From Byssochlamys sp. IMV 00236 (taxonomy: Eukaryota; Ascomycota; Eurotiomycetes; Eurotiales; Thermoascaceae): a stretch of DNA of 64,000 bases. Position numbers and translations under genes: made by a program. A model generated the notes under the pieces. The model saw nothing but the letters and a program-made list of their open reading frames with translations. It ran no database searches and had not been told where the DNA came from. The stretch covers positions 62,001-126,000 of the forward strand of contig MSJH02000805.1 of NCBI GenBank assembly GCA_001931875.2, read 5' to 3'. Every line of letters starts with the position of its first letter. The first letter of the stretch is position 1. Positions 1 to 64,000 of the stretch are shown here, in pieces.

Positions 1-733
1 CTATTTACAGCTCCTTCTTATCAGATGCAGGACGGAGAGGCATCTAACGTCGACGCAATAGAACCCCAGTATGTTTCAGGTTTATCGATATCTGTTTTTC
101 TTTTTTCTTCATATTCATATTACCGCGATTGTGATTTGGGAAATTGATGGAAGATTCCTATTCTCAGTCCTAACGTCCTCAATATATCCCCCAGGACTAA
201 CTGCCCCTATTTTCTATACACCCCATATCATCAGACACACACAGATATCGCTGACAGATATGTCATTCAACCAGAACGTATCCCGCGCAACCTGACGCGG
301 CACACACAGAGTCAAAGCAACCGATTGGCGTTTATCGGCCTGCCATTCCAGGACAAATCTACACCACTGCCATCCCGATCACTTCACTTTCACGGAATGC
401 TGCTCCGGTAGATTGTCCTTCTTGTGGAGTCAGGGCTATGACCAATGTATCATACCACAGTGGGAACACAACTCAGTATGTGCAGAAGTTACCCAAACGA
501 ACCAGATCGAGTTTGAAACGTACCACTAACCTTTTCATTTTTCGTTTTCGAATTGAAGCGTGTGGGCTCTCTTCATCTGCTGGTGCACCTGTCTCGGCTG
601 TATCCCGTACCTAATTGACTCGACGAAGGACGTAGAGCACCACTGCAGTAATTGTGGTGTGCTTCTCGCAACTTGGCACCGTAGTGGTTCGCTCGAGGTG
701 AATTATCGGAATATGTTGCAGCAACGTACCTAA
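1..733 (+). CDS. LITAF-domain protein, 3' part (5' end outside window)
   Basis: Three exons can be joined in one frame: about 1-68, 275-475 and 559-733, with GTATGT donors after 68 and 475. The second exon ends in a CPSCG knuckle (about 411-425). The third encodes a hydrophobic Trp/Cys-rich stretch (WALFICWCTC), then IDSTKDVEHHC and CSNCGVLLAT. This CxxC / membrane-inserting hydrophobic block / HxCxxC pattern is the LITAF (PIG7) zinc ribbon of monotopic endosomal or plasma-membrane proteins. The upstream part is Pro/Thr/Ser-rich, as usual in fungal members. The join of the first exon to the second is inferred from phase (two bases left over at 68, acceptor after 274), so it is the weakest part. 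The C-terminal domain is clear. The precise cellular role is unknown. Confidence 0.72.
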
Positions 734-3407
<2,674 letters not shown>

Positions 3408-4020
3408 AAAGATGAGTAGATACAAATAAATGAATAGAATAAGTAGTTAATATTCGGGCTAGCTATAAAATCTCTATCTATCAGGTATTCTGCACCTGCT
3501 ATATATTAATATTGTCTAGTAATCAACCACACGGAAAGTCCAGTAGCTCAGCCACGATCAATTTGACGGTAAGCACATCCTACAAGCCTGTGCATCCCGT
3601 ATTATGGGCTTGAAATTTACACAGTCTTGCTCTTTTCTCGCTCTTCTCTTCAAGGTACCAGCTAATCCATCTGCCGCCTTTTTAATGTTGTGAAGGTCGA
3701 GTCTGGCATAGGGACGATGCCGTTTCCGGGAGGGTTGAACATCTGGATGATCGAGCAGGGAACTCTTGGACCGGGACCGTAACAACAAGTCTATCCGCAC
3801 CACCCATTATTATAACGTCAAGTGTTTGAATATGTAGTACCAGTGGGCGGGTCCTTTTCAGTGACTGGTCACATTATAAGTGGCAATACAACTGCCGGGG
3901 GCTGCATCATCCGGGGATCTATTACGATTAGTCCATATAGCATCTATACCTACATATCTGCGCTCGTTAACTGCGAACTCGTTTTTTGTCGCCAGGCTTT
4001 CAGCTATTATGTTGGGGTAT
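3408..4020. other. spacer between kinase and dehydrogenase pseudogene
   Basis: AT-rich 3' flank of the kinase followed by unassigned sequence. The open frames on either strand show no recognisable motif. Confidence 0.4.
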
Positions 4021-4610
4021 CCTCCCACTGCAAACCTTCCGAGTACCAGCTCCTCGAACTTCCGCGGCCGGAGATCACAGACCCAAAAGATGTTATTATC
4101 AAGGTTCATGCTGCAAGTGTCAACCCCGTAGATCTGAAGAAGGCGGAAGGTGTTTTCAAGATCGCGCTTAAAGACTCGTGAGTGCAAACCTCTCCATCGT
4201 TGAAAGAGACCTACCTCAACAAGGAGGTCATAGATTTCTATATAAAATCGGCTACGACGCTGCTGGGACAGTAGTGGAGATTGGAACAGATGTATCACGA
4301 TTTAAAGTTGGCGATTCCGTTTATGTTCGATTGCCAGAGTCTCATCGAGGTACTACTGAATATAGACCTTGACTAGTCCACTATGTTTTCCGCTGACTTC
4401 TATGTCTTTAGGCTTATGGAGTGAATATGCTGTATGCCTAGAGCGCTATATCTCTCTGAAGCCACCTTCGCTGTTATTTAAATATACAGCTTTTATATTA
4501 TTGACAGCTATAACTATATTCTAAGCCCTTAGAAAGTATTATAATGATCTTTTAGGGAAAACTGTATTTATGCCGGCTGGCTGTAACTTGCCCCTCCCAT
4601 TAGGTTCAAG
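4021..4610 (+). pseudogene. decayed zinc-type alcohol dehydrogenase / quinone reductase-like gene fragment
   Basis: The reading frame at about 4036-4172 gives YQLLELPRPEITDPKDV, then HAASVNPVDLKKAEG, the N-terminal GroES-like fold of MDR oxidoreductases. After a plausible intron (GTGAGT at 4171 to about 4230) it continues with IGYDAAGTVVEIGTDV and VYVRLPESHRG. After a second intron comes WSEYAV (about 4415-4435). From about 4480 the copy turns AT-rich, has a TAA where the family has Gln (next to ALRKY), and fades near a recognisable VFMPAG at about 4565-4585, before the nucleotide-binding Rossmann domain. No start Met in context and no C-terminal half are found. It is a truncated, mutated relic. 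The enzyme it came from would be an NAD(P)H-dependent MDR reductase of unknown substrate. Confidence 0.72.
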
Positions 4611-7321
4611 GTGCTCCGCTAACAGTAAGAGATATTCAGAGATGGAAAGAAAACAGAGGATTATAGAGGAATCTAGATTATCCGAAGTTCTTTATGTATT
4701 TAATTTCTAATTATATAGGGTTTACTGCTTTATTGAGGGGTGTTCGAGTGTCGAGAAATCCCATATACCATGTATTCTTATGCCGTCCTTCTAGAGTCCC
4801 AACTTCCACCAAAAGGTAATTCAGGGCCACAAGTTTGAAGGGAATCTTCTCATGTAGAGCAGTTTTAGCTGCCTTTTGTTGATGAATTAGACCTTCATAT
4901 CAAGGTAGCTGTGTACTGCTTAGTTGATACGCACGTGAGCGATACCATTATCCAATCAGTTTTCAGAGACTATCATAGTCTCAGTCTGTATGTCGGCGGC
5001 AAGGCGCATGATTCAAATCGTATGCCTTGATGACAATGTTAGTGCTAGAATGTCGTAGACGACGTCTTTTGAAGGTGGTGCTGCCGTGCTGGTAGGATAT
5101 ATGAGTAACTACCGTCGTTTGCTTCCCGATCTCCATTGAACTGTTGGCTAGCTATGACACGCTGTATATGCGACTCGATTGAGTTAAAGGATTTTTAGTA
5201 TGTACATCTACTATTTTAATATTTATATACAGCTCTTACTAGATCTGGCGCTTGTCATTATGTAGACTCTCGGAAGACTGGGCATAACTATCAAACGTGG
5301 GCCTAAACCAGGAAAGGCAATGGGCAACAGCTGGGCGTTAACATTATTCATTTTGGAAATCAAGGAAGATGATAACTAGTGGGTCGACGAAGCCAGTCTT
5401 GCGGTCACGGAGTAACATTGCCCATCTAGGACATCTCCGGGGGAAGGAAACTGCACTGTACCATAATCGGCCTGCCCGACGCCACCGACTCGGAGGCTGA
5501 CGGGTAAGTCAGTACTTATGGTAGTAGTAACTGGAGAATGACGGGATAACCCCGCGTTTTCGGGTTGGTGGCAGATCTACCAATCGTGCGCGGCAGAGAA
5601 AGCGTTGGATGTGGAGTTCTATCGGCATATTGTAGATCAGCTGAAGGGCAGGCCTGTGAACCGAGGTAAAACTGGTGCGGGCGTCGAGTTTCTGAGGGCA
5701 GGGAAAGAGGGAAGTATCAGATCAGATACATCAGTTCTGCAAGGTTCAGTTATTCAGTTACTTACTCTGGTTTCGACTGTGTAGGGTCGTCCATCTCGAA
5801 TCCCAGAACGAATAAGGTTAACAGAGTTTGGAAGCTTGAGCTGCCCCCCTTTCGCAGATCGAGAAGCTGACCGGTGCGGAACTAGTAGTACTCAAGGTCC
5901 TAGTTAACTGATCTGATAATGGTTGATGTGCGCGTTTGTCAAAGACTCAAAGCACACCGTTGCACACGTGCGGCGATGCCCACATTAGCCTCTATGGATC
6001 GCTTCCGTTCTCCGAGTGATTTGTTGCTTCCTTTTTTATCAATGAACAGCGCTTCCTGGTGTTCCATGCACTTGGAACAGCACATGGAGAGCGTTGAGTA
6101 ATGCATTACTTCCGATTTCTGGGAGAATTGCCCCGCTGTTAGCTGCAGATCGGGGGGTAACTGATCAGCACTGGCTCCGATGGACCTGTAGAGGACGAGA
6201 GTATGGAGTAGTATTGTAATGCCATGACCCCGAGATGAGAGTAATAGTTAGTAGAAGTGAAAAAAGAAGCGAAGAGAGGAATGCCTGTGGCTATAAGAGA
6301 CAGGTCCCGTGGGCCCGGGGTAAGTGACGGATTAGGATGTCCGATGTACAGTACTTAGATTGAGTTAGTTAACTGTACATCTTCACATTCCAAGGACAGG
6401 ATAGGAGGCTGGCACCGGGGAAATAGTAAGTTAGTTAATTAGTCCAACTGCTTCGTCACAGTCCGTCCTCTGATCTGATATTCCGAGTACCCCAGTGGCT
6501 GCAACTGCCGCTTGGGACTGGGGAGCGTCGAGTTAACAGACAGTAATTGATAAAGTTGAGTGGCCTGCGAGGTAATAATTAGTTTAGATACCGGCAGTCG
6601 AGGACAGATAGACGAAGGGGTAAGTACTTAATCATGGCCGTTGTGCTGCCCCCGTACTTGGATATTCCCCGAAGACCCCAGACTTTAACAACGGATGGAA
6701 CCCCAGATGCCCTCTGATCATGAGTACAGGAACGACAAAATGACTTGAGTGCAAGGCTAGTTATTTAAGTTACTGGCTGTTCTGCTCTCTAACCAATATT
6801 GTCTTATTCTATATTATTATTATTCTGCTGCCTTCGCGGGGTGTGCGTCCAGATGCCCAGATGCCCGCAAAGCGACCGCCGGCCCCTCTATTGCCACGCT
6901 CTCTCGCACGGGTCTCCCGCACCACCAAGAAGCACCGTTTCTATCGTTCGGCTCGGCCTTGTCGTCTGGCACGCTCGTTTCAGTCTACAATTCTACACCG
7001 ATTGCGTCGAATACTGCTTCTCCCTTCGACATCTACACGCGAACAATATCTACTTCGATCCTGCGGTCCCTGCGTTGCGACAGCACTAACCTCCTCTCGA
7101 GTTTACGAAACCCCCCCGACCGGGACCGTCCGCGCTACAACTGCCACCGTGGGCGAGACGGTGAGGATCTTCGAGCCGGATAATTTTTGCGTCTGAGAGC
7201 TCCATAGCGCCTGCGACGACGTCTTTCATTGCGCGCGACGACAAGAGAGAAGCCTTGGTGGTCGCACGACAAAACGTATCGGTCTCTAGCATCTGCCTGT
7301 GCTTGATGGAGGACAGTCGCC
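4611..7321. other. long non-coding stretch with degenerate coding-like pieces and a pyrimidine-rich leader
   Basis: No complete gene is supported. A stop-free stretch around 5575-5785 has coding-like composition (EKALDVEFYRHIVDQLKG) but no family was recognised and no start or splice context fits. Repeated GTTAACT/AAGTACTTA words occur through 5500-6620. From about 6790 to 7321 the sequence becomes C/T-rich, as expected for the promoter and 5' leader of the regulator gene at 7322. Several short upstream ATGs occur there. Confidence 0.4.
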
Positions 7322-10300
7322 ATGGCCGCTGAACCCCAGTTTGAACAATCCGCCGTCACTCATCCCAGTCCCACGACCAGTAATGCTGGATCTGCTGGAA
7401 CTGCGGGAACGAATTCGCAGGCACAGCAGTCTGCTCCTAATTCAGGCCATGCAAGCTTCAGAAGGTGCGTGAGAGCATCCCGCAGTGGTCGGAGTGGTGG
7501 TGTTGTCCCTCCGTGAAAGTGAAAACGTGGTCGAAAGAAGGGAAATGGGGAGAGAATTTTCGGTCTGAAAACGAAGGATGGGTTACTAGGTACAGGACAT
7601 GAGCTAATAAATATGTTTGAATGCAGGCAGCGCGCGTCGCGGGCTTGTGAGGTACGTTTCTTGTTCTTTCGAGGTCCAACGCGACCTGGGGTTTGCGCGA
7701 GCCTCGGCTCTTCGATATACAGCTTATCGGCCGCCTTTTCCCCCCCTGACCGATCGCCGCAGATGGAGATCTACCATTGTATTACGGATTTTGCTAACAT
7801 TTACTCACTCTATTTTTTGGATACAATAGACTTGTCATGCTAGAAAGGTTAGTAGTGGTTTAAAGTCTTTTTATCCCTGTCGCTACCGACTAGTTTCGCG
7901 ACTTTTTGGGGCGGCGCATTTTTTGGTGCGACTGTAACTGACAATGAAATGCGATACAAAGGTACGATGCGATGCCGCCAGTCTCGGTGTGCCTTGCACA
8001 AACTGCGTAGCCTTTTCGATTGACTGTCGGATACCGACACCGAAACGAAAGAAGAACCAGAACAAAAAGGAAAATCACAGTGCCGGGTAATATACTTCCT
8101 CGTCCTACCTCCCTTGAGATGATATCAGGTCGCTTACTTTGATCTGCTAGCAGCGAGGAACCGGTCGAAACGAGACGACAAGATGCTCCGGAACCCGCCA
8201 GACCAAAGGAGGTTCTTGGTTACAGAGCCAATTCCATGTCCGTTGACGGCATGCCACCGACACGGTTTACGGAGTCTGAAGCGGCTCAACAGGCAGCTCA
8301 TGGCTCGACATATACCCAATTTATGAAGCCCAAGTTTGCCAGAGCGCCTATCAAAGAAGCTGGGAGAGTCGCGTATCTAGGGGAATCGTCGAACCTATCA
8401 CTTCTTGTCCACGACAAGAACGGGACTACGGATGTTGTCCACTATCCTCTCCCGGAGAACATTCGAGGCACGCGGGCTCGACTGACCGATCTAGACAACA
8501 TGGAGATTGAAATTCTCCACCAGCGTGGGGCGTTCCTGCTTCCTCCCAAGCAGCTATGCGACGAGCTGGTTGACGCATATTTCAAGTGGGTGGCGCCAGC
8601 TGTACCCATCATCAACCGGAGTCGGTTTATGCGACGCTACCGGGACCCGAAAAATCCTCCGTCTCTCTTGCTGTTGCAGTCTATTCTCCTAGCTGGATCA
8701 AGGGTCTGTACGAATCCACAATTAATGGACCAAAATGGCTCGACAATCCCTGCGGCCATGACGTTCTATAAGCGTGCAAAGGCATTGTACGATGCCAATT
8801 ACGAAGATGATCGGGTCACGATAGTGCAGGCGCTTGTGCTGATGAGTTGGTATTGGGAAGGCCCTGAAGGTTAGTCGGAAATGGCTGTTGTCCTTCTTGT
8901 ATCTTATTCTTAACGGACTTATTGCAGATGTTACAAAGAATGTGTTCTACTGGAGTCGCGTTGCCATTACTGTCGCGCAAGGCTCGGGAATGCACAGAAG
9001 GTGAGTCTTAAATCAAAGCAGGGATCTTCGTCTTCCACTGACAACAGGGGTAGTGTGGAGAATTCACAGCTGAGCAAACCCGACAAGAAGCTATGGAAAC
9101 GTATCTGGTGGACACTGTTCACGCGGGACCGGTCTGTAGCTGTTGCCCTTGGACGACCGGTGGCAATCAACACGGACGACTCGGATGTGGAAATGTTGAC
9201 GGAAGAAGATTTCATCGAGGATGAAGTCGACAGTCCAGCCGAGTATCCTCCGGACCCGGTCCATGTCCAGTTCTTCCTCCAGTACGTCAAACTTTGCGAG
9301 ATCATGGGCCTAGTCCTTTCGCAGCAATACTCGGTAGCATCTAAGTCTAGGAGGAACAATGCTATCGACTTGACGCACTCAGATATGGCATTGGCGGATT
9401 GGTTGCAGAACTGTCCACCCGAAGTGACCTGGGGCCGGTCTCGACATCACTTCTGGGCAGCTCTCCTGCACTCGAACTACTAGTGAGTCTTTATCATCTG
9501 TTTATATGCCCGTAGACATCATTCTAACGGAATTAGCACCACACTGTGTCTGCTGCATAGAGCTCATATGCCACCCGCTACGTCTTCCCCGAGTGGATAT
9601 CGCGTGGACGAAATGGCGTATCCATCCAGAACCATTGCGTTCCAAGCCGCTGCCATGATCACGTCCATAGTTGAGAACTTGCAATCGCACAATGAGATCC
9701 GATACACCCCCGCATTTATGTAAGCGCATTCTTCTGCCATTCATCATTGTGATAGATCTAATCCTTTGTTCAGTGTGTACAGCCTTTTCTCGGCCTTGAT
9801 AATGCACGTCTATCAGATGCGGTCCTCCGTACCCTCTGTCGTCGCAACTAGCCAGGAAAGAATCAATATATGCATGCAGGCACTCAAGGATGTGTCGAAA
9901 GCATGGCTGGTGGCCAAGATGGTGTATACTCTCTTTGATTCGATCCTCGGCAACAAGGCCCTCGAAGAACGCCTGCAGAAAGCTGCAGGAAAACGACACC
10001 AGAGGGTACGGCAGGAGAATAATAATCGCAATCCCGCGAAGAGACCCGATCATCCTCCCAAGCGCAAATTCGATGACATGGATCTCGGTCTGCCAAATGG
10101 CGGACCGACGCCTCCTGTCTCCTATGAACGGTCACGTCCGCAAACACCAGCTGCAACTCCCTCGAGAGAACTACCGCAGCATCAAGGCCAGCCGTCCTTG
10201 GCTTCCTTACAGACGACACCCAACGCGCAGCGGGCGCCTCAGGAGCCTTTCCTGGGGACTGCAGCTTCACGTGCGAACACTAGGCCGACGACGCCATTCA

Positions 10301-10918
10301 ATGTCCCATTCTCTATGCCCGCTACTCCCCCAGATCTCTTCCTTGTCACCCGTAATTCTCCCAATATTTCTCAATCACTGTGGGAGAACTTCCAACCTGA
10401 CCAGCTATTCCCTGATGGCGCCAACATTTTCCCCGACTTGATGTCTCCACAAGACAACTCGGTTGATCCGCAGTTGCAGATGCCATCCCAGCTGCAGAAT
10501 CCTGACATGCAGCCGGGCCTGGGTATCAACCAGCAATCATTAGCTGGTCGGACGCCGGGCGGAACCCAGAGCAGCCCGTCGCTGGTCTCTGGCATACCGG
10601 GCGGTATGGGCATGCAGGATCAGCAACAGCAACAGCAGCAGTCAGTGTTTGGATTGCAGAATCAGCAACAATGGCCGGTCCAGGGCCTGGATCCCTCTTT
10701 GGGCGGTGCTGGGTTAGATCATTCGAGCCAGGATGACAGCTGGAGCAGTAGCTCGCGAGGACAGGGACCGTCAGTTCCGACGGCCCTCAATGTAGAGGAC
10801 TGGTACGTCTTGTTTCATCTATTTGCAGTAAGGGAATATCATACTGACAATTCTTTCCAGGTTCCAATTCTTTGGAATCAATGGAGGCCTAGGGGATTTG
10901 ATGATGGAGTCCGCCTGA
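7322..10918 (+). CDS. Zn2Cys6 transcription factor, CTF1/FarA type (fatty-acid utilisation)
   Basis: Ten exons join in frame: 7322-7464, 7627-7651, 7830-7847, 7962-8086, 8151-8869, 8928-9000, 9048-9482, 9537-9719, 9774-10802 and 10861-10918, about 935 residues. The zinc cluster is spread over the tiny exons 2-4: RASRACE, TCHARK, then VRCDAASLGVPCTNC and a basic PKRKK tail. This matches the cutinase transcription factor 1 / FarA-FarB class, which activates peroxisomal and mitochondrial beta-oxidation genes through CCTCGG sites. A fungal_trans middle homology region follows (KLWKRIWWTLFTRDR, ALGRPVAI). The C-terminal third is Pro/Gln-rich with a Gln run (about 10620-10640), a likely activation region. 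Reading through the last intron would give a different tail; the spliced end WFQFFGINGG fits the family better. FarA versus FarB cannot be decided by eye. Confidence 0.83.
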
Positions 10919-12427
10919 AGCTCCGTTTCAACTACTCTCTATCTAACCTCTAAGGATACTGTTTGACGTTTTTGGAAAAATATGCAGATGTGTGTGCTCC
11001 TATGAGGTTTCTTCTTTTCTGCTTGCCAGAGAAGTTTGTCTGGCGTGACTTGACTTTTCCCGGTTCCATACGGTCCATGGTCTCCGCAGGTAATCAAAAT
11101 ACCCAGGTTCCTAGTTATTTATTTTGCGCGGTGTATTCGGGGGCCACCTGCCATTATATTTCTTTTCTTGCAGCCTCTCCCGTTTCAGTGTCGTCTAATA
11201 TGGCAGTACCAGCTGTCCATACCACTGCACATATTTTTGGTTCCGCTGATTATACGTTCCTCGTCGTCATCATTACTGTTTGTGCTTGACTATTTGAGTC
11301 TTTGTGGTCAGATTTGTCTATTTTCTATATAATGGTTTGGCCCATGTAATGGGTGAATGGGATATGCAGGCAACTGCCTCGCGTTGGCCAGATGAGATGG
11401 CGATGTGTTTGATTGGCCATGGCCGATATTCTTCACCGCGGAACGACTAACATAGTGGCAGGATGTCGAGACTCGGTTTGGATACAGAGGATTTTTGTAT
11501 ATAACATTGAACATATATCAAATCGTTGGAGCAAAGCAATTATCATCGCCACATCATAATGCAATATCTAGAACTCATAATTCTAGGTTCGGCCTGTGGC
11601 GATCTATATACCTTGTATTCCAGTCCCCTGGACCTCCAATAACTCTCTTCAGCTCATATCGTCGTAGTCAAAGTCCTGTAACATACGGATCTTTTAACAA
11701 ATTATTGCACACCCCCGCGCATTATATCCAAGGGACCAATTCACATTCACCCCAAAACCGTCCTCCGGAAGACGATGAAAACAACTATATACTCCCACCA
11801 GTCCCACAACACTGATTCTCGGTCCATTCCAGACAAAAAATATGCTTTCTGAGTGTTTCTTTACCACTCTGGAGTATGAAGTCCTTAATGAACTTGTACA
11901 CGAGGATATATCCGTTCTTGCTGCAGATAGAGCAGTTGAAACTAGTAACATCCGGGTACCCGTCAGGTGGTTATGAGGGAGTGAAAGAGAATCATACCGG
12001 CTCCACAGTGGCATTTGCCGCGTGTACATACATACATACATACTTGTTTGGCCTCATCACGTCCTCGCGTAGTTAGAATATCCCGGAGGGGGTGACTGGT
12101 TGATAGGGAAAAGGTCAGAAGAAAGTTTGGCGAGAATCCAAAGAAATAAATACTGGAGAAAATTGCCCCGGATATTACGAATGACGGGTCAGTTTAACCA
12201 ATACCATGTCATGAACTACTACCGAACCTGATGCAAAGTTCATACTAATTTCTCACGGTAGGCCTAAAGATGCCAAGAGACGGAAGCTGACAGGTGGTAA
12301 TTCTGGGAAACTGTAGATATTTAAGATCGAACGAACGCATCGCCCAGTTTAAATGGTTTTTTTTTTTTTGCTATGTAGTAGAGTTTTTCTGCAGGTAAAC
12401 ATCGCCTATTCACTGACGAGTCCCATC
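10919..12427. other. spacer: 3' flank of regulator and promoter of methyltransferase
   Basis: About 1.5 kb with no supported gene on either strand. The open frames are short and have no recognisable motif. A short T run lies at about 12358-12370, just before the next gene. Confidence 0.45.
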
Positions 12428-13553
12428 ATGGGAGATAACGGAGCGGCGTCCTCGGGCGAGACCGAAGCGTACACCTTTCCGCGCGGGGAACAAGAAAAAG
12501 AAAGGTTGGAAATGAAATCTGCAATCCGATGCTGAGGCTAAATCCTTTTTCAATAGACTCGAAACCCAACATTCACTCTTTGTATCTATAGCAGGAGGGT
12601 TAATCCACGAATCGATCCCAAAGTCCAGGATTCAACGGGTTGCGGACATTGCCGCTAGAACTGGGTAGTCATATCGCTGCAATATGCGGATTCGTCCTAT
12701 GTTTTATGTCTGGGCTAACCCCGTTTGACCAGGATCTGGCTGTTCGATGTCGCCAGGGAACTGAACAACCCCAATAATCGTTATGATGGCTTCGATATCT
12801 CAGACCTACAGTTCCCCTCCGAAGTCCCCACGGGCCCGGGTTCCATTAATCTTACGGTCCATGACATGACCAAACGCTTTCCCGAAGAGTACCATGGGAA
12901 ATATGATCTCGTGAATGTTCGATTAGTAGTGCAGGCATTGAAAGGTGTTTTGGTCCCGACGGCCATCTCTAATCTAACGGAACTTCTCCGTAAGTGAAAC
13001 GAAGCGAGACAACCTACTTTTTTTTCATCTGGTAATGATTGGTCAGGACCGGGCGGTTATCTTCAATGGCAGGATGCTCAATGGGATGACCTCAGAGCCA
13101 TCCCTCCTAATGAAGATATAGACTATATTAACGGCATTTTCATTAACCATATGAAGACATATGGTCTATCCGGAAGGTGAGATGGCGCCACCCCTAGATC
13201 GGCTTGATTTTGCAAGAGCTCTGCGAAACTGATTCCTCCCTAGGCTTCCAGAACAAGTCGAGTCTGGTATGAAGGAGATCGGATTCGAAGATGTGGTATC
13301 AAAATGGGTACAGACAAACGAGACTGAGTTTCAGCCAAGAATAAACCTTCAGACCCGAACGGGCGCACTGGCGATGATGCCGAAAGCTCTGGAGACTGTG
13401 GCTTTGCAAGAGGGAAAGCCAGTAGACGCCGATGCCATCAAAGAAAAGATCCAGGAGATGGGAGATCGGATCGAGAGAGCAAACAGGAATGGTCATAACT
13501 GGGCGCTGGCGTATGTGGTAGTCGTGGGAAGAAAGCCGACTCAGTATGCGTGA
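12428..13553 (+). CDS. LaeA-like SAM-dependent methyltransferase
   Basis: Five exons: 12428-12504, 12557-12664, 12733-12989, 13047-13176 and 13244-13553, about 293 residues. The N-terminus has YTFPRGEQEKERL, then QHSLF and IHESIPK, typical of the large fungal LaeA-like family. Motif I falls in RVADIAARTGIWLFD, followed by FDISDLQFP, HDMTKRFPEEYHGKYDLVNVRL and PGGYLQW. At first sight there is a frameshift near 12530, but a 52-base intron (GTTGGA donor, TTTCAATAG acceptor) restores a perfect family-like junction. In motif I the usual GTGTG core reads AARTG, so one SAM-contacting glycine is lost. Most relatives are stand-alone enzymes of unknown substrate, often near secondary-metabolite genes; this one is not next to an obvious cluster. 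Confidence 0.82.
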
Positions 13554-13647
13554 AAACTTAGCATCATGATGAACTATGAAATATGAAATGTGAAGTTCTC
13601 TCCTCTTAACGGATTAGCAAGCAAGCGATTAGCTAGCGAGGATATAG

Positions 13648-13684
13648 ATGTATGTATGTATGTATGTATGTATGTATGTATGTA
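13648..13684. repeat. (ATGT)n microsatellite
   Basis: About nine tandem TATG units in the 3' flank of the methyltransferase gene. A simple-sequence repeat, likely variable between strains. Confidence 0.9.
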
Positions 13685-14031
13685 CTCCGTAGGAGGTACG
13701 GTTGGATGTATTCCCAATACGGCTAGCGCGGATGACACAATCGACCTGGCAGAAATCTGGGGCAGAGAGTTTGATCTCCCAGCCAATAGACGTACACGAT
13801 TTGCGGAGCGGTCAGCGCTGACCTGATGACTCCGGAGAAAGGCGTTGCTCTCCTACTGTTTTTCTCTTTCACACATCTCTTTGGCTTTTGTTCTGCACCC
13901 CTGCATGATATATCTCCTCATTGATAGATCATTCTCCTTCTGTTGTATTCACAGGAGTGTTCTGCATCTCCTCCCCGACTCCTTCTCTTCCTCCGTTTCC
14001 CTCTTTTTTCATCCCGCCCCACCCCGCAGCG

Positions 14032-15530
14032 ATGTCGGCATCAGGTTCGGGGGCACCGAATGTGCCAGGCAATTCCAGCACGACAGGCACAGGACAGACC
14101 AATGTCTTGAAGAAGGCTTTTCCGCATGTTGATCTAGATGGACATAACCTGCCTCCGTCTCCTGCTCCTTCTAGCCCGCATGGCGGCCGTCGATATGCAC
14201 TCGCCACCGAGCTTGTCTACACCGACAGCAATGACCAGTATAATGCCAGCAGTGTCCCTATTTACCAGGTATGGACCCGAGGTTCGACGAGGAGAATGGG
14301 GTGAGTTGTTAGCTAATAGAAAATTATGTAGAGTGCGACTTTTAAGCAGAGCTCCGGCGGTGGTGGTGGAGAGTATGACTACACGCGATCAGGAAACCCG
14401 ACCCGGACACACCTCGAACGACACCTGGCCAAGATCATGTCTGCTCAGCGCGCTCTGGTAGTCTCTTCCGGTATGGCTGCCCTGGATGTGATTACCCGTC
14501 TCCTGAAGCCGGGTGACGAGGTCATCACCGGCGATGACCTGTACGGCGGTACACATCGTCTGCTCAAGTACCTGTCGACCAATGGCGGAATTATCGTGCA
14601 CCACGTCGATACCACGCAACCAGAGAAGGTTCGTGAGGTTGTAAACTCCAAGACAGCCATGGTGCTGCTCGAGACTCCCACCAACCCCCTTATCAAGATC
14701 GCCGATATCCCCCGAATCTCCGCACTGGCCCACGAAGCGAATCCCAGCTGCCTGGTCGCGGTCGATAACACTATGTTGTCACCATTGCTCCTCAACCCGC
14801 TGGAGTTGGGTGCGGACATTGTCTATGAGAGTGGTACGAAGTACCTGTCCGGCCACCACGACCTCATGGCCGGTGTGATTGCAGTCAACGACCCGGCGCT
14901 GGGCGAGCGGCTCTACTTCCCGATCAATGCGTCTGGATGCGGACTATCGCCGTTTGACTCGTGGCTGCTGATGCGAGGTGTCAAGACACTTAAGGTTCGC
15001 ATGGACCAGCAGCAGGCCAACGCCCAGCGGATTGCGGAGTTCCTCGAGTCCCACGGCTTCAAAGTCCGGTACCCGGGGCTGCGCTCGCACCCGCAGTATG
15101 AGCTGCACCACTCGATGGCACGGGGCTCTGGAGCGGTTCTATCCTTCGAGACTGGAGATGTCGCGATGAGTGAGCGGATTGTCGAGAGCGCGAAACTGTG
15201 GGCCATCAGTGTTAGTTTCGGATGTGTCAACAGTCTGATCAGTATGCCATGCCGCATGAGTCATGCTAGTATCGATGCAAAGACGAGAGCCGAGCGGGCC
15301 CTGCCAGAGGATCTGATCCGGCTGTGCGTTGGCATCGAAGATGCCGATGATCTGATCGATGATCTGCGGAGAGCGGTAAGTAGCTATCTATTTGCGCCTG
15401 TTATGTAACGATTGATCGGCTAATGGTGGTTGGTTTGTAGCTCGTCCAGGCTGGCGCTGTCAACGTTACATTGGATGGATTCCACGCTGCCAACGCTTCT
15501 GCAGACTCGCAGGCTGCTCCTGCAGCGTAG
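14032..15530 (+). CDS. metG: cystathionine beta-lyase (PLP-dependent, methionine biosynthesis)
   Basis: Three exons: 14032-14268, 14332-15375 and 15441-15530, about 456 residues. It cleaves cystathionine to homocysteine, pyruvate and ammonia in the transsulfuration route to methionine. The Cys/Met-metabolism PLP fold is complete: YTRSGNPTRTHLE, the ring-stacking region SSGMAALDVI, LYGGTHRLL, LLETPTNPL, AVDNTMLSP, and the Schiff-base lysine in SGTKYLSGHHDLMAG. The C-terminal part keeps SHPQYELH and RLCVGIEDADDLIDDL. These fit the beta-lyase branch (fungal MetG/Str3) better than the gamma-synthases. The N-terminal 75 residues are Ser/Pro/Thr-rich and low in complexity. The ATG at 14032 opens the only long frame that splices into the conserved domain. 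Confidence 0.93.
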
Positions 15531-16208
15531 TATACATTACGTGCTCGATCTTTTGGATATATGTTCTGACTTACGGCTCTTACATTGGGTTTTCATCTAT
15601 GTGCGGCGTTCTTGCGAGGTCAAAACTTTCTACTTGTTTATACTTTGTCCTATGATTGAAAAAGCCTCTGGCGGAGGCTACGTCCTTTCTGTTTTTCTTT
15701 TTATTTTCCCGAAAGGAGCAAATGTACAGTTATATCAGTGGGATATCATCGTCGGGTCGTTGACCATTTGCTCGGCGCTCATTAATAATTACTCCGCGGT
15801 TCTCCCCGCGCGTCGCCCAAAACAGACTAGCGCACCCCGGCATCGGAGTTAACCGGTTAACTAGTCAGTTCGACTACGGCTGATGATTCATCCATCTTTT
15901 ATCTTCCTGTCTCTCTCTGGTCTGCATCGGGTTCTCGTCGTTTTTCTTTTTCTTTTTCTCTTTCCCATTGACTCATCTCGGGGTGGTTGATGTTGACGGT
16001 CGTATCGTGAAGCTGTTTGTTTTCTCTTTCCTCTCCATTGTAGGTAGATCGCCGTCAGCAAACATCATCAGGCCTGGAGCTGTCGCGCGCTGTGATGATC
16101 TTTCCGCTCGATAGGAGCAATTAATCAGCAATTCCATTTGGTTATCTTTCTTGGTCTCTACCCATTCTCTCTTAGCAATTCCATTCAATTCAGATTCCAT
16201 CTGGCGAC
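15531..16208. other. spacer: metG 3' flank and promoter of the next gene
   Basis: No coding signal. The second half is rich in C/T runs (about 15895-15970), typical of a fungal 5' leader. Confidence 0.45.
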
Positions 16209-17265
16209 ATGACTACGAAAGATGTTGCTGTATCAGATCCGGCCATTGCGGCCGTCTCAGACCGAACTGTGTCAACGTCGACCAAGGCATGGAATACAGA
16301 CAGTCTAGGGCTCCGCTTGGGCGTTGATACTGCGAGTGCTGCCGCAGCTGGAGCATTGATCTGCCCTCTGATCACAATCATTGATCGGTAAGATCATTAT
16401 CTCTTCCATTGCTGTGTTTTCTGTAGACGGAACAAAAGAAATCGCCAAACAATGCTGGAACCAGGACTAATCAGTCGATGCGAATAGTGCCATCATCGAG
16501 AAAGCAGCCAAGGGCTTTCCCATCCGCGACACAATCACCTCCTGCCTCCGCTCCATGGTTGCTCGTCCGGGGAGTTTCTTTCTCTCGACGCCCTTTCTGC
16601 TGATCTACACGCTGTACTCTTCTACCTACCTAACAGCCAATGTCATCGACACAGTCACATCGACCATGCGGGACCAGCCTTTCTCAAAAGTGACCGCGGG
16701 GCCGGCCAAGTTCGTATCCACCACGAGCGTGAATATGGCGATTTGTGTGTACAAGGATGCGCGGTTCGCGAAGCTCTTTGGGGCATCGCCACCTTCTGCG
16801 TCGACAAGTTCTAAACCGGCCGGCGCACTTACACCTCCACCCGCTCCTAAGATCCCAAAGATCTCATACTCTCTCTTCTGTCTCCGCGATAGCGTTACCA
16901 TTTTCGCATCCTTCAATGTCCCGGCCCTCGTGGCGCCCTCTATCCCAGACTGGGTTGCACCAACTCCCAGTATGAAACTCTCCATGGCTCAATTCGCCTG
17001 TCCAGCCCTCATGCAGTTTGTCAGCACGCCCATGCACTTGCTAGGACTGGATCTATACAACCGTCAGCCGTCCGGAGGTCTGGGTTGGCAGGAACGATTT
17101 GCTCGTATTCGGCGCGATTACATCTCCAGCTCGTTCGCGCGCATGGCCAAGATCGTTCCCGCGTATGGCGTCGGAGGCGTTGTGAACACGCGCATGAGAG
17201 CCACCCTAATGGGTAAACTGGAGGACATGGCAGACGCGAGGAATCGAAAGACATTGGCCGCGTAG
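16209..17265 (+). CDS. conserved fungal mitochondrial-type membrane protein (C365.16-like)
   Basis: Two exons, 16209-16387 and 16488-17265, about 318 residues. The protein has a hydrophobic GVDTASAAAAGALICPLITIIDRAI-type region, then TPFLLIYTLYSSTYLTANVIDT, FVSTTSVNMAICVYKD, ISYSLFCLRDSVTIFASFNVPA, and a C-terminal block ending in VPAYGVGGVVNTRMR. This pattern recalls an uncharacterised conserved family related to S. pombe SPAC365.16 with weak mitochondrial-carrier resemblance. No enzyme motif is visible. The assignment is from memory of the family, and the function is unknown. An alanine/proline-rich loop (about residues 145-165) separates membrane segments. The downstream 3' flank runs into the first copy of a direct repeat. 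Confidence 0.75.
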
Positions 17266-17780
17266 GCTCTTGATATTCGTCTTTGGCAGAGCAGCAATCG
17301 ATTATGAGGCCCGTCCCAAAACAACCACAGAAAGGAAAAAACGATGACAACTCCGTTATTTATTCTCTGACGACTTACGAAATGAACCGAACACCGAGGA
17401 AAACAATGAAACGCCCAGTGATTGATCCTACCACGGTATTACCATGGTAATTGCCGCGTCGTGGGAAGATCCATCACTTACTTACGTCCCTCATATTCGC
17501 TCCGTTGTATTATCATCTTTGTTGATCGCCATCGTCATCATACGTATATATCCGACGATATCTACATTACTATATATACGACTGTTAATATCACCAACCA
17601 AAAGAATGGTGGGGAGGTCAAGACTCGGTTATTACATTCATATCTCACCACAACTCTCCGCTCATGTTGCGAATGATGATATACATTAGATGTGCATTTT
17701 TGTTGTTTTAAGATATGCATGGATTTGGATCATTGTCTGCATTCCTTGTTCTGTTTTCTGGGGAGTTTTTTTCAGTGTCT

Positions 17781-18009
17781 TTTTTTCGTTGGCATGTATT
17801 AGTTTTGGCTTGATTTCATCCATTTGGTTCCCTTGTTAGATTTTTTGACATCATTTAGACTGACAGGCAGACGGACAGACTTGTTGGTTGGCATATTGTT
17901 TCGAAAATTCGGAGTTGGTGATTAATCTTGATAGACAGATTTCGTATATACAACGTCGTTGAATTGAATAGATATTCGAGTAAAAAAAAAAAAAAAGAAA
18001 ATAGGACAG
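17781..18009. repeat. direct repeat copy A bounding the RiPP-type island (left)
   Basis: This block is homologous, in the same orientation, to 28141-28358. Shared words include TATTAGTTTTGGCTT, GTTCCC, GACAGACTT and GAGTAAAAA followed by GGACAG, in the same order and at similar spacing. This copy is the more GC-rich one. The two copies bracket the precursor, the two UstYa genes and the ABC transporter. Confidence 0.72.
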
Positions 18010-18163
18010 CATTCATCACAAGATCAAGACAAGATACCCTAACGTTTTTCTGCTACTCCTTGGATTGGCTAGGCTGCTCTACCTAAATACTTCCGCCTAA
18101 TCTGATTTCCTTTTCGCACTGTACCGTACCTCGATACACGAGCAATAGAACAACAACAAAATC

Positions 18164-18583
18164 TCAATGCTCTTCTTCAACTTCACTGTCCACAGCAATG
18201 TATCCATACTCCGCGGTAGCGTCCTCGGCGCGCCTTTTGACTTCCGTGTCACTGTCCAAAGCAAAGTATGCATACTCCGCGGTATCCTCGGCGCGCCTTT
18301 TGACTTCCGCGTCGCTGTCCACAGCAATGTATGCATATTCCGTTGGAGCGTCTTCGGCTCTCTTGGCGGCATGGAGGGAGACTATCTGCTGTCAGTGCTT
18401 GTAGATTGTGTGTAGTTCGGAACCCAGTTCTTTTTGTGTTCTGTGCACATTTTCATCGACAGATGATGGAAATATGTAGAAGATAGACATACGGTCATCA
18501 TTGGGCTCTGCCATGGGTGCTGAATTCGCTGCAAGAGCCATGCAGAGGCCGAGAATAGCAGTAAGGGCGTTGGAGGGACGCAT
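18164..18583 (-). CDS. KEX2-processed repeat precursor peptide (dikaritin/ustiloxin-type RiPP precursor)
   Basis: Two exons on the minus strand, 18583-18493 and 18381-18164, joined across a GTATGT...ATAG intron, give about 102 residues. Residues 1-22 form a secretion signal (MRPSNALTAILGL then an Ala-rich h-region ending near NSA). After a short pro-region come three imperfect repeats, each starting with AED, containing EYAYIAVDSD, EYAYFALDSD or EYGYIAVDS, and separated by dibasic KR (residues 37-38, 58-59, 79-80). The last repeat ends in an acidic EVEEEH tail. A signal peptide, Kex2 sites and near-identical repeats with Tyr-rich cores are the hallmarks of UstA/PhomA/AprA-type precursors. Kex2 in the Golgi would release the repeats for UstYa oxidases to cyclise. 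Two UstYa-family genes and an exporter follow on the plus strand. Repeat identity at DNA level is high. The frame is easily missed because a longer shadow frame overlaps exon 2. Confidence 0.85.
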
Positions 18584-19724
18584 AGTGAATACTACGGCTT
18601 CGAAACGAGTTGTTCAGAGAAGAGTTTTTTTAAGTCGAGTGCTAGTTTCTTTTATCTTTTTCTTAATATTCCTTTGTGGACCTGTATCCTGTGTCAAAAG
18701 GGGGGGGGCTACTAGATATATATATTCATTTTGCATGGTACTTATGCTTCATTCTCCAAAAATCTTTGTATACTACACCAAGTTTCACCACCTAATCCAC
18801 AGATTTGAAATTGACTAATAGACTGGGATTGGGATTCTTGCTCTGCAGTGAAATGTCTGATTATCGTTTGTACCAGTTCTACGCAGGATTCTGTGGGAAT
18901 CTAAGATCACGGAAGCACAGACTGTACTTTGGAAGAGCATTTGATACGGGAATAGAATCTTGGTTTCTTGAAGAACTAGAGGGTACCGAAATCTATCTGC
19001 TATTGATGCCCACGGACTCCATCCTGTATTACTATTGATTACTGCTGATTATCCACTGTTCCACTCTCGTCTTTTTAGACCCTCTGCAGGTGGATCAAGA
19101 TGGTTTCCTGTTGTAGCTGCTAGATATACGGTTTGTATAGGGTAGTAGCAGCGGATTTGCAGCTCTCCTCCACAGAAGCTGTGAGCGCTGACAGATTCTT
19201 CGGATGCTGTCTGCGCCGCAGCGTAACATTCTCAACTCCAAACTGTGCAACTTCTAATATTCGCACTAGATAGACCAAAAGAACATTGCCAAATTCCACT
19301 ATCACGGCTTATCGTGTGATGCTTGGTGATTAGCAAGGGTTGTACTACAGGTCCAAAAGCTTTAGAATTGATTTGATGCCAATAGTTCCAGAATAGGCTA
19401 AGGGAGCGAGGACGACGGTGAGAACTGCACCTGTGGCATTTGGCGTAGTTGAGTAGTGGAATAACTCTGCTACAGACTGTATAACCTGTTATGATTGTGC
19501 ATTGATGTTGCATCTAACCAGTAGGATCGTTCCCCTGGGGTTGTCCTATCCAAGCAGCCACTAAGTCAAGGATGAATTTCATGATGACGAGCGCTTGTCT
19601 TGATAGTCATAATCACAAAATTCCAGAGGGCACTCTACGTTGTCTTGGAAGTTGAAAAGTGAAATATGCTATACCTCGCCGTCAAAGACTTGGTTCAACA
19701 CTAGTTAGCTGATATCCTTAAAGT
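18584..19724. other. intergenic region between precursor and first UstYa gene; one possible small gene on the minus strand
   Basis: This should hold the divergent promoters of the precursor and of the first UstYa gene. A possible two-exon reading on the minus strand starts at 19582 (MKFILDLVAAWIGQ), has an intron GTTAGA...CTGTAG and continues with ELFHYSTTPNATGAVL and a hydrophobic tail, about 60 residues in all. No family is recognised, so it is not listed as a gene. Confidence 0.3.
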
Positions 19725-20789
19725 ATGCCAAGGACAAGCACTTCACATTTCCCAATGCAAAAACGGCTTTTCAACATCTTCTCTAAGCCACCGCCCTATA
19801 AGGCAGTTGCGGACGAGGATACAGATGATGGCCACAATGAATCAATTTCTGAAGACTCCATGAAATCAAATCTTCTTGGTTACAAACTAAGTCGGGACGA
19901 AACTCTTTCCAGTCCCAGAAGAAGGTTTTTACTATGGCTAAACGTCACACTCTTCACTTTGTCATTGTTTATCCTTATGCTTTCTGCGATTCTACTCTCA
20001 GGAATTGGCAGGGGACGCAATGCAGCTTTGAAGGAAACTTCGGAATACTGTATGAGGCCATCGACTCCCATTCCGCTACTATTCTTCGGGATTAGCTAAC
20101 ACAAGGCTCAAGCTCCTCTACTTGACCGTCTTGATATTCCACTCACGACATGGCAGATGAACGCTACACTTCTCGAGCCAGATCCGTTACCTATCTACCG
20201 CCAACCACCAAGTCCAGAAGTGGACAGAGCCTGGAAACGGCTTGCAAACGTAAATCCCATTGTGGTCACCCGAGAAGATGTGATTAAATTCGGCAAAGAT
20301 CCTGATCAAGCTGCAAAATGGCCCGAGAGTTTTGGATTCGGAGATGATGCATATATCGGCCGTTTGGATGTCTTCCATCAAATCCATTGCCTGGACTGGC
20401 TCCGCCGCGAAGCATATTTCGGTCACTACTTCGGGAAGAAATGGCCTCCTGGAACAAAACCTTCGGATTTACATCTCACGCACTTGTCACACTGCATATA
20501 TCTCCTGTTGCAGAATCTTATGTGTACTGCAAACGTCGACGTCTATACGCACTACTGGGCGGATGCTCAGCTAAATGCTTTCCCCGACTTTAATATTAAT
20601 CATAAGTGTCGGGACTTCGATGCGATTCTCAAATGGCAGGAGGAGAACTCTATTGATGTGGATACCTTTGCTGCGATTAGGAGGCCACCGGGATACGAGC
20701 CTCGTATCATGTCTCATCGCTTCAAAGAGCTGTTTGGATGGTACAAAACACACGAAGATGATCACTTTGAGGGTGGGGTGATAGGATAG
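19725..20789 (+). CDS. UstYa-family (DUF3328) oxidase-like membrane protein 1
   Basis: Two exons, 19725-20049 and 20113-20789, about 333 residues. A long soluble N-terminus (about 65 residues) precedes one membrane segment (LWLNVTLFTLSLFILMLSAILL). After the intron comes the family-typical EYSPLLDRLDIPL region, then the two signature metal-binding-like motifs HQIHCLDWLR and HLSHCIYLLLQNLMC, and C-terminal HKCRDFDAI. UstYa proteins act on Kex2-released RiPP precursors, where they perform oxidative ring closures on tyrosine side chains. They are also found in other fungal pathways such as cyclochlorotine. The single anchor with a lumenal catalytic part fits action in the secretory pathway where the precursor is processed. 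Placement next to the repeat precursor strongly supports a RiPP role. Which bond it forms cannot be told from sequence. Confidence 0.9.
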
Positions 20790-21810
20790 CTTGGTTTTGT
20801 CTTAAGCAGTGCCTAACAACTTTTGCTGTGGGATTTACAGTAACTTTGGACTTACATATATGACTTCGTATTCTAGTATTTCTGGTGTCTCCCAACTGTT
20901 CAGTGTTCTTAAAGGATATCGATTTCATACTTCTTTCGTCGTCAGGTAATAATTGGAATAATTTCTCCTGGCTTAAAATCATATTCTAGAAGTTTCAGCC
21001 AGCTAGTGCATCCAGCTTCACTCCTAGTATACAGTTTCCGTGTGCTATCCCTATAGTTTCCGTGAAGTCAACTGACTCCTCAACCGCTGCTATGCAAGGC
21101 TCGCCATGCAGGGAAGAAACCGCGCAATGCAAACTGATCCTTCTGCGTAGAATTTCGGCCGATCATGGCGTTATCGTGTTCAACATTACAAGCTTATAGC
21201 ACTTGAGTTTTCCCACCATGAAAACAACACCACCAGGAAGGAATATGATCCCTGCTACGCTCCCTGTATATTAATCCTCGTTTTCGTTCTTCCCAGACTA
21301 TCAGCGTCGCAAGTTTGTACTGTCATTTCATTGACAAAGAAACCGAAAAAGGCCCGGGGGCCCTTCAGTGCTACAGGATCTAGCCACGGAGCAACTGACG
21401 AGATTTATATTCACATCACGACATTGACTTGCATAATTCGAATCTGAACATGAATATGATACCGATCCTCTATGGAGGCAGGGTACCGGTCTTCTGGAGA
21501 TATTACTTTCCCCAGCCAATGAAGGATAATATCTCTGCGAGAATCGTGCATGGATCGAACCACCCGCTTTCCCCGGTCTTGCTATCGATGCACGGAATGT
21601 ACTTATATGCAGTCGCATCAATGTAACCATACCATGACAAATAATAGATAGTTGCATATGTATGCTAGAGCGATGTACTTATGACTGTGAATGGAAGGAC
21701 GGAATAGATCAGTTCTGTACGACGGTATCTCGAGGTGGATGCGCTGAAAAACCACTCCTGCCTTCTCTCCCTTCCAACATTTCTATCAAAATGGCACGCA
21801 ATCGTCTTCA
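20790..21810. other. spacer between the two UstYa genes
   Basis: No supported gene. The frame on the minus strand at 21328-21657 has no recognisable motif and poor coding composition. Confidence 0.4.
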
Positions 21811-22644
21811 ATGCCTTCAGCAATGAAGATGGCTAGCTCAATGCGAAAGCTCTTGATAATTATAGGCCCTGTTTTTCTAGTTGTCTTGTCTTCATTATTA
21901 TTACTTCTATACTCTAATAAACATTGGGGAAATGTTACTGAGCAATTTCGATATGCTATCTGCCTTCCAGAACAGTCATGGGCTACAGAGGCCCCAATCT
22001 ATCGTGCGTTTCATCCTATGGGCGCGCTCGAGACATCCGAATCACACTCCAGTCCGAACCATCAGGCGGAACAAACTTGGGAATCGTTACTTCTGCCTCC
22101 AAATGGAGGCCTCTTGCGGGTGAAGCAAGGCAATGACACCACAGCACAATATGGCGTATCTATGTTTCATCAACTACACTGCCTCATCGTATTGCGCGGG
22201 CTGCTCTTTCCAGGCACATCTCAGAACCATGAGCACTCAACGTCCTCTTCGAAGACAGGCAAACCCCATCAAGATTCTGTCCATTGGGCCCATTGCCTAG
22301 ATTATATCGCTCAGGTACGATCAAATGATGTTCTGACTAGAATTATCGCCGATTCTGACATTTCTTTTCAGGGAATCATATGCGCCGCAGATGATACTAT
22401 CGAGCCTTCACGCAGAGTGAAGAATGAGCATGGAGAGCACACGGTGGTTGTCGATGGTGTTGGACATACGCACCAATGCCGTGATCCAGTGTCATTGTGG
22501 CAAGTGGTGATGAATTCTGAATCCCATCCTATTGACCTCGGTGAATTGCGAAAGGGCGAAGGACTGCGGAGCTTCTTGGGAGATAATAACATCAAGCCTG
22601 TTGTGGACCTACATGAACTTCCAGTTCCCTATCATCCTTCGTGA
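21811..22644 (+). CDS. UstYa-family (DUF3328) oxidase-like membrane protein 2
   Basis: Exons 21811-22314 and 22372-22644 give about 258 residues. An N-terminal anchor (LLIIIGPVFLVVLSSLLLLLY) is followed by the UstYb-like PPNGGLLRVKQGN block and the signature pair MFHQLHCLIVLRG and VHWAHCLDYIAQ. Splicing then joins directly to GIICAADDTIEP, the expected continuation in this family. The intron is 57 bases, stop-free and a multiple of three, so unspliced reading gives a longer but less family-like protein. C-terminal HTHQCRD is conserved. It stands 1 kb downstream of the first UstYa gene in the same orientation. Two different UstYa proteins acting on one precursor is the arrangement seen in ustiloxin and phomopsin pathways (established for those). 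The same division of labour here is inferred. Confidence 0.9.
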   Translation: MPSAMKMASSMRKLLIIIGPVFLVVLSSLLLLLYSNKHWGNVTEQFRYAICLPEQSWATEAPIYRAFHPMGALETSESHSSPNHQAEQTWESLLLPPNGGLLRVKQGNDTTAQYGVSMFHQLHCLIVLRGLLFPGTSQNHEHSTSSSKTGKPHQDSVHWAHCLDYIAQVRSNDVLTRIIADSDISFQGIICAADDTIEPSRRVKNEHGEHTVVVDGVGHTHQCRDPVSLWQVVMNSESHPIDLGELRKGEGLRSFLGDNNIKPVVDLHELPVPYHPS

Positions 22645-23020
22645 GTATATACCGGAAACCGTGCAGTTTATCGAATTCGAAATTTTAAAGCATTATTCTG
22701 CAATTTCACATTGTCTCTATCCTTCTTCTTTTCCCTGGTTCCCGTAGCTGGCGCTTTGTATGCCTATAGCAGAGGCACTCTCTGATAAAAAGGGGGATTC
22801 CCATTCCTTTGTTGCAGAAAGATGGAGAATCAGAATGGTCCAACTGATAAGGACTTTGTTGTGTTAACAAAGGTACCATCTACCAATAGACATCCTAGCC
22901 ACCCTGTCAACGCTATCTTTATCAATGTTACACCAACTCTTGCGCGTCGACACGACTGCCTAGCTTCGGTATTCTAGTATCCTGCTGCGTATTGTAGCTC
23001 ATACATACTCCAAGGAGACC
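22645..23020. other. spacer upstream of the ABC transporter
   Basis: Expected to hold the transporter promoter and start. No ATG in frame with the conserved N-terminus is found between the stop at 22961 and 23053. A short upstream exon could exist but none fits by phase. Confidence 0.35.
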
Positions 23021-26000
23021 TTGGAGAGTTACCTAGACTGTGAATTTTTCGCGATTGCTGAATGCTCGATTGTAGCAGACCGGTCCTTTGGGCCAGCGGT
23101 CACATGTCCATCGACGTTTGACTTCACTCTGGTCTTCGAGCAGAGCATCCTTTCAATTGGGCCATCCACAATCTTCTTGCTGCTGGTTCTATTGCAGGTT
23201 TGGAGGCTGTACAGGGCAAGCGTCAAAACGATCCCTAATTTCTCTTATTGGATTAACGTTGTGAGTACTCCTGTCAACCTTAAGGAATGTCGTGGTTGCT
23301 GATGTCAAAAGACAATTGCAATTGCTCTCCTGGCCCTACAAATAGCTTCATTAATACTATGGACGAACCACAGGATAGCCCAGACTGCTGTCCCTGCGGC
23401 TGCTTTGTCTGTGACTACTGCAGTTGCCATCATAGTCCTTTCTGCAACTGAGCACAGGAAATCTGTCAGACCATCCACTTTATTAAGCATTTATCTGCTC
23501 TTGTCAATCTTTCTAGACGGTATTCAACTCCGTACCCTATTCATACGTCACTATCCATCATCAATTGTGGGTGTTTTTACTGCTGCATTCGCTGTGAAGG
23601 TTTTGCTTTTGATCTCCGAGTCACAAAGCAAACGACCCTACCTAAAGAGTCCCTACGACCACTATCCACCAGAGTCAACAAGTGGTATATTCAACCGTAC
23701 TCTCTTCTGGTGGCTGAATGGTCTCTTTCTAGGAGGATTTCGCAAACTTCTGTCGCTGGAGGACCTCTTCCAGCCAGACGAAGCTTTGAAGTCAGCGCCA
23801 CTGAAAGTTAAGATAGAGAGCATATGGGAAAGATGTCCGTAATATCCTCCTTCTACTATATGTGAGTACTGACAACAAATTAGACGGCTCAAAAGATAAG
23901 CCCAGCCTGGTATATGTGTTGGTAGTATGTCTACAATGGCAAATCCTCCGAATTATATTCCCGCGCCTCTGCCTTATCGGATTTAGCTATGCTCAGACCT
24001 TTTTTATTCATCGTGTAATCGATTATCTCCAAGCGCCTGATACTCAGGATACTGAGAATGGGGAATACGGGTTGATCGGTGCTGCAGCCCTCATTTATGG
24101 AGGTATTGCGGTAAGTCACAATCGATAGGATTGGTCGATGACTACTTGAAACTAACAGATCTTAAAGATCTCGACTGTGCACTACAGACATGAGTTATTC
24201 CGTATGATCACAATGTTTCGGGGTGCAGTTGTCTCCCTAATATATAGCCATACACTGTCTCTGCAAGCCGGTGTCTATGATGAATCAGCATCCGTCACTC
24301 TCATGAGTACCGATGTTGATATAATTGCTCAATCTCTACAGCAGGTTAACGAAGCTTGGGCAAGACTCATAGAGATCGGAATCGGCATTTGGCTTCTGGA
24401 GAGGCAACTAGGTGCAGTATGCGTCGCTCCAATTGTCGTTGTCCTCGGTAGGTTTGGTCTACTGTCCAATGGACAGGCAACTTAGCTAATGTCTGTGTCA
24501 AGTATGCACTTCCACGCAGATGTATATGGCTAGTTTCATGCCTACAAGACAGAAGACCTGGATCCAGGCTATCCAGAGACGAGTGAGCATAATATCCGCA
24601 GCACTAAGGTCCATGAAGAGTGTGAAGATGCTCGGGATCTCGGAACAAATTGCTTTTACTCTTCAGGGTCAGAGGCTGCGAGAACTAAAGCTATCAAAGA
24701 AGTTTCGATGACTTATAGTCTGGGTCAACGTCGTCGGTAAGTTACACTGACTATCACGAGTGTACTTTCACTGAATACTAGTTTACAGCGAGTTTGCCAC
24801 AATTATGTGCACCACTTATAACCTTTGCTGCCTTTATAATACGTGCAAAGGTGAACCGCTCGCCGCAACTCTCAACTGCACAGGCGTTCACTTCGCTTGC
24901 CATTATTTCGCTGATAACCAATCCCGCACTTCAACTGCTGGCATCCATACCTGCTATCACTGCTGCCTCCGGATGTTTTTCTCGGATCCATGGGTTCCTT
25001 GTCTCTTCATCAATTGTTGACATACAGGACCACACAAGCCTCTCAAGTAGCAAATCGAGCCTACCCTCCGATCGCGATCGCCTACCTCGTGAGACTGGAG
25101 AAACCATAGAGATACGCCGTATCAAGACAAAAGAAGCTATGGAGAGAGCTCATAAGACCATCCTCACTCTATCTCATGCCATCATACGGCCTGTTCGAGA
25201 TGGTGCTTTCTACCTTCAAGACATTAATTTGCATGTCGAACAAGAAACCCTGACGATCCTCACTGGACCCGTGGGATGCGGCAAGACCACATTGCTAAAG
25301 GCCATTTTGGGTGAAATCCCTCTTGAAAGAGGGGCTGTAAAGAGGCAGACGTCAGCAATAGCTTACTGTAGCCAAAATCCCTGGTTACAGAACACCTCGA
25401 TCCTAAACATCGTATGCGGACCGTCCGCACTAGATCTCGAATGGTACCGGGAAGTGCTTCAGAGCTGCGCCCTCGATCACGAAATCTCACAAATGCCTCT
25501 AGGCGATAAGTCAGTTGTAGGCAACCGGGTGCTGACGCTAAGTGGAGGGCAAAAGCAGCGTCTGGTAAGTAATACTGTACACCCTGCCCTCTCATTTCAC
25601 TGACCGGAAATACAGGCTCTGGCTCGTGCTGCATACTCTAGAGCAAAATTAGTCGTCCTCGACGATGTTTTTAGTTCCCTCGACACTCGGACAGCGCATG
25701 TTGTCTTTGAAAATCTCTTAGGGAAATATGGCCTGTTCAGGAAGCTGGGCTCCGCGGTAATCCTGGCAACACACTCAGGTCAGTGAAACACCTTCAAATG
25801 ATTGACATATGCTGATGAGTACTGAAGCTATGCCTCTTCCTTTTGCTGATAATATAATTGTCTTTGATCCTGAGGGCCACATCACAGGACAAGGCTCTTT
25901 CGAGGATTTGAAAATGGCAAGCATCTATATCAAACAGATGCTCGCTACATCGACGAAGAACGATTCGAATCATGTAGACACCAATAAATCCGATAGCATC

Positions 26001-28023
26001 CTTCGCAAGACGGTCAAGAAACCAAGTGATGATGATATTGCGGAGGTAGCTCGCCGCACTGGCGATATAGCTGTCTACAAATATTACCTGAGGGCAATCG
26101 GTTGGCAACATACACTGCTAGCGACGATGATCATTACAATCTACTCATTCTCAGCGAACTTCCCTCGTAAGTACAGGTGGAGCCTAGACACTTGGGTGTT
26201 TCTGATCAGTATATAGAAGTATGGATCAAGTGGTTCACAGAAATCAATGGGCAGGATCCCGGAAGATTCATGGGTATATACGTCCTTCTTGCGGTAACTG
26301 CTTCCGCATCACAAGGACTCATGATCTGGTTAGCCTTAATCTTTCATATTGCTTTTCTATTCATTGACTTCTTACAGGCAAATAATGATCAAAATAGTAG
26401 TGCGATCTGGTGCCGCTTTACACAAAACTCTTGTCGAAACTGTAATGCGAGCGCCGCTACGCTTCTTTGCAGAAGTCGACTCGGGAACCGTCCTGAACAG
26501 ATTTAGTCAGGACATGACACTTGTTGATGCAGTGCTCCCAACGATGACGTTTGGAACATTTATGGGTTAGTAGTCAAAGCATCATTATGGTGATTCTGTT
26601 CTCTGAACGCTGAAGCTACATGACAGGTATTACGGAATGTTTGGCACAAGCAGCCTTGATATCACTAGGATCAGCTTACATGGCCATTACCATAGCTCCA
26701 TGTTTGCTTGTTCTATACTGCGTGCAGAAGGTCTACTTGCGCACATCACGACAGCTACGGTTCTTGGATCTTGAGGCGAGAAGCCCTCTCTACGCACACT
26801 TCGTCGAGAGACTTGAAGGTCTATCGACTATCAGAAGCTTTGGGTGGCAGTCTGCCTCTACAGAAGAATTTATTGGTCACCTCGACGTATCACAGAAACC
26901 GTATTATCTTCTGTACTGCATCCAGCGATGGCTGAACGTTGTGTTGGACCTCCTTGTCGCCGTCCTTGCTGTTATTGTCATCACTCTGGCGACATCCTTG
27001 CGTAGCACCACGAATCCAGGAGATCTTGGAGTCTCTCTCACTGCAATTCTTTCATTCAATCAGACACTACAGAACCTGGTAACTAGTTGGACCTCGATGG
27101 AGACATCTCTTGGTGCAATTGCGAGAACAAGAATGTTCGAAATGAAGACTCCATCTGAAAATGGGGCTGGAGAAGATTTCATACCTGAACCCGGCTGGCC
27201 TGCTCAGGGAAATATCGAAATCCGTTCCCTTACCGCCTCCTACGAGTAAGTCAAATATGTATTCTGCTTCTAAATCCTAGCAACTATTCATACCTTCTAA
27301 CGTTCTCAGCGGAACCACAAATGCTCTAGAAGGCATATCAATGAACATAAAATCCGGACAGAAGATCGGAATATGTGGGAGAACAGGAAGGTAGGGTTGC
27401 CAGCAACATTCCAATATCCCATCCCCATAAATCTAACACCTTAGTCTTCAAAATGTAGTGGTAAAAGCACACTCTTGTCGATTCTCCTCCGCCTCCAGGA
27501 TATCAAAACTGGAACTATACTAATCGATGATATCGACATCGTTACTATCCCGCGGAACCTTCTCCGTTCCCGCCTTATCACTATCCCACAGGATCCCTTC
27601 ATTCTTCCCGGCTCCATCCGTTTCAACGCCGACCCCATGGGAACTGCAACTGACGAAGAAATAATCTCCGCGCTGACAAAGGTCCACTTGTCGAAGCTGC
27701 TCGAATCTCGTAGCGGCGGCCTAGATGCAGATTTAACCGAACAGACATTATCCCACGGTGAACAACAATTATTCGCTTTATCGCGAGCTATCCTTCGACG
27801 GGGTAAGGGTGGCGCTGGGCGGATATTGATCCTGGATGAAGCTACGAGTAGTATGGATGTTGAAACGGATCGTTTGATTCAAGAGGTAATTCGTACGGAG
27901 TTCTCTGGTTACACGATTTTATGTGTTGCCCATCGGATGGAGACTATTAGGGACTCGGATAAGATTGCTGTATTGGATGAAGGGAGGCTTGTGAGGTTTG
28001 AACCGCCTGAGGAGTTAGCGTGA
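23021..28023 (+). CDS. ABCC-type (MRP) multidrug exporter, interrupted by an in-frame TGA; possible pseudogene
   Basis: About a dozen exons encode a full-length fungal ABCC transporter. An N-terminal TMD0 region (SFGPAV, FDFTLVFEQSIL) is followed by a first membrane domain (FNRTLFWWLNGLF, LMSTDVDII) and NBD1 with Walker A GPVGCGKTTLL, signature LSGGQKQR and Walker B LVVLDDVFSSLD. The second membrane domain has VDSGTVLNRFSQDM. NBD2 has GRTGSGKST formed across an intron, a degenerate signature LSHGEQQLF and LILDEATSSMD. Two oddities stand out. TGA at 24709-24711 replaces the Trp expected in FR-W-LIVW, while the frame is intact on both sides. The expected start position around 23054 reads ATT, with no ATG nearby. 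Position after the precursor and UstYa genes suggests product export or self-protection. Whether it is functional in this strain is doubtful. Confidence 0.8.
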
Positions 28024-28140
28024 TTTGATTCTGAGAGATTGTATGTACTTGGGTTTATCCCGTAATCTTGTTAGTACGTGGGATGCTGAAAATATTATTA
28101 GCTATTAATTACCTTTATTAATTACTTATTAGCTATTTTC

Positions 28141-28358
28141 TTTTTTATTAGTATATATTAGTTTTGGCTTAATTTCATTTAGTTCCCTGTTCAACTCTTG
28201 ACTTTATTCAGATAAATAGGTAGATAAATAGACAAATAGACAGACAGACAGACAGAAAGACAGACTTATTAGCATCTTATTTCCTTCAGAGTTAGTAATA
28301 AATCTCTAATAAATACTACTTGATTAAATTTAATAAATATTTGAGTAAAAAAGGACAG
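28141..28358. repeat. direct repeat copy B bounding the RiPP-type island (right), AT-shifted
   Basis: Homologous to 17781-18009 in the same orientation. Where the copies differ, this one mostly has A for G or T for C (for example AATATTTGAG against GATATTCGAG), a repeat-induced-mutation style bias. It lies just after the ABC transporter stop. A GACA microsatellite-like run occurs inside it at about 28235-28265. Confidence 0.7.
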
Positions 28359-28680
28359 AATAAATTCTAAAACAGACTACTACTACAATGAAGCCTATAC
28401 TGTATAGTCTGTACTTCACGTTGCTAACATAGAACGGAAACGTAAGGGATGTATAAGAAACAGGCTGGTTCATATACGCTAACCGATTAGTTCGTGTGGT
28501 CTTTCTCTTTTGTTTTTGTTTTTGTTTTTTTTTTACTTCTTTTAACTTGTATTTCATAAGCAAGGGAGTAGGTAGGTAGGATATCGCAGTTTCGTCCTCT
28601 TCTTCCCTTGCAAACACGATAGAGATGAGAAATTTAGAAAAGAACGGAAGTAGAAAAAAATTGATTAAAGAATGAGAATT

Positions 28681-30915
28681 TTAAACGCCCTCGACGACAA
28701 CAACTTTCTCTACAATCCAATCGATAAACGCCTGTCCTTCCGATTTCCATCTCCCTTCTCGCCATACGTCTTCCATCCAGTATCGCCATCGCTTGCCGCT
28801 GTTCAGCTGTAGATCCCAGGGCCATGCGGCGCCGAGCCTCCGAGCTCGGTCATCTGCACGAGACGCAGCAGGAGCGGCCAGCGTCACGCCAACCATGCCC
28901 TGGCGGATACGCCATTCGCGTTCGGCTTTCTCGCCTGCACGGCGGGCGACGGCCTCTTCGTCCTCGGCGAGATAGAGGTCGCATTTGTTGCATTCGGTGC
29001 AGCGCGAGCCCGGGTTGATGCGGAAGTGTTCGCAGAAGTGTTTATAGCCTTCTGCTTCTTCGGGTTCTGCATTGTCGTCGTCGTCTTGGTCGGCAAATGG
29101 TTCGTTTTCTTGGTTCTGTCGGGGTCGACGTCGAGGGCCGTTGTTTTTCAATGGTGGCCCAAGTGCTTTCCGGCAGAGGTAGCACATGGAGTACCCGCAA
29201 ATGCAGGTCAGTTTGTTGCAGCCAGAGGACTTGACGAATGACAGCCCGCAGCGTGGACAGGTGCGTTTGATAGCAGCCGTCCGCGCGGCTTCGACCGTGT
29301 TTCGGAGTGAGAGAAGGAGAGGTTCATGACAGACATGCGGATCTCGCCAGGCTTTCTGACAGGTGATGCAGCTGGCACGCCCGCATGCCCGATTTGCGCA
29401 GATAAAGCGTTGACTGCGGAGTTTGAGGCAGAGATTCTGGAGAGACGCGGTTAAGATGTCCGCTACGGCGGGAGGATTAAGCAAAAGAAGAACAATTAGA
29501 GGAATAACAAGCAGGGGTATCAACTCAAGAAGAAAAATAATCATTAGAATCGTAGAGACAAGGGTTCCACGGCGGAAACGCCATTTGAATCCATCCGGTG
29601 GTGGGTGATAAACAGGGTCAACTTCAGCATAAGAGCAGAAAGGACAACGGACAAGTTTCAACTGAGACTTGAGGAGTGCTTCGGACGCCAGCCGGTCCTC
29701 GAACTTGCGATAGACTTCCGCACCCGCCTTTTCTGATAAGATGGCCCTTTTGACGATCTCGGGATGCAGCGTGCCCTCGCAGGTGCCTTGGGCAACTGGA
29801 GCCACGCATCTCAGCGTCGACTTCTCGGGGTCGATCGACCTCCCCCATCCTTGGCCAAATAGAGCCTCGTGGGTCGTCCGCTGAATACAACCATAACAGA
29901 TGATATGCGAACTGTGAGAACACGTAGATATCTGCTCGAACGTAACATCCGACATGCAACATTCACACTCGTAGAGGGCATCGACAGCCTTTGCTTCATT
30001 CTCATTAAGCTTCTCCGCTAGTTCCCGGTCCCGTTGCTCCTGCTCCTCTCTCCTCTGCGACAGCATGGGCGCGAGAAGCATGCCATGAAGCTCTCTATCA
30101 AGCTCTCCGTTCCCGGTTTCTTTTAACCTGGGTACGAGTTCACCGTCGGCAGCCCGATGCCATTGCAGGAGCGGGTGGTCGTCTTTATCCTTCTTCCGCT
30201 TGAAAGGGAAGATATTGCCAAATGTTGCGCGCCATGTCCTCCGCGAGAGATCACGCAGGATCGGACGTGCACGAATATAGGAGAAGTTCGTCTCGGCCAG
30301 GACAGCATCAATAGTGCTCCGACTCAGCCCACCAAACTCCTTTGACAAGGTAGTCTTGACGGCAGCCTTGTATTCCTGGCTGCGGAAACGTTCGTCCACC
30401 GGCACCAGGTCGTCTTCATTGTTGGCCCTCGCGACATACTCGTCGGCCGCGTTGTCCCCTTCCTTACTATTACTGTCTGACACGTTCCATCGCCCCCTCA
30501 CCCACTCATTCTTGTGACGGAGAAGCTGTTCCACGACCACTTGCAGCCTGCTCTGGCCATCGAACCGTATCAGTAGCTCACGAAAGACCTCGATCTTGAC
30601 ATCGGGGAAAAGCTGCGTCAAAGTCACCAACGCATGGTTCAGTTCCTCCTGCTCTCGACGCTCGCCCGCCTCTCGGGAGAGGGCCTCGATAGCACGGGAT
30701 CGCGGTGTTGTTCCAAAGGGATTATTGCGAAGCGCTTCGCTCAGAGTCGATGAGCCGCTGGGAGAGGCGGTGACCGGGGTGATTGCCTTGACGGCACCCT
30801 TTGTGACAGGAGTTTCAGGAGATCCACGCTGAACAGGCAGACTGTTGCCATCTCGAGAGCGCAGCGGAGAAGAGGCCGATTTGGAGAAGCTGGGGACGGG
30901 CAGCGAGAGCACCAT
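28681..30915 (-). CDS. RBR (RING-IBR-RING) E3 ubiquitin ligase, RNF216-like
   Basis: A single uninterrupted frame of 744 residues. The first RING is CECCMSDVTFEQISTCSHSSH and continues IICYGCIQ (around residues 314-345). An IBR-type block (CANRACGRASCITCQKAW) and a second RING-like element (CPRCGLSFVKSSGCNKLTC, CGYSMCYLCRKAL) follow. The second RING holds the SGCNKLTC cysteine typical of the catalytic thioester site. A hydrophobic segment (about residues 485-520, LVSTILMIIFLLELIPLLVI) lies between RING1 and the IBR, which is odd for a cytosolic ligase and suggests membrane association. The N-terminus is Ser/Pro-rich and the last part is acidic then basic. The order matches animal RNF216/TRIAD3 and its fungal relatives. 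Substrates are unknown. Confidence 0.88.
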   Translation of the reverse strand: MVLSLPVPSFSKSASSPLRSRDGNSLPVQRGSPETPVTKGAVKAITPVTASPSGSSTLSEALRNNPFGTTPRSRAIEALSREAGERREQEELNHALVTLTQLFPDVKIEVFRELLIRFDGQSRLQVVVEQLLRHKNEWVRGRWNVSDSNSKEGDNAADEYVARANNEDDLVPVDERFRSQEYKAAVKTTLSKEFGGLSRSTIDAVLAETNFSYIRARPILRDLSRRTWRATFGNIFPFKRKKDKDDHPLLQWHRAADGELVPRLKETGNGELDRELHGMLLAPMLSQRREEQEQRDRELAEKLNENEAKAVDALYECECCMSDVTFEQISTCSHSSHIICYGCIQRTTHEALFGQGWGRSIDPEKSTLRCVAPVAQGTCEGTLHPEIVKRAILSEKAGAEVYRKFEDRLASEALLKSQLKLVRCPFCSYAEVDPVYHPPPDGFKWRFRRGTLVSTILMIIFLLELIPLLVIPLIVLLLLNPPAVADILTASLQNLCLKLRSQRFICANRACGRASCITCQKAWRDPHVCHEPLLLSLRNTVEAARTAAIKRTCPRCGLSFVKSSGCNKLTCICGYSMCYLCRKALGPPLKNNGPRRRPRQNQENEPFADQDDDDNAEPEEAEGYKHFCEHFRINPGSRCTECNKCDLYLAEDEEAVARRAGEKAEREWRIRQGMVGVTLAAPAASRADDRARRLGAAWPWDLQLNSGKRWRYWMEDVWREGRWKSEGQAFIDWIVEKVVVVEGV

Positions 30916-31869
30916 CGTTGCGGGTTATTGGATGGGCTCTCCGCTACATGATCGGTCTCCGTGTATGGTGTTTCAAGAGGATATGGGTAAGCAGCAAGGA
31001 TATTTCTGCCTATTCCTCCACGGTAGGACGTTCCGATGGTCGATTTGATTCCAGAGTAATCAAGATAATCAACGCGATGTCACACGGAGCGGGGAAGGGT
31101 TCAAGATGACAGTGAGATCGAGTCGTCGACGTCGCTTTCCGCTCAGCTTTTCCCGGGCCGGTAATATGATTACGTTGAATACTCGCCAGTCAACACCAGG
31201 CAAGCCCCTCATGCCGTCACAGTGGTGTAACATGTAATAAATAGCCTCGGGTCTCACCAAGAGGAATTTGATAACCTTGGTGTATCTGGCTTGTTCCGCC
31301 GGTTCTCCGCAAAAACAGGCTATGCTATTGTATTTAGCCCGGTTAGACGGTATCTGTTGATACTACCCGCTAAGATCGATCCACGAGATCGTACCTGGTG
31401 ATCACCGGCCGTCACATAGCGTCCCGCATGGTCGGATCCTTTTTTACCGGCTAAATTGCCTGGCAGCGTGTATTTGTGAAGACAGGAAGGACTAGCTAGT
31501 TCCATATCCTACGAAATAATTACAATAACTGTGGGGGTTTTACAGATTGTTGGTTTCAGCATGACAGTTTATAGATGCCTAGTTCTTGTGGGGCTGACAC
31601 TTTGACACCTTAAACTAAGAATATGGAAATATATATACTGTAGTACTTGCACATATGCATACGAACTCTTTTTGTTTATAAAAAAGAGTAGCAAGGATAA
31701 ATAACTAGAATAGTTTCTCCAATCCACTAAAAGTTAATATAGCTAGCTTGAGTCTTATTATATAGTTATTGGCAAAGGCCTTGTCCCATTAACTAGTTAA
31801 CGGTCCACTGCCTGCAAGATATCGCAATTGCAAAGTAAGTCACCCTTGCGAGCAATCCTTCAACAATCA
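30916..31869. other. spacer upstream of the RBR ligase
   Basis: Promoter side of the minus-strand RBR gene, followed by AT-rich DNA up to the tRNA. No protein gene is supported. Confidence 0.45.
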
Positions 31870-31943
31870 GGTCCCGTAGCTCAGTCGGTTAGAGCGTGGT
31901 GCTAATAACGCCAAGGTCGCGAGTTCGACCCTCGTCGGGACCA
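31870..31943 (+). tRNA. tRNA-Ile (anticodon AAU), no intron
   Basis: The cloverleaf folds by eye: acceptor GGTCCCG pairs with CGGGACC, D-arm GCTC/GAGC, anticodon stem TGGTG/CGCCA around loop CTAATAA, T-arm GCGAG with TTCGACC. Internal A box (TAGCTCAGTCGG) and B box (GTTCGACCC) are present. A poly-T terminator (TTTTTTTT) follows at about 31950. The discriminator base is A. Confidence 0.95.
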
Positions 31944-32207
31944 ACGGTTCTTTTTTTTGTCCGTCGATAATCGGACGACGAATATTTCCTAGTAGATATA
32001 CAAGAAATTTTTACCTTTTCTCCCTTTTATAAACACACGTTGCCGCTGGTTTAGATCCAACAAATATATGAAACTAGATTGGACTAATAATACGAGAAGA
32101 ATATAAACAAACGAACGCCGTACAGTCCACTAGCAAAATCGTTGCCGAACATACTCGTGCGGGGGCATATTATCCTATCACTGCCCTATAAAACCTCACT
32201 ATTTATT

Positions 32208-35200
32208 TTACAATTTCGCCTTGGCTCCCTCGAGAAGCTCTGCACCAGCACCAGAAATGGCCAGCTTGCCCGTCTCAACCACAGTGGTCTGGAAGATGAC
32301 AGTGTTGCCCTCCTTCCACATCTCCGTCTTCAGCGTCTGGCCGGGCAGGACGACACCTGCGAAGCGGACCTTCAAGTTCTTGAAGGCGCCGTACTTGGCA
32401 AAGACATGCTTGCCAGAGACGCCCAGAGAGCAGAGGCCGTGCAAGATGGGGGTCTTGAATCCTCCGACCTTGCTGAACTCAGGGTCAATGTGAAGCGGGT
32501 TGCGGTCACCGTTGAGACGGTAGAGGGCAGCCTGATCCTCAGAGGTCTTCTCCTGAACGACAGCGTCAGCCGCCCTCTGCGGGGGCTTGTACGCAGTAGT
32601 TGCAGCCTTTGGTCGAGGAGCCGTCAGCTTGTTAGAGCCGCCAAACCCACCGCTGCCGCGGATGAAGATAGTGGACTCGTTGTAGAACAACTCTTCACCA
32701 GTCTTCGCATCTTTGGTCGTGTAGCCAGCGACGACGATGGCGGCATTACCCTTGTCGACAACATCGATGAGCTTGGGGTAGGTCAACGTCTTGGCGGCAG
32801 TCGGGATGGGGAACTTGCGGATCTCCAGGTATTGCTCGCCATGGAGAAGCATCATGGGGGAGAAGTTGGGGATGATATCATCCATGTTCCAGGGCACGGC
32901 AGTGTTGAACCACGGGATAACTCCATAGGTGGGCAGGGCCTGGAAGTTCTCGTGGTTCTCGTAAACCAACGGAAGGTCGGTACGCTTAGCACCAACGCTA
33001 AGGTTGTAGAGGATGATATCGCGGTCGACGTAGTCGAAGGGAGTGCCGTCGCTGGTGAGCTTCTTAGCCTTCTCGATGGCCTGCAGGAAGTTTCCGTCCT
33101 CCTTGGACTCCTCGCTGTCTCCACCCGCGCGATTAGACATGTTGGCCATGACCTTCTCTGAACCCGCCGAGGCATCCTCAGGGTGGTCGGCGCGGCCGTC
33201 GTCGAAGTTGACAATGTTCTTCCATTCCTTGAGAACAGCCTCGGGGGTGAGCTTCACGTCGACTGGGAAGCCATGTCCTCCAGATCGCTGCCACCTGGTG
33301 CTGCCGAACCATCCGCTGCCGCACTCATACAGACCCTTCGTGCCAGGCTCAAGCTTGTCCGAGGACAGGAGTACGACCAAAGGTGCGACATAGTCGGGCT
33401 TGAAGGCCTGGACAACCTCCTCGGGCAGGATCGTCCGGGTCATGTTGGTACCTGCGTTAGGAGCGATGGTGTTGACCTTGATGTTGTACTTGGCTCCCTC
33501 CAGCGCCAGAGCGCGGGAGAAACCGAGAATACCCAGCTTCTAAGATCGAAAGCTTGTCAGCGGGCTTTCACAATCTTCATTCAGCAAGGGATACCTACCG
33601 CTGCTGCGTAGTTGGACTGGCCAAAGTTGCCGTAGATACCGCTAGTGCTGGTGGTGTTCACAACACGACCATACTTCTGCTTCAAGAAATAGGGCCAGGC
33701 AGCCTTGGTGACCTTGTATGTACCGTGCAGGTGGATATTCAGCACGGGATCCCACAGCTTGTCATCCATGTTGTGGAAGGCCTTGTCGCGCAGGATACCG
33801 GCATTGTTAACAAGGATATCAATTCTTCCGAAGGCGTCGATAGCTGGCTTGATCACAGCCTCGCCATCTTCAACGGAGGCTTTGGAGCCGACGGCCTGTC
33901 CACCCATCTTCTTGATTTCCTGAACAACAGGCTCAGGGTCGATAAGGTCATTGACGACCACAGCGGCTCCAAGTTTGGCGAAAAGCAGACAGTACGCACG
34001 GCCAAGACTGGGAAAACCTGTTAGATGCGTGATTTTCAGGAACATGATTGAAAGTTCACTCACCCATTTCCACCGCCAGTAACTAAGGCGACTCTGCCCT
34101 TGAAGTCAGGCTCTTCTCCCTTGGGAGCACTGGGAAGCTTCTGGCCCTCCTCCAGCAGACCCATGAAGTCAGCGGGACCAGTCGGATAGCTGGGCTCGGA
34201 GAAGTCGTTGACATCGTTCCACTTGCTCAGGATAGCACCAGGCGTCAGAGACGCATCGGTCTTCAACAGAGCACCCTTTGAACGCTCCCAGCGGAGCTTG
34301 GCGACGTGACCACCGCCAACTTCGTAGATACCTCCAGTCTCCGTGGTGTTTGAGGAGTGCACCAAAACAGCAACCAAGGGAACAACCCATTCGGGCTTGA
34401 GGTTCTCCAGAACGTCAGGTGGGAGGATAGTGGCCGTCATACGGCTTGCAGCTATGCTCACTTGTTAGTCAACCTGCGCCCCCTACTGATAAATCAGTGA
34501 TCAACGTACCGATGGGTGCAATGACGTTAGCGATAATGTTATACTTGGCACCTTCCTTTGCCAGCGTCTCAGTGAAACCGACCTGGCCGAGTTTGGCCGC
34601 TGATCTCGTCAGTAATCATGGAACCTTGAACGGAAGCTTGCGGTCATACCTGAGTAGTTGGTCTGGCCGAAGTTACCGAACAATCCTGCTGCAGAAGCGG
34701 TGTTGATGATACGACCATACTTCTGTTTCCTGAAATGAGGCCAGGCGGCTCTCGCGCACTACCGGTCTATCAGCATCCTGTCCAATGTTGCCTAGCCGTT
34801 GTCGGGATTATTCACCTTGTATGCACCGTAGGTGTGAACCTTGTAGATCAGCTCCCAGTCCTGATCCTTCATGTTCTTGAAGCTGACATCGCGCAGGATA
34901 CCAGCGTTGTTGATAAGGATGTCCACACGGCCGAAAGCCTTGATGGCAGTGTCAATGATGGCCTCACCGTTCTCCACGCTGTCGTAGTTGGCAACGGCCT
35001 TGCCGCCCGCTGCTCGAATCTCGTCTACAACAACATCTGCAGCCTGGAAGTCGATTGTCAGCGGGGTTGCATAGAGGACAGGAACCGGTTAGGTCCGGAG
35101 AAAGATGCTCTTACCTTTGAGGAATTGCCCTCGCCTTTGTGGGAGGCTCCGAGGTCGTTGACCACGACGTTGGCGCCTCTTGAGGCAAAGAAGGTAGCGT

Positions 35201-35270
35201 ATGCCTTACCGAGACCACCGCCGGCACCCGTGACGACGACGGTCTGGTTATCGAAGCGCAACTCTGACAT
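32208..35270 (-). CDS. foxA: peroxisomal multifunctional beta-oxidation enzyme (Fox2-type)
   Basis: Seven exons on the minus strand (35270-35115, 35043-34816, 34758-34650, 34599-34510, 34451-34064, 34007-33599, 33539-32208) give about 903 residues. Two tandem short-chain dehydrogenase domains are followed by a C-terminal hot-dog hydratase 2 domain. The first has [21 protein letters not shown] and a YSAAK-type active site formed across an intron. The second has VTGGGNG spliced to LGRAY, then NNAGILRD and SNYAAAK. The hydratase 2 domain has [22 protein letters not shown] and ILHGLCSLG. It carries out the D-specific hydration and dehydrogenation steps of fatty-acid oxidation. The C-terminus is AKL, a canonical PTS1 peroxisome signal. 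The start [19 protein letters not shown] fits the family exactly. Two CCTCGG sites lie upstream, consistent with FarA/FarB control. Confidence 0.95.
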
Positions 35271-35554
35271 GGTGGAGTATCACGCAGCAGCCGCGAATGT
35301 TAAGAAAGAGAAGAGGGACAAGGCGGAGACCACTCAAAACAGAATGCGGATACCCAGACACACAAGGGGATCCGTCTCCGGGAGAGATGATTATATATAA
35401 GGTTAATGTATATGAAGGGAAGGACTAGGAGGGTTTTTCGGCAGGGGAAGAAGAAGAGGAAGATGGAGGACGTGATGGAGGTTTAATGGAATCGTAGGAT
35501 GCGGATAATTGCTCGGTGATTCTGACGGGGGCAGCAAGCTCGGCACGCTGGGAA

Positions 35555-35560
35555 CCTCGG
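35555..35560. promoter_or_regulatory. CCTCGG, candidate FarA/FarB (CTF1) site for foxA
   Basis: The hexamer CCTCGG, the established core of fatty-acid response elements in aspergilli, lies about 285 bases upstream of the foxA ATG in the shared foxA / Tda10-like intergenic region. Confidence 0.5.
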
Positions 35561-36015
35561 CTCGTTCGCAGTCAGACAACAACAGTACTTAACTAACGAT
35601 GGAACTAATTATTATCTCTCTCCACCAGACAAGTCGTAGCCGTTTCACATGCCGATATGCTAAGTACTCGTGGCTAAAAGTCACCTGGAAATGGTGATTA
35701 ATTTAACTCAATGTGCCATCACTTGCCTGTGATTCATTATTCTGTCGCGAGCATCGGATTGATCTAATCAGCTGGGTTAGTAATGTTGACTACTTGGTAG
35801 TTAGTTATACTGTTCTTCGTCTTTTATCTAATAATCATTGCCTTGGTTTCCTAGAACCCAGATCTGTCTGTAGCTGACAATAGCTGTAATAACCAACATG
35901 TATTCTTAGAATTAAATTCCCTCCCTAACGTTGCACAGCTACAGTAATAATTAATCTCCCCGCCCGCTTCGAGCTCCGCTCGGCAGTTTCCCCAGATTTC
36001 CACCGATCGGGGCTG

Positions 36016-36021
36016 CCTCGG
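36016..36021. promoter_or_regulatory. second CCTCGG in the foxA / Tda10-like intergenic region
   Basis: Same hexamer and orientation as the copy at 35555. It lies about 750 bases from the foxA start but only about 85 from the start of the divergent kinase gene, so it may serve either gene or be chance. Confidence 0.35.
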
Positions 36022-36103
36022 GTCTGTGTAATATAGGTAGCCAAAGCTGTATGGTAATTATCGCCAAACCATCGAGCCTCAACAGTCTGCTTATTCGGTC
36101 ACG

Positions 36104-37400
36104 ATGCCCGAGATCGTGGACGACAAGTCCCAGCATTGTATTCCTTTCATCCTGGAACGTCTCAAGGTGCACCAGGCTCGTCACAAAGATGATCCTGATG
36201 CCCCGCCTTTCTTCCTGGGTCTGAACGGTGTCCAGGGTGCGGGAAAGACGGTTTTGGTATGTAGGCACGAGTATTTATATTTGAACTCCAGTTGCTTTTA
36301 TTTTTCTTTTTCTTCCTTTTCTCTGGACGAATTGTATACGATATTTAACCCCATTGCTGAACGATATATATTACATACAACTAGGTATCTACGCTTCAGA
36401 AAACCCTCCGTTCCCCGCCTTACTCCCTCCCCACGGTGACGCTCTCCCTCGACGACATCTACCTCACCCACGCGGACCAAGTCGCCCTCGCAGCTGCTCA
36501 TCCGGATAATCCCCTTCTCCAACACCGCGGACAGCCATCCACGCATGATCTCGCGTTGGGCGAAAAAGTCTTCGCGTCCCTCAAGGCCAATAAACCCACT
36601 GCCATCCCGCAGTACGACAAGTCCGCCTTTTCCGGACAAGGGGATCGTGTCCCGGAGTCGCAATGGGAGATCGTCAATGGCGAAGGTCAGGAGAAGATCA
36701 AGCTTGTCATTTTCGAGGGATGGTGTGTGGGATTTCGGCCCTGGGATGACGTGACGCTGAAAGAGAAATGGGAGGCGGCGGTGCGGCAGAAGGATACTGG
36801 GAATTATGATGGGAGATTGGGATATGTTAAATTCGAAGATGTGAAGACGGTCAATGATGCTCTTAAGCGATATGATGTCTTGACTGAGTGAGTGTTTTGA
36901 TCAGAAAGTCCAGGTTATTCCTCATGCTGACTTACTTCCATTCTAGCCAGCTCGATGCCCTTATACATATGTACGTCTACTGAATCGCTTCCCTTATCGA
37001 TGAGATTGAAAGAGGCTGATTTTTTTTTCTCTCTCTCGTCCCAGTGATGCCGAAAACCCCCGCTTTGTCTACGAATGGCGACAGGAGCAGGAACGCACAC
37101 TACGCGCTGCAAAAGGCACAGGCATGACTGAAGAACAAGTCAACCACTTCGTTGACGGCTGTATGTCTCCCAGAATACCCTCCAATCCCTTCTAAAAAAA
37201 AATAAAAATAAAAATAAAAACTAGCAATTCTAACGCGCAACTCAGATTACCCATCCTACGAACTCTTCACCGAAACCCTCCGTGAAGGCGTCTTTAAACC
37301 TACTGCAGGCAAACCCGTTCCCGAGGCGGATTGGAAGGGAAGACAACTTCGTCTAGTCGTCGAAAAGAACAGACGGGTACGGGAAGTTATTACGATTTAG
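36104..37400 (+). CDS. Tda10/glycerate-kinase-like P-loop kinase
   Basis: Five exons: 36104-36256, 36385-36887, 36947-36970 (only 24 bases), 37045-37160 and 37246-37400, about 316 residues. The P-loop GLNGVQGAGKT is followed after the first intron by VTLSLDDIYLTHADQ, QHRGQPSTHDL, IPQYDKSAFSGQGDR and VIFEGWCVGFRPW. This is the layout of yeast Tda10 (YGR205w) and plant D-glycerate 3-kinases, members of the phosphoribulokinase/uridine kinase-like superfamily. The C-terminal RFVYEWRQEQERTLRAAKGTGMTEEQVNHFVDGYYPSYE matches too, in pieces split by introns. The physiological substrate in fungi is not settled; glycerate is plausible. It is divergent from foxA and shares its upstream region. Confidence 0.88.
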
Positions 37401-39444
37401 GGTCCAAAGTCTGCCCATGGGAATCTATATAGGTTGGAATAGACGCTGTATAGATAGACAAAGGGTCTCTATTTCCTTGTGGTCTTTTCTTAGTTAGCGG
37501 GCAGTATCCCTTCGCGACTTACTTAAAAAGCTGTCAATAATAGCAGTTCCGACGGCTCTTACTAGCTGAAATGGCTAAAAGCGGGGGCAAGAGATTGGAA
37601 ATCACGTGGGTGTCGAAGGCTTTTCTCATTAGAGGTCTAAAGGAGATCCTAGGATCCGAGAAGTCTAAGTACAGGTTTGTCACATGATATGTCACGTGAC
37701 CTCCGGGAAACAAAAAAAAAGATGTGCCCCCGGCACGGACTTCAGCATTACAAGTGCTGCGCTCTACCACTGAGCTATAAGGGCTCTCCGATAAGTTTGG
37801 ACGCTAATAATATGCATGAAGTTAGATACCTTTTAGGGTACCGAGTATTTTATTGCAACTCTGGTAAGCGGCGAAAAGCTATAGCCGAAGCTGCGCACAA
37901 GACTAAAAATAGGATAGAATTTCTCTGCAACGCTAAAGCTTTCTAAAGACCAGTTTTCTATATAAGTACTCTCTTAGAAACTCAGTAGAGCTTTCCGTTT
38001 CTAATTAATAACATTAGCAGCTCGAACTTTACTGATTAAAAATCCATCTAAATACAAAGATAATCGCTAGAGGTAAACTAACTCTTCTTATAGGTTAATT
38101 AGATAAGACAGAATAGCAGTAAACTTCAGAATATTGTATAATACTGTATATTGTCGAGTTGTCTTTATACTGCTACAATAGCTTGCTAACTTATTTCAAT
38201 ATTATTGTAATTAGTGGTGCAAGATTGGGTATTACTCTTTATCTTTAGCCCTGGGAGCGGCGCTGGTGTTCTGCTGGTAATGGAGAGGAGATATACTGCA
38301 TGCATTTTGTTCTATCTGTGGCCTCTTGTGCCTCCTTCAGTTCTTGGTGGTGCGCGGCCTCCATGGCGGCATTGATCGCTGTTAGCCTTTCATTCTCTAC
38401 GGTCAGGCGAGTGGCCTTTTTCTATCAGCTGGTTAACCTCCACATCGCTGTCTCGGAGATCAGCCTGTGGACTTTTCGCTACATATAGAGTTAGGGTCAG
38501 CGTTTTATTGCTAGTCATAATTGTTTAATGCAACTTCTATCCTCTATCAGGTTTTGAAAATCATCGCATTCGTAGCAAGTTTTCAGTCTACTCTCATCCT
38601 AAATCTGGATCTAGAATCAGTGTTTCTTCTTCATCCTAAGCTCGAAATACAAGTCCAATTCTTTTCCTATGGCATACATATTGGTGCATAAAGCATCGAG
38701 CTACTATCCTGCGACCTTAATCGTAGCTCAGAACAGGAGTGTTGAGGTAGTAGTAAGTATAAGGCACCGATAAAGTCTGCTGAAGACATAACCTATAACT
38801 CTTTAATTTTAATGCACCACGCTCTGTGTACGAGTGAAAACAATCCAAAAAAAAAAATTGTAGATCTTGTTCTCCGGGTACCTCTTCCGTTCCATATGAA
38901 CAAGGAGAACTATAGCTGAGCTTTATGCATGCCGCCGCCGCTCAATGTACGCCCACGCGCTGTACCTCGGTGAACGCTACTGCCCGTTGGGTGTCGTCGA
39001 TTAGGGCGTAGGGGCACAGGCTCCCTATTATTATTGGATCTGAGCTTCCTGAGCGCTGTGCCTTCTCCCTACTATTGATCATAATAAGTGCAATGGTGTC
39101 GCTCTTACAGATAGAAACTTTTGGCGCAAGCGCCGTCGTAACACACAAGGTAATATAGATACCGGTTGAGGTGTAAAAAGCAGGAAGAAAGCCATGTGAA
39201 CCGACCTTGAGGCCAAGGCAAAGCTTGCAGACGTTTCTAAGCAGAGAATTCGGTGGGAGGTGTAACATTACTGAATCAAAATAAAGCAACAGCTTTAGAG
39301 AACAAGTTACGGGTTGCTTGAAACTTTTTGATTGTGATCGGAAAAGCTAAGATATCATGTCGCTAAGAAAAAAAGCAATCCCTATGAACCAAACAACCCG
39401 AGACCCGTGATATCGTGAGGAAGAAAAATCAAAAACGCCTGAAT
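37401..39444. other. AT-rich, relic-filled spacer
   Basis: About 2 kb without an intact gene. It holds a truncated tRNA-Thr-like sequence at 37725-37784 and an AT-rich decayed stretch at about 37800-38250. On the minus strand at about 38465-38300 a frameshifted coiled-coil-like piece reads DSDVEVNQLIEK, then after a shift TVENERLTAINAAMEAAHH. This could be the tail of an old transposase, but that is only a guess. Confidence 0.4.
37725..37784 (-). pseudogene. truncated tRNA-Thr(UGU)-like remnant
   Basis: On the minus strand the sequence has an A box (TAGCTCAGTGGTAG) and an anticodon arm GCAGCACTTGTAATGCTG with TGT in the loop, then AGTCCGTG. It jumps straight to an acceptor-like CCGGGGGC. The T-arm with the GTTCGA B box is missing (about 12-15 bases) and the 5' acceptor GCCCTTA pairs only partly. 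A deleted tRNA gene, not expected to be transcribed normally. Confidence 0.75.
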
Positions 39445-41084
39445 CTAGTTCATCTGGCGAACCAGGGCGTTGATGTGGTCCTCACGGTTACCGGTGTCAC
39501 CACCCTCGATGAAGTGCTTGAACTTGCGGGTGCGGAAGCCACCGGTGGGGTTGGACAGCTTGAAGGGCCAGAGGAAGTTCGAGGCCTGCTTGAAGTTGGG
39601 GCCAACGGTGTAGATCTCGTGGATCAGATCCTCCATACAGACAATGCCGTACTTGCCGAGGTTCTCCTCGATGATCTGGTTGTCAGACAGAGCAATGCGC
39701 TGCTTGTCGACCTTTCCGTAACCGCGCTTGTAGATGAGCTCGCGGACGGTCTTCAGGTTGGGGTAACCGTAGGCGATGTAGGGGTTGACAATGGTCAGCA
39801 TCTCCTGGGTAGCCTTGGTAAGGCGGACGAAGACACCGTTGTTGATCTGCAGCAGACGGAGCAGCTGGAGGATCTTGCGGGGCTTAGGAGCGATCTTGTT
39901 GATACTGAGAAACGTGTGAGCTCATGCTACTTCAGCAACTGCTTAGGACGGACGCAACTTACCCCTTGATACGGATAACAAAGACCAGCTTGGGCTCCTC
40001 GGGAACGTAGAAGTTACCCTCCTGGCGGCTCAGGCGGCCAAGGCGGATCTTCTCACGCTCAGCATCACGGTACTCCTTGACGTAGGCCTCGGCGCGCTTG
40101 AAGATAACGGCACGCTTCTCCTTGTTGGCCTGAAGACTGAAAGTCAGCAATGATTCCAGTTATGCATATGTAAAAATTAATGCAAAAATTTTCCATGACA
40201 AGATCAGCCCCGAAAGATGGTTAACAAAAGCGACAGCATCGACCGATGGTCTAGTCGCGATGTGGTAGTTATCATCACTATGTCCTACTCCTCCACTAAC
40301 GTGCAAAGAAAAAGAATAGAAAAAAAGTCAGCACTGACCTTCTTGCGCTTCTCGAGTTCCTCACGGCGGGCAGCGCGAGCCTGCTCCTGGCTCTTGCGCT
40401 TCTTGAGGAGGGTCTCAGGCACGAGGACCTGGTCCTTGGTGGGGACGGTACTGTATCAGACAAGAGAACGAAGGTCAGTATAGTCTGTCCATACAGAAGC
40501 ATGGCAAAGACAATCGCCGAGTGTAAAGAACTGCAGCATATAGCGCCACATTCTCACTGAAGGCGGTAAAAAGGGACTCGACGAAATGAATTTAGTCGGT
40601 GAGGATCATTTGGGTGTGACCATGGCTGTTGAATCGCTGCTCCATTTTGCACGTATTCCAACGCAAATTTTTTCGCATTACAACGCAACACATGAGACCC
40701 GTGACATCCTCATCCGACAAAACCCTAAGCATAACGCTCAGGAATTCATGTTGACGCTTTCTGTCTCTTTGCAGATCGTCCCCTTCTAGGGGGACTGAAC
40801 CACTGAGATGACAGTAGCAGACAACAATCAATTTCAAGGAGAAAGCAAAGTAGCCTTCAGCCTCAAGACCCCATCTCCAATCCCATTCCCTGAGTGTCGA
40901 TTAACCCCATTCTCAGAGGCGACTCAATCCGAGGGAAAGGAAAAACGGGAATAATCGAGCTGGTGCTAAGCAGTATAAGACTGCAGCATCTCCAGCGAGA
41001 ATGACGACTATATCTGGAACCTCACGATCTCGACAATCAGCTTCAAGGGATCACAATGGCAACATACGTAGCGGTAGAGGCCAT
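39445..41084 (-). CDS. rpl7: 60S ribosomal protein L7 (uL30)
   Basis: Four exons on the minus strand (41084-41068, 40450-40339, 40129-39963, 39904-39445) give about 251 residues. The first exon encodes only MASTAT before a GTATGT donor and a long (about 617-base) first intron, a common layout for fungal ribosomal protein genes. Then come [19 protein letters not shown], a basic eukaryote-specific N-terminal extension, and [20 protein letters not shown]. The uL30 fold follows with [46 protein letters not shown] and IYKRGYGK. The end [14 protein letters not shown] is the conserved L7 C-terminus. It binds large-subunit rRNA. The second intron (40130-40338) carries a box C/D snoRNA. Confidence 0.95.
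40198..40285 (-). ncRNA. intronic box C/D snoRNA (snR39/snR39b/U51-like)
   Basis: Inside the second intron of the L7 gene, same strand. Box C GTGATGA is at 40279-40273 and box D CTGA at 40208-40205. A short GACA/TGTC terminal stem closes the element. Directly before box D stands ACCATCTTTCGGG, complementary to the conserved large-subunit rRNA stretch CCCGAAAGATGGT. By the fifth-nucleotide rule from box D it would guide 2'-O-methylation of the G in CCCG, equivalent to yeast 25S G805; the neighbouring A807 is the snR39/snR59 target. Yeast also keeps snR39/snR59 in RPL7 introns (established), so position and guide agree. Confidence 0.8.
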
Positions 41085-41382
41085 TTGGAAGGCGTGTCGA
41101 CGTTGTCTGTCGGCTGGCTTTGGCGGAGGTTGTCGAGCTGAAGAAAATCAAAAGTTCCGAGAAGTCAAGAAATTTGGTTTGTGTGGACGCCAAGCGGAAT
41201 TTACGCGCTAGTCTGTTTGTAGATTGACCGACGGGATGCTATCCACGTGACCGATACCCTTATCGGATTAGGGTTTCGAGGCGTCATCCGGTCTGGAGGT
41301 CCCGCCATCACTTATCGTATCGGCCTGGGATCGGACGATCAAGAGAGTCCCATTCCTAGATACACTCGTCGCAAAGTAAACC

Positions 41383-42246
41383 ATGGCTTCCAGACGCGGC
41401 GTTGGAATTGGCGCCTTCGCAAACCGAAATCAAGCTTCCCAGTCATATGCCAATCATGGCGCAAACCTCCGCTCCAGTCACCTCTCCTCTCTGCAGACCC
41501 AACTGTCGGTCTTTCAGTCTCTATTGCACAGCTTCGCTCTCGAACATGGCCCGACAATCAAGTCTAACCCGACTTTCCGTGCGGAATTCGCGCGCATGTG
41601 CAATGCCATCGGCGTTGACCCATTAGCAGCCAGTAATGTGAAGGGTAGAGGCAGCCGGAAGGGCCTCGTGCCCGGTCTGGCGGAAGGCGGCAGTTTCTGG
41701 ACCCAGATCCTCGGCGGAGATATGAACGATTTTTATTTTGAAGTCGCAGTGCGAGTTGTCGAATTATGTCGAGAAACCCGAAGTGAGAATGGCGGTCTTA
41801 TTGGCGTCGAAGAATGTCGAAAGAGGGTCGGTAGGGGGAAGGCAATTGGTGGTGGACTCGAAGTCACAGAGTATGTCCTACGTGTCTAACGTTCCTAAAC
41901 AGGTAGACATCCACTTATTAATACTTGATTTAGTGACGATATCTTACGAGCCGTGAAATCACTCGAGCCCCTTGGATCTGGCATCAATATCATCAGCGTC
42001 GGTAGCAAGCAATTCATCCGCTCAGTGCCCAAGGAACTGAACACCGATCAAGCGACAGTCCTTGAAGTTATTCAGCTCCTCAATTTCGTCACCGTCTCTA
42101 TGCTACAGCTAAATCTGAATTGGGAGAAAGCGAGAGCTCAGACAGTCATCGATGACCTGTTGGCCGATGGTCTAGTCTGGGTAGATACCCAGTGCGAAGA
42201 GAATGAGTACTGGTCGCCGCAGAATCTGTTGGATGATAGTGGATGA
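41383..42246 (+). CDS. snf8: ESCRT-II subunit Snf8/Vps22
   Basis: Two exons, 41383-41870 and 41934-42246, about 266 residues, the normal size for Vps22. The N-terminus RRGVGIGAF is a family hallmark, followed by a helical hairpin and [18 protein letters not shown]. Then come [25 protein letters not shown] and, across the intron, [19 protein letters not shown] and [14 protein letters not shown], leading into two winged-helix domains that end in DGLVWVD and [10 protein letters not shown]. It forms ESCRT-II with Vps25 and Vps36 at endosomes, recruiting ESCRT-III for multivesicular-body sorting. The head-to-head arrangement with the L7 gene leaves about 300 bases of shared promoter. Confidence 0.94.
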
Positions 42247-42270
42247 GGAGAAGGGTGTCTTCCTGATAAG

Positions 42271-42588
42271 TTACTTTTGTCTCCCATATACGGGACTATG
42301 AGATGCCGGTGCGGAGTTGGGGTCATACCATATAGGTGGATAAACCACTATCTGCAGGTGGTCCCTTGCACCTAGGTGCGGAACCAGACTATCCTGAGTC
42401 CCCGACTGGGCCCATGGAACCATCGCCCTTGGAATAGGCGTAACAGTGGTCTCACGGTCTGAATATGGATACGAGGCGGTATATTTTGATACCTGCTGAC
42501 GGTGCCAGTTGTGACAGCTTCTCAGTCCGTTTATGCCACCCTCAGCGGGAAAGACTGGCGCAGCTGCGCCAAGGGAGTTCTCAGCCAT
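42271..42588 (-). CDS. small hypothetical protein (doubtful)
   Basis: An ATG-started frame of 105 residues on the minus strand between the convergent ends of snf8 and eIF3c. The product is Pro/Tyr/His-rich (VVYPPIWYDPNSAPASHSP) with no domain, signal peptide or membrane segment. It begins only 25 bases from the snf8 stop and may just be untranslated flank. Listed because it is ATG-started and intron-free, but evidence is thin. Confidence 0.25.
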   Translation of the reverse strand: MAENSLGAAAPVFPAEGGINGLRSCHNWHRQQVSKYTASYPYSDRETTVTPIPRAMVPWAQSGTQDSLVPHLGARDHLQIVVYPPIWYDPNSAPASHSPVYGRQK

Positions 42589-43004
42589 GATTACGACATA
42601 TATATAGACTTCTAGTCTTCTGCATCCTCAGAAAGAGCTCATTGTGGATATACGGTGACCCATTGCACTAGTAATAATAAATAACGGAGATAATACTATG
42701 AGATTGCTACAGAAAAGAAAGAGAGCATATTGAGATATCTAAGCAGCCAGATGCAGGCCCACAATCTGCCCATCCAGCATTCAAACCGTCCTTTTTTGCA
42801 CGGAAACCTTTTTCTCTTCATCTAACTTTCAGACATGAACATCATCTGTAAAAGGCATGCATGCATGAGATTCAACGCGGTCCACGATTTCACCGTATTG
42901 GGAAAGACAGGGACGCGCCGACCATATGTATCTGAGACTCCAAAAGAAAATGAGAAGCATGAGAGAGAAAAACGTGAAGAGAGCCCATTACAACATTCAA
43001 CTGC

Positions 43005-45690
43005 TTAAGCTTTGATAGCACTTCCCAATGCACCGCCACTGAACTGCTGGCCACCAGGCCGGCGCCCTTGCTGGGGAAGTCTGAGACCACCACGACCCTG
43101 GCCGCCACCACGGCCACCACGGCCACGACCAGCACCGTGGTCGCGCTGGAATGCATTGGCCATACCCTGAGTTCGCTGTTCCAGAGTCTTCTCGTTCGAC
43201 TCGAGCAGGGACATGGACTTGTCCGCGAGAGTGACGATCTGTGACTGGAGACGAGAGAGCTCAACACCCTTGCGGAAGACAATGGCATTGTTGACCTGGT
43301 CAAGGGCAGCAGCCAACTCCTCGTGGGAGATCATGCGGCTGATGATCGAAGAAATCTTCTTCTCGGAAAGCTCGAACATGTCTGCCAGACTGGAGATGGA
43401 GAGGGTGTCATAGAAGGGAGCGTAGGTGAAGAGGTAGGTCCTCAGACCCTCCTCCTGGATCTGCTGGGCGAGCATGGCCTTGATCTTGTCGGGCTGAGCC
43501 ATCAGATCCCAGATCTTGATGGAGTTGAGAAGCGATGAGGCCTTCTTCCAGTCACCAGCGGCGAGGAACTTGGCACTCATGATAACGCCGTCACGGGTGT
43601 TCTCCGGCGGGCCAGCGAACACCTGTCGCTCGTTGTAGTCGAGCATACGACGGAAGGTCTTGGAGATGATGCGACGCTTCATCTCAGGTGAAGAGGAAGT
43701 CTGGGCCATGAGAGGGACTTCCAAGAACATGCTCGATGTCAGGTAAATGCACTCCAGCAATTCGAGGTTGATGTGCATGTGGAATGGAAGCTGGCGCTGG
43801 CGCTCAAGCTTCTCTTGCTCGGGAGAGACAGTAGAGTAGCGCTGCATGATGATACCCTGGGCGAGAAGTTCCTTTTGTCTTCCACTGCCACAGATCTCTC
43901 CGAGAGTGTTCTGAGCCTCGTAGACGAGGCCAGCACGGAATGCACAGAGACCAATCTGTACGAGCGTTCTGTTGAACAGGATCTGAGTGCTGACATCAAA
44001 GTTGGCGATGTTCTCGGTCAAGTGAGACATAAGCATCAGGTCACGAGCACGGTAGTACTGGTCGTGCAGGGCGAGGAAGAAGATCTGGCACAACATAGCG
44101 CGAGCCTTGATGATACCATCGCTGTTGCCGAACAGATAATTGCAGAGAGTCTGGACGAGCGTCGGGACATCTCCGACCTTGCCGCGGGGGGTGATGACCG
44201 AATCCAGATTCTCAGGGATGGCCTTCCACGTCGCATCCTCCAGAATGCTGACCACCTGAGAGGGCTTGAAGTAGACATGCTCCAGTCTCCGCATCACGAT
44301 TCTGTTGATGCTGTCCTGTCGAGGCTCGCTCTTGTCAGTCTTGCCGAGCTCCTCGACATACAGCTGTGCTCGAACGATGTTGTTGTACAGCTTCTGCTCG
44401 TCGCTGAGACGCTCAATGTACTCAGCAGTGTGCGGGTCGATGTGCTGTAGAGACCTCGTGAGTTCATCGTCCAGTCTCTCAACGAAAGAGACAATGCTGC
44501 CAGGAATGCGCAGAGTCTCGCCCGGAGCAGGCTGGGGCTGCTTCTCATCGTCCTCCCACTCTTCAGCACCTTCGGTAACGATGTAGTCGCGGTGCTCCTC
44601 AAGGACAGAAAGCAGAGTCGTCAATTCACGCTCCGCAGAGTTCCACTGCTCGGGGCTCATGTAGTTGCTAGCAGAGTGAGAAGACAGGTCGAAGCGGGTA
44701 GAGATGAGAGTCAGGTAGATGCGGATACGCTGGTAAGGAGTCTGAGCAACCTCGAGCAGCTTCTCCATAGTCCTGATCTGCTCGACGCGGTCGGTGTTCT
44801 TCTTTCCTCTCGACTCGATAATGAGACGGAGGTGCTTGAGAATACTCTCCGGAGTGTACTGGAGTGTCTTTCCGCCACGGCCGACGGTCGCAAAGCCCTC
44901 CTCATCAGGGGTAGCCACAGCCAGAGTCTCAAGACGCTCGACGCGGGTGACTCTCGGCTTGGGGGCAACGGCAACGGCCTCCTGTTCCTCAGCGGCCTCA
45001 AAGTATCCTTCTTTGTCCCCCCGGTACTTGTCGATCTCAGTCTGGTACTCCTTGTTGTTCTTCTTGATGCGCTGCTTGACGGCGTTGAGACCCTTGGCGT
45101 TGCTGGCGTTCATCTTCTTGGTCGACACCTTCTGCTTGGCAATCGTCTCATTCAAGAAGTCCTCCAAGTCCGCAATAGCCTTGATGTAGATCTTGGGGAC
45201 AGGGCCAGACTGAATGACCTTGGTGATCTGTCGGTTGAGCTTATCGAACTCTACATATAGATATCAGCACATGCAATAAACGCGCATACTTCGCGAAGTC
45301 CCCATGCAGGGGGAAACCGAGATAACAGGAAGTAATCCAAGCCTTACCTGTCGAGATCACCGCCCAGTCACCGATCTTCTCGGCGTTTTCGATCAACTTG
45401 ATCGTTCCCTCGAGTTCCTCTAATCTCTTGTCCTTGGCACTCTTCACGACCGTCACTCGCTCCTCATCCTCACTCTCTTCGCTCTCGGAGACATCCCTCA
45501 AGAATGCACTGGCACCACGGGGACCGGCCTCCTCCTCTTCATCGGACTCCTCGTCCTCTACAGACTTTTCTTCGTCGCTGGATTCTTCTTCCGAGGAAGC
45601 TTCTTCCTCCTCGCGATCACTGTAGAGTTCCTCCTCGTCAGAGGAGCTCGACTCGCTGTCGCTGGCGCCACCGTGGAAAAAGCGAGACAT
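43005..45690 (-). CDS. nip1: translation initiation factor eIF3 subunit c (Nip1)
   Basis: Two exons, 45690-45348 and 45250-43005, about 862 residues, the normal length for eIF3c. MSRFF opens an extended acidic/serine N-terminus (Asp/Glu/Ser tracts to about residue 85) that in yeast contacts eIF1 and eIF5. Then come [17 protein letters not shown] and [15 protein letters not shown]. The body keeps [34 protein letters not shown] and the C-terminal PCI domain ([33 protein letters not shown]). The tail is an RGG-like Gly/Arg run ([10 protein letters not shown]). It scaffolds the 43S pre-initiation complex. The start was chosen as the first ATG before the acidic tract; a longer reading lacks an ATG. 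Confidence 0.95.
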
Positions 45691-46850
45691 CTTGGCGGTT
45701 CTCTGTCCGTTGGAACTTGTTCGCGGATAAGGTGTGCTGCTCTTCTTCTGCGTTGCCGGACTCGCTTGATGTCGAGGCAGAACGACAGTCGATGAGAAGA
45801 GGCTGTCCGTTGGACTGTTGGTGTCTGCGGTCAAAATCAGTCGGACTGCCTATTGTGTCCTGAGCCGCATGTCTGGGCCTGATTCACACACGAAATTTAA
45901 GCGAGGGAGCGCTTAACCCGATCGGGTAATACGCGTCCGCGCGGGCAGAGATGGCGGGGAGACCCTGAGGCAACGATCACTTCGATAAGAGTCAGAGAGA
46001 TACTGGTTCAGTCTACAAATAAATAATGTTTTTGTTCTACTCTACAAAGGTTCAGTTCAAGAGTTAGCCACGGACATATTCTTGACAGATGGCGAAGCAC
46101 AATCTAGGGTTAGTGCGATACAGACAAGGTACTGGTGATGGATTCATTTCGTCTTCAACTACATAGGCGGCATTCATCTTATATCACCATAGAGCATCTT
46201 AAGTAGGGTCTCTTGACTCCAGGGAAGGAGGCCTAAGACCATTTGATGGCGAGAAACAATAGGCATCCGATTCGTCTCCAAGTACGCCGGCGCTATGCCA
46301 AAACAGATAAGCCCAGATGATACGAGGCAAGAGATCAAGCGGAATATCGTCAGAAATGCGCATTCGAAACGGAGCGAAGTAAAGCAAGAAGCAAGGGAAA
46401 AAAAGAGATAAAAAATTCACACATCCACCGTCTCGCCACGGCAAGGTAGACTCGTTGCACGCACATATACGATACATTCTTCGCCGAAGGCTGGCAGCTG
46501 AAACAGAAACATGCAATATCAGTCTCAGCCATCAAATGAATCCCTTCCATCCGCGAACCTATATTTTTGCGCTACCGCAGATATCCTGTTCGGAGTGATC
46601 GGGCGCGATGGTTCTGACGATCCTCACCCCATAGTGGGGTACACAAGATCCGCCAGATCGTAGGCCACGAGGGAAACGTGGCACGTTATCCAAGTTGAAC
46701 AAGATAACCATTAATCCGGGTTACTCTGCGTTGACCTCGAGAGGAACGCGTGCCCGGAGTACATCTGCTCGCTGGCGGATAATCTAGTATTCTGCACGAA
46801 GCTGAACAGAGGTATATAATCATAACACGCCTCCACCAGACACCGTTGTC
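45691..46850. other. spacer between eIF3c promoter and yak1 3' end
   Basis: No supported gene. The first 200 bases are the eIF3c upstream region and the rest is 3' flank of the minus-strand kinase. Confidence 0.45.
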
Positions 46851-49930
<3,080 letters not shown>

Positions 49931-51749
49931 GGTGATCAGCCACAGCGCTCGATCATCCGTATACAAATCAACAAGATGTTGGAGAGTCGCGATGACAGCT
50001 GCTGTCGATGCCCACAGCGCACATGCACCGTTCCCGTGGATGGCAGCGGGCCCGAGACGACTGCGGCTCGTCGCCTAGACTCACGGTGGGGAGAGAGAGA
50101 GAGAGCTCGGGGACGATGGCGATGTCTGACGCAAGCCGTACGAGGAGGACGACGAGAAATTGCTGCTAGTGAGTCGCGCAAAAGCTCATCATCCAAGACG
50201 ATCAGAGGTTTTCGTTGCGTTGGCTTCAGAGTTGGGCTGCCGTGCACCAGCTGGGAGAGCGCAGTTGCGATTCGAGGTTGGGTGCGGCCCAGCAGCCAAT
50301 ATCAACGCGGGAACGGGATTGACCAGGAGCTCTTGTGAGCCGGCAGTCGGAGGGAATCGAGACCCCCAAAGCAGAGTGCCCTGGCAGAGCAGAAGACGCT
50401 GCGAATCGTAGAGGGTGCTTGCGGTAGTGGAATGTGGAAGGGAAAAGGGTAATAATAGCGTACGACGCAGGTGTGGAGGTGGAGGTCTCGTCGAGTTTAG
50501 TAGTCAACGAGGGGGAACTTCGGGTTCGCGGCGTTTGTCGTGCCTGGAAGGGGAAGTTTGAGGGCGGGCGCAAACGTTGCAATCTCAGGAGATCAAGACA
50601 GCTCCTGGAAGGACTAGGCGACGATATGTATACAGGTTTACCATACTCGTAGCTAGCGGAGAAAAGTGAATTCCTCAATGGGGTTCCCAATGCCCGATCC
50701 CGTCTGCTGTCGTCTCTCAAGCCGGCACAGAGACTGCTAGGTACTCAACTAAGACATCGGCTCATTTGTTTCTCACAAACATCTCCAGTAGATTAGACAG
50801 ACTTTTGGGGGCGCTGGTCGCCAACCATTGCCCAGAGACAGTCTGGTCTAGACACTGGCTATCTACCGGGAACAGCGTTGTATAAAGCACTCGGCGTCCG
50901 AATTCCGCTCTACTGCTTCCCTGTTGCGACCATGGCGTCCCAGCCGTTTTCAGGTGCGAAACCATTTCCAAGACTCCGTCGCACCACCTTGAGCTGCCCT
51001 GGTGAACCAAATCGCAATAGCGACGATATCCGGACACTGTAAACAGCCATATTTGTCGTCAATGTTGTCTGCTTGTTCTGGACAGTGCTGGACAGTGAGC
51101 ATATCATCGCAAAGACTAAGACTGCATTAGGAAGACTTGGGACGGACACCTGGTACGGTAATTCTGATACCGAACAATACATAGGGCGCCACCAAGATCC
51201 ACCGTGCAGCTGCTAAAAATGACCTTACGTGACATGACACTAAGCCCAGTGGGAGGCGGTGAATCTAGGCTACCGCCCGTAGAGCGTTTTCTGCCGGTTT
51301 GTCATCATCGCCTCCAGGTTATCGAGAGAGCAGCAGTAACTGCCGCAACACATGCTCAGTCAGAGCATATCTTCTGCCTGTGAGGATTGCGTATAGACCA
51401 TCCTGATATATGGACCGCTCTGGGATACGCCAATCTGCAACGTTGCGTTCTGCAGGCCTCTGGAAGGAGGCTCTCTGAGGAGCATACAGATTTGTCCCCG
51501 CCTTTGGCTCAAGACCTTCCGCCACCGTTACGAACGGATATCGCTGTAGAATTTTCAACAGGATCTAATTGTGTCATCAGCAGCTGGTGAATTATAGAAA
51601 TTCACCAAGCCTAACAATAGCATATATGAACGACTGAGGGGTCTCGTTTTCGAGAGTCATACTTCTCAAGGGAGCCCTGCGCTTTTTCCGACTTGTTGCA
51701 ACAACCTTTCTGCCTCACCACGGTCTCACGACGCTCTCACGGCGCAAAC
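49931..51749. other. shared upstream region of yak1 and the Rad26-like gene
   Basis: About 1.8 kb between two divergent genes. It has a GA microsatellite at about 50091-50106 and GC-rich, coding-like shadows up to 50700, probably the long yak1 5' leader. I recognise no protein family in the frames on either strand between 50700 and 51700. Confidence 0.45.
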
Positions 51750-54700
51750 ATGGATGAAGGTAGACCTGAAAGACAAGAAAGCCCGGTAGTAAAGCCTGAG
51801 GCAATGGAGCAAGAACTCCAGGATGACGATCCTACTATAACGGAGAGGGCCGGGCCAGAAGGTGGAGCATCTAATCAGAACACCACGGAAACTACCGACG
51901 AGTCGGCCCAACTGAGGGAGCTACTTCAGACGGATATACGAGATCAAGATGATCTTGAACGTGATATTGGACGCCAGGTAAGCACTGATTCGACGGGTTT
52001 GTCTTCAAAAAGATCGTCCTAATTCCGGGATCAGGCCGATAAGCTGCTCGTTGAGCAAGCAGATGAACGCGATAATAAGAGACTGGAACGGGCCAAGAAT
52101 GAGAAAGAGTTTGTCTCTCTATTTGTGTTTGTCCTCACAGGCGAGACAGTGTCTGATTGAGTTACAGGAAACTTGAAGCGCAGGTCGTCAAGTTGCATCA
52201 GCGACTCTCACAACCCGTTGGGACTTCCGCGAGGGTTCGCATTCGTTCTGAAATCGAGAAGACGGAATCACGTATAGACGCTCTGGAAGCGGATCTAAAA
52301 GATATACAGCAACGCATCGACGAACGACATCAAGGCCAAGAATATGCGGCCCAGGCAACCGGCAGCGGGCGCCTGCCAAATGAGTCCCGCAGAGACTATC
52401 TCATTCGGACTGGAAAGATCACGCCGTTCTCAAAGATGGGATCGGGGACAAATGAAGGTCCTCTGGCAAGCCTCCACGATGCCCTGATCGATGCGGAGGA
52501 TGAACGCGATGAGGTTGAGGCACTCGAGGAAGCCAAGAATAGGGCTGCTGTGTCCCACCGCGACCTCCGCCTTCCCGGCCTTGGTTTTGATGAGACTGAA
52601 ACGAGTTTTGAAGAGGTTTCTCCATTCGACCGTTCACAGAAACGGAGAAAGCTGCAACCGAAGGTCACACGAAAGGTTGTTGTGGGCAAATCACCGGAGA
52701 CAGAGAAGGCTGATGAAGAACTGGATGTACAAGTGAGCGACGAAGATGAGTCCGCTGATTATGTTGACACGGGTGAGGCTGGAATCCCATCAGAGGAGGA
52801 TGAAGAATATGTTTCAGAGGAAGTCGAGAGACCGGGAAGGAAGCGAAAGCAACCCGTGAGCGACGAATCTGTTGAAGATCTCCGCGGTGTTGACGATGGG
52901 AACGAGAAGATCTACCAGTCTCGCCTGCAACAATGGGTTCAGCGGAGGTCAGCCGCCCGTAAGCGTGCCATCAACACTGGCAAGACTACTATACCAGACA
53001 CGGATGATGATAGCCAGCAAGAAGAATGGTTCATGCCGCATCCCACAGTGCCAGACGCAGAATTCGATGGCGGGTACCGGATTCCTGGCGATATCTATCC
53101 TTATCTATTCGACTACCAGAAGACTGGAGTCCAGTGGCTCTGGGAGTTGTACCAGCAGCAGGTTGGAGGAATCATCGGTGATGAAATGGGACTTGGAAAG
53201 ACTATCCAAGTCATATCATTTTTGGCTGGTCTTCACCACAGCAATAAGTTGACAAAACCAGTCATCGTCGTATGTCCTGCAACTGTTATGAAGCAGTGGG
53301 TTAATGAGTTCCATCGCTGGTGGCCTCCCTTCCGCGTGTCCATTCTGCACACCTCTGGCAGTGGCATGATCAACGTCAAAAGTGAAAGCAGCAGAGAAGA
53401 TCGGCTGACGTCCCAGATGTGGGATCCAACTCGCTCTCATGCCGCTTCCAAGGGACAGAAAGCAGCAAGAAAGATTGTCAAGCGTGTCATTGAGGATGGA
53501 CATGTTTTGGTGACCACTTATTCCGGCCTTCAGACCTATGCATCTCATCTGATTTCTGTTGACTGGGGTTGCGCCGTCCTTGATGAGGGACATAAAATCC
53601 GGAACCCCGACACTGCCATTACGATTCACTGCAAGGAGTTACGTACCCCGCATCGCATCATCCTCTCCGGGACACCAATGCAGAATAATCTGTCTGAACT
53701 ATGGTCATTATTCGACTTCGTTTTCCCGATGCGTCTGGGGACATTGGTAGATTTCAGGAATCAGTTCGAATTTCCTATCCGTCAGGGCGGTTATGCGAAT
53801 GCGAGCAACTTGCAGGTGCAAACAGCTGCCAGATGCGCGGAAACGCTCAAGGATGCCATCAGTCCATATCTCCTACAGCGGTTCAAAGTCGACGTTGCTG
53901 CTGACCTCCCAAAGAAGAGTGAACAGGTGCTGTTCTGCAAGCTAACAAAGCTGCAACGGAGAGCCTACGAAGCATTTCTCGGTTCAGAGGATATGCAATC
54001 GATACTTAATGGAAAAAGACAAGTCCTGTACGGGGTAGACATTCTTCGCAAGATTTGCAATCACCCTGACCTCCAGAACCATAAAATGCTGTCTCAAAAA
54101 ACCGACTATGACTACGGTAACCCGTCAAAATCCGGCAAGATGCAGGTCGTCAAAGCCTTGCTTGAACTGTGGAGAGATACTGGACACAAGACACTGTTGT
54201 TTGCGCAGCATCGTATAATGCTGGATATTCTGGAAAAGTACATCAAGGCCTTGTCTGGGTTTAACTATCGTCGGATGGACGGCAGCACTCCCATTCAGCA
54301 CAGACAAACTATGGTTGACGAGTTCAACAATGATCCCAATCTCCATGTCTTTCTTCTCACCACCAAAGTGGGTGGTCTAGGGGTTAACCTGACCGGAGCT
54401 GATCGCGTCATCATATATGACCCTGACTGGAACCCCTCCACTGATGTCCAGGCCCGAGAGAGGGCATGGAGATTGGGTCAGAAGCGTGAGGTCACTATCT
54501 ACCGCTTGATGACAACTGGTACTATTGAGGAGAAGATCTATCATCGTCAGATTTTCAAGCAATTCCTGACGAACAAGATCCTCAAGGACCCGAAGCAGAG
54601 ACAGACTTTCCAGATGAGTGACTTACACGACTTGTTCTCGCTTGGTGATGAAAATCAGGGGCCCACCGAAACTAGTAAGCTCTTTAAAGATGCAGAGGTC

Positions 54701-55507
54701 ACTTACGACGAGAATCGTCAGAGTACATCTCAGGAACGGGCAGAGCCTATTGCGGCCGAGAATAATCCTTCGGATCTCCAGGACGAAAAGAGGGATATTA
54801 GCAAAGTTGTGGGGGTCGCTTCGATGGAAAACTTCCAGGACGAACCTGCGCCGGGCACAAATCCGGAAAATCCAGGTACTTCAGCCTCCGAGGCACGTCT
54901 CATGGAAGGTATCTTCGCCCGTTCCGGTGTCCACTCTGCGCTTGAGCACGACCAGATCGTCAATGGTAAACGAGTTGTCAAGGCGGATCCCAAGATCATC
55001 GAAGCGGAAGCCCGGAGAATCGCCGCAGAAGCTGCTGCAGAACTGCGCAAGGCCGGTGAAGCTGCCAGGTCTGTCCCTATCGGAACCCCAACATGGACAG
55101 GTCAATTCGGTGTCGCTGGAAGGCCAGAAGAACCTGCTTCCGTGCGACCAGCTTTTGGTGGAAGCAGCAGTAGCGCACGTCGGGCCAACGCTGGACCGTC
55201 TTCTGCCAGCATTCTTGCGAATCTGACAGCTCGTACTGGTGGAGGTCCGTCACGGAGCAGCAGCAACAGCCCTGCCCCAGCAGCAAGCGGAAGGGACTTC
55301 ATGACCATGATTCGAGACTACATCATTTCACATGGTGGGTCAGTCTATACTCAAATGTTAATTGACCATTTTAATCGGTTCTGCACGACTCCTCAGCGTT
55401 CTGCGGAATTTAAGGAGATGTTGAAGACGATTGCAGTGCTGCAAAAGGGTGGCCGCAACGGCAGAGGGAAGTGGTCTCTGAAGCCAGAATACGCGAAGAG
55501 GGGGTGA
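51750..55507 (+). CDS. rad26: SWI2/SNF2 DNA-dependent ATPase Rad26/CSB (transcription-coupled repair)
   Basis: Three exons, 51750-51977, 52035-52108 and 52168-55507, about 1213 residues. The N-terminus has a Leu-rich acidic segment (LRELLQTDIRDQDDLERDIG) like the autoinhibitory latch of CSB/Rhp26, then a coiled coil. The ATPase core has DYQKTGVQWLWELYQQ, Walker A GDEMGLGKTIQ, the DEGH box in LDEGHKIRNPD, SGTPMQNNLSELWSLFDFV, and helicase-C motifs (LTTKVGGLGVNLTGADRVI, DWNPSTDVQARERAWRLGQ). The C-terminal region carries a winged-helix-like end (DYIISHGGSVYTQMLIDHF), as in CSB. It remodels stalled RNA polymerase II at lesions. DEGH is normal in this subfamily. The start ATG at 51750 is the first in frame after a stop. 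Confidence 0.94.
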
Positions 55508-56036
55508 ATTAATGCTATGATACCATGTACCAATATTATGTTCGTTGTTTTTTCTATATCGAGGCGATTCTCGTAAATGACCTATTTCGATGCATTTCCC
55601 TCTTATCCCTTCTTATGATTTACAGTGGTTCCATATTATTATTATTTTCGATATTTCTAGTAAAAGTAAATATACTTGGCATGAGTTCTCAATTGGAAAT
55701 AGGGCTATTGTAAGGCTCCTAGCCGCTGCTCGAACATAGCGATACAAAGCATTGTCCCTAAAAACTATAATCCTTAATGGCTCGTCCGTAGAAGATAAAG
55801 AGCGTATAGAAAATTGACATCGCTGCAAGTGTCCACTTCAGTCTAGGCAATGGCCGCTTTCATTCCAATACGTTGTCTTGCGCTAGAGCACAAGATGAGA
55901 GGAAGCGAGGCCCTGCATCCTCCTTTTCCCGAATTTATTGTGCAACCATTATAGCCTTTTGTGTTTTGTATTCGAGCGAATTGGCAGTATTGATTGGTTC
56001 TATGGGCCCCCAAGAGAAGAAGTGCCGAATCGAACA
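55508..56036. other. spacer: convergent 3' ends
   Basis: AT-rich 3' flanks of the Rad26-like gene and of the minus-strand membrane protein. Nothing else is seen. Confidence 0.5.
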
Positions 56037-57289
56037 CTAGACATAAGTCTGAGTTTGATATGTACCTTCAAACTCCTGCCCCTCTTGAGATCGGTTCTCA
56101 TGAATAATGATGTGGTCTTTCTTCACCATTATACCCTCTATACTCTCACTACGCCCATGGCTCGTGGTTCTCACTGACGTGTCGTTCTGGAGGAGGTATC
56201 CTTTGCGGCTTATCGGGTTTAATTCAGATGACTGGACGTAGTAACCGTTTGTGGTTCCCTTGCTGTTTAGACCTTTAACTAGGGCCCGAAGCATGGGAAG
56301 TGAACCTGCGATAAGTGCAAGATCGCACTCGACGATGGTCCAAAGGATAATATCGCCGATACCAACTACAGAAACAAGGATGTTAGCGCCGTATCTTTGG
56401 GGTGAAAAGAGGGGAGCTTAGACTTATCTTGAACATACCTAGGTAGTCTTTCTTCGCAAAGTAAGCAGTTCCAAAAGGGAGACGAGCAATAGTCGCAATA
56501 GAAGCCATGACACCAAGCGAAAGAACCATGATAATAGCAGTCTTTCGCCTTCGGGACATCTGAACCTTCCGTAACATAAGAAAGGGCAGAACCGCAGTGG
56601 TAACGTCGGTGAGGAGATTAAATGCAGAGATGACGAAAGTGATCACCACAGTGATCGTGTTCGGGAGACAGGTTCCTGGCTTTTCGCCCCAAGTCCTCTC
56701 GATTGGTCGACATTGGAGTAGGATGTAGATATCAACAAAGACGGTGGAAATGACAGTGATACCGATCAAAGTCCATAGCGTAATTCGGTGCCATCTTATA
56801 ACTGCGATACGGAGTAAGGTCAAGCAGATACTGCATTTGATCCAAACGAAGCCGCTCAGGAAGAAGATCTGCCATAGAAAGACTGACTGATGGGTGGTCA
56901 GGGGGGGTTGGTCATTATGAATTGGGACAGGTTAAGGAGAACGTTACCTTAGCTCCCTCCATCCAAATCACACCTGTTGCTCCGCCTGGAATTCTTTCAT
57001 CGGGACTGCCGAGTCCAGTAAATGTGCCGTAGCTTATAACGGCATTGTGTACCATGTTTATCACCTTGTAGAAAGTTAGCGATTTCCACCACAATTCGAG
57101 TCTCCTTGGTGCGTATACATATCCAATACACATGAGCCAATCCTCAGTTGCGAACTTGCGAAGACGGAGACGAACTGTGACTCTCAGTATTATGATAATA
57201 GTACATAGTATGGAAAATGTGATGGCAACAGCCAAGATGCTTCTTGCGAGGCCTGTAGGTCGAATCGCGTGCCAACCAGGAGGTGCCAT
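56037..57289 (-). CDS. SAT4/rhodopsin-type fungal integral membrane protein
   Basis: A multi-exon gene on the minus strand. It starts MAPPGWHAIRPTGLARS, followed by a membrane segment (ILAVAITFSILCTIIIILRV) and RLRLRKFATEDWLMCIG, the typical second-loop signature. Later exons give IFFLSGFVWIKCSICLTLLRI, ITLWTLIGITVISTVFVDIYILLQC with the conserved RPIERTWG, and further helices with RRRKTAIIMVLSLGVMASIATIARL. The last segment (IILWTIVECDLALIAGSLPMLR) leads into a hydrophilic tail. Seven helices, the ExxWG-type loop and WTxVE are hallmarks of this large ascomycete family, distantly like Pth11 receptors. Ligand and role are unknown. Members are often clade-specific, fitting the accessory DNA that follows. 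Confidence 0.85.
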
Positions 57290-59820
57290 TCTAGCATTTA
57301 CCTACTATGGTGGTGAATAAAGAAAAGAAATGATAAACGAATGAAAAGTAAAATAAATCGAACTGTCCAAGATTCTTTTTCCAGGGTCTAATGAGCTGAG
57401 ACAATATATCCCGTCACAGGGGGCAAATCCGCCGTTAGTTGCTCTACCAGGATAGAAGCACTAACTACGACCAGCTCTACTTAGCCAGTTTCGAACTTGC
57501 CGATTTTCCAATAATGCCATCTATTTTTCTTCTGGACTTTTAGAGAGTACTGAATTATTAATTATGACTACCAGACGGCCTTTATTGGCAGTCTAGCCTA
57601 CTGGGTACCTAGGGTTAGAAGCTCTGGGATCTCTACAGTAGGTATTTGACTACTCAACATATGCCCAAACACTGAAAACCATGGATAGTTGTAGGGAGGT
57701 CCCTTAGCAGTCTCATCTACGGGGTGGTGTTGCGAAACCAGATGTATCGAGAGGGTATCCAATCTCCTATCTATGGGGAAGGTGAATTGATAGACCAGCA
57801 AAGCAGGTCAAAAAACTAAGAAATCCTGTCTAATCAGCGTTCCAGAGCTGATATGTTGTCATCTATTGTCGATATAATTCCATATAATGTACCTATCAAA
57901 TACAACAAAAGGTACATACGTTTTTCAAATAAGATATTCCTTGCTCCTTCCCACTGCATCTACGTCTCCTTTGACAGCTAGATAATGAGCTTGCACTTTG
58001 CATAATCTATTAAGACGATTCCTCACAACATGTAATAGATATTAGCGGGCGTAAATTGTAGAAACACCGCAAATGTGCTATCCCCATGGATCAAAATTGT
58101 CAACTTTCTGCCCCTAGACGCCACCGTAAGAGATTTGTATGGTATGGTATGGTAGTCAGTTCCCGCACCTGTTAGCTCGAAGCAGAGTTACGGTGACACC
58201 TAGCGGACAGCAGGCCTGTACCGCCTCCTTGGCGGTATACCATACATTTGTTTGCGGTGGCCCTGGGGCCGCTCCATTTCGCCCGCTCTTGGTGTTGGTA
58301 GTAGTATGTGGTCTTAGGCCAGCCCCTGCCACGTATTCCCTTTTTACCTAACAGTACCTCTAAGTAGAGCTAATTGATAAATAAGAGGTTTTCCTATATG
58401 TCCTACCGCAATTGATAATTCTCGTAGGGAGTAACTACATCAGCAGTTGACTCAATCCGGGATGCGAACTTAAAGATACAGAGAAACAGAACAGCTTTGC
58501 CTGCCATCCTAAGTAGACTGTGAGTATCCCGGATGCTCTTTCTTAGTAGTGTCTTACGGTCCTAAGTACGGAGGATCCCAGAATTTTATCTATCAGCTTT
58601 ACTCAGAGTCCTGGCACCAAAAGGAAGGCAAGTTACTCTCCGCTAGACCAGCGGAGAACAGAGGTCTAAAAGAACCAGAACGTACTAGAACAACTCCCAA
58701 TAACAAAGACAAAAAGCCGATCCACGCCAGAAGGGCCGTCCCGAGTCCCGACTGCCAATACTGGACGCTTGACAAGGGCATCGTTCTTCGCCTCTGCGTA
58801 GTTGATTATACGGACTAGTCATCGTCAGCTAACTATTCTAATTGTTGTTGATTATGTAGCGGGACCCCAACTGACGGGATCCATCATCCATCACGTCCTA
58901 AGTGCGAATCAGCTATGGATCGCCAAGAGGCAGAGAGTCTTGACTTTTAGATGCCAAGATGTCACTAACATTGCTGCACAGCATTAGCGGCGGGAGGAAG
59001 CTGTTTCCGCCGGGATGTCAAGGCCAGACGAACTCCTCCCAGAATTCCTCACCTTGTCCGAATCACCTGTCTTGGACTTACTATACAGCTAACGCAGCGG
59101 CGTACTCCGTAGCTATTCTTGCGGCGTAGCTAGTCCCGCGGCGTAGTCATCACTGCGGCGTAGTTATTCCTGCCGCGTATTTAGCTTCGGACTATACAAT
59201 TAGTACAAGATCATGTCCAGTCTAAACAACTCTCGACCTGACGTCCAAACGTCCAATGCGCTGGCGGAGCCGTTTCTCCACTTGAAGAAGGATCCGGTCT
59301 ATCTCTAAGAAAGGTCCAGGCCGCATTATCTTGCTGTTGGGTACCTAGCTTAATGGCACTGCATCCTCCAGCCAATGTCAACGGACTTTCGGACAGAATC
59401 TCGAAGTTCCATGATAGAACAACTACTTGGAGGAGCGCTAAAGACGTGCGATGGGGATGGATCTGCTTCCAGAATTCGTTTTCTAGAATGACTTAGACAA
59501 TGTATGAGAGTCCGAAGATGTCTCCAGACTCGTGGGAAAGATTTCGGAAACTCATATCAAATTCATGCTAGATTGAGGGTTGGAATCTAAATTATGGCAT
59601 TCTGATCTGAATTTCCACAACTTTTAGTCAGACTATAACTATAGCTATACTTAGAATATTCTAATATGGTGAGTGGCGATGGGTACGCATAACTCTTCAG
59701 AGCTGGGTGTACATAGTATTAAGGGAATACACGATCTGTCTGATATATCTAAAGAGAGGGGTCTAGAAGATGGAATTCCTGCCCTCATATCCAAGCTCAA
59801 ATATGATGCGGGGACTGCAT
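57290..59820. other. accessory-type gene-free region with minisatellite
   Basis: About 2.5 kb with no supported gene. AT-rich stretches at 57540-57600 and 57790-58060 look decayed. The frames at 58549-58818 on either strand have no recognisable motif. A 17-bp minisatellite lies at 59097-59188. Confidence 0.45.
59097..59188. repeat. 17-bp GCGGCGTAG minisatellite, about five units
   Basis: Units begin at 59121, 59138, 59155 and 59172, exactly 17 bases apart, each starting GCGGCGTA (GCCGCGTA in the last). A first unit at 59097 carries a 7-base insertion. The second half of each unit is more variable. Confidence 0.85.
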
Positions 59821-60950
59821 CTACTGGAGACCCCCGGACACCCATAAGGACAACGGTAGTTCATACCTGCTGAGTATTGGTATCGCATATAAGGAAGGGA
59901 GCCACGCCAACGTGTAGTAATTGAAAGTGGCGCGGTCTGCTTTCGCTGACCGACAAGACAGCATTCGAGCTACCACGAAACTTCCAACTAAGAGTGGTGG
60001 CACATAACCAGCGGTAAAACGCGAGTTTCCCCAGTATGCCGGACAGGCAATAGACCAAAATGAGATGAACAGAGTCGTGATCCAGCGGGTTGTCCAGTCG
60101 CCGATGACGAGAGGCACTGTGCGTCTTCCTCGGGCGCGGTCGCCTTCCTGGTCTCTCAGGTCCTGTATTTGTACGGTTGTGAATGTGTTGATTCCAAGAA
60201 GAAGACACCACTCATATCCAGCTCGGGTCATTGTTGTCGAACCCATTGCTTCCGCTGCCACACGCGTCGCGCCCAGCTGGCCCGTCATGTAGAACAAGGC
60301 ATTGATGATGTTCTTTCCCCACCATGAGCTGGCGCCACTCGCATAGTCGTAAACCCACGTTTCGGCCATAAAGAAGAGTGCTTCAGGAAAGCCACCTAAC
60401 CAGGTGCCAGTCGCTAATAACAAAAGACAGGTCGCTGCGATGTACCAGTGTTGAGCGCTCTCGATGCTCAGCCGACCAGATGGAATGGCTCGCCAGGGCT
60501 TATTGAGTTTGTCTTCTCGAATGGATTCAGGATCTTTCTGGTTGCTGCAATCGAAGTGAAAGACGTAAAGCCAGGCATAGAATCCAGCATGTGAGAGGGC
60601 AGCAGAGAGATCGTTCCAACTGGGAGATGGGTTGGTCGTGACACCACCAGATGCAACACCTAACATGGCGAAAAGGACGATAGGAAGGACGTATGCTTTG
60701 ATATTACTCTCGGTGATCAGATGCGCGAGGCTGATGATTTCCCAGGTCTGAGCGAAGAAACGACATATCTGTACCTTGGTTAGCAATGACAACAGATACC
60801 TCGTACTTGTGGCTGAATTATTATAAATACCCTTGATGGAACATTCTCATTACGAGAGACTTTAAGATCGGTACATGTGAACTGACGAGGGCCATTGGCA
60901 TTAGAGCTCTTACTAGACGGGAGCGCACCAGAGATGATATCCGACTTCAT
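59821..60950 (-). CDS. UbiA-superfamily membrane prenyltransferase or terpene cyclase
   Basis: Two exons, 60950-60831 and 60774-59821, give about 357 residues. The intron has a textbook GCTAACC branch point, and splicing supplies a real ATG (MKSDIISGALP), whereas the unspliced frame lacks one. Multiple hydrophobic helices surround the first polar motif NQKDPESIREDKLNKPWRAI (followed by PSGR) and the second motif DLRDQEGDRARGRRTVP. These Asp-rich loops bind Mg-diphosphate in UbiA enzymes. The NQ...EDxxNKPWRxIPSGR form is that of a fungal branch that includes UbiA-type sesquiterpene cyclases such as the fumagillin cyclase, as well as prenyltransferases. The product cannot be told from sequence. 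A short-chain dehydrogenase lies 1.4 kb away on the other strand. Confidence 0.85.
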
Positions 60951-62346
60951 ATTGAGCGAGGTCCGAGGGAAATAGACTTCAGAACAGTTAAAGATATGTA
61001 TACATGTAGAGGACTTGCTGAATCTCTGTCATTTTCCTCCATTCACAGGCACTATTCTCCTCTTTAATAACCCGAGATACTCAAAGTTCTGACTGTATTC
61101 TTGGCTCTTGGAAGAGACTACCCCTCTGAAAACTCAGATGTAATGCTTGGCCCGGGACGAGAAATTTCGTGTCTCTGAATTAGTTCAATACTATGGCAAC
61201 TTCTATTTGGTACGTGGTGGAGAATATTGAAATGATCTTACGTGTAGGTAAATGGAGGTATAGACAAGTAGTGTAGGATAGCGTCGCAGAGGAAGACTAT
61301 ACAACCCGCCTCCAAGGATATGGATGGACCCCATAACCCCACATGTTTACGGACGAGTGTCGATGTAGCTCGAACTTTCAATTATCGGGGAAGCTACTGA
61401 GAACCCGGACCCACGGACTTTCACTCTCGACTTGAAGACTACAGAGTCGTAAGTATCATCCCCAAGTTACGGTGGGCTACAGAAATCATGACCTGTAAGA
61501 GATAGGCCGATTCCATAGCAAGCGGTTAGTAGCCTTGAATAAAGAGTCCAGTAGAAGCAACCTGACTCGTAGGTCTCGGGTTGTCTCATGTTAGTACTTG
61601 GTGCAAACCGTTCCCTAATTTAAGGTCCTCATTTTCTAAGTACTAGTTCCTGCCGTCGGATGTGTTCCGTAGGCTTCACCAAGCCACTCCGTTGCTGCAG
61701 GCAGAAACACTGGTTACCTCTTATCGACTAAAGTTGAATTCCGGTGGCAGGATGGAATCAAAGCCCAGAGGGCTAGCTGCCCGACACTACCTGTCATTCT
61801 ATTCCATACAGTGATCTTATCATGATTATCTGCTGGTTTAAAGTCAAAGAGTCTTGCCCATCTGTCGGTCTAGGATACGCCTTTATTTTGGCTCAAGATG
61901 AATTTTTATCAAATCCACCGCAATGGTCGACCTGTAAACAAGACGAAGACTGGAGCCAAGTATTCATCTATGCAGACCCATGTTATGTGCGCAAGCTAGT
62001 CGCCACGACCAATACTGACCCTGGTACTCTGCGCTGATTTCCAGCCATCGGTACGGCTACATAAGCGCTTCTTGAGTTGGCATTGTTTCAGGCAGCTATT
62101 TCCAGATTCAGAAAGGGTAAATCCATGATGGATCCGCTCAAACGGACCATATGACTAGGGGAAAAGTGTGAACAGTTCCTTTGTGTGAGACACCGACCCC
62201 TCTTATATGTTCTCTCATCGGACCAGCTTTCTTTTGGTTTCTTAATCACTACTCAGTTTGATTGATACACCTCCCTCCTCAGCTCTACTCTATTGAATCC
62301 TTTCTATTTTGATTTATCAAAGAACACCCTTTATTATCAAAACAAA
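60951..62346. other. shared upstream region of the UbiA-type gene and the dehydrogenase
   Basis: Divergent promoter region of about 1.4 kb. A 71-codon frame at 61822-62037 has no recognisable motif. A C/T-rich leader (about 62265-62310) precedes the dehydrogenase start. Confidence 0.45.
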
Positions 62347-63416
62347 ATGGCTTCGTGGGATGTAAAAGGGAAGTTCGCTATTGTTACCGGTGCCGGCAGT
62401 GGTATGTCCTTTTCTAGGTTTTACGTAGGATGTCGTCCCCAAACTGATTCTGCTATACGCAATAGGCATTAATCATGCATTTGCTGAGCAACTGCTTAAT
62501 GCTGGTTGCTCTGTGATATTTGCTGATATTACACTACGCCCCGAAGCTGAAGCGACAATCTCCAAGTTTCCTCACCCTGCAAAGGATGGAAACCCCTCCG
62601 CTGTGTTTCACCGAATGGACCAGTCCGATTGGTCCCAGATCGCTGCTACATGGGATTTTGCCTTGCAGACATTCGGTAGAGTTGATCTGCTTTGTCCTGG
62701 CGCTGGTATTTGGTATGTATTTGGATCCCTTTACACATCGGGAGACCTCCTCTCTACCTTTCTTTCCACTAACCATGCGAAGGGAGCCTCCGTCGAGCGC
62801 CTTTTGGAACCCCCCTGGCATTTCACCTCTCTCCAAAGACAACCCCAACAGTGCACCTGGTTCCTACCATATTCTGGCTGTCAACCTCATGGGTCCTGTT
62901 CGATTTGCCCAGATCGCTATCGACTACTGGCTGAAGAACAAGATTGCAGGTAACCTGCTCCTGGTTGCTTCTCAGAGCGCGTATTTACCAACTATCGGAA
63001 CACCTCTGTACAATACAAGCAAGGGAGGCCTTACGACTTTCACTTTGAGTCTAGCGCAGATGAAGGCTCGTCTCAACATTCGAGTTGCTTGCATGTGCCC
63101 ATCTACTACCTTCACTCCTGCTGTTTTGCAGGAATACTGCAAGGACAAGGTCCGGGAGATTGATATGAACATGACAGCCACTGAATGCGCAGAGGTAATG
63201 CTGCGTATAGTCACTGAGGCCCGGTATGGTGATGGAAACGTGGTGGAGGCTATGCAATTTGGAACCAAAGAGAAATCCGAAGTCAGAGTACGCAATGTGC
63301 CGTATCAATTGTTGTTACCAGAAATCGACTTCAGTGGGGAGTTCTCTGGTAAGAATATCCTGGCTGAGGAGGAAAAGCTATGGAAGAGATTGGAGACCAA
63401 TGGTATGGGTCCTTGA
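62347..63416 (+). CDS. short-chain dehydrogenase/reductase
   Basis: Three exons, 62347-62401, 62466-62712 and 62783-63416, about 311 residues. The cofactor loop is IVTGAGSGI, formed across the first intron, with IFADI as the acidic end of beta-2, favouring NAD. Then come LLCPGAGIW in place of the usual NNAG, AVNLMGPVRFAQIAIDY, and the catalytic Ser and Tyr-Lys in ASQSAYLPTIGTPLYNTSK. The C-terminal part (MNMTATECAEVMLRIVTEARYGDGNVVE) resembles fungal 15-hydroxyprostaglandin-dehydrogenase-like enzymes often seen in secondary-metabolite loci. The substrate is unknown. The start MASWDVKGKFAIVTGAG is well placed. Confidence 0.9.
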
Positions 63417-63808
63417 TGGTCGAAGGTTCGGCATCAGGGGCTGCTTGTAGGTGTTAGAGATCAAATCTTCTACAATCTGAAGCCTTTAGTATCCCCGACT
63501 CCAGTTACTCTGTATAAGTCAAAGAAAATAACATGTCTGCTATCTGCATGTAAACTAGCTGCTGCCATTAATTGCAGAGCTTGAAACGGAAAGAGCCCTT
63601 CAGGCTATTCTCCCGTTCTTAGTGTCCATTGTTTTAGAAAGATGGCGTAGTGATATTTCTATGTCTGTGATACTGCTTGTACTACCACCTTGTGGAAGAT
63701 ATGACTTTGTAATTGTATAATGGGCTCGGATATTGATCATAAGCAACTAACAACAAATTCTATTTCCCAGCTTCCTTCCGCGTGTTATATGTGTGTGAAA
63801 CATGATGC
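63417..63808. other. convergent 3' flanks
   Basis: Sequence between the stop codons of the dehydrogenase and of the minus-strand peptidase fragment. No gene is seen. Confidence 0.5.
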
Positions 63809-64000
63809 TTAACCCTTATATGTTACCACGAGCTCGTCGTCCAATACAATAGCCTTGCTTATTGTCTTCCCATCTTGCACCATATTTACCAATTGAGACT
63901 CTGAAACACCAACTTTCTTCCCGTTAACAGTAGCATGAGCACCTGTAAATGCCACACTGCCATAATCAGCGAATGGTGCCAGAGATTCCGAACCACCGAT
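63809..64000 (-). CDS. G1-family (eqolisin, aspergillopepsin II-like) acid peptidase, C-terminal fragment
   Basis: The last 63 codons of a minus-strand gene that runs off the window edge. The translation contains SLAPFADYGSVAFTGAHATV and ends in ELVVTYKG before TAA. The LAPFADYG...FTGA pattern is the C-terminal beta-sandwich of secreted glutamic peptidases (eqolisins). The catalytic Gln/Glu pair lies upstream, outside the window. The enzyme would be extracellular and active at acid pH. The identification rests on this short motif only. Confidence 0.72.
   Translation of the reverse strand: MGGSESLAPFADYGSVAFTGAHATVNGKKVGVSESQLVNMVQDGKTISKAIVLDDELVVTYKG

Follow-up and report, generated by a model that had tools for sequence, protein, structure and literature searches.

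The question raised by this locus is what is made from a short gene, lying in a 64,000-nucleotide stretch of DNA from Byssochlamys sp. IMV 00236 (hereafter the window), whose product carries three KR-separated repeats with two tyrosines two residues apart, and whether the genes beside it belong to the same pathway. The class of system is already known, namely a Kex2-processed repeat protein (KEP) encoded beside DUF3328 genes, and the new part is a testable YxY core: it has been reported that 7878 KEPs occur in 1345 of 1461 strains, that 22% of them adjoin DUF3328 genes and, in work cited by the same source, that more than 40 core types come from Aspergillus (PMC7329392). An older five-gene definition of dikaritins (Ding et al., cited in PMC12048977) includes a tyrosinase and a methyltransferase; since working clusters without such genes were reported later (PMC12048977), the definition by DUF3328 (Montalban-Lopez 2021, cited in PMC12048977) is adopted here. 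On this basis we consider it probable, at about three chances in four, that the locus is a tyrosinase-free dikaritin-type RiPP cluster made up of the precursor, two UstYa genes (UstYa-1 and UstYa-2) and an ABC transporter, in which copper-dependent UstYa proteins crosslink the core.

Structure of the precursor gene

The precursor gene occupies 18583..18164 on the minus strand and consists of two exons with a predicted spliced product of 102 aa, as read from the sequence and its translation. The first-pass annotation had proposed these coordinates, the strand, the intron and the three KR-separated repeats, all of which match. Its features are as follows.

18493..18583 (-): exon 1, start codon and signal-peptide-like N-terminus (sequence, translation, hydropathy)
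18382..18492 (-): intron, GTATGT...GATAG, 111 bp; junction agrees with the protein of Paecilomyces variotii (P0001)
18164..18381 (-): exon 2, three KR-separated units and stop codon (translation, 63-bp tandem repeat)
18320..18337 (-): unit 1 core YAYIAV; YAYIAA in P. variotii
18257..18274 (-): unit 2 core YAYFAL; identical in P. variotii
18191..18208 (-): unit 3 core YGYIAV; identical in P. variotii

Once the 111-bp intron (18492-18382, GTATGT...ACTGACAGCAGATAG) is removed, the 102-aa precursor reads MRPSNALTAILGLCMALAANSAPMAEPNDDLSLHAAKR / AEDAPTEYAYIAVDSDAEVKR / RAEDTAEYAYFALDSDTEVKR / RAEDATAEYGYIAVDSEVEEEH. Left unspliced, the start frame meets a stop within the intron. Alternative GT/GC-AG splicings likewise leave the frame open and were set aside, because GTATGT...GATAG alone gives PNDD-LSLH, the junction seen in the P. 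variotii database protein; this agreement supports 18492..18382 as the preferred splicing. The N-terminus holds a hydrophobic stretch at residues 9-19 (best 11-mer Kyte-Doolittle mean 2.46), the putative signal peptide being judged from hydropathy alone. With this leader, and with a core and recognition motifs that recur at KR sites, the precursor has the build of a dikaritin precursor; the three units contain EYAYIAVDS, EYAYFALDS and EYGYIAVDS, AED stands before every core, and the Tyr-x-Tyr of OF4949 is encoded in three of three units.

When the mature part of the precursor was shuffled 200,000 times, three YxYxA motifs were never reached (two or more in 294) and three KR sites were reached in 30, counts which, together with the P. 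variotii homologue, led us to reject a chance repeat or spurious frame. Tandem Repeats Finder reports the array as a 63-bp repeat of 2.5 copies (score 253), and an ungapped comparison over 14 codons per unit gave 7 identical, 2 synonymous and 5 nonsynonymous codons for repeats 1-2 and again for repeats 1-3, and 9, 0 and 5, respectively, for repeats 2-3. The repeat copies look young, and as the units are also alike in DNA, partly through duplication, their likeness within the gene is on its own no proof of selection. Protein and DNA searches of the same genome returned one match each, the precursor locus itself, and no second copy of the core.

A relative of the precursor in P. variotii

A search that covered proteins of about 56-178 aa with shared 5-residue words, a reach outside which longer precursors fall, yielded 125 candidates, two of them at E <= 10, namely the unspliced frame of the window and the P. 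variotii hypothetical protein DTO169E5_9026, which has 102 aa, is 93% identical to the window precursor and shows the same PNDD-LSLH exon junction. This one word-limited search found no precursor relatives outside Paecilomyces, though relatives of UstYa-1 are widespread. The two precursors differ at seven positions (P3L, M24V, E45L, V51A, S53N, D54E and T76A), four of which (45, 51, 53 and 54) fall in unit 1, where the P. variotii core is YAYIAA and where constraint may be weak. None of the seven touches YxYxA, and Y-[A/G]-Y-[I/F]-A is identical between the species in all six units compared. As a sign of constraint this identity is thin evidence, coming as it does from close species.

Neighbouring genes and the UstYa pair

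The precursor is followed, in divergent orientation, by UstYa-1, UstYa-2 and an ABC transporter, arranged as listed below.

18584..19724 (.): stretch of 1141 bp between the divergent start codons of precursor and UstYa-1 (measured distance), probably containing the promoters of both
19725..20789 (+): UstYa-1, 333 aa, intron 20050-20112; PF11807, E 1.3e-63, motifs HQIHC and HLSHC
21811..22644 (+): UstYa-2, 258 aa, intron 22315-22371; PF11807, E 5.7e-23, motifs HQLHC and HWAHC
23287..28023 (+): ABC transporter with two nucleotide-binding domains; spliced model with two ABC_tran stretches and ABC_membrane

Thus the DUF3328/UstYa enzyme expected beside a dikaritin precursor is represented by two PF11807 proteins, each with a single hydrophobic stretch near the N-terminus and with HxxHC occurring twice, and the expected transporter or peptidase by the ABC transporter. 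The latter, which we take to be probably of ABCC type, scores 27.7 bits for TMD0_ABC on the ORF piece 23303-23839 (cut-off 27); its model is a simple dynamic-programming splice in which the start and some exons are provisional. No premature stop interrupts the precursor or either UstYa gene, and the same is true of the transporter as modelled. The adjacent UstYa pair, the transporter and the consecutive P. variotii tags described below lend support to the dikaritin-type assignment, which the first-pass annotation had based on the precursor only.

No peptidase or regulator was identified in the cluster. A gene with a fungal-specific transcription factor domain (PF04082, two ORF pieces) lies at 8143-9483 (+) of the window, about 8.7 kb from the precursor and separated from it by other ORFs, with nothing that ties it to regulation of the cluster. 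Family searches of the genome, which read six frames, ignoring introns, and can therefore miss genes, gave three matches to the Kex2-like protease P-domain, none at the cluster, and no S41 peptidase in the genome. Two of the P-domain matches (C459:11616-11873 and C710:14027-14284) have the same score and length on different contigs, and may reflect duplication of the gene or, alternatively, redundancy within the 47.4-Mb assembly. The same searches found two tyrosinase (PF00264) exon matches, both on another contig (C806) and none on the contig of the window (C802), so that by this search the cluster lacks the tyrosinase of the older five-gene definition.

A search for homologues of UstYa-1 found 195, of which 120 were listed and 64 of those listed aligned with the UstYa-1 domain; in the resulting 65-row alignment the first HxxHC does not vary, and 64 of 65 rows have the second, the remaining row showing a gap. 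The structure model of the UstYa-1 domain has a mean pLDDT of 93.1 and places both motifs on helices, the position also reported for them in the copper enzyme CctR (PMC12435403); comparison of the fold with solved structures gave no convincing match. In CctR, a DUF3328 hydroxylase, the HxxHC pair has been reported to form a binuclear copper site, alanine mutants of which are inactive (PMC12435403), and the asperipin cyclase AprY is described as copper- and oxygen-dependent (PMC12435403; PMC12186524).

In P. variotii the UstYa-1 orthologue DTO169E5_9027 matches at 98% over 97%, and the UstYa-2 orthologue DTO169E5_9028 at 95% over 72% with the same intron junction; together with the precursor they bear the consecutive tags DTO169E5_9026, 9027 and 9028, each listed with a 55,688-base contig. 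Taking equal contig size as a proxy for the same contig, a UstYa-2 match accompanies five of the nine best named UstYa-1 matches (P. variotii, Aspergillus coremiiformis, A. homomorphus, A. sclerotioniger and A. ibericus); among the best 120 of 138 UstYa-2 matches, no such partner was found for A. piperis, A. saccharolyticus, A. carbonarius or Talaromyces atroroseus. Penicillium atrosanguineum carries a UstYa-2-like and a UstYa-1-like protein under the adjacent tags 006711 and 006712. Since the pair recurs in named relatives, including these adjacent tags, the two oxidase genes appear to have formed a unit for a long time. In Aspergillus flavus, a UstYa-1-like (P0060) and a UstYa-2-like protein (P0166) are both listed with a 486,852-base contig.

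Comparison with known systems

By gene content the closest system appears to be asperipin-2a, the window having one extra UstYa gene. The asperipin-2a cluster has been described as aprA, aprY, aprT and aprR, encoding the precursor, one UstYa homologue, a transporter and a reductase (PMC6514808), and a KR-repeat precursor, UstYa, a transporter, a small cluster and the lack of a tyrosinase are features that both have in common (PMC6514808). Because the genome search found no tyrosinase on the contig of the window, the gene content of the cluster is nearer to asperipin-2a than to ustiloxin or phomopsin, for whose cyclisation tyrosinase has been reported to be indispensable (PMC7329392). Asperipin-2a differs, however, in having exactly one UstYa gene plus an isoflavone-reductase-like gene, where two UstYa genes are found here, and in its core FYYTGY, as opposed to Y[A/G]Y[I/F]A in the window. 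A signal peptide, KR repeats and UstYa genes are shared with the ustiloxin and phomopsin systems too, and AED before the core parallels the ED flank of the UstA cores, which are flanked by ED and KR (PMC6514808), whereas the ustiloxin and phomopsin cores YAIG, YVIG and YVIP, with their Tyr-Ile ring, differ from those of the window. A repeat unit of 21 aa with its tyrosines far from KR, compared with 13 aa in ustiloxin, 14 in phomopsin and 8 in asperipin-2a (PMC7329392), counts against the dikaritin-type reading. Further points on that side are that no peptidase or regulator was identified in the cluster, that differences from P. variotii gather in unit 1, that the one word-limited search showed no precursor relative beyond Paecilomyces, and that the UstYa-1 fold resembled no solved structure convincingly.

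For the core itself, the closest precedent would be OF4949, a fungal Tyr-x-Tyr tripeptide with C-O crosslinked tyrosines that inhibits aminopeptidase B (PMC13192836), although in the window precursor residues beyond YxY are conserved. A title cited there describes the OF4949 pathway as using a copper-dependent oxidase and its product as minimal and ribosomally derived (PMC13192836); from an earlier title of the same authors we infer that this oxidase is a DUF3328 protein. Tyrosines two residues apart are also crosslinked in the bacterial aminopyruvatide YLY and in an engineered biarylitide Tyr-X-Tyr, but these bacterial YxY RiPPs use cytochrome P450, and KR repeats are not among the features that their reports describe (PMC13192836, PMC10929621).

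Proposed pathway and alternative explanations

In the dikaritin-type reading, the precursor would enter the secretory pathway, where cleavage by Kex2 after KR could release three peptides, each with AED...Y-[A/G]-Y-[I/F]-A. UstYa-1 and UstYa-2 would then act in the lumen as membrane-anchored binuclear copper oxidases and introduce a crosslink into the core, in which one tyrosine or both of the conserved pair most likely take part; further trimming by other enzymes, followed by export, could yield as many as three small cyclic products. These steps, from Kex2 cleavage through copper chemistry and crosslinking to export, are all put forward by analogy with the systems above. The earlier suggestion of up to three related products from one precursor is thus possible.

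That the two tyrosines do not change hints at a bond between them, such as the aryl bond of OF4949; an ether from the tyrosine oxygen to a beta-carbon, as in asperipin-2a, is fully possible as well. By our count, the ring would have 17 members as a diaryl ether, 15 with a biaryl bond and 14 if the para oxygen is joined to the beta-carbon. A tentative proposal, which we do not favour strongly, is that the UstYa pair joins the tyrosines of YAY and YGY through their aryl groups without a tyrosinase, which would make the locus a KEP-encoded, multi-core relative of OF4949; if so, and if trimming proceeded to tripeptides, crosslinked products would be expected at [M+H]+ 414.166 (YAY) and 400.150 (YGY). 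For the six-residue cores carrying one crosslink, the calculated [M+H]+ values are 697.356 (YAYIAV), 745.356 (YAYFAL) and 683.340 (YGYIAV).

Macrocyclisation is not the only reaction reported for DUF3328 proteins, which also carry out halogenation, hydroxylation, oxidation and isomerisation according to the same work (PMC12435403); the UstYa proteins may accordingly act on this precursor by other chemistry, such as hydroxylation or dehydrogenation, with no ring through the YxY core. We regard this as unlikely, given that the two tyrosines and the alanine two residues on are precisely the part that is unchanged in six of six units, and that tyrosine has been reported in 65.6% versus 38.2% of repeated sequences, KEPs with DUF3328 neighbours being the enriched group (PMC7329392). 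Rather less probable is that Kex2 releases a linear peptide for secretion, such as a pheromone or a signal in development, and that the adjoining UstYa genes serve something else. The combination of signal peptide and KR repeats is indeed common to alpha-pheromone precursors, and sexual development of Neurospora crassa needs POI2, a ustiloxin-type KEP (PMC7329392); KEPs of the mating-factor or pheromone kind, however, are described as having no DUF3328 neighbours, with three exceptions (PMC7329392), whereas two UstYa genes adjoin the precursor here and, judging by the tags, in P. variotii too.

The least probable of these explanations, at very long odds, is a silent or decaying cluster with no product. 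Three units are few, and the clustering of differences within unit 1 could be taken as erosion, yet, as described above, no stop interrupts the precursor, either UstYa gene or the modelled transporter, and YxYxA has been spared by every one of the precursor differences. The dikaritin-type cluster remains our preferred reading.

Novelty and significance

The unfamiliarity of the core, remarked on when the gene was first noted, holds for the searchable literature: no match was found for YAYIAV, YGYIAV, EYAYIA, YAYFAL or EYGYIA in a search that covered main texts and few subscription papers. The core may nevertheless be one of the more than 40 types reported from Aspergillus. In the main text of the P. 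variotii genome paper, RiPP and DUF3328 each occur 0 times, and among the best 25 of 73 papers that join two of the terms P. variotii, RiPP, UstYa, DUF3328 and Kex2, two name P. variotii, and by their titles these deal with a lichen holobiont and a Streptomyces genome. As a small cluster with no nearby tyrosinase and with cores that allow exact mass predictions, the locus offers a cheap test of a UstYa pair on Tyr-x-Tyr, and of whether aryl coupling or a beta-carbon ether is to be expected from two tyrosines with one residue between them; the answer would help to infer the products of many KEP-UstYa clusters known as sequence only.

Other KEPs in this genome

Regions of about 10 kb on each side of the UstYa places on six other contigs were scanned for KR repeats. 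With simple filters, no array was found at the UstYa places of C663, C654, C806 and C812. A second KEP lies at C827:104818-105264 (L014:7319-7765, minus strand), with 11 KR-separated units of SADDEAIPFYP, one reading SADDEAITFYP. A signal-like exon precedes this array, and a UstYa gene with a candidate start 1116 bp away runs divergently from it; the core of this KEP differs from that of the window precursor, but the divergent UstYa arrangement is common to both. The third, at about 172.8-173.5 kb of C810 (L011, minus strand; L017), has four more divergent KR-separated units, D..N[D/E]L..[Y/F]Y[I/V], and adjoins UstYa exons at C810:171662-172150 and 175089-175352. In the genome of this Paecilomyces-like mould, KEP-UstYa pairs number at least three, and their cores differ. 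On C806, the tyrosinase matches (274469-275244) adjoin UstYa exons at 276267-277505, an arrangement like that of ustiloxin.
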